Made by a program: the position numbers and the translations under genes | The notes under the pieces: generated by a model | Databases searched by the model: none | Told to the model about the DNA's origin: nothing | What the model saw: the letters and a program-made list of their open reading frames with translations, nothing else | Shown: positions 1 to 64,000 of the stretch, piece by piece | Layout: every line of letters starts with the position of its first letter | Numbering within the stretch: the first letter of the stretch is position 1 | NCBI RefSeq assembly: GCF_033842475.1 | Contig: NZ_JAWXYB010000018.1 | Coordinates: forward strand, 1,905,501-1,969,500 | Source: Acidiphilium acidophilum | GTDB lineage: Bacteria; Pseudomonadota; Alphaproteobacteria; Acetobacterales; Acetobacteraceae | Length of the DNA stretch: 64,000 nt | Direction: 5' to 3'

Positions 1-1353
1 CCGGGCGGGATCGGTCTCGCCATCGAGCAGGCTGCGAAACGTCAGCATCTCGCCGAACACGCTCGCGGTCTCGGCCAGGGTCAGCGGCGTCCGCGCCAGC
101 AGATAGCCCTGCTCCGCCGCAAGACTCTGGTGAATCCCATGGCCGAGTTCATGCGCCAGCGTCATCACGTCGCGCGAGCGGCCATGATAGTTCAGCAGAA
201 TATAGGGGTGGACATCCGGCACGGTCGGGTGCGCGAACGCCCCGCCGGACTTGCCCGGGCGCGGCACCGCATCGATCCAGGCATTGGTGAAAAACCGCTC
301 GCCGATAGCCGCGAGTTCCGGGCTGAACCCGCGATAGGCCGCCAGCACATGCGCCTGCGCCTCCGGCCACGCCACGGGCCGGTCGGCATCGTCCGGCAAT
401 GGCGCGTTGCGATCCCAATGCTCCAGCCGGTCGAGCCCGAGCCAACCCGCCTTCAACGTGTAATACCGGTGCGCAAGGCGCGGATAGGCCGAGGTCACCG
501 CCGCCACCAGCGCCGCCACCACCTCATCCTCGACCCGGTTGCTCCGGTTCCGCGCCGAGATCGGCGTGGGATAGTGCCGCCAGCCATCCTCGATCGCCTT
601 GTCCTTGGCGAGCGTGTTGGTGATCAGGGTGAACAGCCGGGCATTGCGCTGCAACACCACCCCGATCGCCCGACCCGCCGCTTCCCGCACCCCCCGGTCG
701 GGGTCGGACAGGCGGTTGAGCGCCGCGCTCAGGGTCAAGTCCTCCCCCCCGACCGGCACCCGCAGCGCCGCGATCGTCTCATCGAACAGGCGCGACCACG
801 CGGCATGGCCGGTCACATCCTTTTCGTGCAGCAGGCGCTCCAGATCGTCGGATAACTGATGCGGCCGTCCCTCCCGCAAATCGCGCAGCCACGGCGCATA
901 AACGGCAAGCCCCCCCTCATCGGCCAGCGCCGCGAAGGGCGCATCCTCGATCCGGTTGATCTCAAGGGTGAAAAACAACAGCCCGGTGCCGATCGCGGTG
1001 ATCCGCTCAGTCACCGACTGATAAAACCGCCCCGAAACGGCACTGCTCGCATCGGCGCTGAACACGAGCTGCGCATAGGCATGCAGCCGCGCCAACCGCT
1101 GTTCGAGCGCCTCATAGCGCCGGATCGCTCCGGCCAGCCCCGCCGCATCGAGTTCGCTCACCCGCCCGCGAAAATCGGCCCCGAACGCCCCGCAATCGGC
1201 GGCAATCGCCGCGAAATCCGCCTCGATCGCGGGATCTTCGGTGCCGCCATACAGATCGCCGAGCCGCCATTCCGGCAGGGGCGCGAGATCGCCGCCGCCA
1301 CCGAGATCGTCAGGGGCGCTGGCCGGGAGGTTGCGCGTGATCGGTTGGTTCAT
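1..1353 (-). CDS. pepF: Oligoendopeptidase F-type M3 metallopeptidase, C-terminus cut by window edge
   Basis: Cytoplasmic zinc endopeptidase of family M3 that degrades short peptides. The minus-strand frame is open from the ATG at 1353 to base 1, giving 451 residues of a family normally near 600. The zinc motif HELGHG is encoded at about 136-153, preceded by a typical substrate region with YILLNYHGRSRDVMTLA. The N-terminus starts MNQPITRNLP and has the helical PepF N-domain. The gene is divergent from rlmJ, with about 110 bp between the starts. The catalytic glutamate and both zinc histidines are visible; the third zinc ligand glutamate is probably the E of LAETASVFGE. Family assignment is firm, substrate is unknown. 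Confidence 0.92.
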   Translation of the reverse strand, partial: MNQPITRNLPASAPDDLGGGGDLAPLPEWRLGDLYGGTEDPAIEADFAAIAADCGAFGADFRGRVSELDAAGLAGAIRRYEALEQRLARLHAYAQLVFSADASSAVSGRFYQSVTERITAIGTGLLFFTLEINRIEDAPFAALADEGGLAVYAPWLRDLREGRPHQLSDDLERLLHEKDVTGHAAWSRLFDETIAALRVPVGGEDLTLSAALNRLSDPDRGVREAAGRAIGVVLQRNARLFTLITNTLAKDKAIEDGWRHYPTPISARNRSNRVEDEVVAALVAAVTSAYPRLAHRYYTLKAGWLGLDRLEHWDRNAPLPDDADRPVAWPEAQAHVLAAYRGFSPELAAIGERFFTNAWIDAVPRPGKSGGAFAHPTVPDVHPYILLNYHGRSRDVMTLAHELGHGIHQSLAAEQGYLLARTPLTLAETASVFGEMLTFRSLLDGETDPAR

Positions 1354-1462
1354 GGACTTCACAAATAGGCGCGAACGCCCGGGCGTCAAATGACGATCGG
1401 CTCAAACCACCCCGCCCCCGGGCTGGCGCACCGCACAGCACCCCGGTATCAGCGTTGCCACG

Positions 1463-2284
1463 ATGAATTATCGTCATGCCTTCCATGCCGGCAACGCCGC
1501 CGACTGCGTCAAGCACGCCCTGCTGGTCTCCCTCGCACGCGCCATGCTCGCCAAACCCAAACCGCTCTTCGTGCTCGACACCCATGCCGGAATCGGCAGC
1601 TACGACCTCACCGCCGCCGAAGCCACCCGCACCGGCGAATTCCACAACGGCATCGCCAAGCTGCGCCACAGCCCCCCCGAAGCGCTCGAGGATTTCGTCG
1701 CCCTGAGCGGCACGGCGGATCGCTACAACGGCTCCCCCGCCCTGATCCGCGCCCTGCTGCGCCCCGGCGACCGCCTCGCCCTCTGCGAACTCCACAAGGA
1801 GGACGCCGCCACCCTCCGCCGCCGCTTTCACGGCGATCCGCAAATCCAGATCCACCAGCGCGACGGCTACGAAGCCCTCACCGCCCTGCTCCCCCCGCCC
1901 GAACGGCGCGGGCTGATCCTGATCGACCCACCCTTCGAACGCACCGATGAATTCGCCGCCATCACCGCTGGGCTCGGCGTGGCGTGGCGCAAATTCCGCA
2001 CCGGCGTGTTCGCCATCTGGTACCCGGTCAAGCACCGCGCCCCGGTCCGCGACCTTTTCGATGCGATCGTCACCAGCGCGATCCCGGATGTCATCACCTG
2101 CGAAGTCATGTTCCGCCCGCCACTCGACCCCGCCCGGCTGAACGGCTGCGGCGTCCTGATCGTCAATGCGCCCTACGGCTTCACCACCGCAGCACCCCCG
2201 ATCCTGAACGCCCTGCGCGACCGCCTCGCCGAACCCGAAGGCTCAGCCGGCATCTCGGTCCTCACCGAAGAAACCCCGAAATGA
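1463..2284 (+). CDS. rlmJ: 23S rRNA (adenine-2030-N6)-methyltransferase RlmJ
   Basis: Methylates A2030 of 23S rRNA using S-adenosylmethionine. The 273-residue protein begins with the family signature MNYRHAFHAGNAADCVKH and carries the N6-adenine methyltransferase motif IV as DPPF (residues 155-158) after a hydrophobic strand. Length matches the family (about 280). The ATG sits about 110 bp from the divergent pepF start. The stop codon overlaps the gpsA start as ATGA at 2281-2284, so the two genes are probably translationally coupled. Confidence 0.95.
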   Translation: MNYRHAFHAGNAADCVKHALLVSLARAMLAKPKPLFVLDTHAGIGSYDLTAAEATRTGEFHNGIAKLRHSPPEALEDFVALSGTADRYNGSPALIRALLRPGDRLALCELHKEDAATLRRRFHGDPQIQIHQRDGYEALTALLPPPERRGLILIDPPFERTDEFAAITAGLGVAWRKFRTGVFAIWYPVKHRAPVRDLFDAIVTSAIPDVITCEVMFRPPLDPARLNGCGVLIVNAPYGFTTAAPPILNALRDRLAEPEGSAGISVLTEETPK

Positions 2285-3258
2285 CCCCCCCAACCCTCGC
2301 CGTCATCGGCACCGGCGCCTGGGGCACCGCCCTTGCAATCACCTATGCCCGCGCCGGGTATCACGTCACCCTCGTCGCCCGCACCGCCGCACAGGCCGAC
2401 CATCTCGCCCGAACCCGCGACAACCCGCATCTCCCCGACATCGCCCTGCCGGCCGCCCTGCGCGTGACCGCCGAAGTCCCGCCCGCGCCGATCCTCCTGC
2501 TCTGCCCGCCCTTCCAGCACCTCGGCACCACCCTCGCCCGCATCCCGCCCGGCAACGCCACCCTCGTGCTCTGCTGCAAGGGGGTCGATCGCGCCACGCT
2601 CCGCTTCGGCCCGGAAATCGCCGCCGCCGCCCATCCCGCCGCCCATGCCGCCACTCAAATCGCCCTGCTCACCGGCCCCAATTTCGCCCATGAAATCGCA
2701 GCCGGCCACCCCGCCGCCGCCGTGCTGGCGATGGCAGACCCCGACGCCCGCCACGCCTTGATCGCCCAGCTCGCCACCCCGCGCTTCCGCCTCTACGGCA
2801 GCCCCGACCTGATCGGTGCCGCCCTCGGCGGTGCCGCCAAAAATGTCATCGCTATCGCCGCCGGTGCCGTGATCGGTGCCGGCCTCGGCGAAAATGCCCG
2901 CGCCGCCCTGGTCACCCGCGGCCTCGCGGAAATCGCCCGCCTCGCCGTCGCCCTGGGCGGATCAGCCGAAACCATCGCCGGCCTCGCCGGATTAGGCGAC
3001 CTGATCCTCACCGCCACCGGCCAAAGCAGCCGCAATTTCCGCGCCGGCCTCGCCCTCGGCCACGGCCAACGCCCCGACCCCGCCACCGGCATCATCGAAG
3101 GCCTCGACACCGCCCCGGCCCTGCTCGCCCGCGCCCACGCCGCCGGATGCGACATGCCGGTCACCGCCACCGTCGTCGAATTGCTGGCCGGAACCATCGG
3201 CCTGAACGACGCGATCGAGCGATTGATGCGACGGGGGCTGCGGGACGAGGGTCAGTGA
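2281..3258 (+). CDS. gpsA: NAD(P)-dependent glycerol-3-phosphate dehydrogenase
   Basis: Reduces dihydroxyacetone phosphate to sn-glycerol-3-phosphate, the backbone for phospholipid synthesis. The 325-residue product opens with the Rossmann motif GTGAWGTALA (residues 10-19), then has the CCKGVD strand, the LTGPNFAHE segment, and GGAAKNVIAIAAG around residue 180 with the catalytic lysine. The start is the ATG overlapping the rlmJ stop; a longer upstream frame inside rlmJ lacks family similarity and is rejected. Cytoplasmic. Confidence 0.96.
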   Translation: MTPPTLAVIGTGAWGTALAITYARAGYHVTLVARTAAQADHLARTRDNPHLPDIALPAALRVTAEVPPAPILLLCPPFQHLGTTLARIPPGNATLVLCCKGVDRATLRFGPEIAAAAHPAAHAATQIALLTGPNFAHEIAAGHPAAAVLAMADPDARHALIAQLATPRFRLYGSPDLIGAALGGAAKNVIAIAAGAVIGAGLGENARAALVTRGLAEIARLAVALGGSAETIAGLAGLGDLILTATGQSSRNFRAGLALGHGQRPDPATGIIEGLDTAPALLARAHAAGCDMPVTATVVELLAGTIGLNDAIERLMRRGLRDEGQ

Positions 3259-3264
3259 AGCAGC

Positions 3265-3283
3265 AACGAAGTCTTTCGTTTTT
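3265..3283 (+). terminator. Weak hairpin plus T-run after gpsA
   Basis: AACGAA (3265-3270) pairs with TTCGTT (3275-3280) around a GTCT loop, and the right arm runs directly into further T residues. Only six base pairs, mostly A-T and G-C mixed, so it may be a weak intrinsic terminator 7 bases after the gpsA stop. Confidence 0.4.
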
Positions 3284-3390
3284 CGCCTGACCCGGAGGAA
3301 TTTACACCCGGCGGCGCTGACCTGACCTTTACCGACGCGGCTACCAGCCGTGGCGGCACCCAGCAGAAAAACCATATAATAGTTCTTGCA

Positions 3391-3406
3391 TGTTTTCGTG
3401 AAAACA
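3391..3406. promoter_or_regulatory. Palindrome upstream of the sulfur-uptake operon
   Basis: TGTTTTC GT GAAAACA is a perfect 7-bp inverted repeat located about 75 bp before the rhodanese start at 3481. A TATAAT hexamer lies just upstream at 3375-3380. The layout fits a promoter/operator for the rhodanese-YeeE cluster, but no -35 box is clear and the regulator is unknown. Confidence 0.3.
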
Positions 3407-3480
3407 CGTAACCGTGAGCGCAACGTCCATATTAAAAGACCGTAAACTTGCGGTCATATTCTCAGGGAGCGACCACAATC

Positions 3481-4452
3481 ATGCAGCCTAACCACGCCAA
3501 ATCCGGTATCAAGATCAATCTCGCCACCACCATGTCGGCGGTGCTGGCGCTTACGCTGTCGGGCATGTGTGCCGCGGAGGCTGCCGGACCGGTGGCCCCT
3601 CCGCTGGTGACCCCCGCATGGGTCGCCGCCCATTTGCATACACCGGGTATGGTGATCGTCGAGGTCTATGATTTCGACAAACAAAAGCCCGCCTACGCGA
3701 AAGAGCACATCCCCGGCGCGGTCTTCACCGGCTTCCTGAGTGACCATTGGCGTATTCCGATGAACGGCCTGCCCTTTGTGTTGCCCCCCGAGGCGACGAT
3801 AGCCAAGGTTATCGAAGGCGTCGGTATCAGCAACAACAGCCGTGTCATTCTGGTGCCCGGCGGCGCGGTCAAAGGCGATTTCCCGGCCACGACCCGGATC
3901 TACTGGACGCTGCGAATGGAAGGGATGAACAACGTTTCGATCATGAACGGCGGCGATCATGCCTGGCTCGCGAACCCCAAGGATGTGGTTGCCACCGGCG
4001 ATCTCACCCCCGCTGTCGGGAAGTTCACGCCGCATTACGATGCTGGCCTCCTCGCAACCCGCAGCATGGTTCAGGCCGATCTGAATACCCACAAGTTCCA
4101 GCTCGTCGATGCGCGACCGGCAAAACAGTATGACGGCAAGGTGAAGCCCGGCGTGGACAAGAAAGCCGGAACAATTCCGGGCGCGCTCAATCTGCCGTTC
4201 TCCGTGGTGCTGACTGCCGATCATGAAGGGATCATGGACCGGGCCGGCGTTGAGGGCGCCATGAAAAAGGCGGGTATCGCAACCGACAAGCCGACCTATA
4301 CGTTCTGCAATACAGGTCATCTCGCCTCGCTCGATTGGTTTGCGCTGCGCGAGATCGCCCATGTGCCGGATGTGAAACTCTATAGTGGATCGATGTCGGA
4401 ATGGACCCGCGATGCGTCCTTGCCGGTCGTCGATGGCAAATCCGCATTTTGA
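3481..4452 (+). CDS. Exported two-domain rhodanese (thiosulfate sulfurtransferase type)
   Basis: Transfers sulfane sulfur from thiosulfate or a persulfide to a thiol acceptor, probably in the periplasm. The ATG at 3481 is chosen because it has a good Shine-Dalgarno (AGGGAG) and begins a signal peptide (basic MQPNHAKSGIK, hydrophobic LATTMSAVLALTLSG, likely cleavage after AEA). A longer reading from 3448 would bury the signal. Two rhodanese domains follow; the N-terminal one has GGAVKGD where the active-site loop should be and so lacks catalytic Cys, while the C-terminal one has CNTGHLAS with Cys276. First gene of a run with two YeeE/YedE genes 40 bp downstream, implying that it acts on sulfur destined for import. 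Confidence 0.88.
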   Translation: MQPNHAKSGIKINLATTMSAVLALTLSGMCAAEAAGPVAPPLVTPAWVAAHLHTPGMVIVEVYDFDKQKPAYAKEHIPGAVFTGFLSDHWRIPMNGLPFVLPPEATIAKVIEGVGISNNSRVILVPGGAVKGDFPATTRIYWTLRMEGMNNVSIMNGGDHAWLANPKDVVATGDLTPAVGKFTPHYDAGLLATRSMVQADLNTHKFQLVDARPAKQYDGKVKPGVDKKAGTIPGALNLPFSVVLTADHEGIMDRAGVEGAMKKAGIATDKPTYTFCNTGHLASLDWFALREIAHVPDVKLYSGSMSEWTRDASLPVVDGKSAF

Positions 4453-4492
4453 ACCATCATCCTCCCGTCACTTTCGCCCCGAGTGAAATAGC

Positions 4493-5031
4493 ATGAGCCA
4501 AGCAAATCCAAGACCACAGCCCAGACCACGATGGAACCCCTATCTATCGGGTATAGCCCTCGGTGTTGTCCTGTTCGCAACGTTCTTCGTCTCAGGGCAC
4601 GGCCTCGGCGTGACCGGGGCAACGACCTCGATGACGGCTGTCACCGTTGCGGCGGTGGCCCCACATGCCATCGGGCCGCAGGATTATCTGGCTGCCTATG
4701 CCCGTGCAGGGTTGAACTCCTGGATCGTCTGGGAGGTCCTCGGCGTCGTCATCGGCGCGCTTGCCGGCAGCCTGATCGGCCGCAGGTTCAACGCGCAGAT
4801 CGATGGTCCACCGCGGCTCCGGTCGTTCGGTCGGCTTGGTCTGGCCATACTCGGGGGGGCAGTGTCGGGTTTCGGCGCCCGAATGGCGATGGGGTGCACC
4901 AGCGGTATGGGCCTCTCGGGCTCCGCACCTCTCGCCGTTGCCGGGTTTCTGTTCCTGATCGGATTTTTCGCCGCGGGTGTCGCGTTCGGCACTGTGTTCA
5001 AACCTCTCTGGCAAAGAAAGTCATTCTCATG
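4493..5031 (+). CDS. YeeE/YedE (TsuA-like) thiosulfate transporter, N-terminal half protein
   Basis: Inner-membrane protein of 179 residues with about four to five hydrophobic segments and the family signature GCTSGMGLSGS around Cys135. TsuA-type thiosulfate importers are normally single chains of about 330-360 residues with conserved cysteines along the channel. Here the module is encoded as two overlapping genes, this being the first half. Its stop (TGA 5030-5032) overlaps the start of the second half in ATGA. Together with the upstream exported rhodanese it suggests thiosulfate uptake. The substrate is inferred from family knowledge. Confidence 0.87.
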
Positions 5032-5625
5032 ATGATCCCCTGGTCCGGGCTGGTCCTCGGCGTTTTATTCGGCCTGATCCTTGAAGGCGCAGGTTTTGGA
5101 GATCCCGGCTGCCTGACCGCGCAACTGCGGTTCAGCAACTGGGCGGTGTTCAAGGTCATGTTCACCGCCATCGTGGTCAGCAGCATTATGCTGTATGCGT
5201 CACGGGCATTCGGGTTGATCCATCTGTCGGATATCTTTGTTCCCTCGGTGTATTTCTGGGGAACGCTGCTTGGCGGGGTCGGTGTCGGCATCGGCATGGC
5301 GGTCGGCGGTTATTGCCCGGGCACCTCGGCCGTGGCGATGGCCTCCGGACGGCTCGATGGCCTGCTGTTCCTGGTCGGCATCGGCGGCGGTACGCTCGCG
5401 TTCAATCAGGTCTATCCTTCAATCAAGCCCTGGATTTATGCTCAGACCGGACCCGCATCAATCACCGTGCCCCAGTTGCTGCACGTGTCTCCCTGGGGCG
5501 TTCTTGGCGCTCTCATGGCTATATTGGTCACGATCAGCTGGCTGGTCGATCGAACCAGATCAACCTCAATCCCCGCCACCGTCGCCCCGTTCGCGCCGGC
5601 AGGCACGTCTCAACCGAAACACTAG
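5029..5625 (+). CDS. YeeE/YedE (TsuA-like) thiosulfate transporter, C-terminal half protein
   Basis: 198-residue membrane protein completing the split transporter. It shows the repeat of the fold: LEGAGFGDPGCLTAQLRF with Cys28, then KVMFTAIVV, then GGYCPGTSAVAMASG with Cys96, and a C-terminal transmembrane helix near WGVLGALMAILVTISWL. These cysteines match the relay positions expected in the family. The start at 5029 overlaps the preceding stop by four bases, so the halves are likely made in equal amounts. An alternative start at 5032 removes only one Met. Confidence 0.87.
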   Translation: MMIPWSGLVLGVLFGLILEGAGFGDPGCLTAQLRFSNWAVFKVMFTAIVVSSIMLYASRAFGLIHLSDIFVPSVYFWGTLLGGVGVGIGMAVGGYCPGTSAVAMASGRLDGLLFLVGIGGGTLAFNQVYPSIKPWIYAQTGPASITVPQLLHVSPWGVLGALMAILVTISWLVDRTRSTSIPATVAPFAPAGTSQPKH

Positions 5626-5636
5626 GATCACACGCG

Positions 5637-5876
5637 ATGGCAAATAGCCGAACGAAATCATCCCGCCGTACAGTTTCACTGCTCGCAGTCGCGATCGGCT
5701 TGACACCGGCCTTGCCGGCTGCCGTCGGGACTTTCAACCCGATCGGGATCAGCGATGCCGCAACGCCGCAAAATCCCTGCGCCCCGTCAGCATCGACCGC
5801 CAAGGCTCAGTCACAGACTCCAGCCAAAGCCATGAAAAAAACAAAAAAGAAGCCGGCAAATCCCTGCGCCCCCTGA
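5637..5876 (+). CDS. Small exported peptide with duplicated NPCAP motif
   Basis: 79-residue protein starting 11 bp after the YeeE/YedE pair, with AGGA upstream of the ATG. A basic N-terminus (MANSRTKSSRR) and hydrophobic stretch VSLLAVAIGLTPALPAAVG look like a signal peptide. The mature part has NPCAP twice, once near residue 48 and once as the last five residues, separated by a lysine/alanine-rich linker. The only two cysteines are those in the motifs. No known domain recognised. A thiol carrier or metal-binding role beside a sulfur transporter is inference only. Confidence 0.7.
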   Translation: MANSRTKSSRRTVSLLAVAIGLTPALPAAVGTFNPIGISDAATPQNPCAPSASTAKAQSQTPAKAMKKTKKKPANPCAP

Positions 5877-5911
5877 CGTCCCCGTCCCGGGCGGTCCGCG
5901 CCCGCGAAGCA

Positions 5912-6475
5912 GTGACCGGGCAAATCATCACCTGGGCTTCACTGGGACAAAGCGCTCCGGCCCGCGTGCTCGCGGGCACGGAGCGCTTCACCGAGTGGGC
6001 CCGCTACCCGCAACCCGATGCGGTCGATCCGGACAGTTTGTGGCGCTTCTATTACCACGCGCATCCCCGGTCGGAGCGCCTGCACAACGAGCACGGACAT
6101 TTTCACATCTTCGTCCCTGCGTCGGCCAACGTCAGGTCCGAGCCTCCTCCCGCGAATTCCCATCTCATCGCCGTCTCCGTCGATTCCAAAGGGCTGCCAT
6201 TACGCCTGTTTACCACCAACCGCTGGGTGACGGACGAGGTCTGGCAAACCGCCGATGCGATGATCCGGCATCTGAAGTCACCTTCACTGCATCATGCCGA
6301 GCCGCGCGATGTTGCGGAATGGCTCAATCATCTGATTGTCATGTTCGGATCAACCATAGAAGCGCTCCTGAAGGCCCGCGATGAGCGCCTCAGTACCGGC
6401 GGCATCCTTCGGCATAAATCTCTTGAGGACCGCCGCCTGCGGATACCGAGTCAGCGAAGGATCAGAATCGAGTAA
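5912..6475 (+). CDS. DUF6969-like conserved protein
   Basis: 187 residues from a GTG start. The core FTEWARYPQPDAVDPDSLWRF is followed by YYHAHP and EHGHFHIF, a His-rich signature I associate with DUF6969-type proteins of unknown function, and then by a C-terminal helical part. The reading frame stays open upstream of the GTG (residues like SRAVRAREAV), so the true start may lie a little earlier, overlapping the NPCAP gene, at a non-standard codon. It follows the sulfur-uptake genes by 35 bp and may be co-transcribed. A metal-binding role is suggested by the clustered histidines but not shown. Confidence 0.72.
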   Translation: MTGQIITWASLGQSAPARVLAGTERFTEWARYPQPDAVDPDSLWRFYYHAHPRSERLHNEHGHFHIFVPASANVRSEPPPANSHLIAVSVDSKGLPLRLFTTNRWVTDEVWQTADAMIRHLKSPSLHHAEPRDVAEWLNHLIVMFGSTIEALLKARDERLSTGGILRHKSLEDRRLRIPSQRRIRIE

Positions 6476-6608
6476 CGACAACTCGAAGGAACCGGAATCT
6501 CCAAGTCGCTGCAGGCAATGCGACCGTTCAGGGCGTGGACCCATTGCAGCCGGATCGTCTCTGATCGAGCCTCCGAACCGCCCGCGACTCCGATCAGGAA
6601 AATTTTTC

Positions 6609-6632
6609 GCTTCTTTTTTACAAAAAGGAAGC
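6609..6632 (+). repeat. 24-base palindromic hairpin repeat, copy A
   Basis: Copy of an intergenic hairpin family: stem GCTTC/GAAGC extended by T-run/A-run, here with one T-G wobble, preceded by AAAATTTTTC. It lies in the 173-bp gap between the DUF6969-like gene and the convergent HAD gene, so it could act as a bidirectional terminator. It is the most diverged copy in the window and has no facing partner. Confidence 0.7.
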
Positions 6633-6648
6633 CCGTCCCTGACCTGAC

Positions 6649-7368
6649 CTAAACCCCGAACGCCTCGGCAATCCCGCCCACCCGGTCGGTCACGATATCC
6701 CATGCCTCCGCCGGTTTCGCCCGGTCGCCGGTCCCCGGCCCGTGTTCGGCGGGGCGGCTGATGAAGGCGGTGGCAAGGCCGAAACTCGCGGCGGCGGCGA
6801 GATCGTCGTTATGGGCGGCGGCGAGCATCACCTGATCGGGCGCGAGGCCGAGCAGATCGCACGCCCCGAGATAAACCTCGGCGTCCGGCTTGTAATGACG
6901 GAACAGATCCGCGCCGAACGTGACATCCCAGGGAAACAGGTTGCGTTTGGCAAGCGAGACCTGCAGCGCCAGATGACCGTTGGAAAGCGGCCCGATGATC
7001 GCGACGCTCTTGAGACGCCCCAGCCCCTCCGCCACGTCGGGCCACGGCGCGAGCCGGTGCCAGAGCCGCACCAGATGTTCGCAATCGGCATCGTCGAGCG
7101 GCCCGATTTCATGGCGGCGGGCAATGTTCATCAGGGCATCGCGATGCAGATCGTCCAATATGGTCCACGGCACCAGCCCGCGCCGCACCCGGTCCATCGA
7201 GGGCCGATAGGCACGCCGCCAGCTATCCGCGATCTCGGCCCAGTCGGCGGAAATCCCGCGCGCCGCCCCGAACGCGGAAAGCCCCGCGATCACGCTGCCA
7301 CGCCAATCCACCAGCGTGCCGAACACGTCGAACAGCACCGCCTTCGGTGCGTCCCGTAGCCGTGCCAC
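6649..7368 (-). CDS. Haloacid dehalogenase type II (HAD superfamily)
   Basis: 239-residue cytoplasmic HAD hydrolase. Motif I is LFDVFGTLVDW with nucleophile Asp14, motif II LSNGH, motif III lysine in FRHYKPDAEVY, and motif IV AAHNDDLAAAASFG. The order and the cap length match type II 2-haloacid dehalogenases, which hydrolyse short 2-haloacids, although family members also act on phosphate esters. The start is GTG at 7368. The upstream HIG1-like gene stops at 7371, two bases before, so the pair are probably one operon. Confidence 0.85.
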   Translation of the reverse strand: MARLRDAPKAVLFDVFGTLVDWRGSVIAGLSAFGAARGISADWAEIADSWRRAYRPSMDRVRRGLVPWTILDDLHRDALMNIARRHEIGPLDDADCEHLVRLWHRLAPWPDVAEGLGRLKSVAIIGPLSNGHLALQVSLAKRNLFPWDVTFGADLFRHYKPDAEVYLGACDLLGLAPDQVMLAAAHNDDLAAAASFGLATAFISRPAEHGPGTGDRAKPAEAWDIVTDRVGGIAEAFGV

Positions 7369-7370
7369 GC

Positions 7371-7559
7371 CTAGCGCCCGTAGAGCAGCAGCACCACGAC
7401 CAGCACGACTGCCACCGCCTGCAACCCGACGCGCCAGCGCATCAGCCGGTTCTGCCGTCGCGGATCGGCACCGGTCGTCATGCCGACCGCCCCGGTCAGC
7501 AGCACGGCGACCACGGCGATCATGTCAAGCCCGAGAAGAACGATCAGAAAATCACGCAT
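7371..7559 (-). CDS. HIG1-domain twin-transmembrane protein
   Basis: 62-residue integral membrane protein with two helices (residues about 4-24 and 43-60) linked by a short polar loop. The segment RLMRWRVGLQAVAV is the typical HIG1 motif (hypoxia-induced protein, PF04588), found in many small alphaproteobacterial proteins and related to respiratory supercomplex factors. It begins at ATG 7559 and ends two bases before the HAD gene. A respiratory function here is inference. Confidence 0.75.
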   Translation of the reverse strand: MRDFLIVLLGLDMIAVVAVLLTGAVGMTTGADPRRQNRLMRWRVGLQAVAVVLVVVLLLYGR

Positions 7560-7643
7560 TGGAGAGATATAGTCACAAAACGTATCGACGGGTAGAGGGT
7601 CGCGCGGTTGACATCACGCCGCCGCGCGCTTTCAGAGAAGCCC

Positions 7644-10094
7644 ATGCGCCTGATCCGCTCCCTCGCGATCGCCCTGATCGTCTGCCTCGCCGGCATCACC
7701 CCGAGCCACGCTGCGGAAAACCCCCTGGCCGCCCTCATGGCCAAACCCGCCGCGACCCCCAAACCCGCCCCAACCACGCCCGGCACCACGCCCCACACCA
7801 CGCCCGGCACCACGCTCGACTCCGCCCAGATCAACGCGGCGATCGCGACACTCAACAACCCCGCCCAGCGCAACGCCCTGATCGCAACCCTCCAGGCCAT
7901 GAAGGCCCCCGCCGCCACCCCGGCGAAACCCGGCACCCCAACCACCACCACCATAACCACCGCCGCCCCCGCCATGGGCATCGGCTTCGTCCAGATCGCC
8001 GAGATGAAAACCCGCCTCGTCCTCGGCGAAATCATCACCGCCCTGCGCGAAGCGACCGATATCCGCCTGATCTGGCACTGGCTGGTCTTCGTCGCGACCG
8101 ACGCATGGCTCCGTCAAACGGTCATCCACGCCGCAATCCGCCTCGCCGCCGTCCTCGCCACCGCCCTGATCGCCGAAGCCGCCGCGATCTTCCTGCTCCG
8201 CCGCCCGCGCGCCGCCATCATCGCCCGCGCCGCGCGCTGGCGCGATTCCCTCATCGCCCTTGACGCCGAAGACCCCGAAAGCGAAGCCGCCGGCCTCGCC
8301 GCCGCCGAAGCTGGCGAGACCGAGCCCCGCCCGCGCCGCCGCTCCCTCCGCCGCTGGTTCCGCCGCCTACCCTACGCGATCGGCCATTTCCTGCTCGCCC
8401 TCGTCCCGATCGTGATCTTCGCCGCCGTCGGCTTCATCTGGCTCTCCGGCAGCATCGCGAACGAACGCGTCGCCCGCCTCGTCATCATCGCGGTTCTCAA
8501 CGCCTACCTCGCCTGCCGCGTCACCCTCGAAATCGCCCGCTTCCTGCTCGCCCCCCGCCACCGCGAAATCCGCCTGATCCGCACGACCGACCGCCGCGCC
8601 ACCTGGCTCGTCACCTGGCTGCGCCGGATCATCGCGGTGATCGCCTTCGGCTACGCCGCCATCGCCACCGGCACCCTGTTCGGCCTCTACCACGCAGCAA
8701 GTCAGGTCCTCGTCAAGCTGGTCTCGCTGATCGTCCACGTCATGCTCGCGATCATGGTCCTCCAGGCCCGCCGCCCGGTCGCCGCGATCATCCGGGGCGA
8801 CCGCCCGGGCCGCCCGCCGCGCACCGGCCTCGTCGCCGCCATGCGCGCCGGCCTCGCCCGCTCCTGGTACGTCCTCGCTTTGTTCTACATCGTCGCCCTC
8901 TGGATCGCCTGGGCGATCGGCGTCCCCCACGCCTTCGTCATCATGCTGAAAATCGTCCTGATCTTCGCCGTGATCATCTCGATCGCCCGCAGCATGACCA
9001 CCTGGATCGACCACGGCCTCGAATCCGCCTTCGACCCGGACGCCGCCTGGCACGAGCAATACCCCATCCTCCACGCCCGCGGCCGCATGTACCTGCCGAT
9101 CCTCAAGCTCGCGATCGGCGCGATCATCGCGGTCATCGCCGTCCTCGTAATCCTGCAACTCTGGGGCCTCGGCATCCTCAGCTGGTTCGCGGTCACCGCC
9201 ATCGGCCGCCGCATTGTCGGCGCCGTTATCACCATCGCGCTCGCCACCATCATCGGCCTGATCGTCTGGGAAATCATCAACGCTGCCCTCGAAAACCACG
9301 CGGAACACCTCATCGCGCAAGGCCGCGCCGGCCGCGCCGCCCGCTACCGCACCCTCCTGCCGATGATGCGCTCCACCCTGCTGGTGATCATCCTCGTCAT
9401 CGTCGCCCTCGTCGTGCTGAGCGCCATCGGCGTCAACGTCACCCTCCTGCTCGGCGGCCTCTCCATCTTCGGCCTCGCCGTCGGCTTCGGCTCGCAAAAA
9501 CTGGTGCAGGACATCATCACCGGCCTGTTCCTGCTGCTGGAAGACGCGATGCAGGTCGGCGATTCCGTCACCCTCGGCGGCATGTCCGGCGTCGTCGAAA
9601 AACTCTCGATCCGCACCATCCGCCTGCGCGGCGGCGACGGCTCGCTGAACATCATTCCGTTCAGTTCGGTGACCACGGTCACCAACAGCTCGCGCGATTT
9701 CGGCTATGCCCCGATCAACATCGGTGTCGGCTACAACGAAGACATCGACAAGGTCCAAGCCGTCATCCATGAAATCTTCGAAACCATGCGCGCCGAACCC
9801 ACCTGGGCCGCCCAGATCAGCAACGACCTCGAACTCTGGGGGCTCGACCAGTTCGGCGCCTCCTCGGTCAACATCGTCGGCCGCATCAAAACCCCCGCCG
9901 GCAAACAATACGGCGTCCGCCGCGAATTCAACCGCCGCGTCAAGATCCGCTTCGACGCGGACGGCATCGAACTCCCCTACAACTACCAGCGCATCACCAT
10001 CGACCCCGCCGAATTCCGCCAAGCCTTCGGCCCCCCAAAAACCGACGCCCCCAAAACAACCGCTCCCACCACCGCCCCGGAAACGAATGGCTGA
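7644..10094 (+). CDS. Large MscS-family mechanosensitive channel
   Basis: 816-residue inner-membrane protein. The ATG at 7644 is preferred because it opens a signal peptide (MRLIRSLAIALIVCLAGITPSHAAE); the frame extends 36 bp further to a TTG. After a periplasmic Ala/Pro/Thr-rich linker with TTPGT-type repeats come about ten transmembrane segments. The pore helix and upper beta domain follow as GLAVGFGSQKLVQDIITG and then IRTIRLRGGDGSLNIIPFSS near residues 610-680. The C-terminus ends in a Pro/Thr tail. It releases solutes on osmotic downshock and resembles the large MscK/YbdG-like forms more than E. coli MscS. Divergent from the HIG1 gene. Confidence 0.93.
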   Translation: MRLIRSLAIALIVCLAGITPSHAAENPLAALMAKPAATPKPAPTTPGTTPHTTPGTTLDSAQINAAIATLNNPAQRNALIATLQAMKAPAATPAKPGTPTTTTITTAAPAMGIGFVQIAEMKTRLVLGEIITALREATDIRLIWHWLVFVATDAWLRQTVIHAAIRLAAVLATALIAEAAAIFLLRRPRAAIIARAARWRDSLIALDAEDPESEAAGLAAAEAGETEPRPRRRSLRRWFRRLPYAIGHFLLALVPIVIFAAVGFIWLSGSIANERVARLVIIAVLNAYLACRVTLEIARFLLAPRHREIRLIRTTDRRATWLVTWLRRIIAVIAFGYAAIATGTLFGLYHAASQVLVKLVSLIVHVMLAIMVLQARRPVAAIIRGDRPGRPPRTGLVAAMRAGLARSWYVLALFYIVALWIAWAIGVPHAFVIMLKIVLIFAVIISIARSMTTWIDHGLESAFDPDAAWHEQYPILHARGRMYLPILKLAIGAIIAVIAVLVILQLWGLGILSWFAVTAIGRRIVGAVITIALATIIGLIVWEIINAALENHAEHLIAQGRAGRAARYRTLLPMMRSTLLVIILVIVALVVLSAIGVNVTLLLGGLSIFGLAVGFGSQKLVQDIITGLFLLLEDAMQVGDSVTLGGMSGVVEKLSIRTIRLRGGDGSLNIIPFSSVTTVTNSSRDFGYAPINIGVGYNEDIDKVQAVIHEIFETMRAEPTWAAQISNDLELWGLDQFGASSVNIVGRIKTPAGKQYGVRREFNRRVKIRFDADGIELPYNYQRITIDPAEFRQAFGPPKTDAPKTTAPTTAPETNG

Positions 10095-10127
10095 CTCCCC
10101 TCACCCCGACCTCCTCAGGTCCGTCCC

Positions 10128-10874
10128 ATGATGATACGAACTGCGCGCATGAACGCGATCGATCAGCGCCGCGCCCTCGCCAACCGCCTGACCACCGACG
10201 GCTACGCCTTCCTCGAAGGCCCGATCCTCGATTCCATGCTCCCGGAAGACGCCCTCACCCCGGCAAGCTGGAACCGCTTCGCCGCCAGTTGGGAAGGCAT
10301 GCCGGTCGATACCTACATGGCCGATGGCGGGCGCTACCGCCGCCGCCGCTTCGCCGTCTTCTCAGCCACCCCCGGCGAAACCATCCACCGCAGCGCCCAC
10401 CAGCCCCACTACCAGGCCCGCGACTACAACAGCCTCAACGGCGGCATCGAACGCTGGTTCGACCCGATCGACCCCGAAGTGGCGGACGGCCTCACCTTCC
10501 AGGCCCTGCTCGGCTTCACCCGCTCCCTGTTCGAACAACAGGCCGGCATCCACCCCTGGCACATCGAAGCCCACCAGTTCCGCATCGAAACCGGACCCGA
10601 CGGCACGGGCCTCCCAACCCCCGAAGGTATGCACCGAGACGGAGTCGATTACGTCCTGGTCCTGATGGTCCGCCGCGCCAACATCCACCAGGGCACCACC
10701 ACCATCCACACTCTCAACGGCAACCTCCTCGGCAGCTTCACCCTCACCCACCCGCGCGACGCCGCCTTCGTCAACGACCGCCGCGTCTTCCACGGCGTCA
10801 CCCCGGTCGTCCCGCTCCAACCCACCGAACCCGCCTTCCGCGACGTACTGGTCCTCACCTACCGCAAAACCTGA
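10128..10874 (+). CDS. 2OG-Fe(II) dioxygenase (PF10014-type, amino-acid hydroxylase-like)
   Basis: 248-residue protein with the iron facial triad H169-x-D171 (in MHRDGVDYVLV) and distal H222 (in RRVFHGVTPV). The spacing fits the 2OG-Fe dioxygenase family that includes bacterial L-isoleucine-4-hydroxylase. A hydroxylated free amino acid or small acid is therefore the likely product, but the substrate cannot be read from sequence. ATGs at 10128, 10131 and 10149 are all possible. It lies between the channel gene and psd, 49 bp from the latter, in the same direction. Confidence 0.82.
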   Translation: MMIRTARMNAIDQRRALANRLTTDGYAFLEGPILDSMLPEDALTPASWNRFAASWEGMPVDTYMADGGRYRRRRFAVFSATPGETIHRSAHQPHYQARDYNSLNGGIERWFDPIDPEVADGLTFQALLGFTRSLFEQQAGIHPWHIEAHQFRIETGPDGTGLPTPEGMHRDGVDYVLVLMVRRANIHQGTTTIHTLNGNLLGSFTLTHPRDAAFVNDRRVFHGVTPVVPLQPTEPAFRDVLVLTYRKT

Positions 10875-10923
10875 ACCGCCCGCTTGCTTGCCACAAATCC
10901 CCGGTTGCAGGCATAATCGGGGC

Positions 10924-11649
10924 ATGGATATTTTTCACTCGATCCGCTCGGTCCTGGCGCCGCCGCACCGGGCCGGCCTGCCGTTCATCGCCGGCGGCCT
11001 CGTCCTCATCGTCCTCGGCCTCATCTTCGCCGGCTGGCTCGCCTGGATCGGCGTGATCCTCACTTTGTTCTGCCTCTATTTCTTCCGCGACCCCGATCGC
11101 GTCCCACCCCCCCGCGCCGATGCCCTGGTCGCCCCCGCCGATGGTCTGATCACCCGGGTCGACCTCGCCATCCCCCCGCCCGAACTCGGCCTGCCCGCCA
11201 CCCCGCTCCCCCGCATCGCCATCTTCCTCTCGGTGCTCGATGTCCACGTCAACCGCATCCCCATGGCCGGCACCATCACCCGCATCGCCTACCGCCACGG
11301 CACCTTCGTCAACGCGGCCGACAAAGACTCCGACAACAACGAACGCAACGCCCTCGCCCTGCGCCTCGACAACGGTGCCGAAATCGCCATCGTGCAAATC
11401 GCGGGCCTGATCGCGCGCCGCATCCTGTGCGACGTCCACGAAGGCGACCACGTCGCCACCGGCGCCCGCTTCGGCATCATCCGCTTCGGCAGCCGCACCG
11501 ATGTCTACCTGCCGCCCGGCACACTCCCCCTCGTTACCATCGGCCAACGCGCCATCGGCGGCGAAACCGTCCTCGCCAATATCGCCGCCACCCCCTTCGG
11601 CATCCCGCCCGCCGCCGACATCCCCACCACCCCCCCGCCCGGCCTGTGA
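10924..11649 (+). CDS. psd: Phosphatidylserine decarboxylase (short form)
   Basis: Converts phosphatidylserine to phosphatidylethanolamine at the inner membrane. 241 residues with two N-terminal hydrophobic segments (about 20-52), then FFRDPDR, LSVLDVHVNRIP and the self-cleavage site Gly189-Ser190 in RFGSRTDVY, which generates the pyruvoyl group. The short length is typical of the Psd class found in many alphaproteobacteria. The stop codon overlaps the pssA GTG start (GTGA), giving the substrate-making and substrate-using enzymes a coupled operon. Confidence 0.95.
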   Translation: MDIFHSIRSVLAPPHRAGLPFIAGGLVLIVLGLIFAGWLAWIGVILTLFCLYFFRDPDRVPPPRADALVAPADGLITRVDLAIPPPELGLPATPLPRIAIFLSVLDVHVNRIPMAGTITRIAYRHGTFVNAADKDSDNNERNALALRLDNGAEIAIVQIAGLIARRILCDVHEGDHVATGARFGIIRFGSRTDVYLPPGTLPLVTIGQRAIGGETVLANIAATPFGIPPAADIPTTPPPGL

Positions 11650-12617
11650 ACGATCCGCCTGTGCACGACCGGCCTGTGAACGACCAGCCGGTGAACGACG
11701 CCGGAAAACCCGCGCGCTTCGCCCTGCCGCGCCGCCGCCGCGCCCGCCGCCCCCGGCTGCGCGGCCTCAGCTTCAACCGCATGCTGCCCAACCTGCTCAC
11801 CCTGGTCGGCCTCTGCGTCGGCTTCAGCGCCATCCGCTTCGCCCTCGATGGCCGCTTCGGCGCCGCCGTCATCGCCATCGCCGTCTCCGGCGCGATCGAC
11901 GGTCTCGACGGCCGCCTCGCCCGCCTCCTCAAAGCCACCTCCCGCTTCGGCGCGGAATTCGACAGCCTGTCCGACTTCCTCTGCTTCGGCGTCGCCCCCA
12001 GCCTCGTCCTCTACCTCTGGGCACTCGATGATTGGGGCGCGTTCGGCTACCTCCCCGAACTCATGTTCACCGCCAGCATGGCCCTCCGCCTCGCCCGCTT
12101 CAACGCCGCCATCGATGAACTCCCCCACACCGATGACGGCCACCTCCCCGCCTTCCGCTTCGCCAACAACTTCTTCACCGGAGTCCCCGCCCCCGCCGGC
12201 GCCGCCCTCTCGCTCCTGCCCATCTACCTCGGCCTCGAAGCCGCCGAACACAACATCGTCTGGCTCGCCGACCTCGCCCGCGCCCCCGCCCTCAGCGCCG
12301 CCGTCCTCGTCGCCACCGCCCTGCTCTGCGTCTCCACCCTCCCGGTCTGGAGCTTCAAAAACTTCAAAGTCCCCCCCCAATACGCCCTCGTCCTCCTCCT
12401 CGGCGTCGTCGTCTTCGCCGCCATCCTCCTCGCCGACCCCTGGCTCGGCCTCGCCCTCATCGCCGCCGCCTACCTCACAATGCTCCCCTTCAGCCGCCGC
12501 AGCTTCAAACGCCTCCAGGCCGAAGCCGAATCCCGCCTGCAACCGGAACCTGAACTGGACCTCGGCGACAAAGGTGAAGATAAAGGCGAAGGAAGCTCAA
12601 GCGCTTCTTTTTTGTAA
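11646..12617 (+). CDS. pssA: CDP-diacylglycerol-serine O-phosphatidyltransferase
   Basis: Makes phosphatidylserine from CDP-diacylglycerol and serine, feeding psd. The CDP-alcohol phosphotransferase motif is complete (D85, D88-G89, A92-R93, G102, D106, D110 when read from GTG 11646). About eight hydrophobic segments follow. The N-terminus is odd: from 11646 it reads VNDPPVHDRPVNDQPVND, a run of near-repeats each starting with GTG, so the true start could be any of the GTGs at 11646, 11661, 11676 or 11691. The last codons and the stop lie inside palindromic repeat copy B1, which supplies the TAA and the tail residues SASFL. Confidence 0.92.
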   Translation: MNDPPVHDRPVNDQPVNDAGKPARFALPRRRRARRPRLRGLSFNRMLPNLLTLVGLCVGFSAIRFALDGRFGAAVIAIAVSGAIDGLDGRLARLLKATSRFGAEFDSLSDFLCFGVAPSLVLYLWALDDWGAFGYLPELMFTASMALRLARFNAAIDELPHTDDGHLPAFRFANNFFTGVPAPAGAALSLLPIYLGLEAAEHNIVWLADLARAPALSAAVLVATALLCVSTLPVWSFKNFKVPPQYALVLLLGVVVFAAILLADPWLGLALIAAAYLTMLPFSRRSFKRLQAEAESRLQPEPELDLGDKGEDKGEGSSSASFL

Positions 12618-12626
12618 AAAAGAAGC
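12603..12626 (-). repeat. 24-base palindromic hairpin repeat, copy B1
   Basis: Stem GCTTC/GAAGC with T6/A6 extension, followed on the plus strand by AAAAAACTTTT (12627-12637). It is the exact reverse complement, over about 35 bases, of copy B2 at 12803-12842. It overlaps the 3' end of pssA and provides its stop codon. Confidence 0.85.
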
Positions 12627-12759
12627 AAAAAACTTTTATTCGTCTGGTCCGTGCCGTTTCAATGGCACGAAACCAGCATGGACTTCCTGCTGTTTCCCGA
12701 AATACCATTGCAGGCGATTCATCGAACAAACTCGCGCGCAAGCACAGCTTGAAACTAAA

Positions 12760-12818
12760 TTTTTGATCTGGGCCTCCGCCCCGTCAAACAGCGCAGTCCC
12801 AGATCAAAAAAGTTTTTT
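12760..12818 (+). terminator. Stem-loop with T-run after psd-pssA
   Basis: TTTTTGATCTGGG (12760-12772) pairs perfectly with CCCAGATCAAAAA (12798-12810), 13 bp with a 25-base loop, then AG and six T residues (12813-12818). This fits an intrinsic terminator read on the plus strand about 140 bases after pssA. It sits between the two facing hairpin repeats B1 and B2. Confidence 0.5.
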
Positions 12819-12842
12819 GCTTCTTTTTTACAAAAAAGAAGC
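12819..12842 (+). repeat. 24-base palindromic hairpin repeat, copy B2
   Basis: Hairpin with stem GCTTC/GAAGC, preceded by AAAAAAGTTTTTT (12806-12818). It faces copy B1 in inverted orientation, making a terminal-inverted-repeat-like unit from 12603 to 12842. Confidence 0.85.
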
Positions 12843-12848
12843 CCTATC

Positions 12849-12873
12849 TTGCCTTGCCTTGCCTTGCCTTGCC
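12849..12873. repeat. Five tandem copies of TTGCC
   Basis: TTGCC is repeated five times without interruption and then decays into TTTGCTTTGCC. It lies between repeat copy B2 and the 3' end of the small membrane-protein gene. Pentanucleotide tracts like this are prone to slippage, but no gene start or promoter is nearby. Confidence 0.75.
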
Positions 12874-12899
12874 TTTGCTTTGCCTACACCACGCACCAT

Positions 12900-13211
12900 T
12901 CAAATCTTGGAAGACGTTCCCGACGCAGTGCTGCCGCCATGTGTCATACCCAATCCCGGATCGACCCGGTGCAGCACCAGCAGGAGCAGCAGGATCACGA
13001 TGAGGGTGGCGAACACCCCGCCGAGCAGTCTGATTGCCATGATGATCAGGGCGATGGCCACCACCACGAGCAGGATGGTCTGGATATGGGGCGGCACGTG
13101 CAGGTCGTTCATGAATCCGATCAGGAGTCCGTCGATGAAGGCGATGAGCTGCATCACGAGTCCGGCGAGGGCGTAGATGATCGAGGTAATGACGGCGATA
13201 GCGTGGTCCAT
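12900..13211 (-). CDS. Small membrane protein of unknown function
   Basis: 103 residues with two to three hydrophobic helices (about residues 5-35 and 43-80) and a polar, Gly/Ser/Thr-rich tail. MDHAIAVITSIIYALAGLVM starts the protein. No family recognised. It begins 15 bp after the mntR stop on the same strand, so it is probably in the mntR transcript. Manganese transport or sensing would be an attractive link, but nothing in the sequence (no obvious metal motif) proves it. Confidence 0.65.
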   Translation of the reverse strand: MDHAIAVITSIIYALAGLVMQLIAFIDGLLIGFMNDLHVPPHIQTILLVVVAIALIIMAIRLLGGVFATLIVILLLLLVLHRVDPGLGMTHGGSTASGTSSKI

Positions 13212-13226
13212 ATTGGATCTTTCGGT

Positions 13227-13691
13227 TCAGGTTGCCGTCTGTCCTCGTGCTTTTAAAAACCGGCTGAACGCGCGGAGCGACACGTCGGACACGTAGTGTT
13301 CGATTCCTTCGGCGTCGGCCTCTGCGGTTTCCGGCGGCACGCCGATCGCTTCGAGCAACTGCACCACGAGCCGGTGCCGTGTCCGCACCCGTTCGGCCAG
13401 TGCGAGGCCTGCGTCGGTCAGGAACACGCCGCGATAGGGTTTCGAGGTTGCCAGCCCTTCGCGTTTGAGCCGGTTGATGCTTTTCGCCGCGGTCGGGTGG
13501 GACACGCCGAGTCGCCGCGCGATATCGATCGGCCGCGCTTCGCCGTTGATCGCGAGCAGGTCCGCGATCAGTTCGACGTAATCTTCGAGCAGTGCCGATG
13601 ATTGCGCGGTCCGGGCGCGGCAGAACCGTTCGGCCTGGGTCGGCTCGGCGGGCAGGGCGTCGTGGGGTTCGCGCAACGGGGCCGCGGTCAT
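13227..13691 (-). CDS. mntR: Manganese-responsive DtxR-family regulator MntR
   Basis: 154-residue transcription regulator. It has an N-terminal winged helix (EDYVELIADLLAINGEARPIDIARRLGVS, HPTAAKSINRLKREGL) and a dimerisation/metal domain with H and E ligands in RHRLVVQLLEAIGV and AEGIEHYVSD. Length and motifs match E. coli MntR (155 residues) when started at ATG 13691; a GTG at 13727 would add an unrelated 12 residues. It should repress Mn uptake genes when Mn(II) is bound. No Mn transporter gene is visible in this window. Confidence 0.9.
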   Translation of the reverse strand: MTAAPLREPHDALPAEPTQAERFCRARTAQSSALLEDYVELIADLLAINGEARPIDIARRLGVSHPTAAKSINRLKREGLATSKPYRGVFLTDAGLALAERVRTRHRLVVQLLEAIGVPPETAEADAEGIEHYVSDVSLRAFSRFLKARGQTAT

Positions 13692-13747
13692 GCCGAGTGC
13701 ATAGCCCCCCGGTCCCGCCGGGTCCACCCGGCATTATCCCAGGCGGG

Positions 13748-14770
13748 TCAGCCCGCCAGCATCCAGGGCGGTGCCGGCAGGTTCTTGCTCGCCAGAAATT
13801 CCGGGTTGAACAATTTCGACTGATACCGCGCCGCCCCGTCGCACAAAATGGTCGCGATGGTATGGCCCGGCCCCATTTCCCGCGCGACCGCGATGGCGGC
13901 AGCCACGTTGATCCCCGCCGAGCCGCCGATCGAGAGCCCTTCATGGATCATCAGGTCGAACACCTGTTCCAGCATCGCGGCATCTCCGATCCGCACCGCC
14001 CCATCGATCGGTGCTCCTTCGAGGTTGCCGGTCACCCGCCCCTGCCCGATCCCTTCGGTGATCGACGATCCGGCCGATTTCAGCTCCCCGGTCGTCACCC
14101 AATCATAGAGCGCGCTGCCATCCGGGTCGGCCAGAATAATCCGCACCGCGGGATTATGCGCCTTGAGCGCCATGCCAACGCCCGCGAGCGTCCCCCCGGT
14201 GCCGCAGGCGCAGGTGAACGCATCGATCCGCCCGCCGGTCTGCGCCCAGATTTCCGCCCCCGTGGTCCGCCGGTGCCCCTCGCGATTCTCGGTATTGTCG
14301 AACTGATTGGCCCAGAACGCCCCGGTTTCCTCGGCGATCCGGCGCGATACGTGAACGTAATTGCCGGGATCGCGATACGGTTTCGCCGGCACCAGCCGCA
14401 AATCCGCCCCGATCATCCGCAGAAAATCGATCTTCTCACGGCTTTGTGTTTCCGGCATCACAATGATGCACCGATACCCCCGCGCATTGGCCACCAGCGT
14501 CAGCCCGATCCCGGTATTGCCCGCCGTGCCCTCCACAATCGTGCCGCCCGGCTTGAGCGTCCCCGCCGCCTCCGCCGCCTCGATCATCGCCAAAGCCGCG
14601 CGATCCTTGACCGAACCGCCCGGATTCATGAACTCGGCCTTGCCCAGTATCGTGCACCCCGTCACGTCGGAGGCCCGCCGCAGCCGGATCAACGGCGTAT
14701 GCCCGATCGCACCGGGAAGCCCATCCCCGCTCACCCCTTCTGCGAAATTGGTCTTCGGTGCTATCGTCAT
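13748..14770 (-). CDS. cysK: Cysteine synthase A (O-acetylserine sulfhydrylase)
   Basis: PLP enzyme that makes cysteine from O-acetylserine and sulfide. The 340-residue product has the PLP lysine K55 in NPGGSVKDRA, the substrate loop EGTAGNTGIGL, the phosphate-binding loop CGTGGTLAGVG and the C-terminal GGSAGINVAAA. It is divergent from the single-domain rhodanese, sharing a roughly 100-bp promoter region. The position beside a rhodanese and among other sulfur genes supports sulfide assimilation. The pyridoxal-phosphate fold is shared with cystathionine beta-synthase, but there is no CBS domain. Confidence 0.92.
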   Translation of the reverse strand: MTIAPKTNFAEGVSGDGLPGAIGHTPLIRLRRASDVTGCTILGKAEFMNPGGSVKDRAALAMIEAAEAAGTLKPGGTIVEGTAGNTGIGLTLVANARGYRCIIVMPETQSREKIDFLRMIGADLRLVPAKPYRDPGNYVHVSRRIAEETGAFWANQFDNTENREGHRRTTGAEIWAQTGGRIDAFTCACGTGGTLAGVGMALKAHNPAVRIILADPDGSALYDWVTTGELKSAGSSITEGIGQGRVTGNLEGAPIDGAVRIGDAAMLEQVFDLMIHEGLSIGGSAGINVAAAIAVAREMGPGHTIATILCDGAARYQSKLFNPEFLASKNLPAPPWMLAG

Positions 14771-14872
14771 CGCGCTGTCCCCACGGATCGGTTATATGGA
14801 TCGTTTATCTTGAATATATCGAGCATCCGGCCCAAACCGGACAAAGCAGCCACTATCCTAATGGAGGAAACC
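14771..14872. promoter_or_regulatory. Divergent promoter region, cysK / rhodanese
   Basis: 102 bp between the two divergent starts. It contains an AT-rich core (TTATATGGATCGTTTATC and TTGAATATATCG) and, nearer the rhodanese, a short TCCGG/CCGGA hairpin. GGAGGA at 14863-14868 is the rhodanese ribosome site. No operator can be named with confidence. Confidence 0.35.
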
Positions 14873-15283
14873 ATGATTGACGATGTCGCCCCCAAGCAGG
14901 TCTGGGAAACCCTGATGAGCAACCCGGACGCCGTGATGTGCGACGTGCGGACCGTTGCGGAATGGAATTTCGTCGGCATGCCGGACCTGTCGCAGGCAGG
15001 CAAACACGTCGTCCCGGTCCAATGGCAGGTTTTCCCCACCATGCAGCCCAACCCGCAATTCCTCGATCAGTTGCAGGAAGCCGGAATCGGCCCCGACCAT
15101 CACGTCTATTTCCTCTGCCGCACCGGAGGCCGCAGCATGGCCGCCGCCAAAGCCGCCCAGGCCGCCGGATTCAAACACGTCTACAACATCAAGGACGGCT
15201 TCGAAGGCCCCCAGGACCAACGCGGCCATCGCGGCCATGTCGCGGGATGGAAGCATGACGGGCTGCCTTGGGCGCAGAAGTAA
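14873..15283 (+). CDS. Single-domain rhodanese sulfurtransferase
   Basis: 136-residue cytoplasmic rhodanese. The active-site loop is CRTGGRS with Cys82, matching the thiosulfate-sulfurtransferase type CRxGxR. The conserved CDVRTVAEW strand opens the domain and the GFEGPQD motif closes it. ATG 14873 is chosen because of the GGAGGA ribosome site; the in-frame ATG at 14861 sits on that site itself. Divergent from cysK. It may pass sulfane sulfur or release sulfide for cysteine synthesis, or protect against cyanide. Confidence 0.9.
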   Translation: MIDDVAPKQVWETLMSNPDAVMCDVRTVAEWNFVGMPDLSQAGKHVVPVQWQVFPTMQPNPQFLDQLQEAGIGPDHHVYFLCRTGGRSMAAAKAAQAAGFKHVYNIKDGFEGPQDQRGHRGHVAGWKHDGLPWAQK

Positions 15284-15299
15284 GGGGGTAGGGAAGAAG

Positions 15300-15323
15300 G
15301 GTTCTTTTTTGAAAAAAAGAACC
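15300..15323 (-). repeat. 24-base palindromic hairpin repeat, copy C1
   Basis: Stem here is GGTTC/GAACC instead of GCTTC/GAAGC, so both sides changed together. It is followed by AAAAAACTTTTTT (15324-15336). It begins 16 bases after the rhodanese stop and faces copy C2 with a short spacer. Confidence 0.85.
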
Positions 15324-15392
15324 AAAAAACTTTTTTGAATCTGGGTCCGTGCCGGTGACAACGCCCGGGCCCCATAGGAGCGAAAGTTTTTT

Positions 15393-15416
15393 GCTACTTT
15401 TTTTCAAAAAAGTAGC
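15393..15416 (+). repeat. 24-base palindromic hairpin repeat, copy C2
   Basis: Stem GCTAC/GTAGC, another compensatory version of the family stem, preceded by AAAGTTTTTT. Inverted partner of C1; together they span 15300-15416 between the rhodanese and the next gene. Confidence 0.85.
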
Positions 15417-15473
15417 CTTCCTTCCCCTATCTCTACTTTCTCACCTCCCCACCCCCGGGCGTATACAATCGCA

Positions 15474-16175
15474 ATGCCCTGGACCCCCACCTACACCCCT
15501 CTCACCCTGAAGGAAAAACTCACCTTCACCGCGCGCAAACTGCGCGAGACCATGGCCACCCGGCACAAACTCCTCGGCATCGCCCTCCCGCTGCTCTGCC
15601 TGCTCGACGCCCGCTTCAGCAGCCTCATCAACCGCCTGCTCGACGCCATCGCCGCCACACCCGGCCCGCACCGCCCGCGATCCCCGCGCCCCCATTCCGA
15701 GCAGTCCCAATCCGACTCCCCGCGCGAATCCCGCGCCCCGGCATGGCTCCGCAACTGGCACACAACCAGCCTCGGCCCGCCGCCACCCTTGCCGCGCCGC
15801 TTCGGCATCCTCCGCCGCACCTTCGCCCATTACACGGTCAACGGCTTCATCGCCCAGATCGAACACCTCCTCACCACGCCGGACATGCAGGACGCGATCG
15901 CCCGAAACCCGGCCATCCCCCGCATCCTCCGCCCGCTCTGCCACCTCTGCGGCATCAAACCCCCCGCCATCCTCACTTTGCCGAAACGCCCGCGCCGACC
16001 GCGCCCCAAACCCGCGCCCAAACCCATCCCGGAACCCGCGCCGCCCGACCTCGACGATCGCAGCATCTGCTATTTCATCCCCAACCCAGCCAACCCGCGC
16101 AACTTCATCCCGGTCTATCCCCCCGGCTCCCCACTCCGCTACGACACCATCCGAAAACCGAAAAAATCCCGCTGA
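15474..16175 (+). CDS. Hypothetical proline-rich basic protein
   Basis: 233 residues, no domain recognised. The N-terminal third is helical (LKEKLTFTARKLRETMATRHKLLG) with a possible single hydrophobic segment. The middle is Pro/Arg/Ser-rich, a second folded part contains RRTFAHYTVNGFIAQIEHLL, and the tail is strongly basic and proline-rich (KPAPKPIPEPAPP). Codon choice at third positions is as GC-rich as in neighbouring real genes. The frame is uninterrupted and preceded by repeat pair C. Probably a lineage-restricted gene. Confidence 0.65.
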   Translation: MPWTPTYTPLTLKEKLTFTARKLRETMATRHKLLGIALPLLCLLDARFSSLINRLLDAIAATPGPHRPRSPRPHSEQSQSDSPRESRAPAWLRNWHTTSLGPPPPLPRRFGILRRTFAHYTVNGFIAQIEHLLTTPDMQDAIARNPAIPRILRPLCHLCGIKPPAILTLPKRPRRPRPKPAPKPIPEPAPPDLDDRSICYFIPNPANPRNFIPVYPPGSPLRYDTIRKPKKSR

Positions 16176-16190
16176 CCCCCAACACTTTCT

Positions 16191-16230
16191 CACATCTAAA
16201 TCGTTACGATATCATAACGACTTAGATGTG
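16191..16230. repeat. 40-bp near-perfect palindrome between convergent genes
   Basis: CACATCTAAATCGTTA and TAACGACTTAGATGTG are inverted copies of 16 bases with one mismatch around an 8-base centre that includes GATATC. It is AT-rich unlike its surroundings and has a plain base composition outside coding sequence. It sits 15 bases after the hypothetical gene stop and just beyond the terminator of the Tsd operon. It could be a terminator stem for the plus-strand gene (no T-run follows), a protein-binding site, or a remnant of a mobile element. Confidence 0.7.
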
Positions 16231-16231
16231 G

Positions 16232-16261
16232 AAAAACCCCGGCCCGCATAACGGACCGGGG
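16232..16261 (-). terminator. Intrinsic terminator of the Tsd operon
   Basis: On the minus strand a GC-rich hairpin (16237-16261, ten-base arms with one mismatch, loop TTATG) is followed directly by five U residues (A-run 16232-16236 on the plus strand). It lies 8 bases after the stop of the binding-protein gene. This is the clearest Rho-independent terminator in the window. Confidence 0.8.
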
Positions 16262-16269
16262 GTCGAGGA

Positions 16270-17280
16270 TCACTTCTTGTAGGGTTTGAACCCGTAATGC
16301 TCGAAAATCTTCAACGCCGCAGGCGTCTGCACAAAGGACAACCAGGCTTTCGCGGCAGCCGGATGCGCCGCATCCTTCACCATCGCCCCGCCATAGATCG
16401 CGGTGGTGTTGTATTTCGCCGGCAGATCGATGTTGCTGATCGGATGGCCGATCTGCTCCTGAAAAATCGCCTCCGATTTCCAGGTCACCCCGGCATCCGC
16501 CAACCCCTGCATCAGGAACAGCGGCGTCTGGCGATGATGGATATGGGTCAGGATCGTCGAACCATCCTTCACCCCGGTCTCATAGACCTTCTGCTCCAGC
16601 GCCTTGCCCCCCGCCTTCACGAGGCTGGCCTCGATCTGCCGGGCAATTCCCTCGAAGGCCGGGTTCGGCATCACCAGCTTCACGCCGGGTTTACCGAAAT
16701 CCTTGAGCCCGGTGATATGCCCCGGATTGCCCTTCGGAATCATGATCGTGAGGTTGTTGGTCGCATAAGCGACCGGCGGCCCCACCAGCATCCCGTCCGA
16801 AATCAGCGACTTCACCTTTTTCAACCCGGCCAGAAACGCATCCGGCTTGGCGGTGAAGCTCATATTACCGACGGTGAAAATCCCGCCCGCCTTCATCGCC
16901 TTGATTTCGAGACCCGGCGGAATCGTCACCACGAACACCCCACCCTTGTATTGGGGATGCTCGGCCTCGAACGTCTTAACCAGCGGCGCCACCGCAAAAT
17001 AGTAATTGCCGCCGATATAGAGGATCAGTTTCGGGTGATCGATATCGCCATGAAAATCGGCCATGTCGTCCACTTCCGGCACGGTGAACAAAAATCCCTT
17101 GTTCACCGTGTCGTTGTTCGCCCCGCCCTGCCAGGGCGGAAACATGTCGCCCTTGTATTTCGGTGCCTCGACCTTGCCGTTCCACCCGGTATCCGCCGCA
17201 TGGGCGATGGCCAGCCCCGCCACCGCGAGGCATGCCGCCGATACCACCGCCGCCAACCGCAGCTTCATTCGCGTCTTCAT
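16270..17280 (-). CDS. Orphan periplasmic substrate-binding protein in Tsd operon
   Basis: 336-residue exported protein of the type II periplasmic binding fold (molybdate/sulfate-binding-like). ATG 17280 is selected because GGGAG lies six bases upstream, and the ATG at 17286 overlaps that site. Signal peptide MKTRMKLRLAAVVSAACLAV with cleavage near AHA-AD. Recognisable fold pieces: LILYIGGNYYFAVAPLVKTFE, the GLEIKAMKAGG strand, MIPKGNPG and LVMPNPAFEGIARQIE. No permease or ATPase gene is adjacent. It is the last gene of an operon with two c-type cytochromes and a DsrE-like protein, so it may bind a sulfur oxyanion for them. That role is inference. Confidence 0.82.
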   Translation of the reverse strand: MKTRMKLRLAAVVSAACLAVAGLAIAHAADTGWNGKVEAPKYKGDMFPPWQGGANNDTVNKGFLFTVPEVDDMADFHGDIDHPKLILYIGGNYYFAVAPLVKTFEAEHPQYKGGVFVVTIPPGLEIKAMKAGGIFTVGNMSFTAKPDAFLAGLKKVKSLISDGMLVGPPVAYATNNLTIMIPKGNPGHITGLKDFGKPGVKLVMPNPAFEGIARQIEASLVKAGGKALEQKVYETGVKDGSTILTHIHHRQTPLFLMQGLADAGVTWKSEAIFQEQIGHPISNIDLPAKYNTTAIYGGAMVKDAAHPAAAKAWLSFVQTPAALKIFEHYGFKPYKK

Positions 17281-17314
17281 AGTCATCTCCCTGTTCAGTT
17301 CCGGATCGCGACTA

Positions 17315-18130
17315 TTATTTCGCGTATTGATAACCCGCGAGTTGAAACTGCGGAATCGTCCCCACCACGCCCGGTGTCAGCACCGCGCCGGGGATCAGAT
17401 GGTTGGTGAATTCCGCCGCCATCGCCGGATGCGAAAGCTTGTCGGGATTGATCCCCTTTTTCAAAATCCCCATCGTGAGTTCCCACACCTCGTTATGACA
17501 GGCGCAGAACACTGCCCCGCGCTTCTGCAGCACGACGATCGAGTTATCGAGCGGCGAGAACACGCCCTTCGGATTATTATAATCTGCGGCACTCGCCTTC
17601 GACGCCGCCGGCACATCCATCCAGGTGTTGGACTTGACCTTGCCGCCGGTAAACTTGGTCAGATACTTGTCCCAGATATACTTGTCGTAAAGCGCGAGAT
17701 GAGCAGTACCATGAGTCGCCGAAACTGCGATGAAATCCGGATGCTTCCACGACCAGATCTGCGCGTTCATCGAGTTGCGCATCAGGTTGAGCCAGGGGCT
17801 GTCCAGCGCGGTATTGTCCCACACCTGCTTGGGTCCGCCCGAATAGGCGAACAACAGATGCAGCGCCTCGCTGTCATACTGATCGGCACTGGTCAGGATC
17901 ATCGGCACCGATTTGAAATCCCGCCGGCGCGGTGCCTTGGCCAGCGCCGCCGTGAGCGCCTTCAGCTTGGTCGCATGCGGCGGAATGAACTCATCCCCCA
18001 TCGTCGCCGCCTCCGCGACTCCGATCGGCGATAACGCCGCCCCGAGCGCCGCGATCCCCAGCCCCGCCGCCGGCATCGCCAGCGTGGAACGACGGCTGAA
18101 ACCGCGTTGGTCGTCGTTCTGTTCAGTCAT
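17315..18130 (-). CDS. Tat-exported DsrE-like protein
   Basis: 271 residues with a twin-arginine signal (SRRSTLAM, Arg13-Arg14) and a long hydrophobic segment ending near VAEAA, so it is exported folded. The mature part starts with a strand VPMILTSAD and ends LTPGVVGTIPQFQLAGYQYAK, the pattern of DsrE/DsrF-superfamily proteins, where the end usually reads like a PSGVAEI helix. It has only two cysteines, C209 and C211, in VFCACHNE. DsrE relatives carry persulfides on cysteine. Downstream gap 34 bp to the binding protein, upstream gap 56 bp to the TsdA-like gene. Family call is moderate because similarity is to the ends of the fold. Confidence 0.7.
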   Translation of the reverse strand: MTEQNDDQRGFSRRSTLAMPAAGLGIAALGAALSPIGVAEAATMGDEFIPPHATKLKALTAALAKAPRRRDFKSVPMILTSADQYDSEALHLLFAYSGGPKQVWDNTALDSPWLNLMRNSMNAQIWSWKHPDFIAVSATHGTAHLALYDKYIWDKYLTKFTGGKVKSNTWMDVPAASKASAADYNNPKGVFSPLDNSIVVLQKRGAVFCACHNEVWELTMGILKKGINPDKLSHPAMAAEFTNHLIPGAVLTPGVVGTIPQFQLAGYQYAK

Positions 18131-18186
18131 GGTGGTCCCCCCTGTAATGGCGCAGCCAGCCCCATGCCGGCCTGCGGTCGTAAAAT

Positions 18187-19065
18187 CTACTTCTGTGCCC
18201 CGAGCACGTGGCCATTGACGGTCTTGCCGTACATCGAGAATTTATTGTCGTGGAACTTCTTCCGCGTCTCCGCGACGCTCTTCACAAAGCGCGGGTCCTG
18301 CGGCCGGTTCTGGCTGTCGATATACGTCGCGACATCCCATGCCTGCTGCACGCTCAGCGTCCCCGCCACGCCATAGGGCATATTCGCATGAATGAACTCG
18401 GCGGCATTCTTGATGCTGCCCATCCCCGCGCCCCAGTTGAACGACTTGCTGCCCCACAGCGCCGGAAACACCGTCTGTCCCCGGACATACTGCCCAGACC
18501 CATCGGCCTCGTGGCACAACGAGCAATTCTGCTTATAGACCGCCTCGCCCGCCGCATAGGTCGCCGGCTTGGGTGGTGCCGCCAGCTTCGGATAGCCCCG
18601 CCCGGCAAGCTTCGCCCCGGTCGGCGCCCCCGTCGCCAGGAAATACGAATAGGCTTCAAGCGCCACGATGGTCTGGCTGTCGAGCTTCGGCACCTTGCCG
18701 TTCTCGCTGAACCGGAAGCAGCCCTGCAACCGCATCCCGAAATTATTCACCTTCTTGTTCTTCGCCCGATAGGTCGGATAGGCGGTGTAAGCCGCCCACA
18801 TCGGCGCCGAATCCGCCAGCGCACCGGCGTTGAGGTGGCAATTGCTGCAATTGAGCGCATCGCCGATAATCCCGTGGGCATAGACCGTGGTATGGCGAAA
18901 GATATTCTCGCCAAGCTTCACCTCGGCCCCGAACTTGCCTTTGGGAATCGATGTCAGAGCGGGCGGGTTGAACGCCAGAGGCTTCGCAGCCGGTGTGGCC
19001 GCCAGAGCCGAAGCCGATCCACCGGCAATCACGGCGATGGCCGTGACGATCATTGAGGTCCGCAT
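18187..19065 (-). CDS. tsdA: TsdA-like diheme thiosulfate dehydrogenase
   Basis: 292-residue periplasmic diheme cytochrome c with signal peptide MRTSMIVTAIAVIAGGSASA. Heme 1 site is CSNCH (C73, C76, H77) and heme 2 is CSLCH (C181, C184, H185). Between them QGCFRFSENGK places C116 where TsdA has the cysteine axial ligand of the active heme (family pattern GCFxRSMNG). TsdA oxidises thiosulfate to tetrathionate or the reverse. ATG 19065 overlaps the stop of the upstream cytochrome gene (TGATG), with GGGAGGT upstream; a GTG at 19068 is the alternative. Assignment rests on motifs, so distant SoxA-like alternatives remain possible. Confidence 0.75.
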   Translation of the reverse strand: MRTSMIVTAIAVIAGGSASALAATPAAKPLAFNPPALTSIPKGKFGAEVKLGENIFRHTTVYAHGIIGDALNCSNCHLNAGALADSAPMWAAYTAYPTYRAKNKKVNNFGMRLQGCFRFSENGKVPKLDSQTIVALEAYSYFLATGAPTGAKLAGRGYPKLAAPPKPATYAAGEAVYKQNCSLCHEADGSGQYVRGQTVFPALWGSKSFNWGAGMGSIKNAAEFIHANMPYGVAGTLSVQQAWDVATYIDSQNRPQDPRFVKSVAETRKKFHDNKFSMYGKTVNGHVLGAQK

Positions 19066-19730
19066 CACTTTTTACCTCCCTTCGCGTCACCGGGCTTGGG
19101 CAGATGCGTCGGATTGGCCGACAGGCTGGCGTAGTACCCGGCCACGGCCTGAACCTGCGCCGCACTCAACTTGCTCGCGACATTCGACATCAGATGCAGC
19201 GGATCGTTCTTGCGGGTCCCTTTCTGCCAGGCGATCAACTGATCCGCGAGGTAGGCCTTGGGCTGCCCGGCCAGACGCGGAAATTCCGCCCCCACGCCGA
19301 TCCCATACGGCCCATGGCACGAATCGCACGAGGGCAGGCCGGTGGTCTTGTTGCCCCAATCCCCGTTCATCGCGATATCCGCCCCCAACCCGGTCGGCAG
19401 CGGCTGCGGTTCAGGCTTCGCCGGCACCTTCAAACCCGCGTAATACGCCCCGATCGCCTTGCGTTGCGCGGCATCCAGCGGAATCGCCATGCTCTTCATG
19501 ATGGCGTTGACCCTTGTCCCGTGCTTGAAGCTGTAAAGCTGCTGCTCGATATAGGCCGCACTGAGCCCCGCGAGCGCCGGATATTGCGCCCCCACATCCC
19601 CCAGCCCCGCCGCGCCATGGCATGCGGCACACGAAGCGATCTGCGGGGGTACCGCTGCCGATCCCGCCGAAATTGCGGTCATCGAAACAACGGCACCCGC
19701 CGCGACTACTCTGATCAGCGCTCGACTCAT
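19065..19730 (-). CDS. Diheme cytochrome c4-type protein, probable TsdB partner
   Basis: 221-residue exported cytochrome with two heme sites, CAACH (C34, C37, H38) and CDSCH (C134, C137, H138). Each is followed by a class I cytochrome pattern with YPALAG and FPRLAG and later Met ligand candidates. ATG 19730 opens a signal peptide (MSRALIRVVAAGAVVSMTAI) and is preferred over a longer upstream start. First gene of the operon; it ends overlapping the TsdA-like gene. In other bacteria TsdB is a diheme electron acceptor encoded next to TsdA, which is the likely role here: passing electrons to the terminal oxidase or the photosynthetic chain. Confidence 0.85.
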   Translation of the reverse strand: MSRALIRVVAAGAVVSMTAISAGSAAVPPQIASCAACHGAAGLGDVGAQYPALAGLSAAYIEQQLYSFKHGTRVNAIMKSMAIPLDAAQRKAIGAYYAGLKVPAKPEPQPLPTGLGADIAMNGDWGNKTTGLPSCDSCHGPYGIGVGAEFPRLAGQPKAYLADQLIAWQKGTRKNDPLHLMSNVASKLSAAQVQAVAGYYASLSANPTHLPKPGDAKGGKK

Positions 19731-19786
19731 GTCAGAATTTCCCCCACCTCGCGCGACCACGGCGCGGTTATGACCGATCTACCCGA

Positions 19787-19814
19787 TTTGATCATCCAGC
19801 ATGCAGCGATCAAA
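19787..19814. promoter_or_regulatory. Inverted repeat upstream of the Tsd operon
   Basis: TTTGATC (19787-19793) and GATCAAA (19808-19814) form 7-bp arms around a 14-base spacer containing GCATGC. It lies about 57-84 bp upstream of the TsdB-like start, the right place for an operator. The cognate regulator is not identifiable in this window. Confidence 0.3.
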
Positions 19815-19866
19815 CCAATCTGCCGGGTGGATCAATTCTAACGAATGAATGTGACCGTCGCCGCCG

Positions 19867-20781
19867 TCAATCCCACGGCGCAGGATCGAGCGCATCCAGC
19901 GGGATCTTGAGATAGCGTTTGCCATTCGATTCGGGCGGCGGCAGGTGGCCGCCCCGGATGTTCACCTGGAGCGAATGCAGGATCAGCTTCGGCATCGGCA
20001 ATGTCGCATCGCGCTCCTCGCGCTTGGCAACGAACGCCGCCTCCTCGAACGGATGGAGGTGCTCATTGTCGGCACGCTGCTCCGCAACCGTGCTTTCCCA
20101 GGCCGGACCACGGGTTTCGGGCGGATAGTCATGCCCGACAAAAATCCGGGTCGCGTCCGGCAGCGCCATGATCGCCTCGATGCTGTGCCACAAGGCACGC
20201 GCATCGCCACCCGGAAAATCGGCCCTCGCGGTGCCGATATCGGGATGGAAAAGCGTGTCGTGCACAAAAGCGGCATCGCCGATCACGTAGGTGATAGAGC
20301 ATAAAGTGTGGCCCGGGGAGAACATCACCGAGGCATCAAGCGACCCGATCTTGAAGGTCTCGCCCGCCTCGAACAGATGATCCCACTGCGAACCATCGGT
20401 CGGGAAATCATCCGGCAGATTGTACAGCGCCTTCCATAGACGCTGCACCTTGACCACACCGGCCCCGATCGCGGTCGGTACCCCGGTTTTCGCGTTGAGA
20501 TATCCTGCCGCCGAGAAATGATCGGCATGGGGATGGGTATCGAGAATCCATTCGAGGGTCAGGCCTTCGTGCTCGATATAGGCCAGAAGCTCATCAGCCG
20601 ACTCGGTCGAGGTCGCGCCCGATTTTTCGTCGAAATCATGGACCGGGTCGATGATCGCGCAGCGCTTCGTCACCGGATCGCTGACGACATACTGAACGCT
20701 GAACGTCCGTTTCTCGAAAAAACCCGCAACCACGGGGCGCGTGGTCGCGGATGGTGAGGTCATCATCGTGTCAGGCGGCAT
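19867..20781 (-). CDS. Persulfide dioxygenase / MBL-fold hydrolase (Blh/ETHE1-like)
   Basis: 304-residue metallo-beta-lactamase-fold protein with the metal motif THPHADH (H83, H85, D87, H88), a later SPGHTLCS histidine and the GHDYPPE segment that typify ETHE1/Blh enzymes. These oxidise glutathione persulfide to sulfite. The first ATG (20781) overlaps the end of the SQR gene by 11 bases; ATG 20766 is the alternative. Pairing with SQR on one transcript is the arrangement of sulfide-detoxification operons controlled by BigR-type repressors. Its product sulfite could be exported by the nearby TauE-family protein. Confidence 0.87.
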   Translation of the reverse strand: MPPDTMMTSPSATTRPVVAGFFEKRTFSVQYVVSDPVTKRCAIIDPVHDFDEKSGATSTESADELLAYIEHEGLTLEWILDTHPHADHFSAAGYLNAKTGVPTAIGAGVVKVQRLWKALYNLPDDFPTDGSQWDHLFEAGETFKIGSLDASVMFSPGHTLCSITYVIGDAAFVHDTLFHPDIGTARADFPGGDARALWHSIEAIMALPDATRIFVGHDYPPETRGPAWESTVAEQRADNEHLHPFEEAAFVAKREERDATLPMPKLILHSLQVNIRGGHLPPPESNGKRYLKIPLDALDPAPWD

Positions 20782-22051
20782 CAGCGAACTGCTTTTCCTT
20801 ATGTCCGATATCGAGGTCGATCCCCTTGAGCATCACGCTCCAGTAGAGAAAAGGTAGGAACTTGGTCTTCAACAACCAAGAGGAATAACGCGGCACCCGG
20901 GGATCGAGCGGGAAGCTCGGCGTCACCTTGCCACCATAGGTGAATTCCGCCAGCACGATCTTGCCGTAATCGGTGGTGAGCGGGCAGGACCCGTAGCCAT
21001 CGTAGGAGGCGGTGCCGGTATTCGAATTCATTGCCGCAACCAGGTTTTTCACCACCACCGGCGCCTGCATCCGCAATGCCGCGACCGTCTTGCTGTTGGG
21101 CGAACTGGCAGCATCCCCGAGCGAGAAGATATTCCTGTATTTGACATGCTGCATCGTGTGCTGATCGACATCGACGAATCCCGCCGCGTTCGAGATCGGG
21201 CTGCCTTTGAGGAAATCAGGCGCGCTCTGGGGCGGCGTCACGTGGATCATGTCGAAATCGCGCACCACTTCGGTCGTGCTGTCATCGGCATTGGTGACGA
21301 TGAACGTGGCTTTCTTCGCCGGCCCGTCGATCGATTTCAGCGTGGTCCTGAGGTTCACCTCGATATTGTGCCGCTTCATCGCCGCCTTCAGCGATGGCAC
21401 GAAAGGTGCCACCCCGAACAGGCTCGGCAGCGCCGTACAGAAAGCGATATCCGCCGCGCCGCGCTTGCCGGTACGGCGCAGATGATCGGCGGCGAGATAG
21501 GCGATTTTCTGCGGCGCACCCGGGCATTTGATCGGCATTGGCGGCTGGGTGAAGATCATTTTGCCGCCTTGGAACGACTGGATGCACTCCCAGGTATAGG
21601 CCGCGAGATCACCGCGATAGTTGCTGCACACGCCGTTCTTGCCGATGGTTTCCTTCAGCCCCTCGATCTTGCCCCAATCGAGCTGCAGCCCGGGGCAGAC
21701 GATGAGATAGCGGTAGCCGAGCGTCGTGCCGTCGGCGAGTTCGACGATATTCTGCTCGGGATGAAACGCCGACGCCGCCTTCTTGATCCATTCCACGCCA
21801 TTGGGAATGAGCGAGGCTTCGGGCTTGACTGTCTGTTCGAGCGAGAACACCCCCGCGCCCACCAGGGTCCAGCCGGGCTGGTAGGCGTGGGTATCGGCCG
21901 GATCGACGATCGCGATCGAGCCTTTGACCTTGCTGCGCAACATCGCGGCGACAGTGATGCCCGCCGCGCCACCACCGATGATCAGGGTATCCAGTTGTCG
22001 CCCGACTGTCAGGGTGGGCGCGGGTGAAACGGATTGCGTGTGATCAAGCAT
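20771..22051 (-). CDS. sqr: Sulfide:quinone oxidoreductase, type II-like
   Basis: 426-residue membrane-associated flavoprotein. N-terminal FAD motif GGGAAG (residues 26-31) in DTLIIGGGAAGITVAAMLR, then the redox cysteines: Cys142 in GVCSNY, Cys176 in IKCPGAPQKI and Cys356 in GYGSCPLTT. NIFSLGDAASSPNSKT is the second FAD segment, and a C-terminal amphipathic region (FLPFLYWSVMLKG) suits membrane attachment. The KCPGAPQK block is typical of type II SQRs. It oxidises sulfide, feeding electrons to quinone and sulfane sulfur to an acceptor, and is followed by the persulfide dioxygenase gene. First gene of its transcript; the upstream 668-bp gap holds several palindromes. Confidence 0.9.
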   Translation of the reverse strand: MLDHTQSVSPAPTLTVGRQLDTLIIGGGAAGITVAAMLRSKVKGSIAIVDPADTHAYQPGWTLVGAGVFSLEQTVKPEASLIPNGVEWIKKAASAFHPEQNIVELADGTTLGYRYLIVCPGLQLDWGKIEGLKETIGKNGVCSNYRGDLAAYTWECIQSFQGGKMIFTQPPMPIKCPGAPQKIAYLAADHLRRTGKRGAADIAFCTALPSLFGVAPFVPSLKAAMKRHNIEVNLRTTLKSIDGPAKKATFIVTNADDSTTEVVRDFDMIHVTPPQSAPDFLKGSPISNAAGFVDVDQHTMQHVKYRNIFSLGDAASSPNSKTVAALRMQAPVVVKNLVAAMNSNTGTASYDGYGSCPLTTDYGKIVLAEFTYGGKVTPSFPLDPRVPRYSSWLLKTKFLPFLYWSVMLKGIDLDIGHKEKQFADAA

Positions 22052-22380
22052 GGTGGAATTCCCTCATAGAAAATTACTGGTACCCGCTGACCGGGTGCCG
22101 AACTGATTTACCCTCTGTCACGCCCGGTTGCGACCGATATGGTCATTGCAACCGGCATTGCACAAGCAGGTGGACCACAGCGTTGCAAAAAATCATATCT
22201 ATGTCTAGCTTAAATATGTAACTTATGTGCAATATCACCGCCCGACCGATATGCGAGCCATCCACGCGGCTCGACGGCTCGGCTACAAACTTGCAAGGGG
22301 AGCGAAACGATCCATCGGACCACGCCTTCGTCAGACGGCCCCGCAGCCGGGATGAGGCCTGAAATCCAGGACAGCGTCAC

Positions 22381-22397
22381 GAATATGTGATATATTC
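22381..22397. promoter_or_regulatory. AT-rich palindrome, candidate sulfide-sensor operator
   Basis: GAATAT GTGAT ATATTC, perfect 6-bp arms, followed by a further AT-rich block (GATAAATATATTTCG). Sulfide-responsive ArsR-family repressors (BigR/SqrR) bind AT-rich ATTC/GAAT-type dyads, and this one lies between SQR-PDO and TauE. It is 330 bp from either start, so a promoter must be closer or the site must act from afar. Low certainty. Confidence 0.3.
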
Positions 22398-22533
22398 CTC
22401 TTGATAAATATATTTCGATCCGCCACAAACCGTTTCAAATCGGCGTTCAACAGGGTGTGATTTTCTCTGAATTGATCGCCATCGTCAGGGAGTTCGTCAC
22501 GATGCCTCACAGAGCAACATTCCCCTTTGGAGC

Positions 22534-22554
22534 GATAGTGAGAATTTCACTATC
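22534..22554 (+). promoter_or_regulatory. 21-base inverted repeat GATAGTGA-N5-TCACTATC
   Basis: Perfect 8-bp arms with spacer GAATT, immediately followed by TTTTG on the plus strand. It can be read either as an operator about 170 bp upstream of TauE or as a weak intrinsic terminator of an unseen short plus-strand transcript. No gene lies just upstream on that strand, favouring an operator. Confidence 0.4.
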
Positions 22555-22719
22555 TTTTGACAAAATCGTGATCTGAGCAGGCTTCCGCAGGGAGGTGAAA
22601 GCTCATATGGGCGAGCCTCACTAAAACGCGCGGTAAACTCATGCCGAGGCTTCGATAGCGCTTACAATTCGCTTACTTTTACTGAATTCAATCTGTCCGT
22701 CCGAAGTGGAATCCAACTC

Positions 22720-23514
22720 ATGTTGCAAATTATTCTCGCGGTTATTTCCGGTGGGGCCGTGGGGTTCACCCTCGGCCTGATCGGCGGCGGCGGCTCGATC
22801 CTGGCGACACCACTGATGCTCTATGTCGTCGGCCTCAAGCCGCACGAGGCGATCGGCACCGGTGCCCTTGCGGTCTCGGCCAATGCCTTCGTCAATTTCG
22901 CCGGCCATGCCCGGAAGGGTAACGTCCGCTGGAAGTCCGCGATCATCTTCGCGATTCTCGGCATTCTCGGGGCGATCGGCGGTTCCACGCTCGGCAAGGC
23001 GTTCGACGGCAAGAAACTCCTGTTCCTCTTCGCGATCCTGATGATCATCGTCGGCGTCCTGATGCTGCGCCGCAAGCCGCCACCACAGGGCGTCGCGGGC
23101 GGGGCTCAAACCGAAACGCTCGATGTCGCCACTGCGATCAAGGTCTGCATCGCGGCCCTCATCGTCGGCGCGCTGTCAGGATTTTTCGGGATCGGCGGCG
23201 GCTTCCTGATCGTGCCGGGCCTGCTGTTCTCGACCGGGATGCCGATGATCTTCGCGATCGGCTCCTCGCTGCTGTCGGTCGGCACGTTCGGCCTGACCAC
23301 CGCCGTAAACTATGCCACGTCGGGACTGGTGGATTGGGGTGTGGCGGTTGAATTCATCCTCGGCGGCGTTGCGGGCGGTGTCCTGGGCACCCTGCTCGCG
23401 GTCGGCCTCGCCTCGAAGCGGGCGGCGCTCAATCGGATTTTTGCCGGTCTGGTCTTCGTCGTCGCGATCTACATGCTCTACAAAAACGCGGCCTCGTTCG
23501 GCATCCATCTCTGA
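22720..23514 (+). CDS. TauE/SafE-family sulfite/anion exporter
   Basis: 264-residue inner-membrane protein with about eight transmembrane helices in two repeats. Each repeat shows the family signature: FTLGLIGGGGSILATPLMLY near residue 16 and LSGFFGIGGGFLIVPGLLF near residue 155. The charged loop RRKPPPQGVAGGAQ separates the halves. Family members move sulfite, sulfoacetate and other organosulfur anions. Position next to SQR-PDO, which produces sulfite, suggests sulfite export. Substrate is inferred. Confidence 0.88.
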   Translation: MLQIILAVISGGAVGFTLGLIGGGGSILATPLMLYVVGLKPHEAIGTGALAVSANAFVNFAGHARKGNVRWKSAIIFAILGILGAIGGSTLGKAFDGKKLLFLFAILMIIVGVLMLRRKPPPQGVAGGAQTETLDVATAIKVCIAALIVGALSGFFGIGGGFLIVPGLLFSTGMPMIFAIGSSLLSVGTFGLTTAVNYATSGLVDWGVAVEFILGGVAGGVLGTLLAVGLASKRAALNRIFAGLVFVVAIYMLYKNAASFGIHL

Positions 23515-23520
23515 TCGGTG

Positions 23521-23552
23521 CCCGCAGCGCGAGTGTCCGCTCCCGCTGCGGG
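23521..23552. terminator. Hairpin between convergent TauE and protease genes
   Basis: CCCGCAGCG (23521-23529) and CGCTGCGGG (23544-23552) give a perfect 9-bp GC stem with a 14-base loop, 7 bases after the TauE stop and 8 before the end of the opposite gene. No T-run on either side, so it may be a bidirectional stem acting with Rho or a 3' end stabiliser. Confidence 0.4.
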
Positions 23553-23559
23553 TGGCTGC

Positions 23560-24462
23560 CTACCGCACGAACAATTGATGCGTCGCGTTCGAGATGTAGA
23601 GTTCGTGGCGGGATGTAAAATTATCGCCGAGAATCATGTGTGCGGCGATATTGCCGGAGTAGGCGCCTCCGACCGCGATGACCGGATGGTGCCAGATAAC
23701 CCCGCCGATCGTCAGGCTGTTGAAGCGATACACTGGGGCGGTGACAGGTTCATCGCCGATCCCGACGAGATGGGCGTGGCCGATGACGGGAAGATCCTCG
23801 CCCGCAAAGCCTGACGCGCGGAACAGATAGCTCGACATGGTGCTGAGCCCGGCGCCGGTATCGACGATCGCGGTCAGCGTCTTTCCATCGAGGGTCAGCG
23901 GCACGACCGGCGCGCCATCGTCCGCCATGCCGAACGAGACCGGATGGAGCGGCCCACCCCATGGCACGACCGACCGGCACCCCATGGTGTTGATCAGGAA
24001 CACCTGCTGCGCCGGGAGATCCATGTCGATATCGTAATAGCGCAGGATGTCGTTGCCGATGATGCCGCCGAGTTCATGACCGTCGGGCAGTTTCTGGGTG
24101 GACAGGCCGAGGACCGGCAGCAGGATCTTGCGGCCTTGCGACGCGCCGAGCTGGTAGCGATGCACAGTGGCGACCGACGTGAACATGGTGCCGCCGACAC
24201 CGCCGAACGTCACGGATTTATCGGCAGCGACCGGCAGGTTGAGCCGGCTGGCGACGCGGGGCGAGACGGTGGAATACTGGCCTCCGGTGTCGATCAGGGT
24301 ATCGATCCTGACCCCGTTCATCGTGGTGTGGACGATCGGCATTTCGCTGTGGTGGAAAGCGGTATTCAGCAGGGCGACCGGCTGGGGCTTGCACGAACCT
24401 CCGGCGCATCCGGCCAGGGAAAGCATCGTCGCGGTGACGAAGGCGGTCAGTCCCAGCTTCAT
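23560..24462 (-). CDS. Lipoprotein with two retropepsin-like aspartic protease domains
   Basis: 300 residues. The signal peptide MKLGLTAFVTATMLSLAGC ends in lipobox LAGC with Cys19, so the protein is probably lipid-anchored. Two aspartic-protease half folds follow, each with the catalytic DTG: D58-T59-G60 in TLIDTGGQYST and D201-T202-G203 in AIVDTGAGLST. Each half also has a Gly-rich flap-like strand and an ILGDN/IIGNDIL closing motif. A single chain with two DTGs can form the active site alone, like eukaryotic pepsins. Substrate unknown. Confidence 0.85.
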   Translation of the reverse strand: MKLGLTAFVTATMLSLAGCAGGSCKPQPVALLNTAFHHSEMPIVHTTMNGVRIDTLIDTGGQYSTVSPRVASRLNLPVAADKSVTFGGVGGTMFTSVATVHRYQLGASQGRKILLPVLGLSTQKLPDGHELGGIIGNDILRYYDIDMDLPAQQVFLINTMGCRSVVPWGGPLHPVSFGMADDGAPVVPLTLDGKTLTAIVDTGAGLSTMSSYLFRASGFAGEDLPVIGHAHLVGIGDEPVTAPVYRFNSLTIGGVIWHHPVIAVGGAYSGNIAAHMILGDNFTSRHELYISNATHQLFVR

Positions 24463-24547
24463 CGGCGTCCCCTGTTGTGCTGACGCAACGAAGCAGGCAG
24501 GACCGATTTCGGTCCAATCACATCATCGTGTTGGCGGGCGCAAGGGA

Positions 24548-26731
24548 TCAGGCGGCGGCTTTGGCTTCGCGCCGCCGGTCGTGCAGGATGAATTCGGTAT
24601 AGCCGTTCGGCTGCGCGCGGCCCTTGAACACCAGATCGCACGCCGCCTTGAAGGCGATGCCTTCGAAATCGGGGGCCATCGGCCGATAGAGCGGATCGTT
24701 CGCGTTCTGGCGATCGACCACCTCGGCCATGCGCTTCATCGTCGCCATCACCTGCGCCTCGTCAACGATGCCGTGATGCAGCCAGTTGGCGATGTGCTGC
24801 GCCGAAATCCGCAGCGTGGCCCGATCTTCCATCAGGGCGACGTTGTGAATGTCCGGCACCTTGGAACACCCGATTCCCTGATCGATCCAGCGGACGACAT
24901 AACCGAGAATACCCTGGGCATTGTTGTCGAGTTCCTGCTGGATGTCCTCAGGACGCCAGTTCGGCCGGTCGGCGAGCGGGATGGTGAGCAGCGCGGCCAG
25001 GGAACTGACCGGCCGGCCCGCGATTTCCGCCTGGCGAGCAGCGACATCGACCTTGTGGTAATGCAGCGCATGGAGCGTCGCCGCAGTGGGGGACGGCACC
25101 CAGGCGGTATTCGCCCCTGCATTCGGGTGGGCGATTTTCTGTTCGAGCATCCCTGCCATCGAATCGGGCGCGGCCCACATGCCCTTGCCGATCTGGGCAT
25201 GGCCGGGCAGGCCGCAGGCGATCCCGATCTCGACGTTGCGGTCTTCATAGGCCGCGATCCACGGTGTGCTCTTGATCTCGTTTTTGCGGATCATCGGACC
25301 GGCCTCGATCGAGGTATGGATCTCATCGCCGGTGCGGTCGAGGAAGCCGGTATTGATGAAAAAGACCCGGTCTTTCGCGGCTTCGATGCAGGCGGCGAGA
25401 TTGGCAGAGGTCCGGCGTTCCTCGTCCATGATGCCCATTTTGATCGTGTTGTCGGGCAGATGAAGGATCGCCTCGACCCCGGCGAACATGGCGCAGGCGT
25501 AGCCGACCTCGTCTGGTCCATGAAGCTTGGGCTTGACGATATAGATCGACCCGGCGCGCGAATTGCGCACCCCTTCGGTGCGGCGGATGTCATGGATGCC
25601 GCACAGGCTGGTCACCACCAGGTCGAGCAGGGTTTCGGGGATCGGCTTGCCGGCGGCATCCAGCACCGCGTCGGTATAGATGTGGTGCCCGACATTGCGG
25701 ATCACCATCAGCACCCGTCCCGGCAGGGTGAAGCCGTGGCCATCCGGGGCGATATAGTTGCGGTCGGGGTTGAGGCGGCGGGTGAAGCTGCGCCCCCCCT
25801 TCTCGACGGTTTCCGCCAGATCGCCCTTCATCAGCCCGAGCCAGTTGCGATAGACCAGCACCTTGTCCTCGGCATCGACCGCCGCGACGCTGTCTTCGGC
25901 GTCCATGATCGAGCTGATCGCGGATTCGATCACCAGATCGGCGATACCCGCCGGATCGGTCCGGCCGATGGGGTGGGCGGGATCGATCAGGATTTCGACA
26001 TGCAGATTGTGCCGGCGCAGCAGGATCGCCTCCGGTGCCGCCGGATCGCCGCGATAGCCGACGAACTGGCCATCGTGCTTCATGCCGGTTTCGCCGCGAT
26101 CCAGAATGACCGCGAGATGTCCGTTATGGACCCGGTAGCCCCGCACCTCCCGGTGGCTGCCCATCGCGAGGGGGAAGCCGGCGTCGAGAAACGCGCGCAC
26201 CTTCGCGACCACGGCAGCTCCCCGGGCCGGATTGTACGATGAGCCGCGTTCCAGCCCCTCGGTTTCGGCGATCGCATCGGTGCCGTAGAGCGCATCGTAC
26301 AGGCTGCCCCAGCGCGCATTGGCGGCGTTGAGGGCGTAGCGCGCATTCATCACCGGCACGACGAGCTGCGGCCCGGCGATCACCGCGATTTCGGGGTCGA
26401 CATTTTCGGTCGTCACCGCGACAGCATCTGGCTCGGGCTGCAGATAGCCGATCTCGCGCAGAAAAAGCTGGTAGGCCTCCTGATCGACCGGATGGGCTTT
26501 ATGGGTCCGGTACCATTGGTCGATTTCGGCCTGCAACCGGTCGCGTTCCGCCATCAGCACCGCATTGCGCGGCGCATGTTTCGCCACCAGTGCCGCAAAT
26601 CCCTGCCAGAACCGGGTGGGATCGAGGCCAGTGCCGGGCAGCGCTTCACCATCGATGAACCGGTGCAGGACCGCAGCGACGCGAAGCCCTCCGATATCGA
26701 CATAAGAATCATCGACTCTGGTTTCGGTCAT
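24548..26731 (-). CDS. glcB: Malate synthase G
   Basis: Condenses glyoxylate and acetyl-CoA to malate. The 727-residue product matches the G form (about 720-730 residues) with [20 protein letters not shown] near the N-terminus, [12 protein letters not shown], the [13 protein letters not shown] motif, [12 protein letters not shown], and [16 protein letters not shown]-like segments in the TIM barrel. Start ATG 26731 has GAGAGAG upstream and aligns with the E. coli start; ATG 26767 would add unrelated residues. Allows growth on glycolate or acetate. No isocitrate lyase or glycolate oxidase gene in the window. Confidence 0.96.
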
Positions 26732-26870
26732 GTTTCGATCTCTCTCCATGACGATGGTTTTGGGCATTGGTTCCCCCGTTGTCGAGAGGGTCATCCGTCT
26801 CCCTGCCTCCTGCCTGTTGCACATCCCATTTTACGAACATATAGTGAACAAGTGATTGACGGGATTTCCG

Positions 26871-28085
26871 ATGGACGAAAAAATCGACGCCAAACTGCGG
26901 ATTCTGGCCGATGCCGCGAAATATGACGCGTCCTGCGCGTCCTCCGGCGGCAAAAAGCGCGCGGCGGGCAAAGCCGGGATCGGCTCGACCACGGGTGCGG
27001 GGATCTGCCATTCCTACACGCCGGATGGCCGCTGCATTTCGCTGCTGAAAATCCTGCTGACCAATTACTGCCTGTTCGACTGCGCTTACTGCATCAACCG
27101 CCGCTCCTCGAACACCCGGCGCGCAAGGTTCAGCGTGGCGGAAGTGGTCGCCCTGACAATCGGCTTTTACAAGCGCAATTATATCGAAGGCCTGTTCCTG
27201 TCGTCGGGCATCATCCGCTCACCCGACTACACGATGGAGCAGATGATGCTGGTTGCGAAATCGCTGCGCACCGATCATGGGTTTGCCGGCTACATTCATC
27301 TGAAAACCATCCCCGAGGCCAATCCCTGGCTGATCGAGCAGGCTGGATTGTTCGCGGATCGCATGTCGATCAATCTCGAACTGCCGTTGCAGAAAAGTCT
27401 TGAAGATCTCGCGCCGGAGAAGAATACGGCGACGATCAAGCAGGCGATGGGCCAGATGCAGTCCCGCATCATCGAGGCCAGGGAGGAGCGGCGGCATTTC
27501 GCCCCTGCCGGGCAGAGCACCCAGTTGATCATCGGCGCCGATGCCGCGACCGATGATAACGTATTGACCGCGAGCGATTCGCTCTACCGCAATTACGCGC
27601 TGAAGCGGGTCTATTATTCCGCGTTCAGCCCGATCCCCGAAGCCAGCCGCTTCCTGCCCGCGAAATCGCCGCCGCTGCAGCGGGAGCACCGGCTGTATCA
27701 GGCGGATTGGCTGCTGCGCTATTACGGGTTCACCGTGCCCGAAATCACCGAGGGCGGCGAGGCGGGCATGCTCGACCTCGAAATCGACCCGAAACTGGCG
27801 TGGGCGTTGAAACATCGCGGCCTGTTTCCGGTCGATGTGAACACCGCCCCGCGCGAAATGCTGCTGCGTGTGCCCGGGCTCGGCACCCGCGCCGTCGAAA
27901 AGATCATCCGGGCACGGCGGCACATGCGCCTGCGCATCGATGATCTGGCACGGCTGACCAGCGGGTTGAAGCGCGTCCTGCCATTCCTGATCGCGCTCGA
28001 TCATCGCCCCACCCGGCTGATCGACCGGCTCGACCTGCGGCGCAGCCTGACCCCGGCCCCGGTGCAGTTGAGCCTGTTCGATTGA
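26871..28085 (+). CDS. Radical-SAM DNA modification/repair-type protein with C-terminal HhH
   Basis: 404 residues. The radical-SAM cluster is CLFDCAYC (C67, C71, C74) in a TIM-barrel core. A C-terminal helix-hairpin-helix (LLRVPGLGTRAVEKIIRAR, about residues 325-345) suggests DNA binding. It ends in SLFD, possibly a clamp-binding-like peptide QLSLFD. Family (TIGR03916-like) is described as putative DNA modification or repair. The ATG at 26871 is used; TTG 26856 is a weaker option. The stop overlaps the start of the UdgX fusion gene, and the two families are known to be neighbours. Confidence 0.88.
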   Translation: MDEKIDAKLRILADAAKYDASCASSGGKKRAAGKAGIGSTTGAGICHSYTPDGRCISLLKILLTNYCLFDCAYCINRRSSNTRRARFSVAEVVALTIGFYKRNYIEGLFLSSGIIRSPDYTMEQMMLVAKSLRTDHGFAGYIHLKTIPEANPWLIEQAGLFADRMSINLELPLQKSLEDLAPEKNTATIKQAMGQMQSRIIEAREERRHFAPAGQSTQLIIGADAATDDNVLTASDSLYRNYALKRVYYSAFSPIPEASRFLPAKSPPLQREHRLYQADWLLRYYGFTVPEITEGGEAGMLDLEIDPKLAWALKHRGLFPVDVNTAPREMLLRVPGLGTRAVEKIIRARRHMRLRIDDLARLTSGLKRVLPFLIALDHRPTRLIDRLDLRRSLTPAPVQLSLFD

Positions 28086-29500
28086 CCACGCGCGTCACCC
28101 TCGCCGCAGGGGCGGATCGGGACGGGTTCCGCCGCGCCGTCCGCCGCCTGCTCGCTGCGGAGACCCCGCCGGACGACGTGATCTGGAATACTTCCGGCGG
28201 CCTCGATCTGTTCGGCACCGAAGCCGCGGGCGATGCCCCGCCGGTCATGCTGCCGCGCGCGGTCACCGATCTGGCAGGCACCGTGGTCTGTCATCGCGAT
28301 CCCGAACGCTACGCCCTGCTCTATCGCTTGATCTGGCGCATCCGCCACGGCGAGGCCGGGCTGCTCGCCAATCCGGCGGACCGGCTGGTTCACCGGCTGG
28401 AGGCGATGCGCAAGGCGATCGGACGCGATCTGCACAAGATGCATGCGTTCGTGCGGTTCCGCGAAACCGTCGCACCCGACGGCATCGCCCGCTACATCGC
28501 CTGGTTCGAGCCGGATCATTACATCGTCGAAGCCACTGCCGGCTTTTTCATCGAGCGGTTTCGCAGCATGATCTGGGCGATCCTGACCCCGGTCGGCTCG
28601 CTGTTCTGGGACACCGGATGCCTCGTGGTCGGCGGCCCGGGCGACAAGGCCGAGCTCCCGGCGGACGATGAATTCGAAGCCGGCTGGTGCAGCTATTATG
28701 CCAGCATCTTCAACCCCGCGCGGCTCAACCCGACCATGATGCGCAGCGAAATGGCGATGAAATACTGGCGCAACCTCCCCGAAGCGGCATTGATCCCCCA
28801 TCTGATCCGCGACGCACCGGAGCGAGTTCGAACCATGGTCGATCACACCGCCGAAGCCCCCCGCCATCGTGACCCCGCACGCGCGGTCGCCGCCATGGAG
28901 CGGCAGAACCCCGCCGATCTCGCCGCGTTGAACCGGATCATCGCCGATGCCCAGCCCATGGTCACCGGCGGCATAAGGGCCGTGCTCGGCGAAGGCCCGG
29001 CCGGTGCCGCGATCGCGCTGGTCGGCGAACAGCCGGGCGACGCCGAAGATCTCTCCGGCCGCCCCTTCGTCGGCCCCGCCGGCCAGATGCTCGACCGCGC
29101 TCTGGCCGAGGCCGGTCTCGATCGTGCGGGCCTCTATGTCACCAACGCGGTCAAGCATTTCAAATACGAACAACGCGGCAAGCGGCGGATGCATGCCACG
29201 CCGAGCGCCGGCGAAGTCAAGCACTATCGCTGGTGGCTGATGCAGGAAATCGGGTTCGTGAACCCGAAACTCGTGGTCGCGCTTGGCGCCACCGCCCTGC
29301 ACGCCCTGAGCGGAACGGCGCTGCCGCTGTTGCGCAACCGGGGGCCGCTGGAGCTCGATGGCCGGGCTGGCTTCGTGACGGTTCACCCCTCCTATCTGCT
29401 GCGCCTGCCCGACGAGGCGTCGCGGCAGGCGGCTTATCAGGCGTTCGTTGCCGATCTGAGGCAGATCAAAGACCGGGCCAGTTCGAACCCGCCGCCCTGA
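28082..29500 (+). CDS. DUF4130/TIGR03915 domain fused to UdgX uracil-DNA cross-linking glycosylase
   Basis: 472 residues in two parts. The N-terminal half, about residues 1-250, is a DUF4130-type domain (YRLIWRIRHG, KMHAFVRFRE, FFIERF). The C-terminal half is family-4 UDG-like with GEQPGDAEDLSGRPFVGPAG near residue 313 and the UdgX R-loop KRRMH with His371, the residue that in UdgX bonds covalently to the abasic site. HPSYLLR follows near residue 440. The TTG start overlaps the radical-SAM stop. Likely acts with that protein on uracil or a modified base in DNA. UdgX identity is strong, the role of the N-terminal domain is unknown. Confidence 0.9.
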   Translation: MTTRVTLAAGADRDGFRRAVRRLLAAETPPDDVIWNTSGGLDLFGTEAAGDAPPVMLPRAVTDLAGTVVCHRDPERYALLYRLIWRIRHGEAGLLANPADRLVHRLEAMRKAIGRDLHKMHAFVRFRETVAPDGIARYIAWFEPDHYIVEATAGFFIERFRSMIWAILTPVGSLFWDTGCLVVGGPGDKAELPADDEFEAGWCSYYASIFNPARLNPTMMRSEMAMKYWRNLPEAALIPHLIRDAPERVRTMVDHTAEAPRHRDPARAVAAMERQNPADLAALNRIIADAQPMVTGGIRAVLGEGPAGAAIALVGEQPGDAEDLSGRPFVGPAGQMLDRALAEAGLDRAGLYVTNAVKHFKYEQRGKRRMHATPSAGEVKHYRWWLMQEIGFVNPKLVVALGATALHALSGTALPLLRNRGPLELDGRAGFVTVHPSYLLRLPDEASRQAAYQAFVADLRQIKDRASSNPPP

Positions 29501-29503
29501 GCC

Positions 29504-29535
29504 GATCGGCCTGCGCCATCGAGGGCTGGCCGATC
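29504..29535. terminator. Weak bidirectional hairpin between convergent genes
   Basis: GATCGGCC (29504-29511) can pair with GGCCGATC (29528-29535), 8 bp with a 16-base loop. It lies between the UdgX gene end and the dehydratase stop and overlaps that stop. No T-run. Confidence 0.3.
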
Positions 29536-31330
29536 AGTGATTATCCCGAGGCACGCCGAACCGTTCGGCGATCCTCTGGTAGCCCACCGCGTGTTCCATC
29601 ACCGCGCCGGTTTCGAGCTGGCCGGTGAAGCGGCGATGGATTTCCTGCCACGGCGTCTGGTTCAGCAGTTCCGGCAGTTCCATCGCCTCGCGGCGGCGGG
29701 TCAGTTCGGCCTCGTCGATCAGGATGTTCGCGGTGCGGGTTTTCAGATCGACCCTGATCCGGTCACCGGTCCGCAGCAGCAGCAGCCCGCCGCCGACCGC
29801 GGATTCCGGGCTGGCATTGAGGATCGAAGGGCTGCCGGAGGTGCCGGATTGCCGCCCGTCGCCGATGCAGGGGAGCTGGTTGATCCCTTGTTTCACCAAC
29901 GCATCCGGCGGGAGCATGTTCACCACCTCCGCCGAGCCGGGATAGCCGATCGGCCCGCAATTGCGGATCACCAGAATGCAGTCGGCATCGATCTTCAGGT
30001 CGGCATCGTTGATCCGGTGGTGGTAATCCTCCGGCCCCTCGAACACGATGGCGCGGCCCTCGAACGCATCGTGATCGCCGGGCTTGCGCATGAAGCGGTC
30101 GCGGAATTCGGGGGAGATCACCGAGGTTTTCATGATCGCGCTGTGGAACAGATTGCCGGTGAGCACGGCAAACCCCGCATGTTCATGCAGGGGCGTTTCG
30201 TAATCGGTGATCATTTCGGGATCGATGCTGCGCTTGCCGCGGTTTTCCTCGCCCATGGTGCGGCCGGAAACCGTCAGCGCGGACTCGCGGATCTTGCCGT
30301 GGCGCATGAGTTCGCCGATCACGGCGGGCAGGCCGCCCGCACGGTGGAACCGCTCGCCGAGATATTTGCCCGCCGGCATCATGTTGACCAGCAGCGGAAT
30401 ATCGTAGCCGATCGTGTCCCAATCCGCGATGTCGAGCTCGACGCCGATATGCCGCGCAATCGCGATCACATGCGGCGGGCAGTTGGTCGAAGCGCCGATC
30501 GCCGAGGCGCAGACGATGGCGTTTTCGAAGGCCTCGCGCGTCAGGATGTGCGACGGGCGCAGATCCTCGCGCACCATGTCGACGATCCGCTTGCCGGTTT
30601 CATAGGCGATCTGCGCGCGTTCGCGATACGGGCCGGGAATCGCGGCACAGCCGGGCAGCGACATGCCCAGCGCCTCGGCCATCGCGTTCATCGAGCTGGC
30701 GGTGCCCATGGTGTTGCAATGGCCGACGCTGGGGGCCGATCCGGCCACCATGTCGATGAATTTGTCATAGGCGATCTCCCCGGCGGCGAGGCGGCGGCGC
30801 GCCTCCCACACGACGGTGCCGGAGCCGACCAGCTCGCCCTCGAACCAGCCATCGAGCATCGGTCCGCCGGACAGCACGATGGCCGGGATATCGACCGTGG
30901 CCGCCCCCATGATCATGGCCGGGGTGGTCTTGTCGCAGCCGGTGGTGAGCACCACGCCATCGAGCGGGTAACCGAACAGCACCTCGACCAGACCGAGATA
31001 GCTCAGGTTGCGGTCGAGCGCCGCGGTCGGGCGCTTGCCGGTTTCCTGGATCGGATGGACCGGAAACTCGATCGGCACGCCGCCATTGGCGCGAATCCCG
31101 TCAGCCACGCGTTTGGCGAGTTCGATGTGATGGCGGTTGCACGGCGAGAGGTCGCTGCCGGTCTGGGCGATGCCGATGATCGGCTTGCCCGATTGCAGTT
31201 CCTCGCGGGTCAGCCCGTAATTGAGGTAGCGCTCCAGATACAGCGCGGTCATGCCCGGATTGCCGGGGTTGTCGAACCATTGAGCGCTTCTCAGGGGGGC
31301 GGGGCCGGGTTTCGTCGGGTCGTTGTTCAT
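29534..31330 (-). CDS. IlvD/Edd-family sugar-acid dehydratase, 2Fe-2S type
   Basis: 598-residue dehydratase. Three cysteines stand where arabinonate/xylonate dehydratases bind a 2Fe-2S cluster: C64 in SPCNRHH, C132 in TTGCDKTTP and C205 in VGHCNTMGT. The true ilvD at 60.9 kb lacks the first cysteine. Adjacent SDR (10 bp upstream) and lactonase genes place it in the non-phosphorylative oxidation of a pentose or deoxyhexose. It would remove water from an aldonate to give the 2-keto-3-deoxy acid. Exact sugar is not readable from sequence. Confidence 0.88.
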
Positions 31331-31340
31331 GGTGCTGCTT

Positions 31341-32087
31341 TCAGTTCGACCAGCCGCCGTCGATCACGTGAGCGACGCCGGTGGTGAAGCGGGATTCATC
31401 GGAGGCCAGATACAGTGCGAGCATCGCGATCTCGTCGGGCGTGCCGAGCCGTCCCATCGGCTGACGGCCGACGAACTCGGCCTCGATCGTCGCGGTATCG
31501 GTGTTGCGGGCCTGCGCGAGAGCCGCAATTCTTCCGCGCAGCGACGGGCTTTCGACCGTGCCGGGGCAGATCGCGTTGCAGCGCACGCCTTTGGTGATGT
31601 AATCGGCCGCGACCGATTTGGTCAGGCCGACCACGGCCGCCTTCGAGGCGCCATAGGCGAAGCGGTTGACCGTGCCCTTGATCGACCCGACGGTGGAGGC
31701 GATGTTGATGATCGACCCGCCCCCCGCGTCCAGCATGCCGGGCAGGAACGCGCGGATGGTGTGAAACATCGCGGTCACGTTGAGATCGAACGAGAAGTGC
31801 CAGTCCTTTTCGGCGCAATCGAGCACCGATCCATGGGCGACATAGCCGGCGGCGTTGACCAGGATATCGACATTGCCGACCGATTTCGCCATCGCCGCGA
31901 TGGCGGCATCGTCGGTCACGTCGAGCGCCATCGCGCCCTCGATCCCGGCGAGCAACCCAGCATCGCGGTCGGTCGCGATCACCCGCGCCCCTTCACGCAT
32001 CAATGCCTCGGCAATCGCCCGGCCAATTCCCTGCCCGGCCGCCGTGATGAAGGCGGTTTTGCCGGCGACGCGTCCTGATTGTGACAT
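31341..32087 (-). CDS. SDR-family sugar dehydrogenase
   Basis: 248-residue NAD(P)-dependent short-chain dehydrogenase. The cofactor motif is TAAGQGIG (residues 15-22), NAAG at about 88, catalytic Ser in [10 protein letters not shown] and YxxxK as YGASKAAV. It resembles fucose/arabinose-type dehydrogenases that act on free sugars, consistent with the neighbouring dehydratase and lactonase. It starts at ATG 32087 with GAGGGAACC upstream and is divergent from the lactonase. Confidence 0.87.
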
Positions 32088-32153
32088 TCCGGTTCCCTCG
32101 ATTTATCGCTTGTCAGGGCCGGCCACTGGACCGACACTGGAGCGGTTGATACA

Positions 32154-32165
32154 TGGTGATTACCA
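32154..32165. promoter_or_regulatory. Candidate operator in divergent sugar-catabolic promoter
   Basis: TGGT GATT ACCA dyad, 41 bp upstream of the lactonase start and 67 bp from the SDR start. GntR-type regulators bind TNGT-N3-ACNA dyads; the spacer here is one base longer, so the match is imperfect. The whole divergent gap is 32088-32205. Confidence 0.3.
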
Positions 32166-32205
32166 ATAACCGACAGATGCGGCAAGTATCAGGGGGAGAT
32201 CGTTC

Positions 32206-33120
32206 GTGACCGAGGGCTATCACATATACGACCCGCGCATGCGCCCGATGCTGCTGATGAATGCGGCGATCGAGCGCATCGCCACCGGGTTCCGCTGGGC
32301 CGAAGGCCCGGTCTGGTTCGGCGATGCCAATTGCCTGCTCTGGAGCGACATTCCCAACGACCGGATCATGCGCTGGTGGCCGACCGGGGAGATGGATGTC
32401 TATCGCAGCCCTGCCCGCTTCACCAACGGCCATACCCGCGACCGGCAGGGCCGGCTGGTCAGCTGCGAGCATGGCGGGCGCTGCATCAGCCGGACCGAAT
32501 ACGACGGCAGCGTGACCGTTCTGGTCGACCGGTTCGAAGGCAGACGGCTGAACTCGCCCAACGACATCGTGGTCAAATCCGACGGCTCGATCTGGTTCAC
32601 CGACCCCGATTACGGCATCATGTCCGACTACGAGGGCCACCGGGCCGAAAGCGAACAGGGAGTCTGCCGGGTCTACCGGTTCGATCCGGCGGATGGGTCG
32701 ATCACCGCGGTCGCGGAGGATTACGAACGCCCGAACGGCATCGCCTTCAGCCCGGACGAGCGGGTGATGTATATTGCCGATACCGGCTTCACCCATCGCG
32801 AAGGCGGCCCGCACCACATCAGGGTGCATGACGTGATCGACGGCGTCCGGCTGGGGCCGGGCCGGGTGTTCGCGGTGATCGAACCCGGTTTCGCCGACGG
32901 GTTCCGGCTGGACGAGCATGGCAATCTCTGGACCAGCTGCGGTTCGGGCAATGCGGTCGCGGCCTATGCGCCCGACGGCACCCCGCTAGGCCGCATCGAT
33001 ATCCCCGAAATGGTCAGCAATCTCTGTTTCGGCGGGCCCAAACGCAACCGCCTGTTCATCACCGCGACCACATCGGTCTATTCGCTCTTCCTCGGCGTGC
33101 GCGGGCACCCTATTCTGTAG
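32206..33120 (+). CDS. SMP-30/gluconolactonase-type sugar lactonase
   Basis: 304-residue six-bladed beta-propeller lactonase. Metal and substrate residues expected in the family appear in RWAEGPVW (Glu), RLNSPNDIVVKSDGSIWFTDPDYG (Asn, Asp), ERPNGIAFSPDE (Asn) and ADTGF. It opens the aldonolactone made by the SDR dehydrogenase. GTG 32206 with GGGGGAG upstream is the start. Two bases separate its stop from the nicotinamidase ATG, so it heads a rightward operon. Confidence 0.87.
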   Translation: MTEGYHIYDPRMRPMLLMNAAIERIATGFRWAEGPVWFGDANCLLWSDIPNDRIMRWWPTGEMDVYRSPARFTNGHTRDRQGRLVSCEHGGRCISRTEYDGSVTVLVDRFEGRRLNSPNDIVVKSDGSIWFTDPDYGIMSDYEGHRAESEQGVCRVYRFDPADGSITAVAEDYERPNGIAFSPDERVMYIADTGFTHREGGPHHIRVHDVIDGVRLGPGRVFAVIEPGFADGFRLDEHGNLWTSCGSGNAVAAYAPDGTPLGRIDIPEMVSNLCFGGPKRNRLFITATTSVYSLFLGVRGHPIL

Positions 33121-33122
33121 GA

Positions 33123-33734
33123 ATGAACCGCACCACCTGCCTCCTGGTGATCGACGTGCAGCGCGATTTCTGCGCGGGCGGCGCGCTCGCAGTGCCGGAT
33201 GGCGACGCGGTGGTGCCGGTGATCAACGCGCTGGCGCGGCATTACAGCACGGTGGTGCTCACCCAGGACTGGCATCCGCCCCACCACATTTCCTTCGCCA
33301 GCACGCATGACGGGCGCGCCCCGTTCGAGACCATCGCCCTCGACTATGGCGAACAGGTGCTATGGCCGGATCATTGCGTGATGGGCAGCGCCGGTGCCGC
33401 GCTCCACCCCGGTCTCGACATCCCCCACGCCAATCTGATCCTGCGCAAGGGCCTCAACATCGGCATTGATTCCTATTCAGCCTTCCTCGAAGCCGATCGG
33501 ACCACCCCGACCGGCCTCGACGGCTACCTCGCGGCGCGCGGGATCACCGCGGTCGATCTTTGCGGGCTGGCCACCGATTTCTGCGTCGCCTGGTCGGCGC
33601 AGGATGCGCGCCGGTTCGGCCTCGCCGCCCGGGTCATCGCGCCGGCGTGCCGGGCGATCGATTCCGGCGGTTCGCTCGCCGCCGCGTGGCAGGCCATGTC
33701 CGCCGCCGGAGTCGCGCAGATCGGCGCGGTCTGA
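33123..33734 (+). CDS. pncA: Nicotinamidase/pyrazinamidase
   Basis: 203-residue isochorismatase-fold hydrolase that turns nicotinamide into nicotinate for NAD salvage. The Asp-Lys-Cys triad is D11 in IDVQRDF, a lysine in ILRKGLN and a cysteine in GLATDFCVAWS. DWHPPHHISFA provides metal-binding Asp/His residues. It lies between the sugar lactonase and the AsmA gene, with 2 and 12 bp gaps. Metabolic connection to the lactonase, other than NAD demand by the dehydrogenase, is unclear. Confidence 0.93.
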   Translation: MNRTTCLLVIDVQRDFCAGGALAVPDGDAVVPVINALARHYSTVVLTQDWHPPHHISFASTHDGRAPFETIALDYGEQVLWPDHCVMGSAGAALHPGLDIPHANLILRKGLNIGIDSYSAFLEADRTTPTGLDGYLAARGITAVDLCGLATDFCVAWSAQDARRFGLAARVIAPACRAIDSGGSLAAAWQAMSAAGVAQIGAV

Positions 33735-33746
33735 TACCAGCGCCCG

Positions 33747-36700
33747 ATGAGCGGCACGGCGCAGCGACGAGCGATGTACCGGCGGCGCGCCATCGCGACG
33801 CTGGCGTTGTTCGGCGTCATCGCCCTCGGCGTGATCTACGGCCCGCGCCTCGCCTCCGGCAATTACCACCGCGCCGCGATCGAACGCCTCGCCAGCAGCG
33901 CGATCGGGCGGCGCGTTCGGATCACCGGCCTGATCGAACTCGCCCTCGTCCCCGATCCGCAATTGCGCGCCGAGACCGTCACGATCGGCGGGCCGCGCGG
34001 GGCAGTGGTGACGGCACAGACGCTCAAACTCGATCTCGCCCCCTGGCCGCTGCTGCTCGGCCGGCTGCGGGCGCGCCGCCTGACCCTGCGCAAACCGCAG
34101 ATCGACCTGCCCTGGCCACTGCCCGGCGGTGCGCAGGCGGTGGCCCCGCCGCTCTGGCTGGCATCGCTCCATGCCACGATCGAGGACGGCACGTTGCACC
34201 TTGGCTCGATCACCTTCACCCATGCCGACCTCTCGATCTTTACCGGCGGCCCCAACGCCGTGCTCGCGGCGTCCGGCAGTGTCGAGATCGCGGGACAGCG
34301 GGCGGATGTCACGCTCGATATCGACGATACCGGCAGCAGCGCACCGGCCCCGGTGACCGCCGACATCACCCTCGATGATCGCACCAAACTCGGTTTCAGG
34401 GGCACGCTCGACCGCGACAGCATCCTGCGCGGCGCTGTGACCGCCGCCAGCGCCGCGATCCCGCCAACAACCACCGCCACGGGTACGCCGCAGAAACCTG
34501 CCACCCTGCCGCCGATACCGCCGATTCCCCCGTTTACCGCCAGCGCCCGGCTGGTCGCCGAAAACCGGTTGATCGACGTGTCGGACATAACCGCCACAGT
34601 GCTCCCCGGCAGCACGGCGTCAGCGACGCAAAAAGGAGCGACGCTTCAGGGCCACGCCGTGATCGCTCTGGCCCCGGCACCACTGCTCCGGCTCGACCTT
34701 GCGGGAACCCGCGCCTCGCTGAACCCCGGCACGACGCTGCTCGCCGCGCTGGGCAAGGCGATTCCGACCGCGGCATCGCTGAACTTCACCAGCCTCACCC
34801 TCCATCACCGAACGCAGGGTACCATGCTCGGCCCACTTCATGCGGACATCCTCGCCGATCGCGCGGGGGTCCGGCTCGCGACGCTGGATACCGAACTGCC
34901 CGGCAAGGCCCATCTGCTGATCGGGCGCTCCTCATCGCACGGGTCGAGCTTCGCCCTCACCGCCCCCGCACCGGCCGCCACGATCGAGGCCCTCCGCCCG
35001 GCCATCCCCTATCTGCCGCGCTGGCCAAGCGCGCTGGGCCCGCTGACCCTCGGTGGCACCCTGCATTTCCGGTTCGGAAGCGCGATCCGGCTCGACGATC
35101 TGCACGGTCAGTTCGGCGGAGGTAAAGGACCGGCGGCAACGCCCGCCTCCGCCTTCACCGGGTCGATCCACCTGTTCCCGGCGCGCAACGGAACCAGCGC
35201 GCGGGTCGCGACCGCACTGGCATTTCAGCACCTGCGCCTCACGCCGCGGATTTTGACCGCCCTGATCGCAGCGCGCGGCACCGCCGCCGGCCTGAACGGC
35301 CCCTTCGCGCTGAGCGCCGGCCAGATCGACATCGATCCGGCAACCCCGCGCCCGGCCACCCCGCACCCCGTGAAACCGCTGATCGCCGGCACCCATCTCG
35401 TGATCGAGGGGGCGTTGCGTCCGGCTGCCGCCGGCGGCGGGGTCGCCCTGCGCCTCGTCAGCATCCGGCTCGGCCACGCGGTCGCGATCGGCCATGGCAC
35501 GGTCTTCGCGGATGGCGCGATCAGTGCGGCCCGCCTGATGATGAGCGGGCCGGACGCGACGGCGACGCTGCAGGCCCTCGGTGCCGCGATGATGCCGCAC
35601 GATTCCCACGCGTTCGCCCCCCCGTGGTTGGAACTCGGCATCTGGCATCATCGCTTTGCCCTCGCGATCGCCGCCGCCGGAACACCGGCACGGCTCCATG
35701 CCGGAATTGCGCTGCATCTCGGCGCAATCCGGGCTGCGGCGACGCCCCTGATCGACCTGATCGGCGGCACCGCGACCGGCCCGATCAGTCTCCACGCCCC
35801 CCAGGCGACCGCGCTACTGCACGCCATCGGCGCCACGCCGTGGCTGGAACCGGCGAACGGTGCGGAATGGCCCGGCCCCGGATCGGTCAGCCTGCGCGCC
35901 AGCGGATTCGCCACGAGGCACGCCGTGGGCCTGCCCGATTTCATGCTCTCCTTCGCCGGCTCGACCGCCTCCGGCCAGGTGGCCGCGACTCTGGGACCGC
36001 GACCGCAGATCGTCGGCTCGATCGCCGCCGACACGCTCATCGTTCCAGACAATCACCGGCTGCTCACGATCGCGGATGCCGCCCTCGGCGGCAAGGTCGA
36101 TCTCGCCCTGCCGGTCATTACCGCGCATCGTCTGGTGCAGCGGGATCACACGGTTGCGCGTGATCTGCGCGTCGCCCTCGATCTCCATGCCGGCGACCCC
36201 GCCCGTATCCTCGGCCTCACGATCGCCCATGCCAGCGCGCTCGGCGGCACCATCGAGGGCGCGGCGGCCCTGACCGGCCCGGCTTCCGGCACCACCCCCC
36301 TGCTGAGCATCACCGGACATCTGACCGGGGCGGACGCCCCGACGCTCGCGGCGATCGCCCGTGCCAACGGCGTGTCTTTGCCCCTCACGGCGGGTACGCT
36401 CGACCTCGCGGGACATGTCATCGCCAAAGGAACAACCCCGCATCTCTGGATGCAGAGCCTCACCGGCAGCCTGACCGGCAGCGGACAGGATCTCGGCGTC
36501 ACCGGCATCGACCTCGCCGCCACCGGCAGCGCTCTCGCCCATGCCATTTCCAGCCCCACGGGCGCGAAAGGCGCGCTCGATGCCACCCCCGCTGACCTCC
36601 CCGAACTCGCGACGGCGCTGACCAAGGCCGCGACCAGCGGAAAGACCACTTTCGCCAGCTTCACGGTATCCGCCCGGATCGCGGGATCGGTGATCACCCT

Positions 36701-36938
36701 GACCCAGGCCGATCTCGCCGGAACCACCGGCAAGCTCGACCTCTCCGGCACGATCGACCTCGCTCATCGCCAGACCCGCCTGACCGCACGGGCAACCCCT
36801 GCGATCGCCGGGCACAAGGAGCCGCCGGTCCTGACCATCGGCATCGACGGATCGCCCGCCCATCCGCGCGGCGTTCTGAAAATGGCCCCGGCAATCACCT
36901 GGATTTCCAGTCACAAACCCGCACCGCCCGCACCATGA
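33747..36938 (+). CDS. AsmA-family membrane-anchored periplasmic protein
   Basis: 1063 residues. An N-terminal transmembrane helix (TLALFGVIALGVIYGPRLA) is followed by an AsmA N-domain (IERLASSAIGRRVRITGLIELALVPDPQLRAETV), then long repetitive beta-rich sequence with alternating Thr/Ala/Gly/Leu, and a C-terminal AsmA-like region with LDLSGTIDLAHRQTRLTARATPAI. Members form bridge-like lipid-transfer or outer-membrane assembly factors. The stop overlaps the MFS start (ATGA). Confidence 0.88.
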   Translation: MSGTAQRRAMYRRRAIATLALFGVIALGVIYGPRLASGNYHRAAIERLASSAIGRRVRITGLIELALVPDPQLRAETVTIGGPRGAVVTAQTLKLDLAPWPLLLGRLRARRLTLRKPQIDLPWPLPGGAQAVAPPLWLASLHATIEDGTLHLGSITFTHADLSIFTGGPNAVLAASGSVEIAGQRADVTLDIDDTGSSAPAPVTADITLDDRTKLGFRGTLDRDSILRGAVTAASAAIPPTTTATGTPQKPATLPPIPPIPPFTASARLVAENRLIDVSDITATVLPGSTASATQKGATLQGHAVIALAPAPLLRLDLAGTRASLNPGTTLLAALGKAIPTAASLNFTSLTLHHRTQGTMLGPLHADILADRAGVRLATLDTELPGKAHLLIGRSSSHGSSFALTAPAPAATIEALRPAIPYLPRWPSALGPLTLGGTLHFRFGSAIRLDDLHGQFGGGKGPAATPASAFTGSIHLFPARNGTSARVATALAFQHLRLTPRILTALIAARGTAAGLNGPFALSAGQIDIDPATPRPATPHPVKPLIAGTHLVIEGALRPAAAGGGVALRLVSIRLGHAVAIGHGTVFADGAISAARLMMSGPDATATLQALGAAMMPHDSHAFAPPWLELGIWHHRFALAIAAAGTPARLHAGIALHLGAIRAAATPLIDLIGGTATGPISLHAPQATALLHAIGATPWLEPANGAEWPGPGSVSLRASGFATRHAVGLPDFMLSFAGSTASGQVAATLGPRPQIVGSIAADTLIVPDNHRLLTIADAALGGKVDLALPVITAHRLVQRDHTVARDLRVALDLHAGDPARILGLTIAHASALGGTIEGAAALTGPASGTTPLLSITGHLTGADAPTLAAIARANGVSLPLTAGTLDLAGHVIAKGTTPHLWMQSLTGSLTGSGQDLGVTGIDLAATGSALAHAISSPTGAKGALDATPADLPELATALTKAATSGKTTFASFTVSARIAGSVITLTQADLAGTTGKLDLSGTIDLAHRQTRLTARATPAIAGHKEPPVLTIGIDGSPAHPRGVLKMAPAITWISSHKPAPPAP

Positions 36939-38218
36939 GCCGCAGCCCTGCCGCGATCCGCCGGTGGCAGCTCGCCGCCTACCTGCTGCTCAATGGCGGC
37001 TTCTTTTTCTTCGACACCGCGATGGGCCTGTTCGATGTCGCGACCTACGGGTACTTCACCCGCCAGCACGTGCCGGGATATTATTTCGCGCTCGATTTCG
37101 TCATGGTCAGCGTGCCGATGCTGCTCGGCGGCTGGCTTGCGCATCAGCTCAACCGGCGCTTCGGGGTGCGGACCGTGATCGGCCTCGGCTACGCCATCGC
37201 CACGATCGGGTTCGTCATCCTGTTCGCGACCGGACTGTACCGGATCCCGCTCTGCCTGCTGATCGTGAGCCTGCTGCTGGGGATCGTGTTCAGCGCGATC
37301 CTGCCGGCGCTGTCACGCTTCATCCGCGATGTGTTCGGTGCGGGGAAGGGTGCTGTGCTGGCGCTGAAGCTCGATGCGGTGTTCATGGCGGTCGGCATGG
37401 TCGCGGGCGTCGGCTTCGGCACGGTCTGGTTCGGGCGGGAGGGGTTGGCGGTGTTCTTCCCGCTCGCATCCGCCTGCTTCGCGCTCGCCGGGGCGGTGCA
37501 TGTCATCACGCTGTTCTTCCCCGGCGTGCTGCGCGACTATGCCGGGCCCGCAACCCCGGCGCGCTGGAGTGCCGCCCTCGCGGCGATGCGCCGTGCCGAG
37601 ACCAAATGGCGAAGCCTGATGCTGCAACCCTCGCTCAACATGGTGATCGTGCCCCTGATGGTCGGGCTGCCCGCCTATGAAGCGCGGCGCGGCGCGGGGG
37701 TGGTGCCGGTGATCGGCGTCGTCGCGGCACCGATCATCGTGCTCGCCGGGCGGCGCTGCGGCATGCTGGCGGGGCGGCTCGCCGCGCCGGAGATTCTGCT
37801 GCGCGCCATGGTCGCCCGGCGCGGCGCGGCACTCTGGCCGATGGGCGGGTTTTTCATCCTGTACGGGCTGGCTTTTCTCGCGCGCCCGTTACCCATGATC
37901 TTTCTGCTGGTCTTCGCCGCTCATGTGATGAGCAATGTCGTGGCCGGGGCGGTGTTCTACGGCGTGCAAACCGAATTCGCCGAAGGCGAAACCGCCGCCG
38001 CAAGTGCGCTGCAATCGCAACTCTCCACCTTCGTCTGGGTGATCGTGGCCTTGCTGGCGACAGGGGCCATGGCGTTCCTGCCGCCCGCCGCCACGATCGG
38101 GATCGCAGCACTCGGCCTCATCGCGGCCGCGCTGGTGCTGCGCGGGTCTGGCATGACCCGGGTTCAATCGGCCCCGCCACCGCCCATATCGAAACAATCC
38201 GGCCCTTTATCGAAATAA
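36935..38218 (+). CDS. MFS transporter
   Basis: 427-residue integral membrane protein with about 12 helices and MFS traits: a short basic motif LAHQLNRRFGVRTV after helix 2-3 and a central loop with RWSAALAAMRRAETKWRSL. Substrate not recognised. Translationally coupled to the AsmA gene through ATGA; the GST gene follows 14 bp later with a CGGAGTGAAA ribosome site. Confidence 0.8.
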   Translation: MSRSPAAIRRWQLAAYLLLNGGFFFFDTAMGLFDVATYGYFTRQHVPGYYFALDFVMVSVPMLLGGWLAHQLNRRFGVRTVIGLGYAIATIGFVILFATGLYRIPLCLLIVSLLLGIVFSAILPALSRFIRDVFGAGKGAVLALKLDAVFMAVGMVAGVGFGTVWFGREGLAVFFPLASACFALAGAVHVITLFFPGVLRDYAGPATPARWSAALAAMRRAETKWRSLMLQPSLNMVIVPLMVGLPAYEARRGAGVVPVIGVVAAPIIVLAGRRCGMLAGRLAAPEILLRAMVARRGAALWPMGGFFILYGLAFLARPLPMIFLLVFAAHVMSNVVAGAVFYGVQTEFAEGETAAASALQSQLSTFVWVIVALLATGAMAFLPPAATIGIAALGLIAAALVLRGSGMTRVQSAPPPPISKQSGPLSK

Positions 38219-38232
38219 AACGGAGTGAAATC

Positions 38233-38928
38233 ATGATCGAACTTTACTACTGGACCACGCCGAACGGCCACAAGATCACGATGTTCCTGGAGGAGGCCGG
38301 GATCGACTACACCATCCACCCGGTCAACATCGGCAGCGGCGATCAGTTCAAGCCCGAATTCCTGCGCATCGCGCCGAACAACCGCATCCCCGCGATCCGC
38401 GATACCGCACCGGCGGATGGCGGCGAGGCAATCGCGATTTTCGAATCCGGCGCGATCCTGCAATATCTCGCGGAAAAGACCGGGCAGTTTCTGCCCACGG
38501 ATCTGCGCGGGCGGGCGGAAACCATGCAGTGGCTGTTCTGGCAGATGGGCGGCCTCGGCCCGATGCTCGGGCAGAACCATCATTTCCGCACCTACGCGCC
38601 CGAAAAGCTGGAGTACGCGATCACCCGCTATGAGAACGAGACCAATCGACTCTACGGCGTGCTGAACAAGCGCCTCGCCGACCGCCCCTTCATGGCCGGC
38701 GCGTATTCGATTGCCGACATGGCAAGCTATCCCTGGATCGTGCCGTATGAACGCCAGGGTCAGAATCTCGATGATTTCCCCCACCTGAAACGCTGGTTCT
38801 TCGAAATCAGGGAACGCCCCGCGACGATCCGCGCCTATGAAAAAGCCAAGGCGGTTTCGCAGACCGCCACGGTGAACGAGGAGTCCCGCAAGATCCTGTT
38901 CGGCCAGACCGCCAAACACGTCGTCTGA
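38233..38928 (+). CDS. Glutathione S-transferase (YfcG/Nu-class-like)
   Basis: 231-residue cytosolic GST. The thioredoxin-fold N-domain is MIELYYWTTPNGHKITMFLEE, with TPN near the active site as in Nu-class enzymes that act as disulfide reductases. NNRIPAI gives the cis-Pro loop and FESGAILQYLAE the gamma-Glu binding ES. The C-domain is QWLFWQMGGLGPM onward. It ends a rightward transcript of five genes and converges on emrB. Confidence 0.9.
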   Translation: MIELYYWTTPNGHKITMFLEEAGIDYTIHPVNIGSGDQFKPEFLRIAPNNRIPAIRDTAPADGGEAIAIFESGAILQYLAEKTGQFLPTDLRGRAETMQWLFWQMGGLGPMLGQNHHFRTYAPEKLEYAITRYENETNRLYGVLNKRLADRPFMAGAYSIADMASYPWIVPYERQGQNLDDFPHLKRWFFEIRERPATIRAYEKAKAVSQTATVNEESRKILFGQTAKHVV

Positions 38929-38929
38929 T

Positions 38930-38949
38930 CCACCGCGCGATGGCGGTGG
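38930..38949. terminator. Hairpin between convergent GST and EmrB genes
   Basis: CCACCGC (38930-38936) and GCGGTGG (38943-38949) form 7 bp with a 6-base loop in the 22-bp gap between the two stops. The plus strand continues GTTATT, so it may stop transcription in both directions weakly. Confidence 0.4.
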
Positions 38950-38950
38950 G

Positions 38951-40495
38951 TTATTCCATCACCGCCATCTCGTGCTTCTCGGCGGCGACCCCCTCGCGTT
39001 GCGGCGGCTTGCGCATCAGCAACAGGGTAAAGATAGAGGGCACGCTCACGATCAGCATGAATTTGAACGCATCGAGGTAGGAAATGATCTGCGCCTGCTG
39101 CTCGACCAGCGAGTTGAGCAGTGCCGCGCCGTGAGTGGTCATCGGGTCGAGATCGCGCGAGATCGCGCCACCCACCTGCAAGGCGCGGTTGAACGGGGTG
39201 ATCCCGTGCGAGATCGAGGCATGCGCGACCTGCGACATCTGGACCTGAACCGCCTCGGTGATCGAAATCCCCACCGCCATGCCGACATTGCGCATCAGGC
39301 TGAGCAGCGAGGTCCCCTGAGTCCGCAGCGCGGGATCGAGCGTGTAGAACGCCACCACCTGAAGCGGCGTGAACACGAAGCCGAGCCCGGCTCCCTGCAC
39401 GATGATGCTCTGGATCAGATAGGATTGCGGCGAGGAGGGCAGCCATTGCATCATCATCCAGAACGAGGCGATCAGCAGCAGGAACCCGAGGAACATCAGG
39501 TAGCGCGGGTCGATCCGGTTGGTCAGCCGCCCCGCGATCATCATCGCCCCCATCGTGCCGATGCCGCGCGGCGCCATCACGAGACCGGCGAGCTCCACCG
39601 GGTAGTTGCCGAGTTTTTCCAGAAACGGCGGCATCAACGTCGAGGACGAGAGCAGCACCGATCCCACCGCAAACATCGCGATCAGCGAGGCGTTGAGGTT
39701 GCGGTCCTTGAATACGCCGCGCGGAATGAAGGGTTTGTCGGCGGTGAACATGTGGACGATGAACAGATAAAGCCCGATCGTCGCCAGCACCGCATAGGTG
39801 ATGATCTCGGTCGATCCGAACCAGTCCTTCTCCTCGCCACGATCGAGCATGATCTGCAACGCCGCCAGAAACAGCGACAGCACGGCAAACCCGATCCAGT
39901 CGAAATGACCCGAGGATCGCGCCCCCGCCCCCCGCTTGGGCATGAAAAAGCCGAGCGCCAGCGTCGCCGCGATGCCGAAGGGCAGGTTGACGAAGAACAC
40001 GTAGCGCCAGTCATAGAAATAGGTCAGATAGCCGCCCAGCGTCGGCCCCAGGATCGGCCCGATCATCACTCCGATGCCCCAGATCGCCATGGCCTGACCA
40101 CGTTTTTCGACCGGGTAGATATCCAGCATGGTCGACTGGCTCAAGGGCACCAGCGCCGCCCCGAACACGCCCTGCAGCAGCCGGTCCGCGACCATTTCAC
40201 CCAGCGAGGTCGCAACCCCGCACATCATCGAGGAAATCGTGAACCCGATGATCGAGACCATGAACACGTTCTTGCGGCCGAAACGCGAGGCCAGCCACCC
40301 GACCGGTGCGGTCATGATCGCGGCGGCAACCACGTAGGAGGTCAGAACCCAGGTGATCTCGTCATACGAGGCCGAGAGCGAGCCCTGCATATACGGCAGC
40401 GACACATTGGCGATGGTGGCATCGAGCGCCTGCATCAATGTGCCGATCATGCAGCCGATCGTCACGATCATGCGGGGAAACCCGCTGACCTGCAT
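38951..40495 (-). CDS. emrB: EmrB/QacA-type (DHA2) drug efflux MFS permease
   Basis: 514 residues with about 14 transmembrane helices. Motif A is GWLASRFGRKNVF and motif C GIGVMIGPILGPTLGGYL near residue 150. Works with the adaptor EmrA to export hydrophobic compounds across both membranes. ATG 40495 with AAGGGCGAA upstream is chosen over a GTG 33 bases earlier. Third gene of the MarR-EmrA-EmrB operon, 47 bp after emrA. Confidence 0.93.
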   Translation of the reverse strand: MQVSGFPRMIVTIGCMIGTLMQALDATIANVSLPYMQGSLSASYDEITWVLTSYVVAAAIMTAPVGWLASRFGRKNVFMVSIIGFTISSMMCGVATSLGEMVADRLLQGVFGAALVPLSQSTMLDIYPVEKRGQAMAIWGIGVMIGPILGPTLGGYLTYFYDWRYVFFVNLPFGIAATLALGFFMPKRGAGARSSGHFDWIGFAVLSLFLAALQIMLDRGEEKDWFGSTEIITYAVLATIGLYLFIVHMFTADKPFIPRGVFKDRNLNASLIAMFAVGSVLLSSSTLMPPFLEKLGNYPVELAGLVMAPRGIGTMGAMMIAGRLTNRIDPRYLMFLGFLLLIASFWMMMQWLPSSPQSYLIQSIIVQGAGLGFVFTPLQVVAFYTLDPALRTQGTSLLSLMRNVGMAVGISITEAVQVQMSQVAHASISHGITPFNRALQVGGAISRDLDPMTTHGAALLNSLVEQQAQIISYLDAFKFMLIVSVPSIFTLLLMRKPPQREGVAAEKHEMAVME

Positions 40496-40542
40496 GACTT
40501 CGCCCTTCGAGTCCTCCGGTCCGGCCACGATCGATCAGCCGG

Positions 40543-41673
40543 TCAGAACAGGTCGGAGAGTTTGCGCTTGTGACCGGTGATGATGTCCACCTCGGCGGTC
40601 ATGCCATTGCGCAATACCAGATGCTTCGGCCCGCTGGTGATGTTCACCCGCAACGGAATCCGCTGCACCACCTTCACCCAGTTGCCCGAGGAGTTCTGCG
40701 CGGGCAAAATCGAGAAGCTCGAACCGCTCGCCGGCGATATGCTCGCCACCACCCCGTGCCATAGCTTGCCGGGATAGGTATCGACATGAATTTTCACCTT
40801 GTCGCCCGGCTTCACCCAGGTCAGGCTGGTTTCCTTCGGCTGGCTGCGGATCCAGACATTGGTGGTCGAAACCAGGCCGAACGCGGCAGTGCCCGCCTGC
40901 AGATACATCCCCGGCTGCAATTTCTCAGTCTCGGTGACCACGCCCGCGAACGGCGCGCGAACGATCGAATGGCGGTAATTCAGCTCGGCTGCCGCAAGCC
41001 CCGCCGCCGCGGCCTTGTATTGCGGGGTATCGGCCAGCTTGATGTCCGCCTTGCCCGACAATTTCGCGAGATCGACGCCGGCCTGCGCCTCCATGGCATC
41101 GAGATTGGCCTGCGCGCCCTCGTATTTGTATTTCGCATTGTCGTAATCCGATTGCGTCACCCCGCCGCCATGCACAAGCGAGGCATAGCGCTGGTAATTC
41201 AACCGGTCGTTCGCAACCACGGTCTGCTGCACCTTGATCTTGGCGAGCTGCGCCTCATAGCCATGCCGCGCCCCCTCGACCTCCTGACCCACCTCGGCGA
41301 GTTTCGCCTTCGCCTGATCGACCGCAACGACGAACCGTGTCGGGTCGAGCCGGAACAGCACCTGCCCCTTGGTGACGGCCTGATGATCATGCACCGCGAC
41401 CTGATCGACCAGGCCCGAAACATCGGTCGAGAGATTGACCCGCGCCGCCTTGACGTAGGTATCCGTGATCGACACCGACCCGCCGGTGAACAACCAGTAG
41501 AGTAGAACCGCGATCAGAATGAGTGCCACGCCGCCGATCATCAGGATCGGGCGCAGCAGTTTCGAGCGATGCCTGGCCTGCCCATCCGCCCGGCTCGAAT
41601 GGTCGCGGGACTTGGCATCGCGATCATCGCCATCACGCGCGACCACGCCGGCGGTGGAACCTGTCTGCGACAT
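40543..41673 (-). CDS. emrA: EmrA/HlyD-type membrane-fusion adaptor
   Basis: 376 residues: a cytoplasmic polar leader, one transmembrane helix (LRPILMIGGVALILIAVLLYW), a lipoyl half (VDQVAVHDHQAVTKGQVLFRLDP), a helical hairpin (VEGARHGYEAQLAKIKVQQTVV), a second lipoyl half (IVRAPFAGVVTETEKLQPGMY) and a beta-barrel end. It links EmrB to an outer-membrane channel, not encoded here. The ATG overlaps the MarR stop (TGATG). Confidence 0.93.
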   Translation of the reverse strand: MSQTGSTAGVVARDGDDRDAKSRDHSSRADGQARHRSKLLRPILMIGGVALILIAVLLYWLFTGGSVSITDTYVKAARVNLSTDVSGLVDQVAVHDHQAVTKGQVLFRLDPTRFVVAVDQAKAKLAEVGQEVEGARHGYEAQLAKIKVQQTVVANDRLNYQRYASLVHGGGVTQSDYDNAKYKYEGAQANLDAMEAQAGVDLAKLSGKADIKLADTPQYKAAAAGLAAAELNYRHSIVRAPFAGVVTETEKLQPGMYLQAGTAAFGLVSTTNVWIRSQPKETSLTWVKPGDKVKIHVDTYPGKLWHGVVASISPASGSSFSILPAQNSSGNWVKVVQRIPLRVNITSGPKHLVLRNGMTAEVDIITGHKRKLSDLF

Positions 41674-42188
41674 CAAGCGATCTCCTGTTCGGCCTTCGCG
41701 GCACTGATCATATAGGCGTCGGCCGCGCGGTCGGCCTTCAGTAAACTCGTTTTCATCCGTATCAGCCCTTCGGTCGTGGCGTCGATCATCGAGGGCGTCA
41801 GATCCGCCGCAATGAAATCTGCCACGGCGCCGCGATGCGTCTCGATATCCTGCAGGATCGGATCGGCCTCATCGGTGAGGTGCAGCCGCCAGATCCGCCG
41901 ATCGCGCGGGTCGGCGCGGCGTTCGACCAGACCGCGCGCTTCGAGCCGGTCGGTCAGCCGCGCCACGGTCATGGGCTCGACCTCGATGATTTCCGCCAGA
42001 TCCTTCTGCGACAGGCCGGGATTGCGCGCGAGGCGGATCAGCATGACCCATTGCGCGCGGTTCATGTCGTGCATGCGGGCACGCCGATCGATCTCGCGGC
42101 GCAACAGGCGCGCGACATCGTGCAGCAGATACAGCAGCTCGGGTTCAGGCTCGGCACCGGGCGGTGCGCAGGAAAGATCGGGTTCCAT
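41673..42188 (-). CDS. MarR-family regulator of the emr operon
   Basis: 171-residue winged-helix repressor with the typical core MNRAQWVMLIRLARNPGLSQKDLAEIIEVEPMTVARLTDRLEARGLVERRADPRDRRIWRLHLTDE. The basic wing RRADPRDRRI contacts the minor groove. It leads the operon and overlaps emrA, so autoregulation with relief by the exported compound is expected, as for E. coli EmrR. Confidence 0.92.
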   Translation of the reverse strand: MEPDLSCAPPGAEPEPELLYLLHDVARLLRREIDRRARMHDMNRAQWVMLIRLARNPGLSQKDLAEIIEVEPMTVARLTDRLEARGLVERRADPRDRRIWRLHLTDEADPILQDIETHRGAVADFIAADLTPSMIDATTEGLIRMKTSLLKADRAADAYMISAAKAEQEIA

Positions 42189-42308
42189 CGCACGAGTGAT
42201 AGTAGATACTGTTACGAGTAAGCGCTACTGTCCCACTATTGCGTTTTTTGCATCCCGCCCTGCGTGATCGCGCCCTTGCAGAACGGCGCTTGTTTCACCT
42301 TCGCGCGC
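42189..42308 (-). promoter_or_regulatory. Promoter region of the emr operon, candidate MarR site
   Basis: Between the MarR start and the marC stop. It contains repeated AGTAG/CTACT and TTAC/GTAA elements (GATAGTAGATACTGTTACG and GTAAGCGCTACTGTCC) in a locally AT-rich stretch around 42196-42240. These imperfect dyads may be the repressor site. The exact half-sites are not certain. Confidence 0.3.
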
Positions 42309-42998
42309 TCAGCCGTGGAGCGCCTGATGCAGCACCGGTATCGCCCCCGAAAGCATGATCTGCACGCCGATGCCGAGCAGAATGAACGCGGCGAGGCGCG
42401 CCACCACCCGCCGCCCGGTTTCGCCGAGGAGCGCGCCGAGCCGGTCGGCGGTGGCGTAGGCGATCCAGATCAGCAGGGCCATGGCGAGCGCCGCAAGCGA
42501 CAGGCCGGAAAAAAACGCGGCGAGCGGCGCGCCCGACGCCGGGTGCTGGGTGCCGAGTGCCACCGCCACCGCGATGGTGCCAGGACCGGTGGTGAAGGGC
42601 AGGGTCAGCGGAAAGAACGCGATCGAGGAGATATCCTCGGGAATCACCTCGGCCTCCGCGGTCGCCTGCGCCGCCTGGGCCTGTTTGCGCTCCTCATGCG
42701 CTTCCGGCGCGGTCAGCATCTGGTAGGCCCGCGCCGCCACCACCAGCCCGCCTGCGAGGCGCAGCGCATTGAGCGAAATCCCGAAAAAACTCAGAATGTA
42801 GCTGCCCGCCCAGAGCGAGATCAGGATCACCGCAGCACTGTTCACCGCGACGCGACGCGCCAGGATCAACCGGTCCCGGTGGTTCCGCCCCGCCGTGACC
42901 TCGTTGAAAATGATCGCGCCCGCGAGCGGGTTGACGATCGAGAACAGGGCCGGGAATCCAAGAAGAAAGGCTTCGCTGACCGACGCGAACAGGTTCAA
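42309..42998 (-). CDS. MarC/YchE-family membrane protein
   Basis: 229-residue protein with about six helices and the family features FSIVNPLAGAIIF, the LRLAGGLVVAARAYQML segment and ISSIAFFPLTLPFTTGPGTIAVAVA. A charged cytoplasmic loop (EAHEERKQAQAAQATAEAE) follows helix 3. Function is unsettled; early links to antibiotic resistance were withdrawn. Start is probably TTG 42998, which overlaps the stop of the M20 gene; there is no better start at this N-terminus. Confidence 0.88.
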   Translation of the reverse strand: MNLFASVSEAFLLGFPALFSIVNPLAGAIIFNEVTAGRNHRDRLILARRVAVNSAAVILISLWAGSYILSFFGISLNALRLAGGLVVAARAYQMLTAPEAHEERKQAQAAQATAEAEVIPEDISSIAFFPLTLPFTTGPGTIAVAVALGTQHPASGAPLAAFFSGLSLAALAMALLIWIAYATADRLGALLGETGRRVVARLAAFILLGIGVQIMLSGAIPVLHQALHG

Positions 42999-44179
42999 CC
43001 CGGCAGATCTCCCGCCGCGATCGCCGCAAAGATCGCTGCCCCCACCGGCAGGATCGCATCGTTGAAATCATAGCGCGGATGATGCAGCGGCATGCCGCCC
43101 TTCGTGCCGTCTTTCTGGCCGATCCGGTAAAAACACGCGGGCCGGTGCAGGGCGTAATAGGCGAAATCCTCCCCGCCGAGGCTCGGCGGCAGGTCGGTAT
43201 GGATCTGATCGGCGTCCAGCACGGTGCCCGCGGCCCGCGCCACCACACCCACCATCGCCGCGTCGTTGACCACCGGCGGATAACCGCTCTCGTAGTCGAT
43301 TTCAGCCTCGACCCCGGCAGCTTGGGCCAGATGGCGGATCATGTCGGGAATTTCGACCGCAAGCCGCGTCTGCGTCGCCGGATCGAGATTACGCACCGTC
43401 CCGCTCAACGTCGCGGTCTCGGGGATCACATTGGTCGCACTCCCGGCATGGAAGGTACAGATCGACACGACGGTCGAGCACAGCGGATCGACCCGGCGCG
43501 CAACGATGGTCTGCAGCCCCAGCACGATCTGCGCCCCGGCCAGCAACGGATCGATCGCGTAATGCGGCCGCGCGGCATGGCCGCCCCGCCCGGTCAGGCG
43601 GATCGTGACATCATCGGTGGCCGCCATCACCGACCCCGGCGATGCCGACAGAGCGCCCACCGGCAAGGTCGGGTCGTTATGCGCGCCGAACACCGCATCG
43701 AAGGGAAACCGCTCCAGCAACCCGTCCTCGATCATCCGCAGCGCACCCGCGCCACCTTCCTCGGCGGGCTGGAAAATGAAATGGATCGTGCCGGCGAAGT
43801 TGCGGGTCTCCGCCAGATATCGCGCGGCGGCGAGTAGCATGGTGGTGTGCCCGTCATGCCCGCACGCATGCATCCGCCCCGGATTTTGCGAGCGATAGGG
43901 AAGCTCGTTGGCCTCATCCATCGGCAACGCATCCATATCCGCCCGCAGCGCGATGGCGCGATTGCCGCCCGCCCGGTCGAGCCGCCCCTGCCGCAGCGTG
44001 CCGACCACGCCGGTCCCGCCGACCCCGGTGGTGACCTCGATCCCGAAGGATTTCAACCGCTCGGCAACCAGCGCCGCCGTCCGATGTTCCTGATAGGCGA
44101 TTTCGGGGTGAGCGTGGAAATCCTGACGCCAACTTGCGAATTCCGGAGCCCATGCCGTCAGTTGCGGATCGATTTTCAT
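42995..44179 (-). CDS. M20-family amidohydrolase (hippurate hydrolase/aminoacylase type)
   Basis: 394-residue metallohydrolase cleaving amide bonds of N-acyl amino acids or indole conjugates. The metal motif MHACGHDGHTT, catalytic PAEEGGAGA, TGRGGHAARPH in the dimerisation domain and GGEDFAYY near the C-terminus are all present. ATG 44179 matches the usual N-terminus and trims 12 residues from a longer frame. Probably one transcript with marC through an overlapping stop-start. Confidence 0.92.
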   Translation of the reverse strand: MKIDPQLTAWAPEFASWRQDFHAHPEIAYQEHRTAALVAERLKSFGIEVTTGVGGTGVVGTLRQGRLDRAGGNRAIALRADMDALPMDEANELPYRSQNPGRMHACGHDGHTTMLLAAARYLAETRNFAGTIHFIFQPAEEGGAGALRMIEDGLLERFPFDAVFGAHNDPTLPVGALSASPGSVMAATDDVTIRLTGRGGHAARPHYAIDPLLAGAQIVLGLQTIVARRVDPLCSTVVSICTFHAGSATNVIPETATLSGTVRNLDPATQTRLAVEIPDMIRHLAQAAGVEAEIDYESGYPPVVNDAAMVGVVARAAGTVLDADQIHTDLPPSLGGEDFAYYALHRPACFYRIGQKDGTKGGMPLHHPRYDFNDAILPVGAAIFAAIAAGDLPG

Positions 44180-44376
44180 GCGGCCAGCATAGCGCGGGCG
44201 AACCGCCGCAGCCAACCGCTAAATATCCCGCCCGCACTCCCGCCCGCCGAGCCACCTATACGCGGGCGGCATAAGTCCTAGGCCAATCATCCGGGTTATG
44301 CCGGGCCACCGCATGAACCATCTCCAGCATCAAGCAGGAACGATCCTGCAGAACATTTTTTCTAGGAGAGACTCAC

Positions 44377-44577
44377 ATGCGTAAATTCACTCGTCTTCTG
44401 ACCGTCCTCGCCGCCGTCGGTGCCTTTGCCCCGCTGGCCGCGAACGCCGCGAATGTCGGCACCTCGATGTATTCGCCGAGCCCGATCGTGGTTCACGACC
44501 AGACCAACCATAACATCCCGGGCGCGACCGGTCGTGCGGTTCATGCCCAGCAGATGAACGCGATCCGCAACAACTGA
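44377..44577 (+). CDS. Small exported protein 1
   Basis: 66 residues with a strong signal peptide (MRKFTRLLTVLAAVGAFAPLAANAA) and a mature part of about 40 residues, NVGTSMYSPSPIVVHDQTNHN onward, without cysteine. AGGAGAG lies upstream of the ATG, so expression is likely good. It resembles the next small protein in signal and in the S/T-P, I-V, NH pattern, so they may be ancient paralogues. No known family. Confidence 0.7.
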   Translation: MRKFTRLLTVLAAVGAFAPLAANAANVGTSMYSPSPIVVHDQTNHNIPGATGRAVHAQQMNAIRNN

Positions 44578-44609
44578 TCGTTCGTTCGACCACCACGTTA
44601 CCCGACAGC

Positions 44610-44637
44610 GGCGGCGCGCCATCGAAGACGCGCCGCC
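44610..44637 (+). terminator. 9-bp GC hairpin between two small exported-protein genes
   Basis: GGCGGCGCG (44610-44618) and CGCGCCGCC (44629-44637) form a perfect stem with a 10-base loop in the 85-bp gap. No U-tract follows, so it may protect the first message or partly terminate before the second gene. Confidence 0.45.
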
Positions 44638-44662
44638 CTGACGGACCAGCAGGACAAATCCG

Positions 44663-44848
44663 ATGAAAAACCTCACTCTCGGCCTCGCGCTTCTCACCGC
44701 CATCGGCACCTTTGCGCCGGTTGCCGCACAAGCCGCGCCGTTCTTTACCCCGCACGCGAAAATCGTGCAGGAGATCAACCACTCCTACGGCACCCAGTTC
44801 AAAGTGCCCGGCCAGGCCACCAACCAGGCCAACAACGCGCAAAACTGA
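44663..44848 (+). CDS. Small exported protein 2
   Basis: 61 residues: signal peptide MKNLTLGLALLTAIGTFAPVAAQAA, then a 36-residue mature peptide beginning PFFTPHAKIVQEINHSYGTQF. It is rich in Asn and Gln at the end and has no cysteine. Same strand and 85 bp after small exported protein 1; likely related to it. Function unknown. Confidence 0.7.
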   Translation: MKNLTLGLALLTAIGTFAPVAAQAAPFFTPHAKIVQEINHSYGTQFKVPGQATNQANNAQN

Positions 44849-44924
44849 AAACCGCCGTCGCAACGGCGAGGTCCGGTAACGGACAGCGCCGTTCCACGGC
44901 AGGGCCGCCCCACGATACGGCCCC
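44849..44924. other. Short gap with several small hairpins between convergent genes
   Basis: 76 bp containing GCCGT/ACGGC stems at least twice, and GTCCG GTAA CGGAC, a 5-bp stem with a GTAA loop. The run could serve both converging transcripts as a 3' end, but no T-tract is present. Confidence 0.4.
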
Positions 44925-45227
44925 TCAGTATTTCGATTTCCAATACCCCGCCGCCTCGGCGGCATCGCGACAGGTATAGACCCCCGTGCTGGTATGACCG
45001 AACCAGCGCGAGGATGCAGTGTGAAACACCACCCCGGTCGGGTTGAGCCACACCACGGGGCTCTTGCCGCAGGCTGCCTTCGCCGCATCGAGACTCTTGA
45101 AGGTCCTGCCGGTCAGTTTCGCGGGATGGACGTGATAATCATGCTTCGCATGATGTCCCCCGTCATCCGCCGATGCGCCCGCCATTGCCAGCGCCAGAGC
45201 GATCACCACAGCCGCAACGCGTCCCAT
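44925..45227 (-). CDS. Small exported protein with C-terminal YG/C motif
   Basis: 100 residues from ATG 45227, chosen for the GGAGGGAGAT ribosome site and for the signal peptide MGRVAAVVIALALAMAGASA. After a His-rich linker (DDGGHHAKHDYHVH), the domain contains AKAACGKSPVVWLNPTGVVFH and then SSRWFGHTSTGVYTCRDAAEAAGYW. That pattern resembles small domains found at the C-termini of secreted proteins with WVNxxSxVYH and GxYxC motifs. Two cysteines could pair. Binding function unknown. Confidence 0.7.
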   Translation of the reverse strand: MGRVAAVVIALALAMAGASADDGGHHAKHDYHVHPAKLTGRTFKSLDAAKAACGKSPVVWLNPTGVVFHTASSRWFGHTSTGVYTCRDAAEAAGYWKSKY

Positions 45228-45307
45228 ATCTCCCTCCGCACCCCTGAGCATGAACCACCACGCCAAAGTGCAACGACAATATCATACACGTCAAGGTTGT
45301 CAGCGCC

Positions 45308-47290
45308 TCACGATTTCGTCGGGTCGGTTTTCGGGCGCGGGTTGAAATCCTTCGGAATCCGGTTCGGCAGATGCAATTGCACATTCGTCGGCACGATCCC
45401 GATCATTTTGCAATCGGCCCCGGTCCGCGCCGGGAGTTCCGTGGTCCAGTCCTCCGGCACCATGGCATAGGATGCCGGCAATGGCTCGGCCTTGCCTTCG
45501 AGCCGTAGCGGATCGAAGGCGGAAAACAGATCGGTCACATCCGGCGTCTCGGCATCGAACGGCCCCATATATTTCTGGTGAAACTCCGCCTCGCCGCGTT
45601 GGCGCCCTTCCTGCTCATCCGGCAGCGTCGCGAGCGGCGGCAGATTGAACACCGCATCGACGAATTTGATCACCGAAGCCTGATTGCCGATGGCGTGGGA
45701 AACCTCGTGCGCGCGGGCGAACGGTGAAATCACGATGAACGGAACGCGCGGCCCGTCGCTCAGCAGGGTGCCATTGGGCGCCGTGGCAAGCTCCGGCGGC
45801 GGCACATGGTCGTAATCGCCTTCGGAATCATCCCAGGTGATAATGATCGCCGCATGGGCCCAGTATTTGCTCGACGCAATGGCATTCACCGCCCGCGCCA
45901 GCATGGCCTCGCTGATCTGGCTGTCGGAATAGCCGGGGTGATCGTCATCGCCGAGAAATTTCTTCTGCACCGCCGGATCGGGATCGGTCGGGTGCATCCC
46001 GAACCCGTTGAGATACCCGCCCTTCACATAGAACACCCCGCCTTCCGCCGGCAGCGAACCCTGCTTCACCGCAGTGAAAAAATCGCGCAGCCCGCCCATA
46101 TCCGCCGTCATTTTCGGGTTGTTCGCAATATAGCCGAAATATTGCGGCCCGTTGTGATGAGTGATGTAGGAGGCATGCACCCCCTCGGCGTCCTTCGGTC
46201 CCAGATCATCCGGCACAGGACGGGTCGAAAACCCCTCCTGAAACCAGCGCCACGCGACCTTGTGCCGGTCGAGCCGCTGGATGAACGAGATATCCTTGCG
46301 CACATCGTCGAGGTCGGGTTTCGGGTCGAGATCCGCGCTGGTCTTGCGTTTCACCGTATTGCCGGCGGTGGTCAGCGCCACCGTGGCGTAGGTCTGGTTG
46401 ATCTGCACCTTCCCCGGCCCATCCTCCGCATAATCGCGCGGATTATACGGAACCAGCTTGTGCTGGAACGGGTCCTCGCGCGAGCCCCAGAGCGGGTCGA
46501 TATCGGCATCGACCGGTTCGCCCGGCTGATTGACCTGTTTCCACGCCTCGTTCGGGTGCAGCGCCCATTGGGTCAACCCGGTCTGCGCCGCGAAGATCGA
46601 CAGATTCCCCGGCGTCGAGGGTCCGACCATGTCCTGGAACATATGATCCATCAGCACGAAGCGGTCGGCATAGCGCCACAGGATCGGAATGGTGTTGCAA
46701 TCCTCGTGCGCCATCGCGAGTTCGCCCATCTGCTTGGCCTTGAGCGAGGGGTGCGGACCGGATTTCCAGTATTTCTTCTCCTCCTCCAGCGCGAACCGGT
46801 TCATCTCGGCATGGCCGTTCACGATGTGCATTTTCGCGAACATGATCGGGTGGGAATGATCGATATCGTCGGTATCGGCGGCAAACTGCTTCGGCCCGAT
46901 GGTGAAAGGCTGAATGGTCTCGACCTTGCCGGACACGCCGATGATCTTCTGGGTCAACCCCGGCGTCTGCGCGGCGGCCTGCGAATAGAGCCCGTCAGCC
47001 CCCGGAAACGTGCCGAAATACGAATCGAACGAGCGGTTTTCCTGATACAGCACGAAGACATATCTGATCCGGTGCCGGATCAGCGCCGCCATCTGCGCCG
47101 TGGTCAATTGCGGCCCGCGCCCCGCCCGGATCACATACGGCATCGCCGCCTTGGGCACCGGCGCGCTAACGACTGGCGCGGTAACGACCGGCGACGCCCC
47201 CGGCGGTGCGGCAGCGGCAAGCCCCGGCATCAGGAAGGTCGAACCGAGCAGCGAAGCAATCAGGCGGCGCGTCAATGTCATGGCAATCAT
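45308..47290 (-). CDS. Secreted phosphoesterase family protein (phospholipase C/acid phosphatase-like)
   Basis: 660-residue exported hydrolase of PF04185. Signal peptide MTLTRRLIASLLGSTFLMPGLAAAA (the first ATG may be 47290 or 47281). YVFVLYQENRSFDSYFGTFPGADG holds metal-binding ENRSFD, followed by DDIDHSHPIM and, late, IITWDDSEGDYDHVPPP and GPRVPFIVISPFAR. Likely cuts phosphate esters or phospholipids in the periplasm or outside. The specific substrate is not determined. Convergent with no neighbour in the same operon. Confidence 0.87.
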   Translation of the reverse strand: MIAMTLTRRLIASLLGSTFLMPGLAAAAPPGASPVVTAPVVSAPVPKAAMPYVIRAGRGPQLTTAQMAALIRHRIRYVFVLYQENRSFDSYFGTFPGADGLYSQAAAQTPGLTQKIIGVSGKVETIQPFTIGPKQFAADTDDIDHSHPIMFAKMHIVNGHAEMNRFALEEEKKYWKSGPHPSLKAKQMGELAMAHEDCNTIPILWRYADRFVLMDHMFQDMVGPSTPGNLSIFAAQTGLTQWALHPNEAWKQVNQPGEPVDADIDPLWGSREDPFQHKLVPYNPRDYAEDGPGKVQINQTYATVALTTAGNTVKRKTSADLDPKPDLDDVRKDISFIQRLDRHKVAWRWFQEGFSTRPVPDDLGPKDAEGVHASYITHHNGPQYFGYIANNPKMTADMGGLRDFFTAVKQGSLPAEGGVFYVKGGYLNGFGMHPTDPDPAVQKKFLGDDDHPGYSDSQISEAMLARAVNAIASSKYWAHAAIIITWDDSEGDYDHVPPPELATAPNGTLLSDGPRVPFIVISPFARAHEVSHAIGNQASVIKFVDAVFNLPPLATLPDEQEGRQRGEAEFHQKYMGPFDAETPDVTDLFSAFDPLRLEGKAEPLPASYAMVPEDWTTELPARTGADCKMIGIVPTNVQLHLPNRIPKDFNPRPKTDPTKS

Positions 47291-47389
47291 CCCGCAATGT
47301 CTGGCCGTTCTCTCGCCGATCCCGTCCCGCCGCAAAAGCGCCCCGCGATGAAACTTCGATGAATTCCGCCCCGCGCACGGGGCCACCCC

Positions 47390-48082
47390 TCACCCGATTT
47401 GGCTGCTGAAATCGGCATAGGTCCGCAGCCCGTGCGCGAAGGCCACCCGCAGCACCACATCCTCGCGCGCGAGATCATACCCGTCAGGATCGAGCGCAAT
47501 CACCTGCCAGCCACTCCCGTCGCCGCCCTGTTCCCGCGCGATCCGGTCGAGCCGCCCGCCCTGCCCCGCGTTCACCGCCGCCATCGCCGCCGCCGCCGCC
47601 GCCTCGTCGCGCAGCGCCACGGTCACCGGCGCCAACCGCTCCACATCGAGCGACGCCGCCCGCGCGAACCCGCCGACATAACGCGCCGCGATCGTGCTCA
47701 GCCGATACACCCCGAAATCACCGAACCCCGCATAAAAACCGGCATAGGGATGCACCGCCAGATACCGCGCCCGATCCGCCGCGTCCTCGCTCCGCACCGC
47801 GTCGCACACCAGCGACAAACGCGGGCTGGTCTGCGGATTGCGCTCCTCCGCCGGCCCGCTCACCATCAGCGCACACCGCCCATCGCGATCGAGCGCGCGG
47901 GTATGCGCCGAAAGCTGCGAGAGCAGCAGCACCACCCCGCCATCCAGCGTCACCGCCGGCGTCACCAGCGCGATCGAGGGATAATCCTCCTCCAACACAG
48001 CAAGGCTCGCCACCCGCGCCGCCCGCAGCAACAGCCGCGCCTCGCGGTGGATATCGTTCTGGCTCTCCCTCAACTCTTGCAT
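47390..48082 (-). CDS. HugZ-like pyridoxamine 5'-phosphate oxidase-fold protein
   Basis: 230-residue cytoplasmic protein with a split-barrel N-domain (RAARVASLAVLEEDYPSIALVTPAV, SQLSAHTRALDRDGRCALMVS) and the C-terminal DUF2470-type extension characteristic of the HugZ/heme-utilisation group, ending in VVLRVAFAHGLRTY. May bind FMN or heme. Start is ATG 48082, divergent from chvI across 66 bp. Confidence 0.82.
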   Translation of the reverse strand: MQELRESQNDIHREARLLLRAARVASLAVLEEDYPSIALVTPAVTLDGGVVLLLSQLSAHTRALDRDGRCALMVSGPAEERNPQTSPRLSLVCDAVRSEDAADRARYLAVHPYAGFYAGFGDFGVYRLSTIAARYVGGFARAASLDVERLAPVTVALRDEAAAAAAMAAVNAGQGGRLDRIAREQGGDGSGWQVIALDPDGYDLAREDVVLRVAFAHGLRTYADFSSQIG

Positions 48083-48148
48083 TATCGCCTCTTTCCCGTC
48101 ACGTCACAGCGAGAATAATCCGCCCCGCCCTCCGGTAAAGCAGAAATC

Positions 48149-48850
48149 ATGAAACATACCATCGCGCTGGTCGACGACGACCGCAACATCCTCGAATCGG
48201 TCCAGATGACCCTGGAACAGGAAGGCTTCCTCGTTCGCACCTATACCGATGGCGAATCCGCCCTCCAGGGGCTGATGGCCCGCCCGGTCGACCTCGCGGT
48301 GCTCGACATCAAAATGCCCCGGATGGACGGAATGGAACTGCTCCAGCGCCTGCGCGCCCGCTCCGCCATGCCGGTGATCTTCCTGACCAGCAAGGACGAC
48401 GAACTCGACGAACTGATGGGCCTGCGCCTCGGCGCCGATGACTACATCACCAAACCCTTCAGCCAGCGCCTCCTGCTCGAACGCATCCGCACCCTGCTGC
48501 GCCGCAACGAAGCCAGCCGCGCCGAAGGCTCCGGCGCAGCCCCCGCCGGGCTGATGGCGCGCGGCAACCTCACCCTCGATGAAACCAAACACCAATGCCT
48601 CTGGAAAGGCCTCGACATCCAGCTCACCGTCACCGAATTCCTGCTGGTCAAAGCCCTCGCCTCGCGCCCCGGAATGGTCAAATCGCGCGACCAGCTGATC
48701 GACGCCGCCTACGGCGAAAGCGTCTACGTGGACGACCGCACGATCGACAGCCACATCAAACGCCTCCGCCGCAAATTCCGCGCGATGGACGAGGAATTCG
48801 ACCAGATCGAAACCCTCTACGGCATCGGTTACCGCTACAAAGAGGCATGA
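48149..48850 (+). CDS. chvI: Response regulator ChvI
   Basis: 233-residue OmpR-family regulator with phospho-acceptor D53 in [11 protein letters not shown], the TSKDDE lysine strand and a C-terminal winged helix ([27 protein letters not shown]). In alphaproteobacteria ChvI is controlled by ChvG and ExoR and governs acid and cell-wall stress genes. The partner kinase starts 193 bp downstream, with a pair of hairpin repeats between. Confidence 0.95.
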
Positions 48851-48892
48851 TGGCGTCGGGTCTGCGCGGGGCGAGAAAAAGCGAAGTGCAAG

Positions 48893-48916
48893 ACTTCTTT
48901 TTTGTAAAAAAGAAGC
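48893..48916 (-). repeat. 24-base palindromic hairpin repeat, copy D1
   Basis: Stem CTTC/GAAG with T/A extension; the outermost pair is lost (A against C). Followed by AAAAAACTTTC. Inverted partner of D2, both located between chvI and chvG. Confidence 0.8.
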
Positions 48917-48968
48917 AAAAAACTTTCGGCGATCGAGGGCATGGGCGGTTTCCGCGCCGCAGACCCAG

Positions 48969-49010
48969 TGAAAAAAAGTTTTTTTGCTTCTTTTTTTCCA
49001 AAAAAAGAAG
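48969..49010 (+). repeat. Palindromic hairpin repeat with AAAAAAA-G-TTTTTTT leader, copy D2
   Basis: The leader 48970-48985 (A-run, G, T-run) precedes a stem CTTC-T7 / A7-GAAG (48987-49010) with a CC loop. It faces D1 across about 45 bp and ends 34 bp before the chvG start, leaving room only for a short leader of the kinase gene. Confidence 0.8.
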
Positions 49011-49043
49011 TGCTGCCTTCCTTTCCCCACTCCTCACAACCCC

Positions 49044-50681
49044 ATGACCGCCACTTCCCCACCGTCCCGGCGCTGGCGCATCTCGCCGTTGCTGCGCCGC
49101 ATCCTGCTGGTCAATGCCCTCCCGCTCGCCCTCATCGTCGCCGCCCTGCTCTATCTCGATCAGTACCAGCACGGGCTGCTCACCGCCGAGGTTACCGCCC
49201 TGCGCGAACAGGCCCGCATCTATGCCGGTGCGCTCGCCGAATCCGCCGTCCAGAACAACGCCGCCAACCAGCCGGTCATCAACCCCGATCTCGCCCGCCC
49301 GCTGCTCTACCGCCTGATCGAGCCGACCCCGAACGCGCAGGCGATCATCTACGGCAGCGATGGCCAGGTCATCGCCAATTCCCGCATCCGCCAGGGGCCG
49401 GGCGGCGCCATCATCACCGAAAAACTGCCGCCTGTGCATCCGCGCGGCAATTTCGCCCGCGCCGTCAGCCTGCTCTACGACCAGTTCCTCGCCTTCCTGC
49501 CCAACCCCGACCTCACCCCCACCGGCACCGAAGGCGAAGCCGCCGGCCTCGGCTGGCAGCCCAGCGTGCGCGAAGCCCTGCGCCTCACCAGCGCGCCCGC
49601 CAACCATCAGGCCGCCCCCTTCATCCGCCGCGCCCCCGATGGCCGCCTGCTCATCACCGTCGCCGAACCGATCATCCGCTCCAAACACTCCGTGGGCGTC
49701 GTCCTGCTCACCCGCGAAGCCACCGAAGTCGACCGCGCGGTCTTTGCCATCCGGGTCTCGATCCTCGCCCTCTTCGCCCTCGCCCTCGCGCTCACCGTCC
49801 TGCTCTCGGCCTACCTCGCCCGCACCATCGCCACCCCGCTGCTGCGCCTCGCCGATTCCGCCAGCCGCCTGCGCGAAGGCCGCGCCGCCATGTCCGAACC
49901 GGTCCCTCCCGCCATCGCCGCCCGGCAGGACGAAATCGGCCAGCTCGCCCGCGCCCTCGAAGATTCCGCCCACGCCCTCTGGACCCGGATGGACGCCATC
50001 GAACGCTTCGCCGCCGACGTCGCCCACGAAATCAAAAACCCGCTCTCCTCGATCCGCTCGGCCATCGAAACCATCCGCCGCATGGACGACAAAGCCCGCG
50101 CCGCCCGCCTGTTCGATATCATCGCCCAGGACGTCCAACGCCTCGATCGGCTGATCTCCGATATCAGCGACAGCTCCCGCCTCGATTCCGAAATGTCGCG
50201 CACCGCCCTAGAACCGGTCGACCTCGCCCCCATCCTCGCGGCCCTCGCCGAAATCCACGACGCCACCCGCAAGGAAACCGACCCGGTCATCGTACTCGAC
50301 GCCCCCAAATCCGGCCTCACCGTCCGCGGCGCCGAAGGCCGGCTGGTCCAGGTCATGCGCAACCTCATCGGCAACGCCGCCTCCTTCAGCCCGCCAGCCG
50401 GCAAAATCTGGCTGCGCGGCCGCGAAACCGGCAGCACCATCGAAATCGCCGTCGAAGACGAAGGCCCCGGTATCCCCGACGCCAAACTCAACCACGTCTT
50501 CGACCGATTCTACTCCGAACGCCCCCAGTCGGAAAGCTTCGGCAGCCACTCCGGCCTCGGCCTCTCCATCTCCCGCCAGATCGTCGAAGCCCATCTCGGC
50601 CGCATCATGGCCGAAAACCGCCGCAATACCTCCGGCACCATCACCGGCGCCCGCTTCGTCATCCGCATCCCGAAGGCCTGA
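49044..50681 (+). CDS. chvG: Sensor histidine kinase ChvG
   Basis: 545-residue membrane kinase. Two transmembrane helices (about residues 20-37 and 235-260) flank a periplasmic sensor of about 200 residues. HAMP, DHp with DVAHEIKNPLSS (phosphorylated His) and ATPase boxes follow: NLIGNAASFSPP (N), VEDEGPGIP (G1) and SGLGLSISRQI (G2). Start ATG 49044; the longer frame runs into repeat D2. Pairs with ChvI; no hprK/ptsH genes of the usual alphaproteobacterial cluster are visible beside it. Confidence 0.94.
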   Translation: MTATSPPSRRWRISPLLRRILLVNALPLALIVAALLYLDQYQHGLLTAEVTALREQARIYAGALAESAVQNNAANQPVINPDLARPLLYRLIEPTPNAQAIIYGSDGQVIANSRIRQGPGGAIITEKLPPVHPRGNFARAVSLLYDQFLAFLPNPDLTPTGTEGEAAGLGWQPSVREALRLTSAPANHQAAPFIRRAPDGRLLITVAEPIIRSKHSVGVVLLTREATEVDRAVFAIRVSILALFALALALTVLLSAYLARTIATPLLRLADSASRLREGRAAMSEPVPPAIAARQDEIGQLARALEDSAHALWTRMDAIERFAADVAHEIKNPLSSIRSAIETIRRMDDKARAARLFDIIAQDVQRLDRLISDISDSSRLDSEMSRTALEPVDLAPILAALAEIHDATRKETDPVIVLDAPKSGLTVRGAEGRLVQVMRNLIGNAASFSPPAGKIWLRGRETGSTIEIAVEDEGPGIPDAKLNHVFDRFYSERPQSESFGSHSGLGLSISRQIVEAHLGRIMAENRRNTSGTITGARFVIRIPKA

Positions 50682-50708
50682 TGGGAGTGTGGCGCTGGCG
50701 GAAAGCAA

Positions 50709-50905
50709 GGCGAGGGGCTCTGCCCCTCGACCCCGCCAAAGGCGGAGCCTTTGGAATCCACTGGTTTTGGTCTTGGGAGGGCGATGCGTCGTGCCGCTGA
50801 ACGGCAGTGGCCTGGATCGCCCTCCCAAGACCAAAACTAAAGGGTTCTAAGGGCCGCGCCCTTAGTGGGGGTCCAGGGGGCAAAGCCCCTTGGCCTTCCT
50901 GTCCG
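50709..50905. repeat. String of five stem-loops including a 22-bp perfect inverted repeat
   Basis: In order: GGGGC TCT GCCCC; CCAAAGGC GGA GCCTTTGG; a 22-bp perfect inverted repeat (50764-50785 with 50816-50837, arms including TTTTGGTCTTGGGAGGGCGA) enclosing an inner TGCCG/CGGCA stem; CTAAGGGC CGC GCCCTTAG; and GGGGC AAA GCCCC. It lies between chvG and cobS. The block 50733-50760 recurs exactly at 60831-60858. ORFs drawn through it are spurious. Confidence 0.8.
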
Positions 50906-50994
50906 CCAGTACCGCGCTCCGATCATATCTGCGGGGTTGCAGACTGCGCGATGGCGAGTAGTTTACGGGACTGGGATTTTAGGAAGTCTGATCG

Positions 50995-52008
50995 ATGACC
51001 AACATAGCTGCTTTGCCGGAGACTCGTGGGGTGCCGACATCGGCGATCAATCTGCCGGATCGTGTGGTATCTTCGCACGACGTATTCGGCATCGAGTGCG
51101 GGTTCGACCTGCCGGCGTTTTCCGAGCGCACCGAGCATGTCCCCGAGATCGACGACACGTACAAGTTCGACCGTGAGACCACGATTGCGATTCTCGCCGG
51201 TTTCGCGCTCAACCGCCGGGTGATGATCCAGGGTTATCATGGCACCGGCAAATCGACGCATATCGAGCAGGTTGCCGCGCGGTTGAACTGGCCGTGCATT
51301 CGCGTCAATCTCGACAGTCACATCAGCCGGATCGATCTGATCGGCAAGGATGCGATCGTGCTGAAGGAAGGCAAGCAGATCACCGAGTTCCGCGAGGGTC
51401 TGCTGCCATGGGCGTTGCAGCACCCGTGCGCTCTGGTGTTCGACGAATACGATGCCGGGCGGCCGGATGTGATGTTCGTGATCCAGCGGGTTCTTGAGGT
51501 CGAGGGCAAGCTCACCCTGCTCGACCAGAACCGCGTGATCCGCCCGCATCCGGCGTTCCGCCTGTTCGCCACCGCCAACACCGTCGGGCTGGGCGATACG
51601 ACCGGGCTTTATCACGGCACCCAGCAGATCAATCAGGGTCAGATGGACCGCTGGAACATCGTCGCCACGCTGAACTATCTGCCGCACGCGCAGGAGGTGT
51701 CTATAGTCATGGCCAAGCTCGGCGTTTCTGCGGGGAACACGGCGGAGCGCAAAAAGATCGAGAGCATGGTCGCCCTTGCCGACCTCACGCGTGCCGGGTT
51801 CATCAATGGTGACATCTCGACCGTGATGTCGCCGCGCACGGTCATCACCTGGGCGGAGAATGCGCGGATTTTCAACGATATCGGGTTCGCCTTCCGCCTG
51901 ACCTTCCTCAACAAATGCGACGAGGCGGAGCGCAGCACGGTCGCCGAATACTACCAGCGCTGTTTCAACGGCGAGATCGAAACCGGCGTGCATCCGCGCA
52001 AGACCTGA
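50995..52008 (+). CDS. cobS: Cobaltochelatase AAA+ subunit CobS
   Basis: 337-residue AAA+ ATPase of the aerobic cobalt-chelatase complex. Walker [10 protein letters not shown] (G80-T88), Walker [11 protein letters not shown] near residue 145 and a sensor segment [11 protein letters not shown]. It powers CobN insertion of Co(II) into hydrogenobyrinate diamide with CobT. Start ATG 50995; N-terminal CobS signature [15 protein letters not shown] is intact. Stop overlaps cobT start (TGATG). cobN is not in the window. Confidence 0.95.
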
Positions 52009-53873
52009 TGACCGAGCAGTCCCGCAGCGAGGATTTCAAGCGCGCCACCGCCGGCGCGGTCCGTGCCATCGCCGGCAGCGACGAGGTGCAGGTCGCCTAT
52101 CAGCCGGGTGCTGCCGGTCTTGCCGGCAAGCGCGCCCGGCTGCCCTCGCCCACCCGCGCCTTGCCGCCGGCGGAGGTCGCGCGGCTGCGCGGCATCGCCG
52201 ATTCGATGGCCCTGCGTCTGCGCCATCACGACGATACCGTCCACGCCAACCGCGCCCCGGTCGCCCGCGAGGCGCGCGATGCGTACGACGCGCTGGAACA
52301 GGCGCGGGTCGAGATTGTCGGTGCCGCGCACATGGCCGGGGTCGCCGCCAATCTGCACCGCAAATTGCAGGACGATTCGGAGGCCGAGGGTCTCGACCGG
52401 ATGAGCCGGCGCGATCAGCTTCCCACCGCCCAGGCGCTCGCCCTGCTGGTCCGCGAGCGGATGGACCCCGATTCGGTACCGGGTGCCGCCCGCAACATCC
52501 TCGATCTCTGGCGCGGAACATTGCCTGCGGAGGCCGAATCCGCCCTCGACGATCTCGCCGCCGAGCGCGCCGATCAGGACAGTTTCGCCCGCGCCGCCCG
52601 CCGCCTGCTCGCCGCGATGGACCTCGCCGAGGCCGAAACCTCGTCCGAGGAGGGCGACGACAGCGAGGATGCCGGCGATCAGGGCGAACAATCCCTCCAG
52701 CAGGATAATTCCGGCGAGGGCGAAACCCGGTCCGAGCAGGATCAGGACCAGCCGATGTCCGAAGCCCCCGAGGCGATGGAATCCGAATCCGCCGAATCGG
52801 ATGCCGACGAGGACAACGAGGACGAAAGCGCCACCGCCAGCGACGAAGCCCCCGCCGGCCCGCAGCAGCGCCGCAAGCCCATCCCCGAAGATCCCCACAC
52901 CGCCTACCGCGCCTTCACCCGCGCCTTCGACGAGGAAATCGCGGCCGACGAATTATGCGACATCGAGGAACTCGCGCGGCTCCGCCAGCAACTCGACCAG
53001 CAACTCCAGCATCTGCACGGCGTCGTCTCCAAACTCGCCAACCGCCTGCAACGCCGGTTGCTCGCGCAACAACAACGCGCGTGGGAGTTCGACCTTGAGG
53101 ATGGCTTGCTCGATGTCGGCCGTCTCGCCCGCGTCGTCGTCGATCCGTTGCTGCCCCTGTCGTTCAAACGCGAACGCGACACCGAGTTCCGCGACACCGT
53201 CGTAACCCTGCTGATCGACAATTCCGGCTCGATGCGCGGCAGACCCATTTCCGTCGCCGCCATGTGCGGCGACATCCTGGCCCGCACCCTCGAACGCTGC
53301 GCCGTGAAGGTCGAAATCCTCGGCTTCACCACCCGCGCCTGGAAGGGCGGCCAAAGCCGCGAAAAATGGGTCGGCGAAGGCAAGCCGCGCAACCCCGGTC
53401 GCCTCAACGACCTCCGCCACATCATCTACAAAGCCGCCGACCAGCCCTGGCGCCGCGCCCGGCGCAATCTCGGCCTGATGCTGCGCGAAGGCCTGCTCAA
53501 GGAAAACATCGACGGCGAAGCCCTCGCCTGGGCCTATCGCCGCCTGCTCGCCCGCCCGGAACACCGCCGCATCCTGATGGTGATTTCCGATGGCGCCCCG
53601 GTCGATGACAGCACCCTCTCGGTCAACCAGGGCAACTACCTCGAACGCCACCTGCGCGACGTGATCCGCGACATCGAAAGCCGCGACCTCGTCGAACTCA
53701 CCGCCATCGGAATCGGCCACGACGTCACCCGCTACTACCGCCGCGCCGTCACCCTGGTCGATGCCGAAGAACTCGGCGGCACCATGATGAAAAAACTCGC
53801 CGAGCTGTTCGATGAGGACGTCGCCGAATCATGGGCACGCGCCGCCGCGTTGCGCGCCCCGCTGGTGGCCTAA
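52008..53873 (+). CDS. cobT: Cobaltochelatase vWA subunit CobT
   Basis: 621 residues. N-terminal helical part to about residue 220, a long acidic, Glu/Asp/Ser-rich linker ([15 protein letters not shown] onward, about 215-300), then a C-terminal von Willebrand A domain with MIDAS DNSGSM near residue 405 and [17 protein letters not shown] near residue 565. Forms the chaperone ring with CobS for CobN. The longer frame from 51915 overlaps cobS and is rejected. Codon use is normal. Confidence 0.94.
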
Positions 53874-53910
53874 CAGCGCGCCATCACGCGGCCATTCACG
53901 TTGTCGGGCG

Positions 53911-54741
53911 TCAGGCTTTCACCCCCTCCATCGCCTCGACCAGCATATCCCGCAGCCGCGGCTGGATATGCGGGTTGCCCGCCACCACATCGCCGGTGAC
54001 ATGATCGTGCCCCGCCGGATCGGTCGCATACCCACCGGCCTCGCGCACAAGCAACACCCCGGCCAGCACATCCCACGCCTGCGTCCCGAGTTCCCAATAC
54101 GCCTCGTAGCGCCCTGCCGCGGTCCAGGCGAGATCGAGTGCCGCCGAGCCCATCCGCCGCACCCCGGCGGTCTCCGGCATCAACTGCCCGAGCACCCGCG
54201 CGAAGGCGAGGCGGTTGCGCGGCGCGGTCTTGGCAAACGGAATCCCGGTCGCGAACAGCGAAGCCGACCAATCCCGCCTTGCCGAAACCCGCAGCCGCTT
54301 GTCGTTCAGATACGCGCCCGCGCCCTTTTCCGCCCAGAACATCTCATCGAGCGCGGGTGCGAACACCAGCCCCGCCACCACCTCCGCCCCGCCATCCGGC
54401 AGGCGCTTTTCCAGCGCGATCGAGATGGCCCAGTTCGGAATCGCATGGAGAAAATTCGTGGTCCCATCGAGCGGATCGATCACCCAGCGCCACGCCCAGT
54501 TATCCGACCCCCGTGCGCCACCTTCCTCGCCGAGCAGCGCATAACCGGGCCGCGCGCGCTCCAGCTCCTCGATGATCGTCTGCTCCGAGCGCAGATCCGC
54601 CTGGCTGACGAAATCCGATGGCCCCTTCACCGACACCTGCAGATGCTCGACCTCGTTGAAATCGCGGATCAGCCGCTTCGCCGCCTTCTGCGCCGCAGCC
54701 ACCATGATCGTCATATGCGCGGAACGCCGGGGAGCCATCAT
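53911..54741 (-). CDS. Inositol monophosphatase family protein (SuhB-like)
   Basis: 276-residue Mg-dependent phosphatase. Metal sites are GEEGG (Glu72-Glu73), WVIDPLDGTTNFLHAIPN (D89, D92) and, later, WELGTQAWDVLAGVLLVREAGG. ATG 54741 has GGAG eight bases upstream and matches the family N-terminus. It hydrolyses inositol-1-phosphate or related sugar phosphates. Convergent with cobT. Confidence 0.93.
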   Translation of the reverse strand: MMAPRRSAHMTIMVAAAQKAAKRLIRDFNEVEHLQVSVKGPSDFVSQADLRSEQTIIEELERARPGYALLGEEGGARGSDNWAWRWVIDPLDGTTNFLHAIPNWAISIALEKRLPDGGAEVVAGLVFAPALDEMFWAEKGAGAYLNDKRLRVSARRDWSASLFATGIPFAKTAPRNRLAFARVLGQLMPETAGVRRMGSAALDLAWTAAGRYEAYWELGTQAWDVLAGVLLVREAGGYATDPAGHDHVTGDVVAGNPHIQPRLRDMLVEAMEGVKA

Positions 54742-54922
54742 CAGCCACACTCCAAAAATTGAACCCCGCCTGAGCCTCGCCCCGGTCGGCGGGCGAGGTG
54801 TGCCACCGATCGCCCGCCCCGTTCAACCCCGCCGCAAGCACGGGAGCACGGCAATCCCGCAAGGATCACCCCGCCGGCAAGCATTGCTGGCCGGCGGCGA
54901 CCCGATTATAGAAGGTCGCGAC

Positions 54923-54996
54923 GCGGGTGTAGCTCAACGGTAGAGTCCCAGCCTTCCAAGCTGGTTGTGCGGGTTCGATTCCCGTCACCCGCTCCA
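54923..54996 (+). tRNA. tRNA-Gly (anticodon TCC)
   Basis: 74-base cloverleaf: acceptor GCGGGTG pairs with CACCCGC, D arm AGCTCAACGGTAGAGT, anticodon arm CCAGC CTTCCAA GCTGG with TCC, T arm GCGGG TTCGATT CCCGT, discriminator T and encoded CCA. Codon GGA/GGG glycine. Confidence 0.97.
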
Positions 54997-55116
54997 GCGT
55001 CCGGCCTCGATCCGCTTCCTGACGAAATCGCGTTTCAGGGGGCGGCCCTTGACATCGAAGCCCGCACGTTGTGCAAGCCAGCGGACGCGTGCTGTCCGCA
55101 AGCGACCTGTCACTGC

Positions 55117-55193
55117 AGGGGTGTAGCTCAATTGGCTAGAGCGCCGGTCTCCAAAACCGGAGGCTGTGGGTTCGAGACCCTCCACCCCTGCCA
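55117..55193 (+). tRNA. tRNA-Trp (anticodon CCA)
   Basis: 77-base cloverleaf: acceptor AGGGGTG with CACCCCT, D arm AGCTCAATTGGCTAGAGC, anticodon stem CCGGT/ACCGG with loop CTCCAAA (anticodon CCA), T arm GTGGG TTCGAGA CCCTC, discriminator G and encoded CCA. It precedes secE by about 50 bp, a common bacterial order. Confidence 0.97.
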
Positions 55194-55245
55194 ACCGGTC
55201 TTTCTGGGCCGGCACGCAGCACGATATTTTTAGGCAATCTGGAGC

Positions 55246-55449
55246 ATGACGGCATTGGCGTTCAACCCGGCGAAGTTCTTGCGCGACGTGCGCATCGAAG
55301 CCTCCAAGACCACATGGCCCGGGCGGCGCGAAACCCTCGTCACCACCGGCGTGGTCCTCGCGATGGTCGCGCTGACGATCGTTTTCTTTCTCGTGGTGGA
55401 CCAGGTGATCGGCCTGGGAATGCGCACATTGTTCGGCGTGGGGGGTTAA
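55246..55449 (+). CDS. secE: SecE, preprotein translocase subunit
   Basis: 67-residue single-helix membrane subunit of SecYEG. The conserved cytosolic amphipathic segment FLRDVRIEASKTTWPGRRETLVTT precedes the transmembrane helix VVLAMVALTIVFFLVVDQVIG. GGAG lies before the ATG. Five bases separate its stop from the nusG GTG. Confidence 0.96.
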   Translation: MTALAFNPAKFLRDVRIEASKTTWPGRRETLVTTGVVLAMVALTIVFFLVVDQVIGLGMRTLFGVGG

Positions 55450-55454
55450 GCATC

Positions 55455-55985
55455 GTGGCGAAGCGCTGGTATGTTCTGCATGTCTATTCCGGGTTCGAGA
55501 AAAAGATCGCAACCCAGATCACCGAAACCGCGGCCCAGAAGGGCCTGTCCGACGAGATCGAGCAGGTGCTGGTCCCGACCGAGGAGGTCGTGGAAATCCG
55601 CCGCGCCCAGAAGGTCAACGCCGAACGCAAATTCTTCCCCGGCTACGTCCTGATCAAAATGGAAATGAGCGACGATGCCTGGCATCTGGTGCGCGACATT
55701 CCGAAAGTGACCGGCTTCCTCGGCACTAAGATCCGCCCGACCCCGATTTCCGATGCCGAGGCCGAGCGCATGATGCGTCAGGTTCAGGAAGGTGCGGAAA
55801 CCCGCCGCCCCGCCGTGGTGTTCGAAATCGGCGAACAGGTCCGCGTCGCGGACGGTCCGTTCACCAGCTTCAACGGCACCGTCGAGGATGTCGACGAGGA
55901 ACGTGGCCGCGTGAAGGTATCGGTCTCGATCTTCGGACGCTCGACCCCGGTGGAACTCGAATACGCGCAGGTCGAAAAAGTCTGA
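55455..55985 (+). CDS. nusG: Transcription elongation/antitermination factor NusG
   Basis: 176 residues with NGN domain (KRWYVLHVYSGFEKKIATQI to the PGYVLIKMEM strand) and C-terminal KOW domain (FEIGEQVRVADGPFTSFNGTVEDVD). Start GTG 55455. It binds RNA polymerase and Rho. Unlike in most bacteria no ribosomal protein rplK gene follows; an epoxide hydrolase gene starts four bases after its stop. Confidence 0.97.
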   Translation: MAKRWYVLHVYSGFEKKIATQITETAAQKGLSDEIEQVLVPTEEVVEIRRAQKVNAERKFFPGYVLIKMEMSDDAWHLVRDIPKVTGFLGTKIRPTPISDAEAERMMRQVQEGAETRRPAVVFEIGEQVRVADGPFTSFNGTVEDVDEERGRVKVSVSIFGRSTPVELEYAQVEKV

Positions 55986-55989
55986 TCCC

Positions 55990-56886
55990 GTGGCCGCCGC
56001 GATCGAGACCATCCGGATCGCGGCGAACAACCTGAACTTCGCGGTCGATACCTGCGGCACCGGGCGCAACCTCGCTCTGTGCCTGCATGGTTTCCCCGAG
56101 TGCAAATTCTCCTGGCGTCATCAAATGCCCCTGCTCGCCACGCTCGGCTACACCGCCTGGGCACCGGACCTGCGCGGCTACGGCACAACGTCCCGCCCCA
56201 CCGGCATCGCCGCCTACCGGATTTCCGAACTCCTCCGCGACATCGCCGGCCTGATCGACGCCGCCCGCGCTCAAGGCATCGACGGTGACATCGTCCTGAT
56301 CGGTCACGACTGGGGCGGCGCGCTCGGCTGGTTCTTTGTACTCAACGCGATCCGCCCGGTCGACCGTTTCATCGTGATGAACCTGCCCCACCCCGACCTC
56401 TTCGCACGCGGCCTGCGCACCCTGCGGCAATTGCGCCGCTCCTGGTATATTTTCTGGTTCCAGCTGCCCTGGCTGCCCGAACGCATCCTCGCCGCCGACA
56501 ACGCAGCCTGGATCGCCCGCGCCTTTCGCGGCATGGCGGTCGATAAATCCCGCTTCCCCGACGAGGTTCTCGCGGTCTACCGCGCCAACGCGCTGATCCC
56601 CGGCGCGCTGACCGCGATGATCAACTGGTATCGCGCCAATTTCCGCAACCCGTTCCGCACCCTCGCCCCCGCCAAACCGCTGCGCGTGCCCACATTGATG
56701 CTCTGGGGCGAACAGGACGCCGCCTTAGGCCGCGAACTCACCTGCGGCACCGCTGATCTGGTCGATGATTTCACCCTGCGCTACCTGCCCGGCGTGTCGC
56801 ACTGGGTCCAGCAGGAAGCCCCTGAAACCGTCAACGCCATGATCGCGGCGTGGCTCACCGGAAGGCCGGTCCCCACCGCAACCTGA
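55990..56886 (+). CDS. Epoxide hydrolase-type alpha/beta hydrolase
   Basis: 298 residues. Oxyanion motif HGFPE (residues 33-37), nucleophile D107 in GHDWGG and a catalytic His in GVSHWVQQEAPE near residue 275. The Asp nucleophile plus the large cap (WYIFWFQLPWLPE) fits epoxide hydrolases over esterases. Starts at GTG 55990, four bases after the nusG stop, so it may be read from the same transcript. Convergent with the MaoC gene. Confidence 0.88.
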   Translation: MAAAIETIRIAANNLNFAVDTCGTGRNLALCLHGFPECKFSWRHQMPLLATLGYTAWAPDLRGYGTTSRPTGIAAYRISELLRDIAGLIDAARAQGIDGDIVLIGHDWGGALGWFFVLNAIRPVDRFIVMNLPHPDLFARGLRTLRQLRRSWYIFWFQLPWLPERILAADNAAWIARAFRGMAVDKSRFPDEVLAVYRANALIPGALTAMINWYRANFRNPFRTLAPAKPLRVPTLMLWGEQDAALGRELTCGTADLVDDFTLRYLPGVSHWVQQEAPETVNAMIAAWLTGRPVPTAT

Positions 56887-56890
56887 AGCC

Positions 56891-57316
56891 TCACGCCTTG
56901 TCGAGCAGCACGCCCTTGCTGGTCGCTTCGACCGCCACCACCCCGGATTCGGCCAGCGTCAGCGTCCCGGTGCTGGTCGCGATATGCCCCAGCCCCTCCT
57001 TGTATTCGATATGGGTGACCACCCAGCGAATGATCGTCCGCGCCCCCATCGGCACGCCGCGCCGGAACCGGAAGCTGAATTCCAGCCCCAGTGTCGGTCC
57101 GAGCTCGGAAAACCGCCGCGCGGTCAGCCCCATCATCCGCGCCGTCGTCTCGGTCCCGCTCACGATCAACCCGCCGAACCGCGAGGCCGCCGCCGCCGCC
57201 TCATCGTGATGCATCGGGTTGGTGTCCCCGACCATGCGGGCGAATTCCTGTGACGCCTCGGTTTCAAACACATGTTCGGCCTCGAATTCGGTGCCGACCC
57301 TGACCATCTCATTCAT
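56891..57316 (-). CDS. MaoC-like hot-dog hydratase
   Basis: 141 residues, single hot-dog domain. The R-hydratase motif is present as GDTNPMHHDEAAAAASRFGGLIVSG, with the catalytic Asp and His of (R)-specific enoyl-CoA hydratases. ATG 57316 is preferred over a longer frame to 57487, whose first residues are not protein-like. Might act in acyl-CoA or hydroxyalkanoate metabolism. Confidence 0.84.
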   Translation of the reverse strand: MNEMVRVGTEFEAEHVFETEASQEFARMVGDTNPMHHDEAAAAASRFGGLIVSGTETTARMMGLTARRFSELGPTLGLEFSFRFRRGVPMGARTIIRWVVTHIEYKEGLGHIATSTGTLTLAESGVVAVEATSKGVLLDKA

Positions 57317-57486
57317 GCGCAGCGGTTTCCTTGTCACGCGTTCTTGTCCCCCACGGCCTGCCGTGGCAGTGAGCCTTGATAAAAGGTGCCACACGGGCAA
57401 TGTCGCGTCCAATGCCAGCGGGCCGGAAAGCCGGTGCGCTCGAGTGCGTATTGTTGAATATATCGTATCATAAGTCGGGGGCTTCA

Positions 57487-58365
57487 TTGTCGATCAAACC
57501 ATTACGCAAAGCGGTGCTGCCGGTCGCCGGCCTCGGAACCCGCTTTCTGCCCGCCACCAAGGCGATCCCCAAGGAAATGCTCCCGGTGGTCGACAAACCG
57601 CTGATCCAGTACGCGATCGATGAAGCCCGCGCCGCCGGCATCGAGCAGTTCTGCATGGTCACCGGCCGCGGCAAAACCGCCCTGATCGACCATTTCGACA
57701 TCGCCTTCGAGCTCGAAGCCACCCTGTCCGAGCGCGGCAAGGACGATGCGCTGGGCATGCTCCGCTCCGAAGCGATGGAACCGGGCTCGATCGTCACGGT
57801 CCGCCAGCAGGTCCCGCTCGGCCTCGGCCACGCGATCTGGTGCGCCCGCGCCTTCATCGGCGACGATCCTTTCGCGATCATCCTGCCCGACGACCTCGTG
57901 CTCAGCCAGACCCCCTGCCTCGGCCAGCTCGCCGATGCCTACCGCGCCACCGGCGGCAACGTCGTCGCGGTCGAGGAAGTGCCGATGGAGCAGGTCCACC
58001 GCTACGGCGTCCTGAAAACCGGCGAAACCGAGGGCAACATGGTCGAGGTGCTCGGCCTGGTCGAAAAGCCCCGCCGCGACCTCGCCCCTTCCAACCTCTC
58101 GATCATCGGGCGCTACGTCCTGCTCCCCGAAATCGTCGCCCACCTCGCGCGCATGGAGCGCGGCGCCGGCAACGAGGTCCAGCTGACCGACGCCATGGCC
58201 AAAATGATCGGCCACGCTCCGTTCCACGGCCTCAAATTCGAAGGCCGCCGGTTCGATTGCGGCGACAAGGTCGGCTATCTCGAAGCCCAGATCGCCTTCG
58301 GCCTCGCCCGCCCCGACCTCAGCCCGGCCATCCGCCACTTCCTGAAAGCTTACGCCGATGCATGA
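57487..58365 (+). CDS. galU: UTP-glucose-1-phosphate uridylyltransferase
   Basis: 292-residue nucleotidyltransferase making UDP-glucose for polysaccharides. The signature LPVAGLGTRFLPATKAIPKEMLPVVDKPLIQYAIDEA opens the chain; later VEKP and RFDCGDKVGYLEA are intact. The start is TTG 57487, which fits the usual GalU N-terminus and has GGGGG about nine bases upstream; the frame open to 57376 would add unlike sequence. Its stop overlaps the mutase start by eight bases. Confidence 0.94.
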   Translation: MSIKPLRKAVLPVAGLGTRFLPATKAIPKEMLPVVDKPLIQYAIDEARAAGIEQFCMVTGRGKTALIDHFDIAFELEATLSERGKDDALGMLRSEAMEPGSIVTVRQQVPLGLGHAIWCARAFIGDDPFAIILPDDLVLSQTPCLGQLADAYRATGGNVVAVEEVPMEQVHRYGVLKTGETEGNMVEVLGLVEKPRRDLAPSNLSIIGRYVLLPEIVAHLARMERGAGNEVQLTDAMAKMIGHAPFHGLKFEGRRFDCGDKVGYLEAQIAFGLARPDLSPAIRHFLKAYADA

Positions 58366-59776
58366 CAAAACCGCGTTCGCGCATCTGTTCCCCGCCACCA
58401 CCCTGCGCGAATACGACATTCGCGGCATCGTCGGCGAAACCCTGCATACGGCGGACGCCTTCGCGATCGGCCGCACCTTCGGCTCGATCGTCGCCCGCAA
58501 GGGCGGCAGCCGCGTCGCGGTCGGGCGGGACGGGCGGCTGTCCTCGCCCGAATTTTCGGCAACCCTGATCGAGGGGCTGATCGCCAGCGGCATGCACGTC
58601 ACCGATATCGGCGTCGGCCCCACCCCGATGCTCTATTTCGCCGCCACCACCGAAGCGACCGATGGCGCGATCATGGTCACCGGCAGCCACAACCCGGCCA
58701 ATTACAACGGTTTCAAAATGATGATGGGCCGCAAGCCCTTCTTCGGCGACGATATCCAGACCCTCGGCCGCCTCGCCGCCGCAGGCGATGTGGTCGCCCC
58801 CGCCGAAGGCAGCGTGGTCACCCGCGACATCAGCGCCGCCTACCTCGCCCGCCTGCTCCAGGATTGGGATGGCGGCGACCGTGCGCTCAACGTGGTCTGG
58901 GATTCCGGCAACGGCTCGGCGGGCGACGTGCTGCAACGCCTCGTCAAAGCCCTGCGCGGCAGGCACACCGTGCTCAACGCCGAAATCGACGGCCGGTTCC
59001 CCGCCCATCACCCCGATCCCACCGTCCCGAAAAATCTCGAACAACTGGTCACCGCCGTCCGCAAACAGGGGGCCGATATCGGCATCGCCTTCGATGGCGA
59101 CGCCGACCGCATCGGCATCGTCGACGATACCGGCGAAATCCTCTTCGGCGACCAGTTCCTGATCCTCCTCGCGCGCGACGTGCTGGCAACCCACCCCGGC
59201 GCCACCATCATCGCCGACGTCAAGGCGAGCCAGGTCCTGTTCGACCAGATCGAAAAAGCCGGCGGCAAACCCCTGATGTGGAAAACCGGCCACTCCCTGA
59301 TCAAGTCGAAAATGGCCGAAACCGGTGCCCCGCTCGCGGGCGAAATGTCGGGCCACATCTTCTTCGCCGATAAATGGTACGGGTTCGACGACGCCCTCTA
59401 CGCTGCCATCCGCGTCCTCAACGCCGTCATCCACAGCGGCAAATCGGTCTCGGCCTTCCGCAAATCCCTGCCCCAGGTCCTCAACACGCCGGAACTCCGG
59501 TTCGACTGCGAGGAAAGCCGCAAATTCTCCGTGGTCGCCGAAGTCGCCGAACGCCTCCGCGCCGATGGCGCCACGGTTTCACAAACCGATGGCGTGCGCG
59601 TGAACACCGAGGATGGCTGGTGGCTCCTGCGCGCCTCGAACACCCAGGCCGTGCTGGTCGCCCGCGCCGAAGCCGCAACCCCCGCCGGTCTCGCCCGCCT
59701 CAAGGCCACGCTGGCCTCGCAACTCGCCGCATCCGGCCTCGCACCCGATTTCTCCGGTGCCAATGCCGGCCACTGA
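58358..59776 (+). CDS. Phosphomannomutase/phosphoglucomutase
   Basis: 472-residue alpha-D-phosphohexomutase. Phosphoserine S110 in VTGSHNPANYNGFK, metal loop FDGDADRIG near residue 246, sugar loop GEMSGHIFF and the phosphate loop RASNTQAVLVARAEA are all present. Interconverts hexose-6 and hexose-1 phosphates, supplying GalU and mannose donors. Likely co-transcribed with galU and the glycosyltransferase for surface polysaccharide. Confidence 0.94.
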   Translation: MHDKTAFAHLFPATTLREYDIRGIVGETLHTADAFAIGRTFGSIVARKGGSRVAVGRDGRLSSPEFSATLIEGLIASGMHVTDIGVGPTPMLYFAATTEATDGAIMVTGSHNPANYNGFKMMMGRKPFFGDDIQTLGRLAAAGDVVAPAEGSVVTRDISAAYLARLLQDWDGGDRALNVVWDSGNGSAGDVLQRLVKALRGRHTVLNAEIDGRFPAHHPDPTVPKNLEQLVTAVRKQGADIGIAFDGDADRIGIVDDTGEILFGDQFLILLARDVLATHPGATIIADVKASQVLFDQIEKAGGKPLMWKTGHSLIKSKMAETGAPLAGEMSGHIFFADKWYGFDDALYAAIRVLNAVIHSGKSVSAFRKSLPQVLNTPELRFDCEESRKFSVVAEVAERLRADGATVSQTDGVRVNTEDGWWLLRASNTQAVLVARAEAATPAGLARLKATLASQLAASGLAPDFSGANAGH

Positions 59777-59779
59777 TCG

Positions 59780-60733
59780 ATGACGATCGATCGGGCAGTC
59801 ACCGTCGCGGTCCTGCTGCCCTGCCACAACGAAGCCCTCGCAATCGGCAAGGTGGTGCGCGACTTCCGCGCCGCCCTGCCGGACGCGATCATCTACGTGT
59901 TCGACAACAACTCGACCGATGTCACCATCGCGGTCGCATCCGAAGCCGGTGCCGTGGTCCGCCGCGAACCCCAGCAGGGCAAGGGTCACGTCGTCCGCCG
60001 CATGTTCCGCGACATCGATGCCGATGTCTACATCATGGCCGATGGCGACGACACGTATGACGCATCCCTCGCCCCCGCTTTGCTCGCCCTCGCCCGCAGC
60101 GGCCCGCACGATCTGGTCAACTGCGTCCGCATCGCAACCGGCGACGAAGCCTATCGCGGCGGCCACCGCCTCGGCAACGTCCTGCTCACCGGCGCGGTCC
60201 GCACCATCTTCGGCGACCGGGTGCAGGACATGCTATCCGGCTACAAGGTCATGTCCCGCCGCTTCGTCAAATCATTCCCCGCTCTGTCCACCGGGTTCGA
60301 CATCGAAACCGAACTCGCGGTCCATGCCCTCGAACTCGCGGTCCCGATCGCCCATCTTGAGGGCGAGTATCGCGGCCGCCCCCCCGGCTCGGAAAGCAAG
60401 CTCCGCACCTGGCAGGACGGATGGCGCATCCTGATGATGATCCTCAAACTCATCCGCCACGAACGCCCGCTCGCCTTCTTCGGCGGCATCGCCCTCGCCT
60501 GCGCCCTGGTCGCGATCCTGCTCGGCATCCCGCTGCTGATCACCTACCTCCACACCGGCCTGGTCCCGCGCCTGCCCACCGCCGTGCTCGCCACCGGCAT
60601 CGGCCTCGCCGGCCTGCTCAGCCTCACCACCGGCATCATCCTCGACACCGTCACCCGCGGCCGCCGCGAACTCCGCGCCCTCGCCTATCTCGGCCAACCC
60701 GCCCCCACCGTCCCCGGCGAGCCGCGGTTTTGA
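59780..60733 (+). CDS. Family 2 glycosyltransferase with C-terminal membrane helices
   Basis: 317 residues. A GT2 domain starts VLLPCHNEALAIGKVVRDF and has the DxD-like MADGDDTYD near residue 90 and the QDMLSGYKVMSRRFVKSF acceptor region. The C-terminus carries two transmembrane helices (about 233-258 and 270-292). Similar proteins make polyprenyl-phosphate sugars or transfer a sugar at the inner membrane face. Three bases after the mutase gene. Confidence 0.87.
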   Translation: MTIDRAVTVAVLLPCHNEALAIGKVVRDFRAALPDAIIYVFDNNSTDVTIAVASEAGAVVRREPQQGKGHVVRRMFRDIDADVYIMADGDDTYDASLAPALLALARSGPHDLVNCVRIATGDEAYRGGHRLGNVLLTGAVRTIFGDRVQDMLSGYKVMSRRFVKSFPALSTGFDIETELAVHALELAVPIAHLEGEYRGRPPGSESKLRTWQDGWRILMMILKLIRHERPLAFFGGIALACALVAILLGIPLLITYLHTGLVPRLPTAVLATGIGLAGLLSLTTGIILDTVTRGRRELRALAYLGQPAPTVPGEPRF

Positions 60734-60810
60734 AGCCTGCCCTCAGCGCCCTCGCCTACGACCGTGCCAGTCTGATGAAACCGTGATCGCTGGGCATAGG
60801 ACGGAAACAG

Positions 60811-60858
60811 GCCAGGGCTCTGCCCTGGACCCGCCAAAGGCGGAGCCTTTGGAATCCA
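60811..60858. repeat. Hairpin repeat of the second family
   Basis: CCAGGGCTCTGCCCTGG hairpin (60812-60828) followed by the exact block 60831-60858 shared with 50733-50760, itself a stem CCAAAGGC/GCCTTTGG. It lies between the convergent glycosyltransferase and ilvD genes, where it may end both transcripts. Confidence 0.75.
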
Positions 60859-60879
60859 TTCGTTTGAGGTTACAAGGGC

Positions 60880-62736
60880 TCACCCCCGACGGCGTTGAAC
60901 CTGACGGACATCGCGCACCGCACCGTTCGCGGCGCTGGTGGTCAACGCCGCATAGGCCTGAAGTGCCGCCGAAACCACGCGATCCCGCCCGACCGGCTGC
61001 CACGCCTCCGCGCCCCGCGCCTCCATCGCAACCCGCCGCTCATCGAGGCGCGCCTGATCGAGTACGACATCGATCCGCCGGTTCGGAATATCGATCGCGA
61101 TGACATCGCCGTCCTCGATCAGCCCGATCGCCCCGCCCTCGGCGGCTTCCGGCGAAATATGCCCGATCGAAAGCCCCGACGTACCCCCGGAGAACCGCCC
61201 GTCGGTGATCAGCGCGCAGGCTTTGCCCAACCCTTTCGATTTCAGATACGATGTCGGATACAGCATCTCCTGCATCCCCGGCCCGCCTTTCGGCCCCTCG
61301 TAGCGGATCACGACCACATCGCCGGCCACGATTTTGTCACCGAGAATCGCCGCCACCGCGTCATCCTGGCTGGCAAAAATCCGCGCCGGCCCCTTGAACA
61401 CCAGATTGGCGGCATCGACCCCGGCGGTCTTCACGATCGCCCCGTCGAGCGCGATATTACCATACAGCACGGCCAGCCCGCCATCCTTGCTGAACGCGTG
61501 GGGCGCATCGCGGATCACACCCTTGACCCGGTCGGTATCGAGCCCCTCGTAGCGGCGGGACTGGCTGAACGCCTGCGTCGTCCGCACGCCCCCCGGTGCC
61601 GCGCTGAACAGCGTCCGCGCCTGTTCGCGCCCGTTCATCACATCCCACAGTTCCACCGCCGCGCCCAAAGTCTTCTCATGCACGGTCGAGCAATCCCGGT
61701 GCAGCAACCCGGCCCGGTCCAGCGCGCCGAGCAACCCCATGATCCCGCCCGCCCGATGGACATCCTCCATATGGACATTCGGCACCGAGGGCGAAACCTT
61801 GCACAAATTCGGCACCCGGCGCGACAGCCGATCGATGTCCGCCATGGTGAATTCAAGCTCCGCCTCGCGCGCCGCCGCCAGCAGATGCAGCACGGTATTG
61901 GTCGATCCGCCCATGGCGATATCGAGCGACATGGCGTTCTCGAAAGCGTCGAAATTCGCAATCGCGCGCGGCAGGACCGAACCATCCTCCTGCTCGTAAT
62001 ACCGCCGCGCCAGATCCACGATCTGCCACCCGGCCTCAACGAACAGGCGTTTGCGGTCGGAATGGGTCGCCAGCAGCGAGCCGTTGCCCGGCAGCGCCAG
62101 CCCGAGCGCCTCGGTCAGGCAGTTCATCGAATTGGCGGTGAACATCCCCGAGCACGAACCGCAGGTCGGGCACGCCGAGCGTTCCATCACCGCCGCCTGC
62201 TCGTCGGTCTGGGTCGGATCGGCGGCGGCAACCATCGCGGTGATCAGATCGACCGCCTTGGTCGTCCCTTCCGCGACATACTTGCCCGCCTCCATCGGCC
62301 CGCCCGAGACGAAGATCGCCGGAATATTCAGCCGCAGCGCCGCCATCAGCATGCCGGGCGTGATCTTGTCGCAATTGGAAATGCACACCAGCGCATCGGC
62401 GCAATGGGCATTGACCATGTACTCCACCGAATCCGCGATCAACTCGCGCGAGGGCAGCGAATACAGCATCCCGCCATGCCCCATCGCGATCCCGTCATCG
62501 ACCGCGATGGTATTGAATTCCTTGGCGACCCCGCCCGCCGCCTCGATCTCGCGCGCCACCAGCTGCCCCATATCCTTGAGGTGCACATGGCCGGGGACGA
62601 ACTGGGTGAAGGAATTGGCGATCGCGATGATCGGCTTGCCGAAATCCCCATCGCCCATCCCGGTCGCGCGCCAGAGCGCGCGGGCACCGGCCATGTTGCG
62701 GCCATGAGTCGAGGTACGGGAACGATAATGCGGCAT
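60880..62736 (-). CDS. ilvD: Dihydroxy-acid dehydratase (branched-chain amino acid pathway)
   Basis: 618 residues, as in E. coli IlvD. Cluster cysteines C122 in [10 protein letters not shown] and C195 in [11 protein letters not shown] match the E. coli positions, and there is no cysteine at the third site found in the sugar-acid dehydratase earlier in the window, so a 4Fe-4S cluster is expected. [17 protein letters not shown] supplies a Mg ligand. Dehydrates 2,3-dihydroxy-isovalerate and -methylvalerate for valine and isoleucine. Starts ATG 62736. Confidence 0.96.
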
Positions 62737-62955
62737 GATCGTGGTTTCCGGTCGAATGTTTCGAAAATTATAGGCGGATTGCTGTCGTGCCGCTACCGGG
62801 GTCGACGCAGGGCTGATCGCCGCAGCCGATCACAAGCGATCGACGACCCCGGCGATCCCATACGCGATAGAGAATTGCCATATTTGACCAATAAAAACCC
62901 GCCTCACGTCTGTCGATCCCAACCCGTCCACCCCAAACCCGGTACAAAACCAAAT

Positions 62956-62993
62956 CAAAAAAGTTTTTTGCTTCTTTTTTACAAAAAAGAAGC
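62956..62993 (+). repeat. Palindromic hairpin repeat with A6-G-T6 leader, copy E
   Basis: AAAAAAGTTTTTT leader (62957-62969) and a perfect stem GCTTC.../...GAAGC at 62970-62993. It lies 8 bp from the stop of the RHH gene and has no facing partner nearby. The rest of the 263-bp gap 62737-63000 holds nothing gene-like; short ORFs there run through this repeat. Confidence 0.8.
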
Positions 62994-63000
62994 CGTCCCT

Positions 63001-63213
63001 TCATCCATCCTTCGCCTCTCCCAGCGCAAACACCCGCAACGCCGAAGCCAGCGCCTCATCCGCGCCGCGCCCTTCGTCGATCGTGCGCACCATCGCGGCC
63101 AGCGTCACCTCCCGCCGCGCCGCCGCCGCCTCCAGCGCCGCCCAGAACGCCGGTTCGAGGGCAATGCTGGTCCGGTGTCCCGAAAGCGAGATGCTGCGCT
63201 TGATCAGGCTCAT
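63001..63213 (-). CDS. Ribbon-helix-helix domain protein
   Basis: 70 residues. SLIKRSISLSGHRTSIALEPAFWAALEAAA gives the RHH strand and first helix and REVTLAAMVRTIDEGR the second helix, as in the RHH_4 family (PF13467) common in alphaproteobacteria. Probably a small DNA-binding regulator. Its ATG overlaps the stop of the HpnN gene (ATGA), suggesting one transcript. Confidence 0.82.
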   Translation of the reverse strand: MSLIKRSISLSGHRTSIALEPAFWAALEAAAARREVTLAAMVRTIDEGRGADEALASALRVFALGEAKDG

Positions 63214-64000
63214 TCCCGGCGCGTCAGAATATAGAGCAGCGCGGGCAGGAACACGAAGGTTGCGATCAGCACGGCGAGCAGGCTCAGCAGCAGCAACTCG
63301 CCGAGGCTCGCGGTCCCCCGGTCATGCGAGGCCGCGAGCGAGCCGAAGGCGGTGCCGGTGGTCAGCGCCGAGAACAGCACCGCCCGCGCGGTCGCCGAGC
63401 CGAGCAGGTTCTTCATTCCCGCCCGCCAGTTCATCACGAAATACACATTGAACGACACACCCACGCCCAGCAGCAGCGGCAGGGCGATGATATTGGCATA
63501 ATCGAGCGACATCCCGGCCAGCCGCGCAAACAGGGCGGTCAGGAAGGCCGAGAGCGCCAGCGTGAGCACCACCAGCGCCGAATCCCGCGCCGAGCGCAGA
63601 AAGATCATCAGAATAACCGCGATCGCCACCGCTCCGAGCGCTGCGGCCTCGCGGAACGCACCGAGAATGGTCTTCGCGGTCGCCACCGTGGTCGCCGCCG
63701 GCCCGGCCACCACCGGCACCACTTTCTGCGTCGCGGCGACGAATTTCCACAATCCCGCCGAGGACTGTGCCGCCTTGGTCGGAATCACCTGCACCCGGAC
63801 CCGCCCATCGGGCAGAAACCAGTCGGCCTTGAGCGCCGGCGGCAGATTTGCAGCCGTGATCGGCTGCGCCGAGAGCGCATCGTTCAATCGCGTCAGTTCA
63901 CCCGGCAGATATTTCACCAGCGCCGCATTCGTCGCCATCAGCCTTGCATCCGGCATCGCCTTCAGCCGGTCCAGCGCCTGACCGATACCGATCAACGGCG
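63210..64000 (-). CDS. hpnN: Hopanoid-associated RND transporter HpnN, C-terminal part (cut by window edge)
   Basis: The frame is open to base 64000, giving 263 C-terminal residues of a protein normally near 850-900. It contains five or six membrane helices ending an RND/MMPL domain: LGAVAIAVILMIFLRS, LALSAFLTALFARLAGMSLDYANIIALPLLLGVGVSFNVYFVMN, and ALTTGTAFGSLAASHDRGTASLGELLLLSLLAVL, followed by FVFLPALL. Segments match HpnN, which moves hopanoids to the outer membrane and supports acid tolerance. The N-terminus is outside the window. Confidence 0.85.
   Translation of the reverse strand, partial: PLIGIGQALDRLKAMPDARLMATNAALVKYLPGELTRLNDALSAQPITAANLPPALKADWFLPDGRVRVQVIPTKAAQSSAGLWKFVAATQKVVPVVAGPAATTVATAKTILGAFREAAALGAVAIAVILMIFLRSARDSALVVLTLALSAFLTALFARLAGMSLDYANIIALPLLLGVGVSFNVYFVMNWRAGMKNLLGSATARAVLFSALTTGTAFGSLAASHDRGTASLGELLLLSLLAVLIATFVFLPALLYILTRRE

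Follow-up and report, generated by a model that had tools for sequence, protein, structure and literature searches.

The turnover of thiosulfate and tetrathionate is important in acid mine drainage and bioleaching. TsdA enzymes form tetrathionate by themselves and, in work of Kurth from 2016, are reportedly bifunctional.

Thiosulfate dehydrogenase (TSD) is known from Acidithiobacillus ferrooxidans, for which tsd, a gene for a solute-binding protein (SBP) and doxDA have already been published together (PMC6335251, PMC2754497). AFE_0042-0044 of A. ferrooxidans code for a Tat protein/TSD, a solute-binding protein and DoxDA and are referred to as the 'thiosulfate-quinone oxidoreductase complex operon'; AFE_0043 is marked as higher on sulfur, and AFE_0041 is given as a C4-dicarboxylate/malic acid transport protein, with no ABC permease named in the parts of the two papers considered here (PMC2754497, PMC6335251). 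AFE_0042 has been reported to convert thiosulfate to tetrathionate at acid pH and to reduce neither ubiquinone nor horse cytochrome c; the same 2019 review states that structure and mechanism of TSD are still to be clarified (PMC6335251).

Here we describe a locus of Acidiphilium acidophilum, located in a stretch of 64,000 nucleotides that was analysed as a whole (the window). As in A. ferrooxidans, the TSD gene is followed by that of the solute-binding protein. The putative electron outlet of the A. ferrooxidans operon is DoxDA, whereas that of the window is TsdB-TsdA, and no match to DoxD was found in the window's genome. Acidithiobacillus ferruginosus (L037) has the order tsd-sbp-doxDA, with an SBP of the same family as that of the window. 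An earlier, sequence-only reading knew of no described system of this composition. This has to be narrowed: the Acidithiobacillus cluster is in print and the split cytochrome pair resembles known TsdBA, while the wider pattern, the linkage of SBP to TSD, DoxDA and TsdA across relatives, was not found in print. Within the titles and abstract openings listed by searches of the open-licence PMC literature, neither the three-enzyme association nor an SBP-TsdA fusion nor a DsrE fold for TSD was encountered.

The gene cluster and its cytochrome pair

The four open reading frames proposed earlier were recovered as one minus-strand unit with intergenic gaps of -4, 56 and 28 nt in cluster order, the GTG start of the tsdA-like gene overlapping the stop of the tsdB-like gene by 4 nt. 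The features of the region are:

19065..19730, minus strand: tsdB-like gene, c4-type diheme cytochrome c, 221 aa, ATG at 19730
18187..19068, minus strand: tsdA-like gene, diheme cytochrome c, 293 aa counted from GTG 19068
18718..18720, minus strand: codon of the candidate TsdA-type Cys heme ligand, C116 from the ATG at 19065, C117 from the GTG
17315..18130, minus strand: tsd, thiosulfate dehydrogenase family protein with a twin-arginine signal and a predicted DsrE/F-like fold, 271 aa
17498..17500, minus strand: codon of TSD C211, invariant Cys, proposed to be catalytic
16270..17286, minus strand: sbp, orphan periplasmic solute-binding protein (SBP_bac_11), 338 aa
16237..16261, minus strand: intrinsic terminator hairpin, 11 pairs with a subsequent T run, 8 nt past the last stop
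19867..20781, minus strand: upstream neighbour, persulfide dioxygenase/Blh-type protein of the metallo-beta-lactamase fold
20771..22051, minus strand: upstream neighbour, sulfide:quinone oxidoreductase (SQR)-like flavoprotein, overlapping the dioxygenase gene

The strong terminator that had been suggested to close the cluster is present; its hairpin (16261-16237) folds with a z of -2.96, and equally good folding occurred in 1 of 200 shuffles. Since terminator-like sites in the scanned region are not above chance (6 observed, 4.9 expected, sd 3.0), the evidence for it lies in its position and strength and not in its detection. The same order of the four genes occurs in three relatives (L032, L132 and L131, with a split tsd match in L131), in line with the expected clustering.

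Upstream, the dioxygenase-like gene ends 136 nt before the start of tsdB and may be co-transcribed with the cluster. Its product aligns to positions 138-423 of the 423 of NF040641 (E 3.7e-160) and scores 533.4 bits, below the cut-off of 625, and the SQR-like protein likewise stays below the cut-off of NF049943, SQR type III (E 2e-68; 231.2 bits, cut-off 525). Both genes were considered as members of a conserved unit and rejected, as they were found within 8 kb of SBP in just 8 of 131 loci including the window, and together in 3; the 131 loci are the window plus 79 plus 51, not all with an SBP and some of them duplicates.

By homology, the first two genes are a split TsdB-TsdA pair, as the sequence-only reading had supposed. 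The tsdB-like protein matches Pfam Cytochrom_C (E 4.1e-13), has two CXXCH motifs at residues 34 and 135, and finds its best PDB match in the TsdB half (17-189) of the solved Marichromatium purpuratum TsdBA fusion 5lo9 (E 1.7e-31). The tsdA-like protein matches Pfam SoxA-TsdA_cyt-c (1.1e-7; 32.2 bits, cut-off 27), the TsdA half of 5lo9 (E 2.1e-78) and Allochromatium vinosum TsdA 4wqc (E 2.4e-41), and has CXXCH motifs at 74 and 182. Its candidate ligand C116 aligns both with the Cys of the A. vinosum TsdA segment 'IGDCFERS', residue 96 when the chain is counted through, and with that in 'IQGCFRYS' of 5lo9, so that the predicted TsdA-type position appears to be kept. Common to these systems are thus the c4-type diheme TsdB, encoded in the window by the overlapping gene 19730-19065, and the diheme TsdA with its Cys position. 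The window differs from M. purpuratum in having two separate genes joined to tsd and sbp, and from A. vinosum TsdA in having Asn-Met in place of Lys208-Met209.

Gene 3 and its predicted fold

Gene 3 had been read as a twin-arginine DsrE-like protein with a CAC motif that carries sulfane sulfur. As judged from its sequence, it is instead a member of the TSD family of the type of A. ferrooxidans AFE_0042: it covers the full NCBIfam model NF052225 (1-259 of 259; E 9e-113) with 375.9 bits, above the cut-off of 300. From the name of the model and the literature we infer that it has AFE_0042 as its reference. The cluster consequently appears to hold two unrelated tetrathionate-forming enzymes, TSD and TsdA. 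No CXXCH motif occurs in the TSD sequence.

The likeness to DsrE proteins stood at the level of the fold, whereas the CAC motif is local. As a catalytic Cys pair it was rejected, the first Cys being unconserved; the second, C211, followed by H212 and N213, is invariant across all 18 aligned sequences, that of the window being one of them. Mean pLDDT values of five AlphaFold2 models were 80.2, 71.5, 69.0, 48.3 and 39.9, only the best being good. Foldseek placed 2pd2 and DsrE 3pnx at ranks 1-3, with a further DsrE-type match at rank 10; the best match had E 8.9e-3 and a TM of 0.32 when normalised to the length of the query and 0.75 when normalised to that of the target, and no match fell below E 0.001. 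By hhalign, TSD aligned to DsrE proteins with C211 in the DsrE-family Cys column, at a probability of 95.2 for a set (A5) hand-picked from already similar-looking matches, and hence flattered, and of 90.2 for a wider set (A3) of eight Pfam DsrE matches plus L122; an unrelated SBP alignment gave 0.15. With E values up to 1 allowed, TSD had no match to Pfam DsrE (PF02635), and the TSD profile found no PDB chain by sequence. A sequence search of the PDB returned one designed protein over residues 8-40, which was set aside. TSD is predicted to have a DsrE-type fold with its candidate active Cys at the end of a strand, a fold-level relation that is weak by Foldseek E-value. The predicted fold and the Cys at the same strand end are shared with the DsrE/DsrF family (2pd2, 3pnx, 3mc3; Metallosphaera DsrE3A). 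TSD differs from it in its twin-arginine signal, its length (271 aa, compared with 108-160 in those PDB chains), the lack of a Pfam DsrE match and its classification as an oxidoreductase.

The solute-binding protein and its partners in relatives

The product of the fourth gene belongs to Pfam PF13531 (SBP_bac_11; E 7.1e-45), a type II periplasmic binding fold, and has a Sec-type signal as judged by eye. The fold is common to the sulfate and molybdate binders SubI, Sbp, ModA and WtpA; SubI 6ddn is a weak PDB match (3e-9), and a Foldseek search with the SBP half of a TsdA fusion, 63% identical to the SBP of the window, likewise led to SubI, ModA and WtpA. No phosphate or tungstate binder was found to match it closely. 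From these binders SBP differs in having no BPD_transp_1 permease nearby, in an invariant His-His-Arg and in its linkage or fusion to redox enzymes. All 21 aligned sequences, that of the window among them, have residues H250, H251, R252, W269 and E272, and the two His are absent from the aligned sulfate binders.

A scan of 299 sampled genomes of the window's family with nine query proteins (not a gene-by-gene annotation) yielded 45 SBP places, 41 of which lie near TSD, DoxDA and/or TsdA: 29 have TSD, and the remaining 12 have DoxDA (9), TsdBA (2) or a distant TsdA (1) without it. TSD, DoxDA and TsdA are all missing beside the SBP of L160, L162 and L163. In a phylum sample, five of eight SBP places other than the window's own are near these enzymes. 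Viewed from tsd, a same-strand SBP follows within 1.5 kb in 49 of the 69 genes with enough downstream sequence; the other 20 speak against the modular unit proposed below. Also against it, 13 of 54 wide-flank loci lack every partner within the distances searched (tsd 1.5 kb; tsdA 6 kb; doxDA 2.5 kb for the tree, 4 kb for the tsd-centred count and 6 kb for the exclusion and family-place counts), and 9 of the 45 family places have TSD with neither outlet nearby. Four of these nine have a SoxB-like gene upstream (L143, L152, L153 and L155), and the remaining ones include places on short contigs. The window's genome holds a second tsd, but just one SBP.

DoxDA and TsdA were never found together. 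Among 99 distinct SBP loci, DoxDA accompanies 37 and TsdA 35 (hypergeometric 3.9e-10, ignoring kinship), and among the 63 with at least 4 kb on each side the numbers are 22 and 27; since ancestry is shared and genes are transferred, the loci are not independent. The loci of the tree exclude SBP matches below 200 aa, and identical rows were merged (105 to 99). A quick tree requires 33 changes of partner label; if just its starred branches are counted, no fewer than 9 changes for TSD plus TsdA and no fewer than 6 for TSD plus DoxDA are needed. Judged by this tree, the partners of SBP have been exchanged more than once. Retrieval with tsd, which gave 79 loci from the 80 best of 289 relatives, favours loci that contain tsd, a bias absent from retrieval with SBP; G096 was represented by the named record L035, whose coordinates are identical, and DoxDA was checked against Pfam in one representative. 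In 6 of the 79 loci, all of them Planctomycetota bins, SBP is fused to TsdA (Pfam-checked in 2). A docking claim from the fusion model was dropped, as its pTM of 0.52 gives no firm placement of SBP and TsdA.

Possible roles of core and outlet

The comparison with relatives suggests that SBP assists several distinct enzymes of thiosulfate oxidation as a helper common to them. That its ligand is a sulfur oxyanion, as supposed earlier, is made more likely by two findings: it recurs beside three thiosulfate enzymes that are unrelated to one another, and it can be fused to TsdA. We give a nearly even chance to the view that the cluster encodes a periplasmic unit for the conversion of thiosulfate to tetrathionate from exchangeable modules, with TSD and SBP as core and TsdBA or DoxDA as electron outlet. 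The orphan SBP would bind thiosulfate (or tetrathionate) and hand it over to TSD or TsdA, perhaps within a complex. C211 of TSD, a protein of predicted DsrE fold without a heme motif, would take up thiosulfate as Cys-S-thiosulfonate and pass two electrons to its partner, and a second thiosulfate would displace tetrathionate. Such an adduct has been described for a DsrE homologue; DsrE3A reacted with tetrathionate and not with thiosulfate (PMC4175335). The outlet in the window's genome would be TsdA-TsdB, leading to the cytochrome c pool, and in relatives DoxDA would replace TsdBA and deliver electrons to quinone. It is possible, and stated here with clearly more reserve, that this represents a widespread machine in which SBP has been re-used as substrate-loading subunit for three unrelated enzymes, while the heme-free TSD keeps thiosulfate bound to a single Cys and releases its electrons to TsdBA or DoxDA.

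It is unlikely, though worth weighing, that TSD and TsdBA are independent and partly redundant enzymes (differing in pH, affinity or oxygen), each with its own acceptor and co-transcribed for regulation only, and that SBP is a common binder of thiosulfate or tetrathionate. Both families form tetrathionate alone in other organisms (TSD: PMC6335251; TsdA: PDB titles), so that electron transfer between them is not required, and the family places with TSD without an outlet (nine), DoxDA without TSD (nine) and TsdBA without TSD (two) imply that no pair is obligatory. This arrangement would not, however, predict the mutual exclusion of DoxDA and TsdA (0 of 99), and it offers no acceptor for TSD. That TsdBA serves chiefly to reduce tetrathionate when oxygen is limiting, with TSD as the oxidase and SBP returning tetrathionate in a reversible couple, appears improbable: tsdA has been named as bifunctional (PMC7677001) and the Asn-Met of the window's TsdA would fit, but the neighbourhood bears no signs of anaerobic respiration and has SQR-like and dioxygenase-like genes upstream.

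Still less probable is an ordinary role of SBP in an ABC importer for sulfate, thiosulfate or molybdate with its permease encoded elsewhere. Membership in SBP_bac_11, the structural closeness of the fused relative to SubI, ModA and WtpA, and 24 BPD_transp_1 matches in the genome are compatible with it. The nearest of these permeases, in a search confined to that family, is about 94 kb away and adjoins its own SBP_bac_11 protein (1826088 and 1827111), which bears out the claim of a binding protein without permease and led us to reject a standard importer; the 41 of 45 places in which SBP has thiosulfate oxidoreductases for neighbours, the cytochrome fusions in a few relatives and the two invariant His also argue against it. 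Least probable of all is a periplasmic sulfane-sulfur acceptor or donor that is not itself a thiosulfate dehydrogenase, as the DsrE-like fold with one invariant Cys and the sulfur- or thiosulfonate-carrying DsrE homologues (PMC4175335) are set against a score above the curated NF052225 cut-off and an A. ferrooxidans relative, AFE_0042, reported as the enzyme (PMC6335251).

The gene pattern names concrete candidates for the acceptor of TSD, TsdBA and DoxDA, and a candidate catalytic Cys. If the modular unit proposed here is true, its exchangeable outlet would supply the missing acceptor of TSD, and a function would be given to a family of transporter-like binding proteins without an adjacent transporter.

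The cluster and its four products

The four genes lie together on the minus strand (19730-16270), with intergenic gaps of -4, 56 and 28 nt and an 11-pair terminator at the 3' end.

19730-19065, minus: tsdB, c4-type cytochrome
19068-18187, minus: tsdA, diheme cytochrome
18130-17315, minus: tsd, thiosulfate dehydrogenase (TSD)
17286-16270, minus: sbp, orphan solute-binding protein (SBP)

The product of the third gene scores above the cut-off of NF052225 and is, by family, a thiosulfate dehydrogenase of the type of AFE_0042, the characterised enzyme of A. ferrooxidans (PMC6335251). The sequence-only reading had described it as DsrE-like. Five AlphaFold2 models were built; in a Foldseek search with the best one (pLDDT 80.2, below 50 only in residues 1-49), DsrE-family or related structures took ranks 1, 2, 3 and 10 among 410 matches, with a top E-value of 8.9e-3 and no match below 0.001. 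Similarly, hhalign aligned TSD with DsrE proteins at 95.2 and 90.2 per cent (0.15 for an unrelated control alignment), placing the invariant C211 in the Cys column. Thus, the DsrE-like fold is borne out as a predicted fold, and both this assignment and the functional assignment of the database hold. A second tsd copy (409.5 bits) is present in the same genome (4.16 Mb in 21 contigs) at C18:2349750-2350523; no SBP, TsdA or TsdB gene occurs within 1.5 kb of it, and it is located immediately downstream of a 461-aa ORF that matches no Pfam family at E-values of 0.001 or lower. In one genome of the same genus, tsd appears as two overlapping matches in different frames (locus L131:6804-7647), as if the gene were broken or mis-assembled.

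As judged from matches to the TsdBA fusion 5lo9, tsdB comes first in the cluster, its c4-type product matching the N-terminal half (1.7e-31), and is followed by tsdA, whose product matches the C-terminal half (2.1e-78). C116, earlier proposed as a candidate for the TsdA-type Cys ligand, is indeed paired with residue 96 of the A. vinosum TsdA chain, and the window protein has Asn-Met where it aligns with A. vinosum positions 208-209; in A. vinosum TsdA, residues 96 and 208/209 are heme ligands. The A. vinosum chain used in the alignment, 4wqc, likewise has Asn at 208, its PDB title naming a K208N mutant.

The fourth product is an orphan binding protein of the SBP_bac_11 family, closest, albeit weakly, to sulfate binders; the genome has 24 BPD_transp_1 permease matches, all of them about 94 kb or more away from it. 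Residues H250, H251, R252, W269 and E272 are invariant in all 21 aligned sequences, including that of the window.

Upstream on the same strand (19867-23514) are SQR-like and persulfide-dioxygenase-like genes with a diverging TauE/SafE exporter gene, possibly a sulfide-to-thiosulfate route adjoining the cluster; this neighbourhood is seldom kept near SBP in the scanned loci. The window also holds two ILVD/EDD dehydratase genes (29534-31330 and 60880-62736).

Gene neighbours in relatives

With SBP as query on 299 genomes of the family, all 45 places found were scanned for partner genes, including doxDA, which encodes a quinone-linked enzyme (identity confirmed for one representative by its matches to the Pfam families DoxD and DoxA). 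TSD occurs with TsdA and TsdB at 7 places, with TsdA at 2, with DoxDA at 11 and alone at 9; DoxDA alone is found at 9, TsdBA alone at 2, a distant TsdA alone at 1 and no partner at 4. Two of these four, relatives of SBP without tsd, adjoin a Pfam DsrE gene, together with a cytochrome c gene (L122) or a gene for a metallo-beta-lactamase fold protein (L157); the remaining two lie on contigs measuring 3.3 and 5.2 kb. In genome G169, tsd-sbp-doxDA (L123) and a separate sbp-tsdB-tsdA (L124) share a contig, with one SBP each. In four family genomes (L143, L152, L153, L155) a SoxB-like gene lies upstream of tsd-sbp, DoxDA and TsdA being absent there; the label was assigned from sequence, and the query copy from L032 matches Pfam 5_nucleotid_C and Metallophos. 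In a phylum sample of 398 genomes SBP occurred in 9, including our own, and 5 of the 8 other places fit the pattern, the exceptions being L160, L162 and L163. At L160 and L162, from two genomes of another family, SBP occurs without any of the three enzymes and adjoins a long same-strand gene.

Anchoring on tsd in the best 80 of 289 relatives yielded 79 loci; of the 69 with sufficient downstream sequence, 49 have SBP in the same orientation no more than 1.5 kb from tsd. Among the 54 with wide flanks, SBP occurs with TsdA in 20 (11 also with TsdB), with DoxDA in 10 and alone in 7, while DoxDA only and TsdA only account for 2 each. The other 13 have none of these partners, so the core is not universal. 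Gene order varies: tsdB-tsdA-tsd-sbp is found in an Acidiphilium bin (L032) and Thiomonas delicata (L043); tsdB-tsdA follows tsd-sbp directly in Acidocella (L067, L071, L077) and after a gap in A. rubrum (L035), Lichenibacterium (L083) and Methylobacterium (L102); in L048 the genes are on opposite strands. The nearest relatives of the cluster include the Acidiphilium records L032, L034 and L035. Downstream of tsd-sbp in L072 (11741-13936) is a 731-aa protein that combines two stretches matching Cytochrom_C with a SoxA-TsdA domain, by its domains another cytochrome fusion in this neighbourhood; its ORF cluster recurs in L090 and L108. A beta-propeller protein gene adjoins tsd on the same strand in L033 (Pfam PQQ_2) and, as homologs, in L040, L042 and L047; tetrathionate hydrolases have a beta-propeller fold.

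Exclusion, exchange and fusion of partners

Among 99 distinct SBPs, DoxDA is near 37, TsdA near 35 and both near none, where about 13 would be expected if the two were independent (hypergeometric 3.9e-10, kinship ignored). On a quick SBP tree, in which 36 of 96 inner branches are open, six label classes require 33 changes versus 55.8 in shuffles; when only starred branches are counted, TSD with TsdA still needs 9 changes or more and TSD with DoxDA 6 or more. Thus, the labels are clustered, yet have been exchanged more than once. SBP and TsdA are fused in 6 of the 79 tsd-anchored loci from the best 80 of 289 relatives, all in Planctomycetota bins (ORFs of 608-633 aa; Pfam-checked in L103 and L105). 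As the fusions form a single clade (starred, 99), they probably go back to one event. The halves of the fused protein match TsdA and anion-binding proteins; its model (pTM 0.52) does not predict their relative placement.

A proposed shared ligand and a possible electron route

In A. ferrooxidans, the operon AFE_0041-0046, encoding a Tat protein, a solute-binding protein and DoxDA, is listed among sulfur-induced genes in PMC2754497, and according to the text and Fig. 6 legend of PMC6335251, tsd, sbp and doxDA are each present twice within a single cluster. In contrast, the window cluster represents the TsdBA version. Acidiphilium tsdA is on record, without a tsd-sbp context in the accessible part of PMC7677001. 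Searches of the open-licence PMC literature yielded no TsdBA version, no SBP common to three enzymes, no SBP-TsdA fusion and no statement on a DsrE-type fold of TSD.

Mutual replacement of DoxDA and TsdBA is what would be expected if the two had the same role; in loci with TSD, this role may be to take up electrons from TSD. For a DsrE homologue, PMC4175335 describes a Cys-S-thiosulfonate formed from tetrathionate, not from thiosulfate, which, by analogy, would fit a requirement for an oxidant. The main rival explanation is that the two enzymes are redundant, with no electron route between them. One binding protein is common to three unrelated enzymes, TSD, DoxDA and TsdA, which share thiosulfate as substrate and tetrathionate as product; the simplest reading, therefore, is that SBP binds one of these two ions.
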